From: Chloroflexota bacterium
GTDB taxonomy: Bacteria; Chloroflexota; Dehalococcoidia; DSTF01; JACRBR01
Length of the DNA stretch: 32,985 bases
Assembly: GCA_028872875.1 (NCBI GenBank)
Contig: JAGWOC010000033.1
Span: forward strand, 1 to 32,985
Direction of reading: 5' to 3'
Shown: positions 1 through 32,985 of the stretch, piece by piece
How positions within the stretch are numbered: position 1 is the first letter of the stretch
Layout of the letters: each line of letters starts with the position of its first letter
Made by a program: the position numbers and the translations under genes
Notes under the pieces: generated by a model
What the model saw: only the letters and a program-made list of their open reading frames with translations
Told to the model about the DNA's origin: nothing
The model's database searches: none

Positions 1-105
1 CTCCTGCGCGCCGCCGCCGCGGATGCCCGCGCGCCCGCCGGCACGCGCACGACGCCCGGGCACCGCGCCCGCACCGAGCGCCCCGGAGCGCCCGTGCGCG
101 GCTGA
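1..105 (+). other. Possible 3' end of a gene cut by the window edge
   Basis: Frame 1 is open from the first base to a TGA at 103-105 and reads as an Ala/Arg/Pro-rich tail with no recognisable motif. Such tails are common by chance at this base composition, so it may not be coding. Bases 106-178, up to the tRNA, show nothing I recognise. Confidence 0.15.
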
Positions 106-178
106 GCCGCCGCAGACGCGACCGGCCGTCGCGAGGCGGCCCGGGAGGGCGCGCGCGACGGCCGGATGGTGTGTGGGC

Positions 179-253
179 TGGAGCCGGCGATGGGATTCGA
201 ACCCGTGACCTGCTGTTTACGAAACAGCTGCTCTACCGCTGAGCTACGCCGGC
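179..253 (-). tRNA. tRNA-Thr (anticodon CGU)
   Basis: A complete cloverleaf reads on the minus strand: acceptor stem GCCGGCG/CGCCGGC, D-arm GCTC/GAGC with loop AGCGGTA, anticodon stem GCTGT/ACAGC around loop TTCGTAA (anticodon CGT, decoding ACG), a 5-base variable region AGGTC, a T-arm with loop TTCGAAT, discriminator T and an encoded 3' CCA at 179-181. The T-stem ACGGG/CCCAT has one C-A mismatch at its second pair; all other stems pair perfectly. The CCA is genomic, so the 3' end does not depend on CCA addition. Confidence 0.95.
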
Positions 254-262
254 ATCGATTGG

Positions 263-279
263 ATCTGGGTATACCAGAT
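263..279. repeat. Inverted repeat just upstream of the tRNA
   Basis: ATCTGG-GTATA-CCAGAT is a perfect 6-base inverted repeat whose near end is 9 bases from the tRNA 5' end at 253, on its promoter side. It also contains the AT-rich palindrome GGTATACC, which could overlap the tRNA -10 region. No clear -35 is seen. The rest of 254-446 contains nothing I recognise. Confidence 0.35.
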
Positions 280-446
280 AACTGCGGAGTCACGCCCAGC
301 ACAGCGCCCGGAGCGACTCGCCGACAGTATAAGCGAACACGTAGGCCCAGGCCACGAATGCTGGCCAAAGGCCACGGCTAGTTCGACCGTACGCGCTCGC
401 GGACCGAGGCGCGCTCGGCCGTGCGCACTCGTGGACAGCACCAGGC

Positions 447-923
447 CTACGCGGGAACCGCCGCCATGATGCTCGCACCGTGTCCGATGAGATGCCCGAT
501 GAGCACGTTCTCGATGATCTGCTCGGCGCTCATCTCCGCTCCAAACGGCATCACTGCCTTGCCGTTGAGCTGCTCGTCGCTGAGGCTGCGGACGATCGCG
601 GCTGCGGGCCCGGTGGTCTCCCATAGCAACGCCAGCGTCTCGTCACGCGAAGCGTTCGCGTACTGCCTAGCGTGATCGGCGTTCATCTGATTGAGCGCGT
701 CCATCGTGAGCGCTGGCATCGGCGCGCCGGTGCCCGCAGACTGTGCCATCATCGAGATCGGGCCGGAAGACCCGGCCGCGTGATGCGCCACCGCGGCTAC
801 GGTCCAACCCTCTTCGGACGTTGTCGAGCTCCAGGCCCGGTCGTTCATTCCCTGGATCGTGGAGGCGAAGTCCCGGCAGGTCTGTTCGAATCGTGTGGCG
901 AGCGCATCTGCCTTCGTGTTCAT
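447..923 (-). CDS. DinB/maleylpyruvate isomerase-like helical bundle protein
   Basis: A protein of 158 residues resembling the DinB / mycothiol-dependent maleylpyruvate isomerase N-terminal superfamily: a four-helix bundle with a metal site made by histidines. Visible features are the N-terminal helix with FEQTCRDFAS, a GWTVAAVAHHAAGS segment with paired His at the usual metal-ligand position, and a C-terminal GHLIGHGASI with two more His. The start at 923 is chosen because AAAGGAG lies just upstream on the minus strand; a longer reading to 977 has no such site. It follows the cupin gene by 50 bases, so the two are probably co-transcribed and both controlled by the divergent TetR protein. The substrate is unknown; relatives include thiol-dependent transferases and stress proteins. 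Confidence 0.8.
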   Translation of the reverse strand: MNTKADALATRFEQTCRDFASTIQGMNDRAWSSTTSEEGWTVAAVAHHAAGSSGPISMMAQSAGTGAPMPALTMDALNQMNADHARQYANASRDETLALLWETTGPAAAIVRSLSDEQLNGKAVMPFGAEMSAEQIIENVLIGHLIGHGASIMAAVPA

Positions 924-973
924 TGTCTGTGCTCCTTTGCTGTGGCGTTTCCGTGTCGCCGATCTTCGGCAGA

Positions 974-1432
974 TCATGTCGCGCTGCGCACGACCTCCGT
1001 GTGGTAGCGGGCCATCGTTCGACCGATGTCAGCCGGGCTGAGCAATCCCCGTTCATCGACGGGCAGCCGGCCAAGGTCACGGAAGTACTCGACGTACAGG
1101 TCCGGCGTCAACGTGTTGATGAATGTCGCCGGCTCGTCGAAGGGGTTGGAGAACGTGTGGGCCGTGCCAAGGGGGACCGTTACGCAAGATCCGGCTGCCA
1201 CATCGACGCTCTCGTCGCCGGAGGTGAAGCGGAGGCGGCCCCTGGTGACGATGAAGACCTCCTCGAACTTGCGGTGGATGTGCTGCGGCGGCATCGCCGG
1301 CCCGGGCGGCACGACGACCTCGATGAGGCCCAGTCGGTGTTCGGTGTGCGAGCCGTCCTCGATGATTCGGCAACGGATGGGCCCGCCGCCGGCTTGCTCC
1401 CCATCCTCGGGTCCTACGACTACGATGCTCAT
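974..1432 (-). CDS. Single-domain cupin protein
   Basis: A 152-residue cupin. Motif 1 is seen as HIHRKFEEVFIVTRGRL, with the two His and the Glu that bind metal, and motif 2 as GSCVTVPLGTAHTFSNP, with the third His. This is the small conserved beta-barrel of mononuclear cupins, which includes dioxygenases, isomerases and sugar or ligand-binding proteins; the sequence does not tell which. The start at 1432 has a good ribosome site (AGGGAG, about 7 bases upstream); an in-frame ATG-like start at 1486 would lie within the promoter region and is rejected. It is the first gene of a probable two-gene unit with the DinB-like gene and is transcribed away from a TetR-family regulator, the usual arrangement for a repressor and its target. 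Confidence 0.85.
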   Translation of the reverse strand: MSIVVVGPEDGEQAGGGPIRCRIIEDGSHTEHRLGLIEVVVPPGPAMPPQHIHRKFEEVFIVTRGRLRFTSGDESVDVAAGSCVTVPLGTAHTFSNPFDEPATFINTLTPDLYVEYFRDLGRLPVDERGLLSPADIGRTMARYHTEVVRSAT

Positions 1433-1460
1433 GGCCGTTCTCCCTGCTAATAAGAGTGCT

Positions 1461-1480
1461 GTCGCATCATAGTATGTGAC
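1461..1480. promoter_or_regulatory. Candidate TetR operator
   Basis: GTCGCATCATAGTATGTGAC is a 20-base imperfect palindrome matching in 7 of 10 half-site positions, with outer arms GTCGCAT/ATGTGAC. It covers the -10 box of the leftward cupin promoter, where bound repressor would block transcription. TetR proteins usually bind palindromes of this size in the divergent intergenic region; assignment to the adjacent regulator is inference. Confidence 0.55.
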
Positions 1481-1497
1481 TACCACGGTGTTGTCAA
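1469..1497 (-). promoter_or_regulatory. Promoter of the cupin/DinB unit
   Basis: On the minus strand: TTGACA (1492-1497), a 17-base spacer, and TACTAT (1469-1474). The -35 is a perfect consensus and the spacing is ideal. Transcription would start near 1462, leaving a leader of about 30 bases before the cupin ATG at 1432. Confidence 0.7.
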
Positions 1498-1519
1498 GGC
1501 GGCGTTATTGGTCTATAGT
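1491..1519 (+). promoter_or_regulatory. Promoter of the TetR-family gene, giving a leaderless transcript
   Basis: TTGTCA (1491-1496), a 17-base spacer and TATAGT (1514-1519). The expected start point is at about 1526, the A of the TetR ATG, so the mRNA would have no leader; no Shine-Dalgarno sequence precedes this ATG. The -35 overlaps that of the leftward promoter, so the two polymerases should compete. Confidence 0.65.
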
Positions 1520-1525
1520 ATCGCA

Positions 1526-2191
1526 ATGGACGTGACAACGGGCGGCCGCCAGAATCAAAAGGAGCGGACCCGAAGAGCCATCGTTGCCGCTGCGGCCAAA
1601 CTCATCGCGGCGGGGACGCTGCCGACGATGCCCGAAGTCGCCGACGAGGCCCTTGTCTCCACAGCGACGGCCTATCGCTACTTCCCGGACCAACTGAGCC
1701 TCTTGAGTGCAGCACTGCGAGACGGCTACGCCGGCATTGGCGAACAATTCCAGCCCGACATCGGAACGGAACGCGATCTGAAGCGGCGAGTCGACCTCGC
1801 GACCGAGGGCCTTCTCCGGCGGATCGTAGACCGAGAACCGCTCGTTCGGACTGTGATGGCGCTCTCGCTACTACGGTCGGTCGACAGCGCGACGCCGCAC
1901 GATGACGCCGTCGGCGTGCGCCCGGGTTTCCGCCGGGCGTGGATTGACGAGGCGCTCCGCCCCGCAGAGGGCCAACTTGGCCCTGCGAACCTGCGACTCC
2001 TTAGGCTCGCGCTCGGCGCGGTGATGAGCTCAGAGGCACTCTTCGCCCTTGAGGACATCATGGGCGTCGAATCCGGCGAGGCGATCGAGGTGTGCCGCTG
2101 GATGGCTCGCACCCTCACGGGTGCGATGGTGCGCGAAACACAGCCCAAACCACCAGCGAGGTCCCGGAAGGACGGCGCCAGTCCCAAGTAG
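1526..2191 (+). CDS. TetR/AcrR-family transcriptional regulator
   Basis: A 221-residue protein with a TetR-type N-terminal DNA-binding domain: helices around KERTRRAIVAAAAKLIAAG, then a helix-turn-helix with MPEVADEALVSTATAYRYF (the A-YRYF recognition helix is typical) at about residues 36-56. The C-terminal helical region would bind ligand and form the dimer; it is not recognisable as a particular subgroup. The start ATG at 1526 fits the promoter; an upstream in-frame GTG lies inside the promoter spacer. It is divergent from the cupin/DinB genes and probably represses them and itself through the palindrome at 1461-1480. The last residues are Lys/Arg/Pro-rich and likely disordered. The inducer is unknown. 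Confidence 0.88.
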   Translation: MDVTTGGRQNQKERTRRAIVAAAAKLIAAGTLPTMPEVADEALVSTATAYRYFPDQLSLLSAALRDGYAGIGEQFQPDIGTERDLKRRVDLATEGLLRRIVDREPLVRTVMALSLLRSVDSATPHDDAVGVRPGFRRAWIDEALRPAEGQLGPANLRLLRLALGAVMSSEALFALEDIMGVESGEAIEVCRWMARTLTGAMVRETQPKPPARSRKDGASPK

Positions 2192-2401
2192 CAGGCGCAG
2201 GTAGCACCGGCCGACCAATGCGGTTGACGCACGTCGTCGAACACGCAGGTGCTTAGCACAGCACACCACCGGTGGCCACCGCGAAGCGCGCGATGCCTTC
2301 GAGAGGATCTCGAAGATGCGAGCGGCAGGGTGTTGCGGGCGATGGCTGGGCCATGCTCCACGACCGAGCTTGACGTTCCATTGGTTCCGGCAGCCACGTT
2401 C

Positions 2402-3214
2402 TCAAGGCGCAACGGTAACGCGCAGGAAGGTTGCCGGAATAGTGGTGGCATCCTTGCTGGGGCTCTGGTTCTGGCTGGTGAAGAGGGCCTCCAACTCGTG
2501 CTGGAGAGCATCTGCTCGGCCGTTGTTCTCCGCGGCTTCGAACGCATTCATGGTCGGCCCGTAGTAGCTTCTGAATGCGGCTACGAACTCCGCTGGTGAG
2601 CCGAGGAAGTGGAATGTGTAGGTGTCCCGGGCGAACGAGACCTTCTCTCCTGCAACGCCCGCGCCCGCGAACCGCTCTATGACGTTGTCCTCGATTCCCC
2701 AGGTCATCGGGCTGATGAAGCCTTCCTGCGGCGGCGGCGAGTATGCGGAGCTGATCTTCAAGATCTGCGCCACCAACGTCGGATCGTTTGGAATCCAGTT
2801 CCCCATCGTGATCCGGCCTCCCGGCCGGGTTACGCGCACCATCTCCCTGGCGACGTCAGAGGGCTTTGGTGCAAACATAGCGCCAAAGATGCTCACGACG
2901 TGATCGAACGTCTGATCCGGCAGCCCGTCCAGCGCTGACGCGTCGCCTACCTGAAATCTGCAGTTCGTCACGCCGTGCGCCTGTGCGCGCTTCTTCCCAG
3001 CCTCGACCAGATTCCTCGCGATATCGACGCCTAACACGTCCGCTCCGAGTCTTGCCGCTGGTAACGCCGTCGTCCCATCGCCGCAACCGAGATCCAGGAC
3101 CTTGAGCCCCGCTGTGATTCCGATTCCCTTGACGAGCGCCTCCCCGCTTCCGCGCATGCTCGCGGCAATGCGAGTAAAGTCGCCCTTTTCCCACAATGCT
3201 TGGTTCGGATTCAT
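2402..3214 (-). CDS. Class I SAM-dependent methyltransferase
   Basis: A 270-residue UbiE/Methyltransf_11-like enzyme. SAM-binding motif I is VLDLGCGDGTTALP (about residues 39-52), followed by the acidic end of the second strand in DVLGVDIA, a GDASAL segment and the motif FDHVVSIFGAMFAP. The C-terminal part, from about residue 160, is the substrate cap, with the SYSPPP/YYGPTMNAF-type region seen in small-molecule methyltransferases of soil bacteria. The start at 3214 is preferred because AAGGGGG lies 9 bases upstream; the ATG at 3223 directly abuts that site. It is convergent with the TetR gene. The 210 bases between them (2192-2401) hold no gene and no clear terminator. The methyl acceptor cannot be told. 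Confidence 0.85.
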   Translation of the reverse strand: MNPNQALWEKGDFTRIAASMRGSGEALVKGIGITAGLKVLDLGCGDGTTALPAARLGADVLGVDIARNLVEAGKKRAQAHGVTNCRFQVGDASALDGLPDQTFDHVVSIFGAMFAPKPSDVAREMVRVTRPGGRITMGNWIPNDPTLVAQILKISSAYSPPPQEGFISPMTWGIEDNVIERFAGAGVAGEKVSFARDTYTFHFLGSPAEFVAAFRSYYGPTMNAFEAAENNGRADALQHELEALFTSQNQSPSKDATTIPATFLRVTVAP

Positions 3215-3231
3215 TTGGCGCATCCCCCTTC

Positions 3232-3249
3232 AGAATATTCCAATGTTCT
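3232..3249. promoter_or_regulatory. Candidate operator of the methyltransferase gene
   Basis: AGAATATTCCAATGTTCT is an 18-base imperfect palindrome (7 of 9 half-site positions match), strikingly AT-rich for this DNA and placed 18 bases upstream of the methyltransferase start. It overlaps the suggested -10 box, consistent with repression. The cognate regulator is not identified. Confidence 0.4.
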
Positions 3250-3273
3250 ACCGCCAAACGGAGGCGAAAGCAA
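3245..3273 (-). promoter_or_regulatory. Possible promoter of the methyltransferase gene
   Basis: On the minus strand TTGCTT (3268-3273), a 17-base spacer and TAGAAC (3245-3250). Each box keeps only part of the consensus, so this is tentative. The remaining stretch, 3274-3710, contains no gene I can support; it should carry the rightward promoter of the sigma factor gene, for which only an isolated TATGCT at 3621-3626 is visible. Confidence 0.3.
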
Positions 3274-3710
3274 GCCGCGGTCCAACTAAGTGCGTGAGTG
3301 CTCGCAAGGTGCACAGGGTCGCGGCAACCCGTAGTGGCGCACGATACGCGTTCGACGCGCCTCACTGGGTGGTGATCGCCACACCAGATGACTGTGAGCC
3401 TGCGGTTGGAGATCAACGCCTGGAGCACAGCCCTCAGAACGGACGGAGCACGAACCAGTCTGTTGCGTCGGTGGAAGCGTCCCGCTCGGCGAGGCAGCGC
3501 CGGCGTAGCGGAAGATCGCGCGGAGCCCAGTGTTACCCGGCACGGCTGCTGTTCCGGGCGCTGCGTTTCGCCGGGCGGTCATCGCCAGGTCGCCGCCACG
3601 AGGCCGCGCGGCCGGCGCGCTATGCTGGCGCTGAATCCCCGTACGCCGCCCGGACGTATGGTCGGGTGAGGCCCGGGCGCCTCGCCCGCAGTCTGCGGGA
3701 GTTGGAGCGC

Positions 3711-4304
3711 GTGGACTACACCACACTGCGGGACGACGAGCTGATGGACAGACTCCGCGGCCGCGACCTCGTCGCGTTCGAGCACCTCTACGACCGCTAC
3801 GGCGACCTCGTCCACTCCGTCGTGCTGCGGGTGGTCGCCGATGGCTACGTCGCCGAGGACGTGACGCAGGACGTCTTTCTGCGGCTCTGGCGCAAGCCCG
3901 AGCAGTTCGACCTCAGCCGCGGCAAGTTCGTCACCTGGCTCCTCAGCATCGCGCGCAACCGCTCCATCGACGAGCGCCGCAGCCACGGCCGCCGGCTCCG
4001 CCACGAGGCGCTGCCCGCCACGGCCGACGAGGAAGAGGCGCTGCCCGGCCAGAGCGAGCGCGACGACCCCGCCGTCGCCACCGTCATCGCCGACGAGCGC
4101 GCCGCCGTCCGCCGCGCGCTCGAGATCCTGCCGCCCGAGCAGAAGCTCGCGATCCACCTCGCCTACTTCGGCGGGCTCACCCAGCAGGAGATCGCCAACA
4201 AGCTCGGACAGCCGCTCGGCACCGTCAAGACGCGCATCCGCCTGGGCATGCAGAAGATGCGCGGCGCGCTCGAATCGCGCCGGCTCGAGGACGGGGCGCG
4301 ATGA
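3711..4304 (+). CDS. ECF-type RNA polymerase sigma factor
   Basis: A 197-residue group 4 sigma factor. Region 2 is at about residues 17-90 (AFEHLYDRYGDLVHSV, then AEDVTQDVFLRLWR and FVTWLLSIARNRSIDERR, the core-binding and -10-recognising helices). Region 4 is at about residues 130-183 (ILPPEQKLAIHLAYFGGLTQQEIA, then GTVKTRIRLGMQKMR, the -35-binding helix-turn-helix). A GTG start at 3711 is chosen: it is preceded by GGGAGTTGGAG and gives a normal ECF length, whereas the frame stays open far upstream without sigma-like sequence. Its stop overlaps the start of the anti-sigma gene by 4 bases (ATGA), so the pair should be translated in step. It most resembles the SigK/RskA-type groups. The target genes are unknown. 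Confidence 0.92.
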   Translation: MDYTTLRDDELMDRLRGRDLVAFEHLYDRYGDLVHSVVLRVVADGYVAEDVTQDVFLRLWRKPEQFDLSRGKFVTWLLSIARNRSIDERRSHGRRLRHEALPATADEEEALPGQSERDDPAVATVIADERAAVRRALEILPPEQKLAIHLAYFGGLTQQEIANKLGQPLGTVKTRIRLGMQKMRGALESRRLEDGAR

Positions 4305-5128
4305 TGCGCATCGACTGCGCGGCCGCGCGCGACGACATCGACGCCTACGCGCTCGGCGCGCTCGACGCCGACGAGCTGCCCGCGTTCGAGGCGCACATCG
4401 CCGCCTGCGCGGACTGCTCGCGCCTCGTCGGACAGGCGCGCGACACTGCGGCCGCGCTCGCGCTCGCGGTGCCGCTGGTGCCCGCCAGCGCGGCGCTCAA
4501 GGCGCGCGTGATGGCGTCCGCCGCCGTGCTGTCGTCCCCGGGCGACCGGCCGCGCGTCCAGCGCCGCTGGTGGTTGGCGGCGGCCGCGGCGCTCGTCGCG
4601 CTCAGCGCCGGCGCGCTGACGTGGGGTGCGGTGATGCAGCGCCGGGCGGACGACCTGCGCGCGCAGGACCGCGCCATCGTCGCCCAGGCCACCGAGACCG
4701 CCGGCCAGCTCGCGGCGCTCCGCCGCCAGCAGGCTACCGACGTCTCCTGGCAGGACGGCATGATCCTGATCGCCTCGCGCGCCGATGTGCGCCGCACCGA
4801 CCTCGCCGGCACGGCCCTCGCGCCGGACGCCCACGGCACCTACGTCTGGAGCGCGGCCGAGGCGATGGGCGCCTTCCTCGGCACCGGCCTGCCTCCGCTG
4901 CCCGCCGGGAAGACGTACCAGCTCTGGTTCGTCTACGCCGGCGCGTGGGAGAGCGCCGGCACGGCGGCACCCGCCGCGGACGGCCGGGCGACGCTGGTCG
5001 TCCGTCGCAGCGGGCACGACGGCCCCGACCCCGGCCCCCTGCGCGGCTTCGCCGTCACCATCGAGCCAGCCGGCGGCACCGCCGACCGCACCGGTGCCAC
5101 GGTGCTCCAGAGCAGCGGGCTGCACTGA
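4301..5128 (+). CDS. RskA-type membrane anti-sigma factor with zinc finger
   Basis: A 275-residue single-pass membrane protein. The cytoplasmic N-terminus has the anti-sigma zinc motif HIAACADC (H32, C36, C39) after the helix DIDAYALGALDADELPAFEAH. A membrane helix lies at about residues 89-110 (WWLAAAAALVALSAGALTWG). It is followed by a short coiled region (RADDLRAQDRAIVAQATETA) and an extracytoplasmic RskA domain from about residue 140 to the end, with LPPLPAGKTYQLWFV typical of that family. It should hold the upstream ECF factor inactive at the membrane until a signal triggers proteolysis. The 4-base overlap with the sigma gene favours equal synthesis. The next gene starts 109 bases later behind its own promoter, so the unit likely ends here. 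Confidence 0.9.
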   Translation: MMRIDCAAARDDIDAYALGALDADELPAFEAHIAACADCSRLVGQARDTAAALALAVPLVPASAALKARVMASAAVLSSPGDRPRVQRRWWLAAAAALVALSAGALTWGAVMQRRADDLRAQDRAIVAQATETAGQLAALRRQQATDVSWQDGMILIASRADVRRTDLAGTALAPDAHGTYVWSAAEAMGAFLGTGLPPLPAGKTYQLWFVYAGAWESAGTAAPAADGRATLVVRRSGHDGPDPGPLRGFAVTIEPAGGTADRTGATVLQSSGLH

Positions 5129-5200
5129 CGCCCTCTGTCCGGTTCGTTGACCGCGTGCTCTCCGGGTGGCCCCGGCGGCCTCCGTCTTCGCCCGCGCCGC

Positions 5201-5230
5201 TTGACAACTGATACTAGGTCTCACTACACT
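5201..5230 (+). promoter_or_regulatory. Promoter of the Fur/metal-transport operon
   Basis: TTGACA (5201-5206, perfect consensus), an 18-base spacer and TACACT (5225-5230). The expected start point is at 5237-5238, the ATG of the Fur-family gene, so this transcript also appears leaderless; no Shine-Dalgarno sequence precedes that ATG. Confidence 0.65.
5209..5223. promoter_or_regulatory. Candidate Fur/Zur-type box
   Basis: TGATACTAGGTCTCA reads as TGATAC-TAG-GTCTCA, a 6-3-6 inverted repeat with 5 of 6 pairs matching; the TGA...TCA ends resemble Fur-family boxes. It sits entirely in the spacer between -35 and -10, where a bound regulator would block polymerase. Autoregulation by the Fur-family protein encoded directly downstream is inferred. 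Confidence 0.5.
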
Positions 5231-5237
5231 GTCGCTG

Positions 5238-5696
5238 ATGTCAGACATCGACCTCATCATCCAGCGGCTGGAGCTGCGCGGGCACCGCGTGACGCAGAGC
5301 CGCCGCCGCGTGCTCGATGCGGTGCTGGCGCAGCCCGCGCACTTCACCGTCGACGACGTCCTGCGCGCGACCCGCGCGCCGCGCCGCCGCCAGCCGCCCG
5401 TCGGGCGCGCTACCGCGTTCCGCACGATCAGGTTGCTGCTTGACCTCAACGTCCTCTGCCGCATCCTGCTCGATGATGGCACGCTGCACTACCGCCTCAG
5501 CACGCGCGGCCATCACCACCACCTGGTATGCCGCGACTGCGGACGCGTGGAAGACTTCACGCAATGCGACGTGGAGCCACTCGTGCGGGAACTGGCGGAG
5601 GCGATGGAGTACGACATCGACGCGCACTGGCTGGAAGTGTACGGCCGCTGCCGCGCCTGCCGGCAGCCCACGAAGGAGCCCGCGCGTGTGCGCTGA
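5238..5696 (+). CDS. Fur-family metal-responsive regulator
   Basis: A 152-residue Fur-superfamily protein. The winged helix spans about residues 1-80: RGHRVTQSRRRVLDAVLAQP, HFTVDDVLRATR and the recognition segment GRATAFRTIRLLLDLNVLCRI. The dimerisation/metal domain has the regulatory-site run GHHHHLVC and two Cys pairs (VCRDC and GRCRAC) that would form the structural zinc site. The stop overlaps the ABC ATPase start by 11 bases, so it is the first gene of a metal-transport operon; that context favours a Zur- or Mn-responsive role over an iron role, but residues alone do not decide. The linker between the helices (APRRRQPPVG) is longer and more basic than usual. Confidence 0.88.
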   Translation: MSDIDLIIQRLELRGHRVTQSRRRVLDAVLAQPAHFTVDDVLRATRAPRRRQPPVGRATAFRTIRLLLDLNVLCRILLDDGTLHYRLSTRGHHHHLVCRDCGRVEDFTQCDVEPLVRELAEAMEYDIDAHWLEVYGRCRACRQPTKEPARVR

Positions 5697-6495
5697 CCAC
5701 GCCGCCCCCGGACGGGCCGCCTGGCCGACGGGCCGTCCGGCTCTCGCCGCGCAGGGCGCGCCCGCCGCTGCGCTGCACGAGAGCTGCCTCGTCCTCGACG
5801 ACGTCACCGTTGCGTACGGCCGCCGCGTCATCCTCAGCCACGTCGATGCCGACATCCCGCGCAGCCAGGTCGTCAGCATCATCGGCGCCAACGGCTCCGG
5901 CAAGAGCACGCTGCTGAAGGCGATCGCCGGCCTGGTGCCGCTCGCCGGCGGCGCCATCCGCTGCTTCGGCGAGCCGATCGACCGCATGCGCCGCCACGTC
6001 GCCTACGTGCCGCAGCGCGAAGACGTCGACTGGAGCTTCCCCGTGTCGGTGCGCGATGTCGTGATGATGGGCCGCTATCCGCTGCGTGGTTGGCTCCGCC
6101 GCTCGACCCCGGACGACGAGCGCGCCGTCGCCCGCGCCCTCGACGATCTGGCGATCGCCGACCTCGCGTCGAAGCAGATTGGCGAGCTATCCGGCGGCCA
6201 GCAGCGCCGCGCCTTCATCGCCCGCGCCATCGTCCAGGAACCCGACGTGATCCTGCTCGACGAGCCGATGGCCGGCATCGACGAGCAGACCCACGACCGC
6301 ATCCTCGCCCTGTTCGACGAATGGCGCGCCGCCGGCAAGGTCGTGCTGCAGGCCACGCACACCCACGTCCACGGCGGCTCGATGATCGTCCTGCGCCGCC
6401 GCGGAGAGCCCGGCTCAGCCGAGCACGCGGAGCACCTCGGTGCCGAAGGAGGCGAACACCATGAGCACCATGAGCATCACGGGCGCGGTGACTGA
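5686..6495 (+). CDS. Zn/Mn-type ABC transporter ATP-binding protein
   Basis: A 269-residue ATPase of the ZnuC/MntB/SitB class. Walker A is GANGSGKST (67-75), the Q-loop is around Q110, the signature is LSGGQ (168-172), Walker B is VILLDEP (188-194) and the H-loop His is H225. The stretch AYVPQREDVDWSFPVSVRDV is characteristic of manganese/zinc importers. The GTG start at 5686 has AAGGAG 7 bases upstream; the first 30 or so residues are an Ala-rich extension. The C-terminus is His-rich (about nine His in the last 25 residues, ending EHHEHHEHHGRGD), possibly a metal-sensing or buffering tail; its codons also form the start of the permease gene. No substrate-binding protein gene is in the window. 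Confidence 0.9.
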   Translation: MCADHAAPGRAAWPTGRPALAAQGAPAAALHESCLVLDDVTVAYGRRVILSHVDADIPRSQVVSIIGANGSGKSTLLKAIAGLVPLAGGAIRCFGEPIDRMRRHVAYVPQREDVDWSFPVSVRDVVMMGRYPLRGWLRRSTPDDERAVARALDDLAIADLASKQIGELSGGQQRRAFIARAIVQEPDVILLDEPMAGIDEQTHDRILALFDEWRAAGKVVLQATHTHVHGGSMIVLRRRGEPGSAEHAEHLGAEGGEHHEHHEHHGRGD

Positions 6496-7402
6496 CCCGC
6501 TCTCCAACCCCGCCTTCGTCCGCGCGCTCGTCGATGTCTCCGTGGTCGCGGTCGTCGCCGGTGTCATCGGTACGTTCATCGTCCTGCGCGGCACCGGCTT
6601 CCTCGGCGATGCGCTGGCGCACGCCATCTTCCCCGGCGTCGTCGTTGCCTTCCTGATCGGCGCGAACCTGCTGCTCGGCGCGCTCGTCGCCGGCCTCTCG
6701 ACCGCCACCGTGATGGCGCTGCTCACGGCCAACCAGCGCGTGCGCGACAACACGGCGATCGGCGTCATCTTCACCGCCGCGTTCGCACTCGGCGTCGTCA
6801 TCCTCAGCCGCAACAACATCAGTTCCGGCAAGCTCGAAGAGATCCTCTTCGGCGACCCGCTGAGCGCGCACGCCACCGACGTCGTGCTGACGTTGACGAT
6901 CGGCCTCGCCGTGCTCGGCGCGATCGCGGCGCTCTGGCGCCTGTTCGTGATGGCCGCGTTCGACCCGAACGGCGCCCGCGCCATGGGCCTGCCCGTGCTC
7001 GCGCTCGACCTCCTGCTGCTCGCTCTGACGGCGCTGACGGTCGTCGTCGCCTTCAAGGCCGTCGGTGACATCCTCGTCATCTCGCTCCTGATCACGCCTG
7101 CAGCGACGGCGCGCCTCTTCGTCGACCGCCTGCTGCCGATGGCGGCGCTGGCGTCCGCCCTCGGCGTCGCTGCCGGGCTCGCCGGCGTCTACCTGGGCTA
7201 CCACACCGGCGTATCTGCCGGCGGCACGATTGTGCTCATTTCGACCGCGGCATTCTTCGCGTCGTGGCTTTTTGCCCCGCGGCATGGCATCCTTGTCGCG
7301 GGCCTCGCGCGCAGGGATCGCGCCCTGCTGAGGGCGCGCCCCGAGGCGGAAGCGGAGATCATCCTCGCTTCGCCGGAGATTCGCGCCCCGCACGAAGCAT
7401 GA
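6461..7402 (+). CDS. Zn/Mn-type ABC transporter permease
   Basis: A 313-residue polytopic membrane protein of the ABC-3 family (ZnuB/MntC/SitC-like) with about eight or nine hydrophobic helices. Family landmarks are GTFIVLRGTGFLGDALAHAIFPGVV near residues 35-60 (GDALAHA is the ABC-3 signature), SSGKLEEILFGDPLS, and VGDILVISLLITPAATARL, with the ILV...LLI.PAATA motif. The ATG at 6461 is chosen over the GTG at 6440 because AAGGAGG lies 8 bases before it. It overlaps the ATPase gene by 35 bases and its stop overlaps the next gene by 4 bases. It forms the membrane channel for the metal brought by a periplasmic or lipoprotein binding partner encoded elsewhere. Confidence 0.9.
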   Translation: MSTMSITGAVTDPLSNPAFVRALVDVSVVAVVAGVIGTFIVLRGTGFLGDALAHAIFPGVVVAFLIGANLLLGALVAGLSTATVMALLTANQRVRDNTAIGVIFTAAFALGVVILSRNNISSGKLEEILFGDPLSAHATDVVLTLTIGLAVLGAIAALWRLFVMAAFDPNGARAMGLPVLALDLLLLALTALTVVVAFKAVGDILVISLLITPAATARLFVDRLLPMAALASALGVAAGLAGVYLGYHTGVSAGGTIVLISTAAFFASWLFAPRHGILVAGLARRDRALLRARPEAEAEIILASPEIRAPHEA

Positions 7403-7995
7403 TGCTGCGCCACCTCGCCCTGCTGTTTGCTCTATCCATCGCCGCGCTCGCCGTCGTCGCCTGCGGCACCGGCGCGGGCGCCCGCGGCGGCGTCGCGATC
7501 GAGTCGATCGGGGCGCCGGCGGGCGACGCCGTCGCCACCCCGACCGTGCCGGCCGGTCCGCCGACGCCCGCGCCGGCCGCCGACCCCGCCCAGGAGGCGC
7601 TGCGCCCGACGAGCGGCCGATGGATCGAGGTCGACCTGACGCACTACATCGTGCGCCTGATGGACGGCGCGACCGTCGTCAAGACGATTGCCCCCGTCGC
7701 TGTCGGCATCCAGGTCGACACGGGCGCCTACGACTCCACGCAGACGGGCATCTTCCACGTCTACAACAAGATCACACCGCTCGCCTACGACCCGCCGTAC
7801 AAGACGTACATCAGCGACTGGGTGGGCTTCGACCCCAAGCTCGCCAACGGCTTCCATTCCTTCCTCAAGGACAAGGCGGGCAACGTCGTCGACCCCAGCA
7901 CCGGGCGCGTCTCGAACGGCTGTATCCGCACGCCCGACGCCCCCGCGATCACCGCCTTCGCGACGATCGGCATGCCCGTCTGGGTCCATACGTAG
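7399..7995 (+). CDS. L,D-transpeptidase (YkuD) lipoprotein
   Basis: A 198-residue exported protein. The N-terminus is a lipoprotein signal (LALLFALSIAALAVVACG) with lipobox VVAC, then a Pro/Ala-rich linker to about residue 70, then a YkuD domain. The catalytic signature is visible as GFHSF (His) and SNGCIR (nucleophilic Cys) near the end. Such enzymes cross-link peptidoglycan or attach proteins to it. The start overlaps the permease stop (ATGATG), so it is co-translated with a metal transporter, an uncommon partner; the link to Zn/Mn supply is unexplained. It lacks a LysM or other wall-binding domain. Bases 7996-8138, between it and the convergent NuoB gene, show no gene and no clear terminator. 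Confidence 0.88.
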   Translation: MMLRHLALLFALSIAALAVVACGTGAGARGGVAIESIGAPAGDAVATPTVPAGPPTPAPAADPAQEALRPTSGRWIEVDLTHYIVRLMDGATVVKTIAPVAVGIQVDTGAYDSTQTGIFHVYNKITPLAYDPPYKTYISDWVGFDPKLANGFHSFLKDKAGNVVDPSTGRVSNGCIRTPDAPAITAFATIGMPVWVHT

Positions 7996-8138
7996 GCGGA
8001 CGCGACGAGCCGGGCGGCGCCGTAGGGGATGTTCGTGGGGGAGACAGTACGAGGTAGCGTCCGCTGCGCGCCCACCGTCCACCCGCCGCCCTCTACCTTC
8101 CAGTCCTCGAGAGGCGGGCCGGTCGTGCCTGGCCGCCG

Positions 8139-8798
8139 CTACGCCGCGGACTCCGCCGGGTCGAACGCCGGATATGGCGGGAAGAGCGACTCCAGCTCGC
8201 GGCGGATCGGGTCGTCGACCGGCAGGTAGCGGCTGAAGTCGCCGTCCGGCTCCGGCCGCTCGCGCTGCCCCGTCACGCTGGCGTCCATGATCTTGTTCTG
8301 CAGCATGATCAGCCCCGTGAGCAGCGACTCCGGCCGCGGCGGGCACCCCGGCACGTACACGTCCACCGGCACGATCAGGTTCACCCCCGGCAGCACGCTG
8401 TAGGCGTACGCGAACGGCCCGCCCATGATCGCGCAGCCGCCCATGGAGATGGCCCACTTGGGCTCGGGCATCTGCAGCCAGATGCGGCGGATGGCCGGCG
8501 CCATCTTCCACGTGCACGTCCCCGACACGATCATCAGGTCGGCCTGCCGCGGCGACGCGCGGAAGATCTCCGCGCCGAACCGCGCGATGTCGTAGCGCGG
8601 CGTCGCCGTCGCGATCATCTCCATGGCGCAGCAGGCGAGGCCGAACATCGTCGGCCAGAGCGACGAGCTGCGCGCCCAGTTCATCACCGTGTCGACGCCG
8701 GTCAGCAGGATGTTCTGGGCGACGTCGGCCTCGACGCCTTCGGCGGCGGCGGTGTCCTGTCCGACGAGGGGGATCGATTCTTGCACCATCACGGCCAT
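8139..8798 (-). CDS. nuoB: Solitary NuoB-like complex I subunit
   Basis: A 219-residue paralogue of NuoB, which carries the N2 4Fe-4S cluster in complex I. All four cluster Cys are present: the tandem pair in [10 protein letters not shown], one in [10 protein letters not shown] and one in VPGCPPRP. An extra Cys occurs in SGTCTWKM. The C-terminus is about 40 residues longer than that of the NuoB in the operon (ending [11 protein letters not shown]). The start is uncertain: 8798 and 8789 are both ATG, and the ribosome site is weak. The frame is open upstream but reads as Arg/Pro-rich non-NuoB sequence. It lies 148 bases behind the glycosyltransferase on the same strand and has no other nuo gene beside it. 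It may replace the operon NuoB in an alternative complex. Confidence 0.85.
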
Positions 8799-8946
8799 TC
8801 TGACGCTCACCGGCCGCGCGGGCAAACGCGCGGGCGTGCGGGGCCGGCCGACTCGAGGTGTCCGCACAGACGCCGGAGACGGGGACGATCGGGTCGCATG
8901 GGGGATCCGGCATGGCTGGGCCTGGCTGCCGGTCCGCGACCGTGGC

Positions 8947-11349
8947 TTACGGCCCCACCGCCGCCGAGAGCACGGCACCCTGCGGCCCCGCCGCGACGGC
9001 GGCCCGCAGCTCGCCCGGGAAGTACGCGATGCCTGACATCGCCGTGCCCGGAGCAGGTGCGCCGTGGTCGATGAGGTCGCGTCCCCAGCCCGCCCACGTG
9101 CCCGCCGCCAGCACGTCGGCGGCTGACGCGCCGCCGCCCGCGGGCTGCGCCGTCCACTCCTGCACGAACGGAAGCCGCACCGCCGCCGCCGGCGCTCGCA
9201 GCTTCGCCGCGTCCTGCGCGCTGACGAGCGCGACGGCGCCCGCCGGCACCTGGTAGCCCGCCCGCATGTCCTCGATCTTCAGGTTCGAATAGTCGCGCAG
9301 GTACCAGAACCACGTCTGCGCGAAGCCCGCCTGCGCGTCCAGCGCGATCGGCAGGGCGGTCCCCTTGCCCGACGCCTGCGCCGCCCGGCCAACCGCCGCC
9401 AGCACCGCGCGCACGTCGCCCGATGTGCGCGCCGGCTGCAGCGCTTCCACCCGCGCCGGGACCGTCGAGGCGGTCTCGGCGCTGCGGTTGACGTCGAGCG
9501 CGCCCCGCAGCGTGAGCGCTGCAGCGCCGACCACGGCCGCGACCGCGAGCCCGCGCGCGAGCATCGCCGGCGCCCGCGAGATCGCGGCCGCGTGCGGCAC
9601 CGCCAGATGCGGCAGGCGCAGCGCAGCCAGCGCGTCCTCCGTGAGCCGTCCGGCGAGCAGGGTCAGCGGCACCACGATCTGCACGGCCAGCCACGGCTCC
9701 TTCGTCTCGATCCGTGTGTACGCGAAGAACGCCGCGACGCTCCAGAACGCCAGGAACTTCGTGGACTCCGGCATCCGCACCGCGAGCACCGCGGTGCTCG
9801 CGATCAGCAGCTCGAGCGCGAGCCGGTGCGATGCGAGCAGCGGCGTCCCCGCGGGCATCAGCGCGAGTGCGCCGACCGCCGCCGCCGCGCCGAGCATCAC
9901 CGCGCGGTCGCGCATCGACCCCCGCGCGACGAGCCCCAGCGCGCCGATCGCCGCCACCGCGACCGGCAGCAGCTCGTACACGGGCACCAGCGTCGCGTAG
10001 TACGCCGCCGGGCGCACGGAGATCTGCGCGTCGGGCCGCATCCACGTGTCGAGCGTGCCCCAGAGCCCCGTCCAGATGCCGCCGGAGTTCGTGTAGAAGC
10101 CCGTGAAGAGCGTGATCGTGATGCCGTAGAAGAGCGCCCAGCAGATCACCCAGACGTGCCAGCGCCAGGCCAGGCCGGCCAGCATCGCGAGCGCGAACAG
10201 CGCGCCGAGCGTCGCCAGCATCACCGGCACCTCGCCGCCCGGCGTCCGCCCGAAGCCGACGCCCAGGTAGTAGATCGGCTGCTCGCCCGCGAACCCCTTG
10301 CGGCCGACGAACGGCAGCTTCTGCACCAGCGGGCCGTAGAACGGCAGCGCCAGCAGCGCCGTCAGCAGCAGCGGGCTCGCCGCGTCCGGCAGGCGGCGGA
10401 GATGCGCCCGCTCGCGCAGCCCGCGCACGAAGGGCCAGAGCGCGACGATCAGCCAGCCGCCGCAGAGCAGCGCGGCCCTTGTGCCCACGCCGGGCTCGCC
10501 GCGCGTCACCGTCGCGACCTGCCGCCGCGCGAGCTTGCGGTCGTACGCCGCGCGCCGCGTTTCGTGCGTAAGCGTGTGGTAGGCGACGGCGAGCGCGGAG
10601 CGCGCGCAGGTGTCGGCCGTGGCATCGACCGCGTGCTTGTACGCGAGGCGGATCTGCTTCGCCGTCGCGTCCGCTCCGACGCCGAGCAGCTCGTAGTGCG
10701 TGTGGTCGAGGGCCCCGCGCCGCGCGTCGCGCATCTGCTCGAAGAGGTCGAGCGCGACGCGATAGTCCAGGTACGCGACGAAGATCGCCGTCACCACCAG
10801 CGCCATCTCCGAGGTCACGAAGAGGAACGCCAGCGCCACCGCGAGCAGGTACAGGTGCACGCGCTGCGGCGCCGCGAGATAGCGCCAGGTCGCGACGGCC
10901 GCCGCGAGTGAGAAGAACGCGAGCATGACGTCGGCGCGCGCGAATCGGCTGTAGTACGTGAGCGTCGGTGACACGGCGAGCATCAGCACCGCGGCGAAAG
11001 CGCCGCGCCGCCCGATCTGCCGCGTGAACGCGAACGGCAGCGCCGCCAGCGCCACGCCGAAGAGCGCCGGCACGAGCCGTGCCGTGAAGTCGCCCGTCCC
11101 GAAGGCCCGGAACACCGCCGCCGTCGCGAAATAGTGCAGTGGCCCGTGCAGCGCGGCCACCTGCTCGTAGCCGCCGCCGCGCGCGATCTGCCGCGCGACG
11201 AGTGAATACACCGCCTCGTCGCCCTGCATCGTGCGTGCGCCCAGCCCCCACAGCCGGACCGCCGCCGCCACGGCGACGACCGCCAGCAGGAGCAGCCAGC
11301 GCAGCACGCGCGCGGAGGACGCTTCGGGGTGTGTCGCCGCCTCGTCCAT
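8947..11349 (-). CDS. Agl23/TIGR03663-like membrane glycosyltransferase with inserted J-like domain
   Basis: An 800-residue polytopic membrane protein resembling the TIGR03663 (flippase-associated Agl23) and GT39/ArnT-type families. Landmarks: the first helix at about 15-35, then the acidic loop [14 protein letters not shown] (D44/E45 at the likely catalytic position), [21 protein letters not shown] and [17 protein letters not shown]. Many further helices follow to about residue 600, with a C-terminal soluble region from about 630 carrying [10 protein letters not shown]. Unusually, residues 217-273 read as a J-domain ([20 protein letters not shown] ... [19 protein letters not shown]) lying between membrane segments, but the HPD tripeptide that activates Hsp70 is absent. 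GGAGGAG precedes the ATG. Its role is probably transfer of sugar from a lipid carrier to a cell-surface acceptor. Confidence 0.85.
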
Positions 11350-11671
11350 GCGATCTCCTCCGGCGGTACGCCCCTGCCACCGCCGCGCGCTGAACCACCC
11401 GGCTCACGGCACTCGCAGCCGCGTAGGGACGCTGCTTGCCGCGCCCCGATCGCGCCAACCTGACCGGAAGGGATACGCGCCGCCGCGGGAGGCGCGAGCG
11501 GCATCCCTGCCGGGTCGCCTGCACCGGAGTATCGGGAGTAGCGTGCCGGGATGCCGTAGGTGCTTTGCCGGATGATCGCCGGGCGGCGCGCTCATCTGTC
11601 ACAGCAGGCGCCGCCGCGTCGCGTGCCGCGCACCGGCCGTCCGGCCCGCCGCCATCTGCGGGATGTGCGTG

Positions 11672-11844
11672 CTACGCCGGAGGTGGCCCGCCGCGCGCCG
11701 CGAGCGCCGCTTCCAGCCGCGCGACGCACGCCTTGATCTCCGACACGTCGTGCGCGACGGGACGCCGCCATGATCGCGTCCGAGATGCGCTGTTCGAGCC
11801 TTCTCGGGCTCCGGTGCCGTCCGCGCTGCGCTTGCGTCCTGCAC
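11672..11844 (-). pseudogene. Small coiled-coil-like gene broken by two frameshifts
   Basis: A GTG at 11844 with a strong upstream site (AGGAGGAGG) opens a frame reading MQDASAARTAPEPEKA. Protein-like sequence then continues in the next frame (LEQRISDAIMAAS) and again in the third (VAHDVSEIKACVARLEAAL) to a TAG at 11672-11674. Each change fits one extra base, near AAGGCTCGAA and GTCCCGTCGC. Joined, the pieces would give a protein of about 57 residues with heptad-like helices. It could be a decayed gene or contain sequencing errors. Function unknown. Confidence 0.35.
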
Positions 11845-12105
11845 GATCCCTCCTCCTGGACGGGCCGTGCGGCCGTCGCCGGGGCCTCAGCCCGGTCGGT
11901 CGATGCCGCTACTCTACGCGATGCCGCGGCATCTTGAGCGCCGATGAGAAGTCTAGCGGCGCATCCAGATGATCCCGCTGCTCGCGCCCTCCGCTGTGGC
12001 GCCGCCGCTGCCTGCCCGGCTGGCCCGCCGCGTGTGCCCGGCTGCCGCTGTCGGACGAGGTGATGGCTGGGGGCCGTAGCGGCGGGCGCCGCTTACGTTT
12101 GTGAA

Positions 12106-12135
12106 TTGACCTACAATGCGCGTAGTTGTTACGAT
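12106..12135 (+). promoter_or_regulatory. Candidate promoter of the nuo operon
   Basis: TTGACC (12106-12111), an 18-base spacer and TACGAT (12130-12135) would start transcription near 12142 and give a leader of about 70 bases before nuoA. A second possibility is the better -10 hexamer TACAAT at 12112-12117, which lacks a -35 at the right distance; the same isolated hexamer precedes glnA. Confidence 0.4.
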
Positions 12136-12214
12136 CCCATTCGGGTCTCGGGCAGTGGCCCCGCGCGCCAACCAGCGCACGGGCGCCGGGCCGTCCCGGG
12201 CGGGAGAGGATCGC

Positions 12215-12592
12215 TTGCCGTTCCAGACTCTGCTCGACAACTATCTGGCCGTCTTCCTGGCGGCCATCGTCGGCTTCATCCTCATCGCCACCGCCCTCAT
12301 CGGCGCGAGACTGCTCGCGCCCTACTCGAAGGAGCGCGGTAAGAGTGTGTCGTACGAGTGCGGCATGCTGCCGATTGGCCGCGCCCGCGCCCAGATCCAC
12401 ATCCGCTACTACCTCTTCGCCATCCTCTTCCTCATCTTCGACGTCGAAGCCGTGTTCCTCTTCCCCTGGGCCGCCACCTTCTCGGCCGCCGGCAAGGCGG
12501 CGTTTTGGGAGATGGTGATGTTCATCGGCATCCTCGCGGCCGGCCTGGGCTACGCCTGGAAGAAGGGAGTCCTGCAGTGGAGCAAGCAGTAG
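12215..12592 (+). CDS. nuoA: NADH-quinone oxidoreductase subunit A
   Basis: A 125-residue complex I membrane subunit with three helices (about 11-34, 63-86 and 93-115). The family signature is clear: the loop [20 protein letters not shown], which lies near the quinone channel, and [15 protein letters not shown] with the conserved Asp/Glu pair. A TTG start at 12215 is chosen: GGGAGAGG is 5 bases upstream and the length fits; the ATG at 12116 would add 33 residues of non-family sequence. It heads the operon, and its last 16 bases overlap nuoB. NuoA is needed for assembly and forms part of the cavity between the quinone site and the membrane arm. Confidence 0.93.
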
Positions 12593-13209
12593 GGGTGCCG
12601 GAGGCTGCCGCCGGCGTCACCACAACCGCGCCCGGGACGAAGACCGTCGAGGGTGCCCCCGTCGTCGCCCCGCGGCGCGAGAAGACCGGCATCGAACGCG
12701 AGCGGGAGCGGCTCACCCCCGCGCCCCATGAACCGGGCGTTGCCCTGTACCGCCAGATCCTGCCGGGCATCATGCAGGTCCCGGCGGACGCGCTGCTCGC
12801 CATCTCCCGCAAGTCGTCGCTCTGGCCGATGACCTTCGGCCTCGCCTGCTGTGCCATCGAGATGATCGCGACCTTCATGCCGCGCTACGACCTCGATCGC
12901 TTCGGCATCGTCCCGTGGCCGTCGCCGCGCCAGTCCGACGTGATGATCGTCTCCGGCACCGTCACGAAGAAGATGGCGCCGGCCGTCAAGCTGCTCTACG
13001 AGCAGATGCCGAACCCGAAGTGGGTGATCTCCATGGGCGCCTGCGCGACCAACGGTGGCCCCTACACGCGCTACGACCGCGTCCTGCAGGGCGTCGACAA
13101 GATCATCCCGGTCGATGTCTACGTCCCGGGCTGCCCGCCCCGCCCGGAGGCGCTGCTCGACGGCTTTCTCGCGCTCCAGCACAAGATCATGGAGGAGCGC
13201 AGCAGGTAA
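12577..13209 (+). CDS. nuoB: NADH-quinone oxidoreductase subunit B
   Basis: A 210-residue peripheral-arm subunit binding cluster N2, the last electron carrier before quinone. The cluster ligands are visible in [10 protein letters not shown] (paired Cys), [10 protein letters not shown] and [21 protein letters not shown] and [14 protein letters not shown] are also family hallmarks. The GTG start at 12577 has AAGGGAG 7 bases upstream and overlaps the nuoA end. The first 60 residues are an atypical Thr/Ala/Arg-rich extension; an internal GTG at 12595 would shorten it by six residues. The stop overlaps the nuoC start by 1 base (TAATG). It differs from the solitary paralogue at 8139-8798 in the sequence around the second ligand and lacks that protein's C-terminal tail. 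Confidence 0.93.
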
Positions 13210-13910
13210 TGGCGGAAGGCGAAGAGCAGCAGGCCGCGCCCGCACCGGGTGCAGCCGACGGTGCGCCCGGGAGTCCACCCCCGCCCGAGCCATCGGCGGC
13301 GGCGAGCGGCACCACTCCGGCGAAGCCCGCCGCGGCGAAGCCCCCGCGACCCGCTCGCGAGGCGGAGCCGAAGGAAGCCCCCCGTGTTGCGCCGCCGCCG
13401 GGCAGCATCAACGAGACCCTGGCCGCTGCCGTCCCCGGCGTCGCGATGCGCGCCTACATGGTGCCCGCCATGGCCGGCGAGTCTGTCGCCGTCGAGGTCG
13501 CGCCGGCCGACGTGCCGGCCGTGATGACCGCCGCCCGCGACGACCCGCGGCTTGCTCTCACGTACCTGCGCTGCCTCTCCGGCGTCGACTGGCAGGACGA
13601 AGGCCTCGAGGTCGTCTATCACCTCGCGTCCCTCGATACGGGCAACCAGCTCACGCTCAAGACCCGCGTCTCGTACGATGACCCCGTCGTCCCGAGCATC
13701 GCATCGATCTTCCCGGCCGCCGACTGGCACGAGCGCGAGGCGCGCGACATGTTCGGCATCGTCTTCGAGGGCCACCCGAACCTCGTGCCGATCCTGCTGC
13801 CGGACGACATGACCGACCACTTCCCTCTCCGCAAGGACAACCCCCTGCAGGAGATCGACGAGTGGCAGGGCGAGAACCTGCGCGAGGGCGCGGGCGAGGG
13901 AGACGAATAA
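13209..13910 (+). CDS. nuoC: NADH-quinone oxidoreductase subunit C
   Basis: A 233-residue peripheral-arm subunit (30 kDa subunit family). The core is from about residue 80 to 220: YLRCLSGVDWQDEGLEVVYHL, then FPAADWHEREARDMFGIVF with the conserved ERE..DMFGI signature, and GHPNLVPILLPDD. Residues 1-65 are a Pro/Ala/Glu-rich extension (PGSPPPPEPSAAASG and similar) not usual in NuoC and probably disordered. The ATG at 13209 overlaps the nuoB stop. The gene is separate from nuoD, unlike the NuoCD fusion of enterobacteria, and nuoD follows without a gap. NuoC helps hold NuoD and NuoB/I together and binds no cofactor itself. Confidence 0.93.
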   Translation: MAEGEEQQAAPAPGAADGAPGSPPPPEPSAAASGTTPAKPAAAKPPRPAREAEPKEAPRVAPPPGSINETLAAAVPGVAMRAYMVPAMAGESVAVEVAPADVPAVMTAARDDPRLALTYLRCLSGVDWQDEGLEVVYHLASLDTGNQLTLKTRVSYDDPVVPSIASIFPAADWHEREARDMFGIVFEGHPNLVPILLPDDMTDHFPLRKDNPLQEIDEWQGENLREGAGEGDE

Positions 13911-15035
13911 GTGGTGGTCGAGCAGGACGCCCCGGAGATCGTCGACATCCCGATCAACATGGGACCGCAGCACCCCAGCACGCACGGGGTCTTCCGCATG
14001 GTGCTCGTCGTGTCGGGCGAGCAGGTGCTCGACGTCACGCCCCACATCGGCTACATGCACCGCGGCGGCGAGAAGCTGATGGAGACCATGGACTTCCGCC
14101 AGGGCATCGGCTATGCCGACCGCACCGAGTACCTGGCTCAGTTCAGCGCCGAGCTCGCCTACTGCCTGGCCGTCGAGCGCCTGATGGAGATCGAGGTGCC
14201 CGAGCGCGCCCAGTACATCCGCGTCATCCTCACCGAGCTGAACCGCCTCAGCAGCCACTTCATGTTCATGGGCGCCTTCGGCATCGATTCCGGCCTCTTC
14301 GGCACGAGCTTCACCTACGCGTTCCGCGAGCGCGAGTACATCCAGGACGTCTTCGAGGAGGTCTCCGGGGACCGGCTGATGTACGCCTACTTTCGCGTCG
14401 GCGGGCTTGCCTGGGAGGTCACCGACAACTTCGTCGAGCGCGTCCACGAGGTGCTGAAGTCGTCGGCGCAGGGGATCCGGGACCTCGATGACCTGCTGAC
14501 GCGGAACGAGATCTTCGCCGCGCGCTGCCAGAACATCGGCGCCTTCACCGCGCAGCAGGCGATCGCCAACGGCCTCAGCGGTCCCCTCCTGCGCGCCTCC
14601 GGGGTGCCGTGGGACCTCCGCAAGGACGAGCCGTACAGCGTCTACGACCGCTTCAGGTTCGAGGTCCCGGTCGGCCACTACGGCGATGTTTACGACCGCT
14701 ACCTGGTGCGGCTCGAAGAGATGCGCCAGTCGATCAAGATCATCGAGCAGGCGCTCGAGCAGCTCCCGCCCGAAGGCCCGATCGTGCCCGAGAAGATGCC
14801 GCGGCGCCTGCGGACGCCCCCGGGCGAGGTCTACGCGAAGGTCGAGGCGCCGCGCGGCGAGTGGGGCGTGTACCTCGTCTCGAAGGGCGGCGACAAGCCG
14901 TACCGGCTGAAGATGCGCTCGCCGTCGTTCTGCAACCTCTCCGCCCTGCGTGAGATGACGATCGGACAGTACCTGGCGGACGCCGTCATGATCCTGGGCT
15001 CGATGGATATCGTGCTCTGCTGCGTGGACAGGTAG
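13911..15035 (+). CDS. nuoD: NADH-quinone oxidoreductase subunit D
   Basis: A 374-residue 49 kDa-family subunit forming the quinone-binding pocket with NuoB. It starts with GTG directly after the nuoC stop. Landmarks: GPQHPSTHGVFR with the quinone-contacting His (H25), PHIGYMHRGGEKLME, GYADRTEYLAQ containing the second quinone-site residue Tyr (Y74), GLSGPLLRASGVPWDLRKDE, PRGEWGVYLVSKGG and the conserved C-terminal end MDIVLCCVDR. Both catalytic contacts are present, so quinone reduction is expected. It is followed by 156 non-coding bases and then nuoH; in 14-subunit operons this is where nuoE, nuoF and nuoG lie. GAGGGAG is the probable ribosome site, inside the end of nuoC. Confidence 0.95.
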   Translation: MVVEQDAPEIVDIPINMGPQHPSTHGVFRMVLVVSGEQVLDVTPHIGYMHRGGEKLMETMDFRQGIGYADRTEYLAQFSAELAYCLAVERLMEIEVPERAQYIRVILTELNRLSSHFMFMGAFGIDSGLFGTSFTYAFREREYIQDVFEEVSGDRLMYAYFRVGGLAWEVTDNFVERVHEVLKSSAQGIRDLDDLLTRNEIFAARCQNIGAFTAQQAIANGLSGPLLRASGVPWDLRKDEPYSVYDRFRFEVPVGHYGDVYDRYLVRLEEMRQSIKIIEQALEQLPPEGPIVPEKMPRRLRTPPGEVYAKVEAPRGEWGVYLVSKGGDKPYRLKMRSPSFCNLSALREMTIGQYLADAVMILGSMDIVLCCVDR

Positions 15036-15191
15036 GCTCGTGCCGATCCAGGTTGATGACGCACAGCACGCTGGATGGTGGAGGGTGGAAGATGGGAGCA
15101 AAGACGGCGCCGGGTCCGCCATTCGACGCCCACTCTCGCTTCCCGTGGCGAGGCGAACGGCAACCCATCAAGTTGGAGAGGCACTAGTCGC
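15036..15191. other. nuoD-nuoH gap (site of nuoEFG in other operons)
   Basis: This 156-base stretch is the only large gap in the operon. It contains a G-rich low-complexity run built of TGGATGG/TGGAGGG/TGGAAGA-like units (15071-15097) and no coding remnant of NuoE, F or G that I can see. The nuoH frame is open through part of it but reads as non-family Arg/Ser-rich sequence. Confidence 0.6.
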
Positions 15192-16331
15192 GTGACCGTT
15201 CTCGGCGCCCCGCTCGTCAACCTCAACCAGCACTGGCTGACCACGCTGCTCGGCATAGTCGCGCTCACGCTCGTGATGACGCTGGCGGTCATGTTCGCCA
15301 CCTACTACGAGCGCAAGGTCATTGCCCGCATCCAGCAGCGCCTCGGGCCGATGCGCACGGGCGCCTACGGCATCATGCAGCCGATGGCCGACACGCTCAA
15401 GCTCGTGGCGAAGGAGGACCTGCGGCCCGCCACCGCCGACCCCGTGGCCTTCGAGCTCGCGGTCTTCGCCATCTTCATTCCCGCGTTCCTGGCGCTCATC
15501 GCCATCCCCTACACGCAGGACTGGATCGTCAGTCCGTTGCCGCTGAGCCTGCTCTACCTGCTCGCCGTCTCCGGCCTGTCCTTCATCGGCTTCCTGATGG
15601 CCGGCTGGGGGTCGGACAGCAAGTACGCGCTGCTCGGCGGCATGCGCGCCGCCGCACAGCTCATCTCCTACGAGATCCCGTTGATCCTGGCGGCGATCGG
15701 CATCGTCATGATCACGCGCTCCGTGGACCTCTCGGCGATCGTCATCTTCCAGCACAAGGTGCCGCTGATCGTCTGGCAGCCGCTCGGCTTTCTGATCTTC
15801 CTCACCGCCTCGATCGCGGAGCTCGAACGCCAGCCCTTCGATATCCCGACGGGTGAGTCCGAGGTCGCCGGCGGCGTGTTCATCGAGTACAGCGGCATCC
15901 GCTGGTCGATGTTCCAGCTCACCTCGTACGTCAACATGTACGTCTTCTCGCTGCTCGGCGCCCTCGTCTTCCTGGGCGGCTGGGAGTGGCCCTTCGGCCG
16001 CGATGTTGGCTGGGGCTACCAGCTTCTGCTGACGCTGGCGAAGATGAGCATCTTCATCGTCTTTTACCTCTGGGTGCGCGCCTCCTTGCCGCGCCTCCGT
16101 GTCGACCAGCTCATGTCCTATGCCTGGAAGGTGCTGATCCCGTTCGCGCTCGTCCAGATCTTCCTCAACGGGCTCGTGCTCGTCTATGATTTGCCGGACG
16201 TGGCGCTGCTCATCACGTCCGGAGCCGGCGCGGCCGCACTGGTCTACTTCATCTACCGGTCCGTCCGCGTCAAGCCGAGGAGGCCGCTCGAGATGGTCGC
16301 AAACAGCGTCGCGGCGAGGAGCGTGGTCTGA
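15192..16331 (+). CDS. nuoH: NADH-quinone oxidoreductase subunit H
   Basis: A 379-residue membrane subunit joining the two arms and lining the quinone tunnel. About eight helices are seen. Signatures: TYYERKVIARIQQRLGPMR with GIMQPMADTLKLVAKED, the acidic loop SIAELERQPFDIPTGESEVA, and FIEYSGIRWSMFQLTSYVNM. The GTG start at 15192 is chosen because the protein aligns as NuoH from there and GGAGAGG lies about 10 bases upstream, a slightly long spacing; an ATG at 15075 would add 39 unrelated residues. The stop overlaps nuoI by 1 base. The C-terminus extends past the last helix into a short basic tail. Confidence 0.93.
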   Translation: MTVLGAPLVNLNQHWLTTLLGIVALTLVMTLAVMFATYYERKVIARIQQRLGPMRTGAYGIMQPMADTLKLVAKEDLRPATADPVAFELAVFAIFIPAFLALIAIPYTQDWIVSPLPLSLLYLLAVSGLSFIGFLMAGWGSDSKYALLGGMRAAAQLISYEIPLILAAIGIVMITRSVDLSAIVIFQHKVPLIVWQPLGFLIFLTASIAELERQPFDIPTGESEVAGGVFIEYSGIRWSMFQLTSYVNMYVFSLLGALVFLGGWEWPFGRDVGWGYQLLLTLAKMSIFIVFYLWVRASLPRLRVDQLMSYAWKVLIPFALVQIFLNGLVLVYDLPDVALLITSGAGAAALVYFIYRSVRVKPRRPLEMVANSVAARSVV

Positions 16332-16795
16332 TGCTGGGCATCCTTAAGAGCATGGGCATGACCGCGCGCGCCTGCTTCCGCAAGCCCGTCACGATCGAGT
16401 ACCCCACGGTCCACCGCGAGATCCCGAATCGCGACCGCGCCTTCCCGATCCTGATCTGGGACGAAGAGCACGACGAGCCGTTCTGCACCGGCTGCCACGC
16501 CTGCGAGCGCGCCTGCCCGGTCGAGTGCATGACCGTCGTCATGCAGGACAACCCGAAGTTCGCCGCCGGCGAGAGCAAGCGCCGCAAGATCATCGACGAG
16601 TTCTGGATCGACTACGGCCGCTGCATGCGCTGCAACATCTGCGTCGAGGTGTGCAACTTCGAGGCGATTGGCATGAACAACACCTGGGCCGGCCACGAGC
16701 TGTCGCGCTACGACCGCGGCGACCTCGTGATGGACCTCGATATGTTGCTGTCCCAGTCAAAGAAGAAGATGGTAGACCCCGGCCTGAGGGCATGA
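16331..16795 (+). CDS. nuoI: NADH-quinone oxidoreductase subunit I (2x4Fe-4S ferredoxin)
   Basis: A 154-residue iron-sulfur subunit carrying clusters N6a and N6b. The two CxxCxxCxxxCP-type motifs are CTGCHACERACP (about residues 52-63) and CMRCNICVEVCN (about 98-109). An N-terminal amphipathic segment (ILKSMGMTARACFRKPVTIEYP) fits the membrane-contact helix of the family. The ATG overlaps the nuoH stop and its own stop overlaps nuoJ by 4 bases. Because NuoE, F and G are missing here, NuoI is the outermost iron-sulfur subunit encoded and the likely entry point for electrons from ferredoxin or another donor, as proposed for other 11-subunit complexes. Confidence 0.94.
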   Translation: MLGILKSMGMTARACFRKPVTIEYPTVHREIPNRDRAFPILIWDEEHDEPFCTGCHACERACPVECMTVVMQDNPKFAAGESKRRKIIDEFWIDYGRCMRCNICVEVCNFEAIGMNNTWAGHELSRYDRGDLVMDLDMLLSQSKKKMVDPGLRA

Positions 16796-17289
16796 CGCAG
16801 ATATTCTTCGACCTGATGGCCGCGATCGTCATCCTCGGCGCCCTCGGCGTCGTGCTCGTGCGCAGCACGGTCTACGCCGCGCTCTTCCTGATTGCCTCGC
16901 TGATGGGCGTGGCCGGCATCTACGTGCTGCTCTCGACGGAGTTTCTGGCGCTGGTCCAGGTGCTGATCTACGGCGGCGCCGTCACCGTGCTGCTGCTCTT
17001 CGCGCTCATGCTGACGAAGGTGCGCGACCTGCGTGAGCGCGCGCCCGAGCCGCCGCAGCTCGCCGGCGCGATCGCCGCGGCACTCGCGCTGCTCGCCGGC
17101 TTCATGACGATGGTGTACAAGACCACCTGGCCCCGCAACGTCGGCCAGATCACGCCCATCTCCTTCAACCAGATCGGCACCGCGCTCTTCAACCGCTGGG
17201 CGGTGCCGTTCGAGATCGCGTCCGGCGTGCTGCTCGTCGCGCTCGTCGGCGCCATCGTCATCGCCATGCAGGAAGAGGGGGAGCGCTAG
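16792..17289 (+). CDS. nuoJ: NADH-quinone oxidoreductase subunit J
   Basis: A 165-residue membrane subunit with five helices. The family signature is YVLLSTEFLALVQVLIYGGAVTVLLLFALML (residues about 43-73, given here only to locate the helix), including the helix with a pi-bulge that is central to coupling. The ATG at 16792 overlaps the nuoI stop (ATGA); a longer frame upstream is out of family. The fourth and fifth helices are separated by a polar loop, RNVGQITPISFNQIG, from about residue 113. nuoK follows immediately. Confidence 0.92.
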   Translation: MTQIFFDLMAAIVILGALGVVLVRSTVYAALFLIASLMGVAGIYVLLSTEFLALVQVLIYGGAVTVLLLFALMLTKVRDLRERAPEPPQLAGAIAAALALLAGFMTMVYKTTWPRNVGQITPISFNQIGTALFNRWAVPFEIASGVLLVALVGAIVIAMQEEGER

Positions 17290-17616
17290 GTGGAGAGCGT
17301 CGCGCAGAAGGTGCCACTCGAGCACTTCATTGTCCTCAGCGGCATCCTCTTCTCGATCGGCGTCTTCGGCGTGCTCTCGCGCCGTAACGCCGTGCTCGTG
17401 CTGATGTCCGTCGAGCTCATGCTGAACGCCGTCAGCATCAACCTGGTAGCGTTCGCCGTCTACACGGCGCCGTCGCTCTTCGTCGGCATCATCTTCGCGA
17501 TCTTCGTCATCACCATCGCCGCGGCCGAGGTCGGCCTGGCGCTCGCCGTCGTGCTGCGTGTGTTCCGCAACCGTGGCACGGCGAATATCGACGAGATCGA
17601 CACGCTCAAGTGGTGA
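17290..17616 (+). CDS. nuoK: NADH-quinone oxidoreductase subunit K
   Basis: A 108-residue, three-helix MrpC-like subunit. The two buried glutamates used in proton transfer are visible in [15 protein letters not shown] and [14 protein letters not shown]. The start is a GTG directly after the nuoJ stop, with GGGGGAG inside the end of nuoJ as ribosome site. The C-terminal tail ([15 protein letters not shown]) is typical of the family. A gap of 67 bases separates it from nuoL. Confidence 0.92.
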
Positions 17617-17683
17617 GCGGGCAACCATCGGACGCGGCCCGGCCGGCCGCCGCCTAGCAGGGGGAGACATCATCAGCTTTGGC

Positions 17684-19585
17684 ATGACGGACGCCTGGGT
17701 CCTGCCCGCGTTGCCGGTCGCCGGCTTCGTGCTGTTGCTGCTCTTCAGCCCGTGGCTGCCGCGCAAGGGCGACTGGCTCGCCATCGCCCTCATGGGCACG
17801 GCGTTCGGCCTCGTCTTCCCGATCGCCAACGACCTCCGCGACGCCATCGGCCGCGGCGGCTTCCAGGGCGTCGGGCGGAGCTGGGACTGGATGCATATCC
17901 CCGGTTACATCGACCTCCGCATGGGTACGTGGGTCGACCAGATCACGCTCGTCATGCTGTTCGTCGTCACGCTCATCACGCTGCTGGTGCTGATCTACTC
18001 CACCGGCTACATGCGGGGCGACCGCCGCTATGGCTGGTTCTACGCGATCGTCTCGCTGTTCGCCGCGTCGATGCTCACGCTCGTCCTCGCCGACAACCTG
18101 CTGCTCCTCTACTTCGCGTGGGAGCTCGTCGGCCTCTGCTCGATGCTGCTCATCGGCTACTACAACGACAAGCAGTCCGCCGCCGAGGCCGCGAAGAAGG
18201 CGTTCGTCACCACGCGCATCGGCGACGTGGGGCTGCTCATCGGCATCATCATCCTCTTCACGCAGACGCACACCTTCAACATCCAGCAGATCCTCCATAT
18301 GGCCGAAGCCGGCGACATCCCGCGCCAGTGGCTCACCGCCGCCGCGGTGCTGATGTTCGCCGGCGCCTGCGGCAAGTCCGCGCAGTTCCCGCTGCACGTC
18401 TGGCTGCCCGACGCCATGGAGGGCCCGACCCCTGTCTCCGCGCTGATCCACGCCGCCACGATGGTCGTGGCCGGCGTCTACCTCGTTGCCCGCATGCTGC
18501 CCCTGATGGAGGTCGTGCGCGGCATGCCCGAGCTGATCACCGCTATCGGCCTGACGACGACGATGCTCGCCGCCTTCGCCGGCCTCGCCCAGCGCGACAT
18601 CAAGCGCGTCGTCGCCTACTCCACGCTCAACAGCCTCGGGCTGATGTTCGTCGCGCTTGGCTCCGGCGCCGTCGGCGCGGCGATGCTGTACCTCTTCGTC
18701 CACGCCTTCTTCAAGGCGCTCCTCTTCCTCGGCTGCGGGTCGGTCATCCACGCGACCGAGGAGCAGGAAGTCGACAAGCTCGGCGGCCTCTGGGGCAAGA
18801 TGCCGATCACGGCGCCCATGTTCCTCATCGGCGCCCTCGCGATGGCCGGCCTCGTGCCGTTCTCCGGCTACTGGGCGAAGGACGAGATCCTGGTCGGCGT
18901 GTACAACGGCCACCTCAGCCACATCGTGCTCATCACCGTGCTGATCAGCCTGCCGGTCACGGCGATCTATATGGCGCGCCTCGTGATGCTGACGTTCTTC
19001 GGCACCGTCAAGGACGAGCACGTCCACGACCACGCCCACGAGTCCGAGCCCGCGATGAGCTGGCCGCTGATCCTGCTCGGCGCACTCGCGCTCGTCGGCG
19101 GCTTCGTGGTGTTCGAGGGTGTCGGCAAGGCGCTCGGCTTCCACAGCGGCTGGATGGGCTTCGTCTACAACCTCGCCGAGGGGCCGGAGAAGTTCAAGGT
19201 CAACTGGGGCCTCGCCGCCGGCTCCGTCGTCCTCGTCGTGTCCGGCCTGGGCTTCGGCGCCTGGATGTGGGCCGGCGACGCGGAGCCGTCGAAGCGCGCC
19301 GCCGCCTTCTCGCCGTTCTTCTACCGCCTCTTCTACAACCGCTTCTACATCGACGAGGCCTACCAGCTCGCGATTGACCGGATCGTGCTCGCCGCGGGCC
19401 GCGGGGTCGCCGTCTTCGACCGCGCCGTCGTCAACGACTCCGGCGTCAACGGCACCGGCGAGCTGACGTCGTTCTTCGGCTGGATCGGCAAGTACCAGCA
19501 GACCGGCAAGATCCCGAACTACGCGCTGGCGATCGTCATCGGCGTCGTCGTCATAGCGGCCGTCGCGTTCGGCTACAGGGGATAG
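17684..19585 (+). CDS. nuoL: NADH-quinone oxidoreductase subunit L
   Basis: A 633-residue antiporter-like proton-pumping subunit with about 15-16 helices. Landmarks: LLYFAWELVGLCSMLLIGYY with the key Glu, the lysine/histidine segment HVWLPDAMEGPTPVSALIHA, ATMVVAGVYLVAR, and LAQRDIKRVVAYSTLNSLGL. A His-rich loop (DEHVHDHAHESE) lies near residue 450 before the lateral helix region; the last helix is at the C-terminus. The ATG at 17684 is taken as start, but the best ribosome site (AGGGGGAG) ends 18 bases upstream, too far for it; the in-frame codons nearer to that site are ATC ATC. The start is therefore less certain than the rest. Confidence 0.92.
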   Translation: MTDAWVLPALPVAGFVLLLLFSPWLPRKGDWLAIALMGTAFGLVFPIANDLRDAIGRGGFQGVGRSWDWMHIPGYIDLRMGTWVDQITLVMLFVVTLITLLVLIYSTGYMRGDRRYGWFYAIVSLFAASMLTLVLADNLLLLYFAWELVGLCSMLLIGYYNDKQSAAEAAKKAFVTTRIGDVGLLIGIIILFTQTHTFNIQQILHMAEAGDIPRQWLTAAAVLMFAGACGKSAQFPLHVWLPDAMEGPTPVSALIHAATMVVAGVYLVARMLPLMEVVRGMPELITAIGLTTTMLAAFAGLAQRDIKRVVAYSTLNSLGLMFVALGSGAVGAAMLYLFVHAFFKALLFLGCGSVIHATEEQEVDKLGGLWGKMPITAPMFLIGALAMAGLVPFSGYWAKDEILVGVYNGHLSHIVLITVLISLPVTAIYMARLVMLTFFGTVKDEHVHDHAHESEPAMSWPLILLGALALVGGFVVFEGVGKALGFHSGWMGFVYNLAEGPEKFKVNWGLAAGSVVLVVSGLGFGAWMWAGDAEPSKRAAAFSPFFYRLFYNRFYIDEAYQLAIDRIVLAAGRGVAVFDRAVVNDSGVNGTGELTSFFGWIGKYQQTGKIPNYALAIVIGVVVIAAVAFGYRG

Positions 19586-19592
19586 GAGCGCC

Positions 19593-21098
19593 ATGCATTC
19601 GGGCTACTGGCTCATCGCCACCGTCGGCATCCCGCTCGTTGCGGCAGCCGTGCTGGTGCTCGTGCCCGATGAGCGCCGTGACGTCGTGCGCTGGTTCAGT
19701 GGCGCCGTCGGCGCCGCGCTCTTCGCGCTGTCCTTGTACATCTTTTTCGCGTACGAGATCGACCGCGGCGGCGGCTACCAGTTCTTCATCCGCTGGGACT
19801 GGCTCCAGAACGTCGGCTTCCTGCGCGCCCACGGCATCTCGCTCGCGTTCGGCGTCGATGGCATCGCCGCGCCGATGGTGCTGCTGACGGGCATCGTCGC
19901 GTTCGGCGGCGCGCTCATCTCCTGGAAGATCGAGCAGCACAACAAGGACTTCTTCATCCTCTTCTGGGTGCTCGTCGCCGGGGTCTACGGCACCTTCGGG
20001 TCCCTCGACCTTTTCTTCTTCTTCTTCTTCTACGAGGTCGCCGTGCTGCCGATGTACCTGCTGATCGCGGTCTGGGGCTCCAGCAGCACCTTCCCCACGT
20101 TCACGCGCACCAAGGAATACAGCGCGATGAAGCTGACGATCATGCTGGTCTCGGCGTCGATCCTCATCTTCCTCGGCATCTTCGCCGTGTTCCACGAGGC
20201 GGGTAAGGGCACGTTCGACCTGCAGACGCTCTACGCCTACCACTTCAGCGAGAACTTCCAGAGGGCCGTCTTCCCGCTCTTCCTGATCGGCTGTGGCGTG
20301 CTCGCCGGCCTCTGGCCCTTTCATACGTGGTCGCCCGATGGCCACGTCTCCGCGCCCACCGCCGTCTCGATGCTGCACGCCGGCGTGCTGATGAAGCTCG
20401 GCGCCTTCGGCATCATCCGTCTCGGCATCCAGCTACTGCCCGCCGGCGCGACGTTCTGGATGCCCGGCCTGATGGTGCTGGCGACGGTCAACGTCGTCTA
20501 CGGCGCCTTCTCGGCGACCGCGCAGCGCGACTTCAAGTACATGATCGGCTACTCGTCCGTCAGCCACATGGGCCTGGTGCTGATGGGCCTGGCGACGATG
20601 AACGTGATCGGCGTCGATGGCGCCGTCTTGCAGATGTTCTCACACGGCGTCATGACCGCCCTCTTCTTCGCTATGGTCGGGTCCGTCTACGACCAGGCGC
20701 ACACGCGCGACATGACGCTCTTCAGCGGCCTCGTCCAGAAGATGCCGTTCTTCGTCTTCTTCTTCGGCTTCGCCGGCCTCGCGTCCGTGGGGCTGCCCGC
20801 GCTCTCCGGCTTCGTCGCCGAGTTCAACATCTTCGTCGGCACCTTCAAGACCTACCCCTGGGCCGCCGCGCTCGGCATCTTCGCGGCGATGCTCACCGCC
20901 GTCTACATCCTCCGCATGTGGTCGATGTCGTTTTTCGGCGCCTTCAACGACCGCTGGTCCGGGCTGAGGGAGATGACCTACCTGGAGCGCGGCACGGCGT
21001 CGCTGCTCGCCGCCTTCATCCTCTTCATGGGGCTGTGGCCCGCGCCGTTCGTCGACCGCATCAGTGAGACCGTCAGGCACCTGCCCGGAGTTTCATGA
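19593..21098 (+). CDS. nuoM: NADH-quinone oxidoreductase subunit M
   Basis: A 501-residue antiporter-like subunit with about 14 helices. Landmarks: FFFFFFYEVAVLPMYLLIAVW with the channel Glu, the segment HTWSPDGHVSAPTAVSMLHA, GVLMKLGAFGIIRLG with the conserved Lys, and TAQRDFKYMIGYSSVSHMGL. GGATAGGAG precedes the ATG. It lies 7 bases after nuoL, and its stop overlaps nuoN by 4 bases (ATGA). Each of NuoL, M and N is expected to move one proton per cycle. Confidence 0.94.
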   Translation: MHSGYWLIATVGIPLVAAAVLVLVPDERRDVVRWFSGAVGAALFALSLYIFFAYEIDRGGGYQFFIRWDWLQNVGFLRAHGISLAFGVDGIAAPMVLLTGIVAFGGALISWKIEQHNKDFFILFWVLVAGVYGTFGSLDLFFFFFFYEVAVLPMYLLIAVWGSSSTFPTFTRTKEYSAMKLTIMLVSASILIFLGIFAVFHEAGKGTFDLQTLYAYHFSENFQRAVFPLFLIGCGVLAGLWPFHTWSPDGHVSAPTAVSMLHAGVLMKLGAFGIIRLGIQLLPAGATFWMPGLMVLATVNVVYGAFSATAQRDFKYMIGYSSVSHMGLVLMGLATMNVIGVDGAVLQMFSHGVMTALFFAMVGSVYDQAHTRDMTLFSGLVQKMPFFVFFFGFAGLASVGLPALSGFVAEFNIFVGTFKTYPWAAALGIFAAMLTAVYILRMWSMSFFGAFNDRWSGLREMTYLERGTASLLAAFILFMGLWPAPFVDRISETVRHLPGVS

Positions 21099-22540
21099 AC
21101 CTGAACTTCGACTACACGCTGTTCATCCCGGAGTTCATGCTGGCCGGCCTCGCCGCGATCATGGTCGCGCTCGACCTCTTCGCGCCGCAGGTGCGCAAGT
21201 CGTGGCTGTCGTACGTCGCCGCGGCCGGCCTCGCGATCACCGCCGCCGTCTCGCTCTCCTGGGTGAACAAGGACGCGACCTTCGCGCGCATCTACGCCGT
21301 CGACAACTACACGACGTACTTCCGCGTCCTGTTCATGGGCACCGCCGCCGTGATCTGCCTGGCGTCGGCGCGGCTCGTCGAGGACCAGCTCCGCCACCCC
21401 GGCGAGTACTACGGCCTGATCATCCTCTCGACGGTCGGCGCCATTGGCATGGCCGCCGCGCGCGAGCTGATGACCGCGTACCTGTCGCTCGAGCTGTTGA
21501 GCTTCAGCCTCTACATCCTCGTCTCCTTCGCGAAGTTCGACGCGCGGTCCAATGAGGCGGGCCTCAAGTACCTGCTGCTCGGCGCATTCTCGTCCGCGAT
21601 GTTCCTCTACGGGCTCAGCCTGGTCTACGGCGTCACCGGTTCGACCTACTACAGCGGCATCTCCGGCGCGCTCGCCGCCGGCACGCACGGATTCTCGTTC
21701 GCGCTGCTGATGGCGCTCGTGCTGATCCTCGCCGGCCTCGGCTTCAAGGTCGCCGCCGTCCCGTTCCACATGTGGACGCCCGACGCCTACGAGGGCGCGC
21801 CCATCGCGATCACGGCCTACCTTTCGACGACGTCGAAGGCCGCCGGTTTCGCGCTGCTGCTGCGCCTCTTCGGCGGCGCCTTTCAGGTCGTCCACAACGA
21901 CTGGAGCTGGATCATCGCCGCCCTCGCCGCCGCGTCGATGCTCCTCGGCAACCTCGTCGCCCTGCAGCAGCACAACATCAAGCGGCTGATGGCCTACTCC
22001 TCGATCGGCCAGATCGGCTACCTGCTGATGGGCGTCGCCGGCCTCTCGCACAACACGGCGTCGGCGCTCGTGCTGCACCTCACCGGCTACATGGTGACGA
22101 ACCTCGCGCTGTTCGTCGTCATCATCGCCTGGTACAACCTGACCGGTAAGGAAGAGATCACCGACTTCCGCGGCATGCGCGAGCGCGCGCCGCTGCTCGC
22201 CGGCGCGCTCGCCGGCGCGCTCTTCTCGCTCGCCGGCCTGCCGCTCTTCGCCGGCTTCGTCACCAAGTTCATCCTCTTCCAGGCGGCGACGGAGCAGGGC
22301 TACTACTGGCTGGCCGGCATCGGCGTCGTCACCAGCGTCATCTCGCTCTACTACTACCTGATGGTGATGAAGGAAGCGTTCGTCACGGCGCCCGCGGAGG
22401 GCGAGACGCACCGGCTGCGCGTCCCCTACGTCATGCAGGGCCTCACCGTCGCCCTCATGCTCGGCGTCTTCTACGTCGGCCTCTACCCCCAGCAGCTCTT
22501 CAGCGCCATCGACAACGCCACCCGCTTCTTGTTCGTGTAG
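21095..22540 (+). CDS. nuoN: NADH-quinone oxidoreductase subunit N
   Basis: A 481-residue antiporter-like subunit with about 14 helices, closest of the three to the peripheral arm. Landmarks: AYLSLELLSFSLYILVSF with the channel Glu, FHMWTPDAYEGAPIAITAYL, STTSKAAGFALLLRLF with the conserved Lys, and LQQHNIKRLMAYSSIGQIGY. The ATG overlaps the nuoM stop. It is the last gene of the operon; the next 230 bases (22541-22773) hold no gene, only the promoter of the following one, and no convincing terminator hairpin. Confidence 0.94.
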   Translation: MNLNFDYTLFIPEFMLAGLAAIMVALDLFAPQVRKSWLSYVAAAGLAITAAVSLSWVNKDATFARIYAVDNYTTYFRVLFMGTAAVICLASARLVEDQLRHPGEYYGLIILSTVGAIGMAAARELMTAYLSLELLSFSLYILVSFAKFDARSNEAGLKYLLLGAFSSAMFLYGLSLVYGVTGSTYYSGISGALAAGTHGFSFALLMALVLILAGLGFKVAAVPFHMWTPDAYEGAPIAITAYLSTTSKAAGFALLLRLFGGAFQVVHNDWSWIIAALAAASMLLGNLVALQQHNIKRLMAYSSIGQIGYLLMGVAGLSHNTASALVLHLTGYMVTNLALFVVIIAWYNLTGKEEITDFRGMRERAPLLAGALAGALFSLAGLPLFAGFVTKFILFQAATEQGYYWLAGIGVVTSVISLYYYLMVMKEAFVTAPAEGETHRLRVPYVMQGLTVALMLGVFYVGLYPQQLFSAIDNATRFLFV

Positions 22541-22738
22541 GCGAACGCCGCGATTGAGTGACGTTCGCCGCCCGCCCGGCGCACGTCCCGTGGCTGGGCG
22601 GTGCATGCCCCGTGGCTGGATCCCCGGCGCGCACCCGCCGCGCGGAACCGTCGCCGTAGTCGCCGTAGACAGGTCTTCAGACCAGTCCGTTTGCGCGACG
22701 GCTAGGGCTCGCTCGGGATGCGCACGCGTGCGGATCGG

Positions 22739-22767
22739 TTGACATGCGCGGATCCCTCGCCGATCAT
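22739..22767 (+). promoter_or_regulatory. Candidate promoter of the exported-protein gene
   Basis: TTGACA (22739-22744, perfect), a 17-base spacer and GATCAT (22762-22767, 4 of 6). Transcription would start at about 22774, exactly at an ATG, again suggesting a leaderless mRNA. The -35 covers an earlier in-frame ATG (22744), arguing against that codon as start. Confidence 0.5.
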
Positions 22768-22773
22768 ACTGGT

Positions 22774-23532
22774 ATGACCTCGCGCACGCGTACCCTGCTG
22801 ATGCGCCTTTCGCTCGCGGCGATGAGTGCCGGCGCCGCCATCAGCGTCGTGCGTCCGCGCCACCGTGACGCTCTCGCGGGCGCGCCCATCAGCTACAAAC
22901 CCGCGAAGTGCCTGCCCCGCACGAATACGTTGCCGACGGCCATCCCCACCGAACAGTGGACGCCCGAGTGGTTGAGTAAGTACTCCGAGCGGGCCAGCCG
23001 GGCGGAGGCAGAGTTATCCCGCCGCAGCGCAGACCGGCTCATCGCGGATCGCGTATCCATGTCCGGCGTACGGCATGTGGAGATCCTTGCGCTCGTCAGT
23101 GGCCCACCCGATCTCCCCGCGTCCCTGCAGCTCGCCGATGAACTCGTGGTAGGCCGCGTAACCGCCCAATACCTTGCCCGCATGCCGGCCGCCGGAAGTT
23201 CGTCTGTCTACCTCGTCTCCATCGTCGACCCGGAAGGCGGCCGTGCGGTGGTCGAAGTGGCACAGGTCGCGTCTCTCATGTGTGAGGAGCACGACGGCGT
23301 GCTGCTTGGCTACATCCCGGGAGCGCCGTTGCTCGAGGTCGGCGGTCGCTACGCGCTGCTGGCTCAGCGTGCGGACGGCCTGCTGCGCGTGATCGACGGC
23401 GCCGCCTACTGGCTCGCGTCAGCCGGCCGCCTCACGCCGCTGTCTGAAGCGTTCCGACGGGACGAGTCACGTCGCGATCTCATGCTCCACACCCTCAAGG
23501 CGCGATTCACGGACGCAAGGCACGCTCGCTAG
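22774..23532 (+). CDS. Predicted exported protein of unknown function
   Basis: A 252-residue protein I do not recognise. The N-terminus, MTSRTRTLLMRLSLAAMSAG followed by AAISVV, looks like a Sec signal or membrane anchor. The mature part begins with a Pro/Thr-rich stretch containing KCLPRTN, then a helix with WTPEWLSKYSERASRAEAEL, then predicted beta-rich sequence (VVGRVTAQYLARMP, SSVYLVSIVDPEGG, GGRYALLAQRADG, LLRVIDGAAYWL). The segment from about residue 100 to 215 has the rhythm of a small barrel or OB-like fold with a GRVTA...Y...G.RYALLAQ pattern. There are two Cys (KCLP, MCEEH) that could pair. It has its own promoter, stands between nuoN and the convergent glnA, and shows no functional link to either. 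Confidence 0.7.
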   Translation: MTSRTRTLLMRLSLAAMSAGAAISVVRPRHRDALAGAPISYKPAKCLPRTNTLPTAIPTEQWTPEWLSKYSERASRAEAELSRRSADRLIADRVSMSGVRHVEILALVSGPPDLPASLQLADELVVGRVTAQYLARMPAAGSSSVYLVSIVDPEGGRAVVEVAQVASLMCEEHDGVLLGYIPGAPLLEVGGRYALLAQRADGLLRVIDGAAYWLASAGRLTPLSEAFRRDESRRDLMLHTLKARFTDARHAR

Positions 23533-23609
23533 TCGTGCCGCGCGCCGACACGCTGGAGCAGAGCGCCGCTGGCGTCGCAGGTATGCGTGTCCCTCTCGGC
23601 GGTCGGCGT

Positions 23610-23649
23610 CGTTACCGTGCCCGCCCGAACGCGCCCGCCACCGGTAACG
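23610..23649. terminator. Possible bidirectional hairpin between convergent genes
   Basis: CGTTACCG (23610-23617) and CGGTAACG (23642-23649) form a perfect 8-base inverted repeat around a 24-base loop in the 138-base gap between two converging genes. There is no T-tract and the loop is long, so a terminator role is only suggested by position. Confidence 0.25.
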
Positions 23650-23670
23650 CACCCACTACCGCCCCGCGAC

Positions 23671-24999
23671 CTACAGCACCGCCAGGTAGCGCTCCATCTC
23701 GAAGTCGCTGACGTGCTTCCGGTACGCGTCCCACTCGATGGTCTTGTTTTGCAGCAGGCTCTCGAACACGTGGTCGCCCAGCGCGCCGCGCGCGAAGTCG
23801 CTCCCCGCGAACGCCTGGATCGCCTCCTTCAGGCTCCCCGGCAGCGCCTCGATCCCGCGCGCGCGCCGCTCGGCCTCCGTCAGCTCGAAGACGTTCTCCT
23901 CCGTCGGCTCGGCGAGTGGATACTCGTGCTCGATGCCGGCCAGCCCCGCCGCCAGCATCAGCGCGAAGGCGAGGTAGGGGTTGCACGCCGGGTCAGGGGC
24001 GCGGTACTCGAGCCGCGTCGCCACTTCCTTCCCCGGCTTGTACTCCGGCACCCGGATCAGGTCCGAGCGGTTGCGCCGCGCCCAGGTGATGTACACCGGC
24101 GCCTCGTACCCCGGCATCAGCCGCTTGTAGCTGTTCACCCACTGGTTGGTGACCAGCGTGAACTCCGGCGCGTGCCGCAGCAGCCCCGCCATGTACGCCT
24201 TCGCGATCGCCGAGAGGTGGTACTTGTCCTCCGCGTCGAAGAACGCGTTCCGGTCGCCCTTGAATAAGGACTGGTGCGTGTGCATCCCGGAGCCGTTCTC
24301 GTCCTCGAGCGGCTTCGGCATGAACGTCGCGTAGACGCCCGACGCCAGCGCCACCTCCTTCACGACGAGCCGGTACGTCATGGCGTTGTCCGCCATCGTC
24401 AGCGCGTCCGTGTAGCGCAGGTCGATCTCGTGCTGGCTCGGCGCCACCTCGTGGTGGCTGTACTCGACGCCGATCCCCATCTCCTCCAGCGTCAGCACCG
24501 TCTGCCGGCGCAGGTCGCTCGCGACGTCGAGCGGCGTCAGGTCGAAGTAGCCGCCCTTGTCCAGCCCCTCCGGCTTCTCCGACGTCTTGAAGTAGAAGAA
24601 CTCCAGCTCCGGCCCGACGTAGAACGTGTACCCCAGGTCCGCCGCCCGTTTGAGCTGCCGCTTCAGGACGAAGCGCGGGTCGCCCTCGAACGGTGCCCCG
24701 TCGGGCATCATGATGTCGCAGAACATGCGCGCGACGCCGCGCTCCCGCGGCCGCCACGGCAGCACCTGGAACGTCGCCGGGTCCGGCATCGCCACCATGT
24801 CCGACTCGTCGACGCGCGCGAAGCCCTCGATGCTCGAGCCGTCGAAGCCCTGGCCCTCCTCCAGCGCCTGCTCCAACTCCTCGACCGTGATCGCGAAGCT
24901 CTTCAGCGAGCCCAGGATGTCCGTGAACCAGAGCCGGATGAACTTGATGTCGCGGTCGCGGCACGCCTGCAGCACGTACTCTTTCTGGTCGTCGAGCAT
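23671..24999 (-). CDS. glnA: Glutamine synthetase type I
   Basis: A 442-residue enzyme making glutamine from glutamate, ammonia and ATP; it forms cytoplasmic dodecamers. The beta-grasp N-domain has RLWFTDILGSLKSFAI and GFDGSSIEGF. The catalytic domain has GPELEFF, EYSHHEVAPSQHEID (metal ligands), NGSGMHTHQSLF, and RRNRSDLIRVPEY. The length and the absence of a visible NLYDLPPE-type adenylylation site place it with the short GSI-alpha-like enzymes regulated by feedback or GlnR-type control and not by GlnE. AGAGGGAC precedes the ATG. No GlnR, PII or ammonium transporter gene is adjacent. The gene is convergent with the exported-protein gene. Confidence 0.96.
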   Translation of the reverse strand: MLDDQKEYVLQACRDRDIKFIRLWFTDILGSLKSFAITVEELEQALEEGQGFDGSSIEGFARVDESDMVAMPDPATFQVLPWRPRERGVARMFCDIMMPDGAPFEGDPRFVLKRQLKRAADLGYTFYVGPELEFFYFKTSEKPEGLDKGGYFDLTPLDVASDLRRQTVLTLEEMGIGVEYSHHEVAPSQHEIDLRYTDALTMADNAMTYRLVVKEVALASGVYATFMPKPLEDENGSGMHTHQSLFKGDRNAFFDAEDKYHLSAIAKAYMAGLLRHAPEFTLVTNQWVNSYKRLMPGYEAPVYITWARRNRSDLIRVPEYKPGKEVATRLEYRAPDPACNPYLAFALMLAAGLAGIEHEYPLAEPTEENVFELTEAERRARGIEALPGSLKEAIQAFAGSDFARGALGDHVFESLLQNKTIEWDAYRKHVSDFEMERYLAVL

Positions 25000-25032
25000 G
25001 TCCCTCTGTCCCCCACTTGCGGTCTCGCGCCT

Positions 25033-25038
25033 ATTGTA
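25033..25038 (-). promoter_or_regulatory. Probable -10 box of glnA
   Basis: TACAAT on the minus strand, 5 of 6 consensus, stands out in a GC-only surrounding and would start transcription near 25026, about 27 bases before the glnA ATG. No -35 box is seen at the proper distance, so an activator or an extended contact may be needed. Confidence 0.4.
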
Positions 25039-25199
25039 CCCGCGCGCGCGGCCGCCGCCCGCCGCCGCATCCAGCGGTGACGCGACGTAACAGAGACTTA
25101 ACCCGGCGAGGCGAGGGGCATCGGCTCAAGGCTCAGGGCCAGGGCAGGCGCACACGCGCAGCTCTCAGCGTGCCCGGCGAGCCCGCCAGAGGAATCGCC

Positions 25200-25260
25200 A
25201 TCCCCATCTGCGCCGTCTGCGGATGCCTCCCGGCGCCGCCACCTGTGACATCTGTGGTTC
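25200..25260 (+). pseudogene. Possible zinc-ribbon remnant with a frameshift
   Basis: One frame reads ICAVCG (Cys codons 25209 and 25218) and another, from an ATG at 25223, reads MPPGAATCDICGSP (Cys codons 25244 and 25253). Joined, they give CxxCG-x-PPGAATCDICG, the usual form of a short zinc ribbon. No single frame contains both halves and no convincing start is present. The rest of 25000-25266 holds only the glnA promoter. Confidence 0.2.
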
Positions 25261-25266
25261 CCCGCG

Positions 25267-25947
25267 TCACGCCGCGTCGGCCGTGCGCACCCTCACGACC
25301 TTCGGCCGCGCCGAGCGCGCTGCGAGGATCCGGAAGAACGTCAGGAACAGCACCGCGATGCCGGACGCGAGGTACGACACCTGCGCCGCCAGCGCAGGCG
25401 AGTCTGTGCCCGCGTAGATGCCGTGCGCCAGCGCCCCGACGAACAGCAGGAACGTCAGGTAGTGCACCAGGCGCCATCCCCGCTGGCCGATCGCGCCCTT
25501 CAGGTAGAAGGTCGCCGTGATGATCAGCGACCCGTACAGCGTGAACACGCCGACCGCCACCGGCAGCGTCCGGTACTGCGACCGGAACGGGACCAGCATC
25601 TGCGCCAGCGTGAACTTCGCGTATGGATCCGGCAGCATGATCAGGGCGTGGAACACCATCACGATCAGCACGAAGATCGAGAGAAACTTATGCACCTCGA
25701 AGACCCACGGCCGCCCCAGCATGCCATCGAACACCCGCGAGCTGATCGCGAGGCCCATCGCGACCGACGCGAACAGCAGCCAGAACGCGACGAAGCCCGC
25801 CGACCTGCCCAGGTACCAGTAGAAGTGCACCGAGAACGGATAGCGCGAGAGGGCGAATGCGCGTGACGCCGTGACGCCGTACGCTCCCGACATGGTGGCA
25901 GCGGCGAGCGGCGCGCACCGCACGATCGACGACAGCGCGCCACTCAT
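25267..25947 (-). CDS. Ferric reductase-like di-heme membrane protein
   Basis: A 226-residue membrane protein with about six helices resembling the ferric reductase-like transmembrane domain. Two His pairs set to bind two stacked b-hemes are visible: H86 (FEVHKFLS) with H100 (VFHALI), 14 residues apart, and H162 (LVHYLTF) with H175 (LAHGIYAG), 13 apart. It has no NAD or FAD domain, so it needs a redox partner. It resembles MsrQ in size, but no MsrP gene is present. It is the last gene of a tight minus-strand operon, 16 bases after the small protein gene, with apbE at the head. The start at 25947 has a weak G-rich ribosome site; a later ATG (residue 19) is possible. It probably passes electrons across the membrane. 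Confidence 0.8.
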   Translation of the reverse strand: MSGALSSIVRCAPLAAATMSGAYGVTASRAFALSRYPFSVHFYWYLGRSAGFVAFWLLFASVAMGLAISSRVFDGMLGRPWVFEVHKFLSIFVLIVMVFHALIMLPDPYAKFTLAQMLVPFRSQYRTLPVAVGVFTLYGSLIITATFYLKGAIGQRGWRLVHYLTFLLFVGALAHGIYAGTDSPALAAQVSYLASGIAVLFLTFFRILAARSARPKVVRVRTADAA

Positions 25948-25963
25948 GTTGCCCCCGTGGCGA

Positions 25964-26392
25964 TCACGATGCCCGTGTCGTCGTCACCGGCGCCACCGCC
26001 GCTACTGGAGCGGGCGCGCTGGCCCGTGGCGGCGGCGCGGCCGCGGCCTGGGCCTGCACGTTCGCGCCCTGCTGGACCTGCGCCGGCGCCGTCGACGGCA
26101 CAGGTGCGGTGCCCTGGATGACGTAGATCCGCCGGATGATGATCACCGGCGGAGGCGGCGCGGCCGCGGGCGGCGGTTGCGCGGCGGCAGCAGCGCGCGC
26201 GATGAGCGCGCTCCGCGCTTCCGGCGGCAGCGCCGACAGGGCGATCAGGTCCTTCCGCAGCGTATCCGCCTGCGCCCCCGCGCCCGCCGGTCTCCCCGAA
26301 AGGTCGGGCCATGCCAGGGCCGTCCAGATCACCGCGACGGCCAGGCACGCTGTGGCGATGATCGTCAGCTTCGTCGCGATGAACTTCTTCAC
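25964..26392 (-). CDS. Small membrane-anchored Pro/Ala-rich protein (second of a pair)
   Basis: A 142-residue protein of unknown family. It has one N-terminal membrane helix (about residues 7-28, TIIATACLAVAVIWTALAW), a polar segment LRKDLIALSALPPEARSALI, then a Pro/Ala-rich tail containing a strongly beta-like core, PPVIIIRRIYVIQG, near residue 80. The remainder is Ala/Pro/Gln-rich and probably disordered, outside the membrane if the anchor is N-in. The start is GTG at 26392, preceded by AGGGGG. The core resembles PVVITEYIQVP in the product of the preceding gene, so the two look like diverged copies. It lies between that gene (12-base gap) and the ferric reductase-like gene (16-base gap). 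No FMN-attachment motif is seen. Confidence 0.7.
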   Translation of the reverse strand: MKKFIATKLTIIATACLAVAVIWTALAWPDLSGRPAGAGAQADTLRKDLIALSALPPEARSALIARAAAAAQPPPAAAPPPPVIIIRRIYVIQGTAPVPSTAPAQVQQGANVQAQAAAAPPPRASAPAPVAAVAPVTTTRAS

Positions 26393-26404
26393 CGCCGCGT
26401 CCCC

Positions 26405-26779
26405 CTAGTCATCGTGTCCTCCGCCGTCGTCCCCGGAGCTCGGCGCGGGCGCCGCGGCCGCTGGCCGGCCGTCGTCGTGCGAGACGGGCGCCGTCGCCGG
26501 CTGCTGGGACGCCGGCGCGCTGGCGCTCGACACCGCCGGCGCGCTATCGGCCGCGGGCGCCGGCACCTGGATGTACTCCGTGATCACCACGGGCGTCGGA
26601 GCCGGCGCCGGTGCGGCCTGCGTCGGTGTCGCCACCGCCGTCGGCTGCGCTACGGCCTCGGCGGCTCGCTTGTGCCCGGCCGAACCGAAGAGCCCGGCCT
26701 GCGCGCCGAACGCCACGACCGCGAACCCCACCACCGTCGTCAGCGCCAGCGAGATCGCGAGTGCGAATCGTCGTTGCAT
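26405..26779 (-). CDS. Small membrane-anchored Pro/Ala-rich protein (first of a pair)
   Basis: A 124-residue protein of unknown family with the same plan as its neighbour: a membrane helix or signal (RFALAISLALTTVVGFAVVA), a short charged stretch (HKRAAEAV), Pro/Ala/Thr-rich sequence, and a beta-like core PTPVVITEYIQVPAPA near residue 65. The end is acidic with His (SSGDDGGGHDD), which could bind metal. GGGAGG precedes the ATG. It follows apbE by 145 bases; that gap (26780-26924) shows no gene. The pairing of two related anchors between ApbE and a heme membrane protein suggests accessory subunits or a scaffold for an electron-transfer complex; this is inference. Confidence 0.7.
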   Translation of the reverse strand: MQRRFALAISLALTTVVGFAVVAFGAQAGLFGSAGHKRAAEAVAQPTAVATPTQAAPAPAPTPVVITEYIQVPAPAADSAPAVSSASAPASQQPATAPVSHDDGRPAAAAPAPSSGDDGGGHDD

Positions 26780-26924
26780 GCGTCATCCTCCCTTGTCCAC
26801 TGCGTCAGACCCGGCGCGTCTGCCCGTCGCCTCACGCCCACGTCCCTGCCTCCGACCGCCCCTCGCGCCATCGCGTCTCCTCGCTACCCCATCCACCGTC
26901 CTCACCGTCGCGACCGCACCGCCT

Positions 26925-27947
26925 TCATGCCGCCGCCGCGCCCATGCGCCATCGCGCCGACGCGTACGTCCCCCCGTCCACCATCACGAAGAGCGCGGCG
27001 GCGCCGTGCGCCTCGAGGAACCGTGCGCCGTCGTCGCGGCCGAGGATCAGCGCTGCCTTCGCGAACACGTCCGCGTCCATCGCGCACCGTGCGCATACCG
27101 AGACCGACAGCACGTCGTTCTCCACCGGCGCCCCGGTCCGCGGGTCGATCAGGTGGTGCTGCCAGCGGCCATTGCGGCGCCAGCGCCGCACCGCCGTCGT
27201 CGATGTTGCGAGCGCTTCGTCGTGCAGCCGCACCACGCCCAGGTCCGGCGCCATCTCGAACGGGCTCGCGACGCCGACCAGCCAGCCGTCGCCGTCGGGG
27301 CCGTTGCCCGCCGCGAAGATGTCGCCGCCGGCGTCCACGAGGTAGTCCCGCAGCGGCCGCAGGTGCGCCGCCGCGGTGTCCACCGCGTACCCTTTGCCGA
27401 TGCCGCCGAGGTCCAGGCGCAGGCCTGCGGGCGCCCGAACCGCCTGCCGGCGCCGGTCGAGCCGGAGCTCCGCGATGGAGTGGCGCGCGGGCGCACTGGC
27501 GGCCAGGGTCAGGTTGCGTCCCGCGATCAGGTCGAACGACCGGCCGTAGCCCGCAGCCTCGAGCGCCGGCAGCACCGCCGGTTCGAAGATGCCGTCTGTC
27601 AGGCGCCCGTAGCGCTGTGCGTGCGCCAGGACGTCGAACAGCTCGGCGGACGCGGCCACCGCATGCCCCGCGCACGCGTTGAGGATCGAAAGCTCGCTGT
27701 CGGTGCGGAAGCGTGAGCAGCGTTCCTCGACCTCGTGGAAGATGCGTTCAGCGCTCGCCAGCGCACCCGCCTGCTGGTAGTCGCGCAGGAACAGCCGCAC
27801 ATCCGTGTTCATCGCACGGAACCGGCGGCAGCCGAGCACGTTGCTCCAGGACGCCGGCGGGCGCGATAACGCCGCCTCGTCGCGGCCGGGTTCGGCGACC
27901 GCGCATCCCCCCGCGCCCGATCCGCTCAGCGCCTGGTCGATGCTCAT
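26925..27947 (-). CDS. apbE: ApbE-family FAD:protein FMN transferase
   Basis: A 340-residue enzyme that attaches FMN from FAD to a Thr/Ser of target proteins, usually outside the cytoplasm. Family motifs: RFRAMNTDV (43-50), FRTDSELSILN (80-90), LTDGIFEPAV, LDLGGIGKGYAVD (178-190), LVDAGGDIFAAG, HHLIDPRTGAPVE (264-276) and the Mg-binding MDADVFAKAAL (290-300). The first 40 residues are not part of the domain and lack a clear signal peptide or lipobox (one Cys at 15 has no hydrophobic helix), so its location is uncertain; a start at residue 46 (27812) is possible. No Shine-Dalgarno sequence precedes the ATG at 27947. The downstream small proteins and heme protein are the likely context, but none shows a clear flavinylation site. 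Confidence 0.88.
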   Translation of the reverse strand: MSIDQALSGSGAGGCAVAEPGRDEAALSRPPASWSNVLGCRRFRAMNTDVRLFLRDYQQAGALASAERIFHEVEERCSRFRTDSELSILNACAGHAVAASAELFDVLAHAQRYGRLTDGIFEPAVLPALEAAGYGRSFDLIAGRNLTLAASAPARHSIAELRLDRRRQAVRAPAGLRLDLGGIGKGYAVDTAAAHLRPLRDYLVDAGGDIFAAGNGPDGDGWLVGVASPFEMAPDLGVVRLHDEALATSTTAVRRWRRNGRWQHHLIDPRTGAPVENDVLSVSVCARCAMDADVFAKAALILGRDDGARFLEAHGAAALFVMVDGGTYASARWRMGAAAA

Positions 27948-27992
27948 ATACCGAACAACTGCCTCCGCCCGGCGCAGGTGACGCCCGCGGCG

Positions 27993-28004
27993 ATAGATCT
28001 ATCC
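27993..28004. promoter_or_regulatory. Perfect palindrome upstream of apbE
   Basis: GATAGATCTATC is a perfect 12-base palindrome, AT-rich against its surroundings, 46 bases before the apbE start. It may be an operator for the apbE operon; the regulator is unknown. Confidence 0.35.
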
Positions 28005-28482
28005 AATGTCTCCGGCGCGTCGGCGTCGTGATCGCTGCCGCCGGCTGACCTGAAGGCCCGCGCCACTACAGCGTGGCGCCCATCATGAATGTCGGCCGCC
28101 CGCCCTCGGAGGTGATGCCAGGCTGGCCCTCCACCCCCACGCCTGCTCTGGAACGAGATTCGCCCGCGAGGCGCCCTTCTACGCCCGCGCGGATGAGCGG
28201 GGGCGCCGCGTAGGTAGAAGGCTTTGGCACCAGGCGTTGTGCCCCTACTGGTGCCGCACCGCGGCATGATGGGGCCCTCCTGCTCCGTGGCTCATGTGGG
28301 CCTGGTGGCAGCGCGGCCGGCACGGGGCTCTGCCCGCAGGCTGTCCCGCGCGGCACCCTAGCCCCAAGCCGCACCGTCATGTACGTTGTACCGGCCTCAG
28401 CGGTGGGCTGTCTCCTGACGCCCGCTGACGCCCCTGTCTCGTCGTACCAACGCACCAGTTCTGTCCGGATGGAGGGACGAAG
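28005..28482. other. Divergent intergenic region between apbE and etfB
   Basis: No gene is supported in these 478 bases. They hold the hairpin at 28226-28255, a tandem pair of 10-base units TGACGCCCGC/TGACGCCCCT shortly before etfB, and GTAC-GTT-GTAC near 28383. No consensus promoter for etfB is obvious. The minus-strand text around the hairpin (GTAGGGGCACAAC…GTGCC) has the look of an interspersed intergenic repeat, but only one copy is visible. Confidence 0.4.
28226..28255. repeat. Stem-loop in the etfB upstream region
   Basis: GGCACCAG (28226-28233) and CTGGTGCC (28248-28255) form a perfect 8-base stem around a 14-base loop. There is no T-tract, and it is more than 200 bases before etfB, so an intergenic repeat or processing site is as likely as a terminator. 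Confidence 0.4.
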
Positions 28483-29277
28483 TTGCATATTGTCGTCTGC
28501 GTGAAACAGGTCCCGGACTGGGATATCCCCCCCGCCAGCTTCAAGGTCGATGAGGCGGCGAAGAAGGTCGTGCCGCCGCCCGGCGTCGCGCCCGTCCCGA
28601 GCCAGTTCGATGCCATCGCCGTCGAAGCGGCCATGCGCATCAAGGACGCCGCCGCCGACACCAAGGTCACGATCATGAGCCTGGGCGCCGCCAGCGCCCG
28701 CGACGTCATCAAGCACGGCCTCGCGATGGGCGGCGACGAGGGCGTGCTGCTCGTCGATGACGCCTTCAACGACCTCGACAGCACCGGCACCGCTACCGTC
28801 CTCTCGTCCGCAATCAAGAAGCTGGGCGATGTCGGCCTCGTGCTCACCGGCCGACAGGCGGTCGACTGGGACCTCGGCGTTACCGGCACGCTGATCGCCG
28901 AGATGCTCGGCGCGCCGGTCATCACCTTCGCGAAGTCGGTCACGGTGGCCGGCGGCAAGGTCACCGTCGAGCGCGTGCTGCCCGATGCGTTCGAGACGGT
29001 CGAGGCGCCGCTGCCCGCGGTCGTCACCGTCAGCAACGAGCTTGGCGAGCCGCGCTACCCCAAGCTCCAGCAGATCATGGCTGCGGCCCGCAAGCAGGTG
29101 AACCAGTGGGGTGCCGCCGACCTCGGCCTCGACGCGGCCGCCCTGGCGCCGCGCCTCACGCTCGAACGGCTCTTCGTGCCGGTCACCGACACGAAGGTGG
29201 AGATCATGGAGGGTGACACCCCCGAAGAGCAGGCGGACGCGCTCGTCCGGCGCCTCCAGGAAGCGAAGCTGATCTAG
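28483..29277 (+). CDS. etfB: Electron transfer flavoprotein subunit beta
   Basis: A 264-residue EtfB. It pairs with EtfA to form a soluble FAD/AMP or FAD/FAD heterodimer that takes electrons from acyl-CoA and related dehydrogenases. Visible features: MHIVVCVKQVPDWD at the N-terminus, DAIAVEAAMRIKD, LTGRQAVDWDLGVTG in the nucleotide-binding region, and VVTVSNELGEPRYPKLQQIM, the family signature with the recognition-loop region. The start is TTG at 28483, with GGAGGGACG just upstream. etfA follows after 38 bases. Whether it is a simple or bifurcating ETF cannot be told safely from the sequence; no adjacent bifurcation partner or ETF-quinone oxidoreductase is present. Confidence 0.93.
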   Translation: MHIVVCVKQVPDWDIPPASFKVDEAAKKVVPPPGVAPVPSQFDAIAVEAAMRIKDAAADTKVTIMSLGAASARDVIKHGLAMGGDEGVLLVDDAFNDLDSTGTATVLSSAIKKLGDVGLVLTGRQAVDWDLGVTGTLIAEMLGAPVITFAKSVTVAGGKVTVERVLPDAFETVEAPLPAVVTVSNELGEPRYPKLQQIMAAARKQVNQWGAADLGLDAAALAPRLTLERLFVPVTDTKVEIMEGDTPEEQADALVRRLQEAKLI

Positions 29278-29315
29278 GCCGCGCCGCGGCCCACAAGACG
29301 GGAGAACGCACCACC

Positions 29316-30278
29316 ATGGCTAACGGAGTACTGGTCCTCGCCGAACTCGCCGATGGCGCACCGGCGCCGATCACCGCGGAGCTTGTCGGCGCCGCGCAGC
29401 GTCTCAACGCCGGCCCCGTGTCGGCGATGCTCATCGGCTCCGGCGTCGAAGGCGCCGCCGCGCGGATCACCGGCGTCGAGACGGTGTACGTCGTCGACAA
29501 CCCCGCGCTCGCCGAGTACACGAACGACGCCTACACGCAGGCCGCTGTCGCGGCCGCGCAGCAGGCGGAGCCCGCCGTGATCTTGCTCGGCCAGACGGAC
29601 ACCGGCCGCGACCTCGCGCCGGCCCTGGCGTACAAGCTCAACACGGCCGCCGCTATGGATACGATCGCGCTGGAGATGAAGGACGGGCGGCTCCACACGA
29701 CGCGTCCGGCCTACGGCGGCAACGCCCGCGCCGTCAACAGCTTCGCCGCTGCGCCCGCCGTCGCCACGGTCCGGCCGAAGTCCCAGGATGCTGTCGAAGG
29801 CGGGAGCGCCGGCCGGGTGGTGAAGGTCGACTTCGCGGCGGGCGCCGTCCGCAGCCACGTCACCGCCCGCACCGTCGCCTCGTCCGAGGGCGTCCGGCTC
29901 GAGGACGCCGACGTCGTCGTCACCGGCGGCCGCGGGCTCGGCGGCCCGGAGGGCTTCCAGGGCATCGAGGAGCTGGCTCATCTGCTGGGCGGCGCCGTCG
30001 GCGCCAGCCGCGCCGTCGCCGACCTCGGCTGGCGCCCGGTGGCCGAGCAGGTCGGCCTCACCGGCAAGGTCGTCAGCCCGACCATCTACATCGCCGTCGC
30101 CGTTTCGGGCGCCAGCCAGCACATGGCCGGCTGCTCCGGCTCGAAGAACATCATCGCCATCAACAAGGACCCGGAGGCAAACATTTTCAAGGCCGCGCGC
30201 TTCGGCATCGTTGGCGACTACAAGACCGTGCTGCCGGCGCTGATCGCCGCCGTCAAGAAGGCGAAGGCGGGGGCATAG
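29316..30278 (+). CDS. etfA: Electron transfer flavoprotein subunit alpha
   Basis: A 320-residue EtfA. The N-domain ([13 protein letters not shown] to about residue 185) contains [19 protein letters not shown] and [11 protein letters not shown]. The C-terminal FAD-binding domain has [46 protein letters not shown] and [17 protein letters not shown]. The stretch after SQHMAG is CSGSK where many ETFs have MKDSK, a variation close to the flavin. GGGAG precedes the ATG. It is co-transcribed with etfB. With complex I and quinone-linked enzymes it ties beta-oxidation-type reactions to the membrane electron chain. Confidence 0.94.
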
Positions 30279-30340
30279 CCGCGGAGCTGAGGCGAGCGCT
30301 GGCGGGGTCCAACATCCAACATCCAGCCTCCACGTCCGCC

Positions 30341-30368
30341 TTGCCGCCATCCGTCCGCATGGCACACT
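30341..30368 (+). promoter_or_regulatory. Candidate promoter of the small barrel-like gene
   Basis: TTGCCG (30341-30346), a 16-base spacer and CACACT (30363-30368). The start point would fall at the ATG at 30375. The boxes are weak individually, but the -10 to ATG distance equals that of two other candidate leaderless genes in this window and no ribosome site is present. Confidence 0.35.
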
Positions 30369-30374
30369 GCCTGC

Positions 30375-30779
30375 ATGACCGCGCCCTTTACCCTTGACCT
30401 CCAGATTACGGGCGATGTCGTCGAGCGCCAGGATCTCCTGAACGGCACCCGCATCCTGACGCTGGAGGGCCGTAGCGCCGATGGCGCCTGGGTGCTGGCC
30501 GGTGGCCTGGCATGGAACATCGGGCGGACCGGCGCGCCGGCTGAAGGTGACATAACGCTGACCAGCATCGCCGGCGACGAGGTCTTCGCGACCGTGGCGG
30601 GCGGCGGCGTCCGCGAAGCTGCCGCCGATGATGACGCCGGCTTCCTCCTCGCCCTCGAATACGACGTCGATGGCGGCAGCGGCGCGTACGAGTCCGCGAC
30701 GGGCTGGCTCATCGCCGAAGGCGCCCTCGCCGGCGATGCCTTCCGTCTCGCGCTGCGCACCCACGCGCTTGCGCCGTAG
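30375..30779 (+). CDS. Small beta-barrel-like protein of unknown function
   Basis: A 134-residue protein made almost wholly of alternating hydrophobic/polar strands: ITGDVVERQDLLNGTRILTL, EGDITLTSIAGDEVFATVAG, GFLLALEYDVDGGSGAYESA and TGWLIAEGALAGDAFRLAL. The GGSGAYESATGWL segment recalls the G-GxYxxAxGxL motif of dirigent/allene-oxide-cyclase-like barrels; this likeness is weak. There is no signal peptide or membrane helix, and no Cys. It is between etfA and the GGDEF gene, with gaps on both sides, and probably has its own leaderless promoter. Ligand or partner unknown. Confidence 0.65.
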   Translation: MTAPFTLDLQITGDVVERQDLLNGTRILTLEGRSADGAWVLAGGLAWNIGRTGAPAEGDITLTSIAGDEVFATVAGGGVREAAADDDAGFLLALEYDVDGGSGAYESATGWLIAEGALAGDAFRLALRTHALAP

Positions 30780-30823
30780 CGCGTGTTGGTAGGACATTTG
30801 TCCCGATAGCCACACCGGCGCGT

Positions 30824-32692
30824 ATGCAGCAACGCCCAACGCTGGTCGATATGCATTCGGACGGAATACGTCACGAGGCGGCGCCGCGTATGGATGACCA
30901 GTTCCCGCTCACCGACCATCCACTCACCACCCCGGCGGCGCCGGCGCGCCCTTCCGCCCGCGCCTGGCTCGCCGATCTCCGCTTCTGGGGCACGCTCGTC
31001 CTCGTCGCGCTCTGCGTCATCGCCGTCGGCGCCGGCCTCTGGGCGACGAGCAGGCCGTCCGATCTGGAAATGGTCGCCACCGCGGCGACCCTCTCCGCCC
31101 TCATCGTGGGGGGCGCCGCGTTCTACCTGCGCGGCCGGGCCAGGGATCGCATCGAACGCGAGCAGGCTGTGCTCTTCGCGCAAATCGCCTCGCACGATGA
31201 GCTGACCGGCCTGTACAACTATCGCTACCTGCGCGAGCGCCTGCGCACCGACCTTACCGCCGCCCGCGCCAGCCGCACGCCGTGCTCGCTCGTCCTCCTC
31301 GACCTCGACAATTTCACGGAGGTCAACGAGCGCTTCGGCCACCTCGCCGGCGACCGCACGCTCGTCGCCGTCGGCGACGCGATGCGCGACGCGGTCGGCG
31401 ACCGCGGCATCGTCGCCCGCTTCGGTGGCGACGAGTTCGCCGTCGTGCTGCCCGGCTGTACGGGCGAGCGCGCGGAAGCGCTTGCCGCCTCGCTGGCGGA
31501 CGCGATCGCCGAGGCGTCGATCCACGCCACGCCGTTGAACAGCCACCTGCGCGTGCACGCGACCTGGGGCATCGCCCAGTACCCCGAACACGGCGACGCC
31601 GGCGACACCCTGATCGCCCACGCCGACAGCGAACTGCACGCCACCAAGGCGGGCGTCCTCGCCGTCAGCGCGCGCAGCGCCGAGCGTCACGCGCAGGACG
31701 TGTTCTTCACGATCGGCGAGGCGATGGGCGCGTCGCTCGATGCGCAGGAGACCCTGGACAACATCGTGCGCGCTGTTACCGCGGCCCTCAATCTCGACAC
31801 CTGCGCAATCCGGCTGGCCGGCGACACGGGGCAGGTGCTCGTCCGCTCGGGCTACGTCGCCGACGAGCACAAGCGGCAGGCGTACCGGGAGATCGAGTCG
31901 CGGGAGCCCGTCACGCACGACGAGCTCGTGCGCACGGGAATGCTCTCGCCGTCGGCCATCTACATCGACGACGTGAGGACCTCGGACCGGCTCGCCGAGC
32001 GCTATCGTGCACTTGCTGAGCCCGGCACCTGGCTCCTGAACGTCCCCGTGCCCGGACGGCGCGAAGGCATACTCACGCTGACGGCCCGCCACACCTGCAC
32101 GCCGCCGCCGCCCACGGAGCTGGCGAACGCCATCGCGCGCCTCGTCTCTGGCGCGCTCCGCAACTGCGACGTCTACGAGGCGGCGAGGCGCCAGGGCGAG
32201 CAGCTCACCCGGCTCGCCGGCGTTGGCGCCCTGCTCTTCGGTGACGGCGACTTCGAAGACCGTCTCGGCACGCTGGCTGCTGCCATCGCCCCGGTGTTCG
32301 ATGTCGATTCGCTGACCATCGATACGATCGACCCGGAGAACGCCCAGCCGTTCCGGCGCAACTTCTACGCGCGTCCCGTCGCAGGTGCGAGCCCCGAATC
32401 GGTCGCTGAGGCGGGGCGTGTCTGGCGCAACATGCGCCCGCAGCTCACCGACCCCGAGACCGCGCGCTTCCTCGCCGCCGTCACCGGCCCGCTGATTATC
32501 GAGGACGCGTCAGAGAACACCCTTGTCCCAGAGAGTGCGCGCCAGATCGCCCGCAAGACCGGCACCCGGACCGTCGCGATCGTCCCGATCGTGTGGCAAG
32601 GCAGGCTGCAAGGGCTTGCCTATTTCGGTAGCAGCCGCGTGCGCGCGTTCAGCGATCAGGACGTCGCCCTGATGGCGAGCGTCGCCGCGTAG
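30824..32692 (+). CDS. Membrane GGDEF-GAF-GAF protein, ended by TAG before its HD-GYP domain
   Basis: A 622-residue c-di-GMP signalling protein. Two membrane helices (about 54-74 and 83-102) precede a GGDEF domain (about 123-285) with DELTGLYNYRYLRERL, LVLLDLDNFTEVNERFGHLAGD and an intact RFGGDEFAVVLP (GGDEF at 201-205), so diguanylate cyclase activity is expected. The RxxD inhibitory site upstream of GGDEF is absent (DRGIVARFGG). Two GAF-like domains follow (about 294-445 and 460-622). The frame stops at a TAG (32690-32692) where the GAF helix continues in related proteins as VAAQIAPSL, and an HD-GYP domain follows in the same frame. ATGs at 30851 and 30890 are alternative starts; none has a strong ribosome site. 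GGACA-TT-TGTCC at 30792-30803 is a small upstream palindrome. Confidence 0.88.
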   Translation: MQQRPTLVDMHSDGIRHEAAPRMDDQFPLTDHPLTTPAAPARPSARAWLADLRFWGTLVLVALCVIAVGAGLWATSRPSDLEMVATAATLSALIVGGAAFYLRGRARDRIEREQAVLFAQIASHDELTGLYNYRYLRERLRTDLTAARASRTPCSLVLLDLDNFTEVNERFGHLAGDRTLVAVGDAMRDAVGDRGIVARFGGDEFAVVLPGCTGERAEALAASLADAIAEASIHATPLNSHLRVHATWGIAQYPEHGDAGDTLIAHADSELHATKAGVLAVSARSAERHAQDVFFTIGEAMGASLDAQETLDNIVRAVTAALNLDTCAIRLAGDTGQVLVRSGYVADEHKRQAYREIESREPVTHDELVRTGMLSPSAIYIDDVRTSDRLAERYRALAEPGTWLLNVPVPGRREGILTLTARHTCTPPPPTELANAIARLVSGALRNCDVYEAARRQGEQLTRLAGVGALLFGDGDFEDRLGTLAAAIAPVFDVDSLTIDTIDPENAQPFRRNFYARPVAGASPESVAEAGRVWRNMRPQLTDPETARFLAAVTGPLIIEDASENTLVPESARQIARKTGTRTVAIVPIVWQGRLQGLAYFGSSRVRAFSDQDVALMASVAA

Positions 32693-32985
32693 ATCGCGCC
32701 CTCGCTGCAGATCGCGACGCTGCACGTCGAGCTCAGGAACTCCTACGACGAGCTGAAGGAGGCGCACCTCGAAGCAATCCTGCGCCTCGCGTACGCGGCC
32801 GAGGCGCGCGACCCGTACACCGGCCGCCACCTCCATCGCATCAAGGCCTTTACCGCGGCGCTCGGCCGGCAGATGGGGCTCAGCGACGAGCAGCTCGAAG
32901 CGCTCAGCTACGGCGCCGTCGTCCACGACCTGGGCAAGCTCCGCATCCCCGACTCCATCCTGATCAAGGCGGGAGAGCTGAGCGA
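32693..32985 (+). pseudogene. HD-GYP domain separated from its gene by an in-frame TAG; runs off the window
   Basis: In the same frame as the GGDEF gene, 97 codons stay open to the window edge. They read IAPSLQIATLHVELRNSYDEL, a linker helix, then an HD-GYP c-di-GMP phosphodiesterase start: AYAAEARDPYTGRHLHRIKA, QMGLSDEQLEALSYGAVVHDLGKLRIPDSIL, split here into motifs (residue His-Asp in VVHDLGK). No ATG, GTG or TTG lies between the TAG and the HD-GYP core, so independent translation is unlikely. It is either a lost domain after a CAG to TAG change, a readthrough product, or a sequencing error. Confidence 0.8.

Follow-up and report, generated by a model that had tools for sequence, protein, structure and literature searches.

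The stretch of DNA analysed here (the window, 32,985 bp) is contig C99 of a 3.4-Mb draft genome in 234 contigs (G000), whose named relatives are Chloroflexi/Dehalococcoidia MAGs. Near its end, on the plus strand, lie an electron transfer flavoprotein (ETF) gene (28483–29277), beta-type by its position and single ETF domain, and an ETF alpha gene (29316–30278). They are followed by an open reading frame (ORF) with GGDEF and GAF domains that runs from an ATG at 30824 and is closed by an amber codon, TAG, at 32690–32692. The start of this cyclase gene is more likely the ATG at 30890, with which the sister frame's first Met lines up; the truncated ORF is thus placed at 30890–32692 (+) and comprises N-terminal hydrophobic segments (judged by eye), a GGDEF domain, and two GAF domains. 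Between the ETF alpha and cyclase genes, a 134-amino acid ORF (30375–30779, +) had no match in a Pfam search. A 624-amino acid open frame also runs antisense to the cyclase gene (30218–32092, −) and, the coding DNA being GC-rich, is probably a shadow ORF.

The sequence after the TAG stays open in the same frame from 32693 to the contig end (32693–32985, +), where it encodes a linker helix and the start of an HD-GYP domain. It goes on to about position 549 of a second contig, C134. The final 149 bases of the window (32837–32985, +) are identical to bases 1–149 of C134, and joining the two contigs on this overlap gives a frame of 854 codons, whose second stop, also TAG, falls at the TAA end of the sister orthologue. 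Exact 149-bp overlaps were also found at two other contig-end pairs (C208/C144 and C226/C61). Since contig ends of this assembly generally overlap in this way, the C99–C134 junction is credible. All three overlaps allow adjacent contigs of G000 to be ordered.

Domains on either side of the amber codon

A Pfam search was run with TAG decoded as Gln, and residues were numbered from 30824. The GGDEF domain (PF00990, amino acids 122–276, 31187–31651, +) has its catalytic residues: RFGGDEF (the GGDEF motif itself is encoded at 31424–31438, +), LLDLDNF, and VNERFGHLAGD are all kept, which include the GG(D/E)EF motif and the metal/GTP residues. Judging from its sequence, the truncated product may be active as a cyclase. 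A first GAF-like domain, seen as a second GAF_2 stretch, has approximate, inferred limits at 31712–32188 (+), and the second GAF domain occupies amino acids 476–625 (32249–32698, +; PF01590 and a low-confidence structure model), with the stop in its last helix. Structures predicted for the GAF2/HD-GYP junction of three sequences had a mean pLDDT of 46, a low confidence, and they suggest that residue 623 may lie within this last GAF2 helix, ahead of the HD-GYP linker.

Beyond the stop, the part of the HD-GYP domain within the window (HD_5, amino acids 658–718, 32795–32977, +) scores under the curated Pfam cut-off, being cut by the window end, and the remaining HD domain on C134 scores well over the Pfam cut-off. 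In the joined frame, the HD-GYP ligands E...H, HD...K, H, HH, and D as well as the GYP motif are all kept, in the motifs EARDPYTGRHLHR, VVHDLGKLRIPD, HPEYG, YHHERWDGSGYP, and VADVYDALT, every one of which lies past the stop. The two domains therefore do not share one uninterrupted frame in the window allele, the TAG at 32690–32692 standing between them, and normal termination would yield a GGDEF-GAF-GAF protein, probably membrane-bound through its N-terminal hydrophobic segments.

The fused gene in relatives and constraint after the stop

Orthologue-like matches were detected in four other genomes of the family, and none contains an internal stop. Amino acid identity to the window gene is 83% in G001, 57% in G002, and 45% in G004. 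The codon at the position of the stop is CAG in G001, G002, and G004, and CAT in G003; the window segment VAA-stop-IAPSL aligns with VAGQIAPSL, VASQIAPSL, and IAAQLAPSL, with CAG for every Gln. Among 13 homologues, the residue in this column is Gln in eight, His in four, and Arg in one, and a stop in none. Both G001 and G002 carry the GGDEF and HD-GYP Pfam domains within single open frames. A scan of named genomes added no close relative to the two already in the set. Fused orthologues from the same genus are those of JAKAMA010000107.1 (Chloroflexi bacterium WY5.bin150) and JADMII010000003.1 (Dehalococcoidia bacterium MAG008). They share the domain order, the catalytic motifs, and the absence of an RxxD I-site with the window gene, but have CAG (Gln) in place of its TAG and thus encode the whole protein. 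As in the window, an ETF gene pair precedes the orthologue in G002 (the MAG008 sequence), in which this upstream pair was checked.

Because the relatives are open through this codon, three of them with CAG, the fused GGDEF-GAF-GAF-HD-GYP state is ancestral, and one C-to-T change explains the stop. The window allele has what is expected of a truncated allele: a stop made by a single base in a frame that is otherwise intact and is open in relatives. These results bear out much of a first-pass annotation of this DNA, made from the sequence alone. Its claims that the TAG at 32690–32692 ends a GGDEF-GAF-GAF frame and that an HD-GYP domain follows in the same frame agree with the ORF map, the Pfam matches, and the C134 join, and the coding-like character that it saw past the stop is evident from the codon-position and substitution data below. 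Its view that Gln is usual at this position and that one CAG-to-TAG change is enough fits the CAG of the three closest orthologues and the Gln of 8 of the 13 homologues. The fused frames of relatives also support its statement that the mutation leaves the GGDEF and GAF domains without the HD-GYP domain. It had named separate genes in relatives as a finding that would speak against it; these were looked for, and the relatives proved to be fused instead. Its description of the product as a cyclase lacking its I-site holds only in part. An RxxD I-site at the canonical spacing upstream of the GGDEF motif was indeed not found (GDRG in the window and the sister, AARG in G002). However, since relatives also lack RxxD, its absence is ancestral and not due to the stop.

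Past the stop, the GC content by codon position is 0.71/0.40/0.94, a strong coding signal. Compared with the sister species, the HD-GYP part has 94% protein identity and a dN/dS of 0.12. The changes after the stop comprise 12 nonsynonymous and 20 synonymous on the branch of this genome, against 3 and 16 on that of the sister, a difference which is not significant (P-value = 0.12, Fisher's test). Without constraint from the split onward, the sequence would be expected to have gathered about 65 nonsynonymous changes on its own branch, where 12 were observed. A rough parsimony count puts the part of the branch spent without constraint at an estimated 0.13, with an upper bound of 0.28. Because the HD-GYP part is still constrained, the stop would be recent, at most within about the last quarter of the branch, or else false or read through. 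A preserved downstream sequence is equally expected under an error or efficient readthrough.

Stops within aligned GGDEF-like frames were also seen in other genomes of the class: a TAG in L028 (G058:C39:4082–4546), and one in-frame stop each in the GGDEF-like matches at G012:C184:73427–74059 (TAG) and G020:C23:1708–2253 (TGA). They give a hint that interrupted GGDEF-like frames are not rare in the class.

Decoding of TAG and competing explanations

In sampled stretches of the genome, 43 conserved genes with matching ends terminate in TGA (24), TAG (18), or TAA (1). The RF1 gene (prfA) is present and intact. A loss of RF1 was considered, since a TGA inside prfA would have lent plausibility to amber decoding, and was rejected: the TGA seen in the prfA match sits immediately ahead of the likely ATG, and one TGA is also present in the match of the sister. 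No CUA anticodon was found among 53 tRNA genes by ARAGORN and reading by eye; with the genome about 95.5% complete, it is improbable that a suppressor was missed. One odd tRNA that ARAGORN missed, at C213:56530, is, by eye, a Leu tRNA with the anticodon CAA. None of the features of an amber-suppressing or recoded genome, namely a CUA tRNA, loss of RF1, or disuse of TAG, was thus observed. TAG is an ordinary stop here, because it ends 18 of the 43 genes, RF1 is intact, and a CUA tRNA was not found.

The gene for RF2 (L088, G000:C218, near locus base 1497) still has CTTTGAC, the classical site of programmed +1 frameshifting, at which its coding frame switches. Downstream of prfA, at a distance of about 2 kb, the genome carries an intact GGDEF...HD-GYP paralogue of 855 codons (L010, G000:C11:12597–14855).

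The explanation that we regard as probable is a recent, ordinary nonsense allele: the HD-GYP phosphodiesterase is lost, and a potential cyclase remains together with its sensors. The most substantial rival to this explanation, though unlikely, is an error of assembly or sequencing, or else a minor strain variant in the consensus, the population having CAG and a normal fused protein. The 234-contig draft state of the assembly, the distance of only 293 bp from the TAG to the contig break, and a downstream domain that looks fully constrained, as if still translated, all fit such an error. Against it, a comparison of sampled genome stretches with G002 covered 57 conserved segments (19,195 residues), in which the focal stop was the sole clear interior one (four other in-alignment stops, inspected by eye, were put down to alignment edges or a doubtful frame). 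Since the 57 segments hold no other clear interior stop, the assembly is not generally error-ridden, although this comparison speaks to the assembly overall and not to base 32690. A second, CAG-bearing copy was sought and not found in the assembly, and the 149-bp overlap, being usual at contig ends here, is no local anomaly.

It is improbable that UAG is functionally read through at some rate by a near-cognate tRNA-Gln (CUG) or another tRNA, so that the cyclase-only protein is the major product and the two-way enzyme a minor one. The tRNA-Gln CUG is present and would put Gln back at this position, the frame stays open and constrained past the stop, and apparent full-length products of Shigella dgcQ and dgcN have been seen despite nonsense mutations (PMC11327459). 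The TAG, however, occurs in no relative, a suppressor tRNA was not found, and RF1 is intact. The 120 nt past the TAG fold modestly stably (z −2.2), but the preceding 120 nt, which end at the stop, are equally stable (z −2.7) and the fold is not common to the orthologues (z −0.95 and +0.56), so a readthrough RNA element was rejected. In programmed readthrough the stop is conserved among relatives and the sequence after it constrained, whereas here the three closest relatives have CAG. The proposal in the first-pass annotation that readthrough sets a ratio of two products is accordingly disfavoured by the lack of conservation of the TAG and by the intact RF1, and the amber suppressor tRNA that it suggested looking for is not among the 53 tRNA genes. 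We give little credence to a leaky amber at which termination efficiency sets the c-di-GMP balance, with mostly cyclase-only product and a small two-way share. A split into two working genes, with the HD-GYP protein made from its own downstream start, is still harder to credit. The HD-GYP part is intact with all its ligands, but no in-frame ATG, GTG, or TTG lies between the stop and the ATG at 32873–32875 (+), the first in-frame ATG past the stop. This codon is inside the HD domain, beyond the E and the H of EARDPYTGRHLHR that are the first metal ligands, and no clear ribosome-binding site accompanies it. A promoter-like site was searched for and not found, relatives are fused, and a separate downstream gene was rejected for want of a suitable start. 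Least credible of all is a reassignment of TAG to glutamine in this genome: relatives do have Gln at this codon, but TAG ends 18 of the 43 sampled conserved genes near the ends of their relatives, the second stop of the cyclase gene itself is TAG, RF1 is present, and a CUA tRNA was not found. TAG usage, RF1, and the tRNA set refute it.

A probable recent nonsense allele and its significance

In the nonsense-allele explanation, the ancestral gene would have encoded a GGDEF-GAF-GAF-HD-GYP fusion that was probably anchored in the membrane and is a putative two-way enzyme for c-di-GMP. A recent C-to-T transition in the sampled population would have turned Gln623 (CAG), in the last helix of GAF2, into an amber stop. 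Translation would then end at codon 623 and the HD-GYP phosphodiesterase would not be produced in useful amounts. The remaining product would consist of a GGDEF domain with intact catalytic residues plus the sensor GAF domains; it may still be a cyclase, or the gene may be a decaying pseudogene. We infer that the T at 32690 is real in the organism, where the allele is known from one genome of the species in a consensus assembly, and that the truncated protein is stable. Since about a dozen further GGDEF genes and about ten further HD-GYP genes are present in the genome, it is plausible that one phosphodiesterase domain could be lost without severe cost.

Among known systems, PmGH of Persephonella marina is a GAF-HD-GYP phosphodiesterase. 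Its structures (PDB 4mcw, 4mdz, 4me4) match the window sequence over the GAF end, the linker, and the HD-GYP start, and the 4mcw match spans the GAF2/HD-GYP junction where the window stop falls. PmGH differs in having neither a GGDEF domain nor a stop, whereas the window product lacks the HD-GYP part. An Escherichia coli YciR allele cut just after GGDEF has been reported to act as a cyclase (PMC10333796, a review). As in the window, a protein with two domains loses its phosphodiesterase domain by truncation and the cyclase stays; the lost domain of YciR, however, is EAL and not HD-GYP, and the effect reported for YciR is an expected one in the window. In Shigella flexneri, diguanylate cyclase genes have premature stops, and readthrough has been raised to account for apparent full-length products (PMC11327459). 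These are likewise nonsense mutations in c-di-GMP genes with readthrough as one possibility, but the Shigella stops precede GGDEF and have nearby Met codons, while the window stop follows GGDEF and has no useful start.

The window allele is thus most likely a further instance of documented truncations of c-di-GMP enzymes and not a new regulatory device. For draft genomes, it is mainly a caution that a lone stop in a conserved frame needs a read check before any mechanism is put forward. If the stop is real, a point mutation has cost a c-di-GMP enzyme one of its halves, and a two-way enzyme could thereby be shifted toward synthesis. It would then illustrate how second-messenger output can be rewired by a single base, but such truncations are already documented in enterobacteria.
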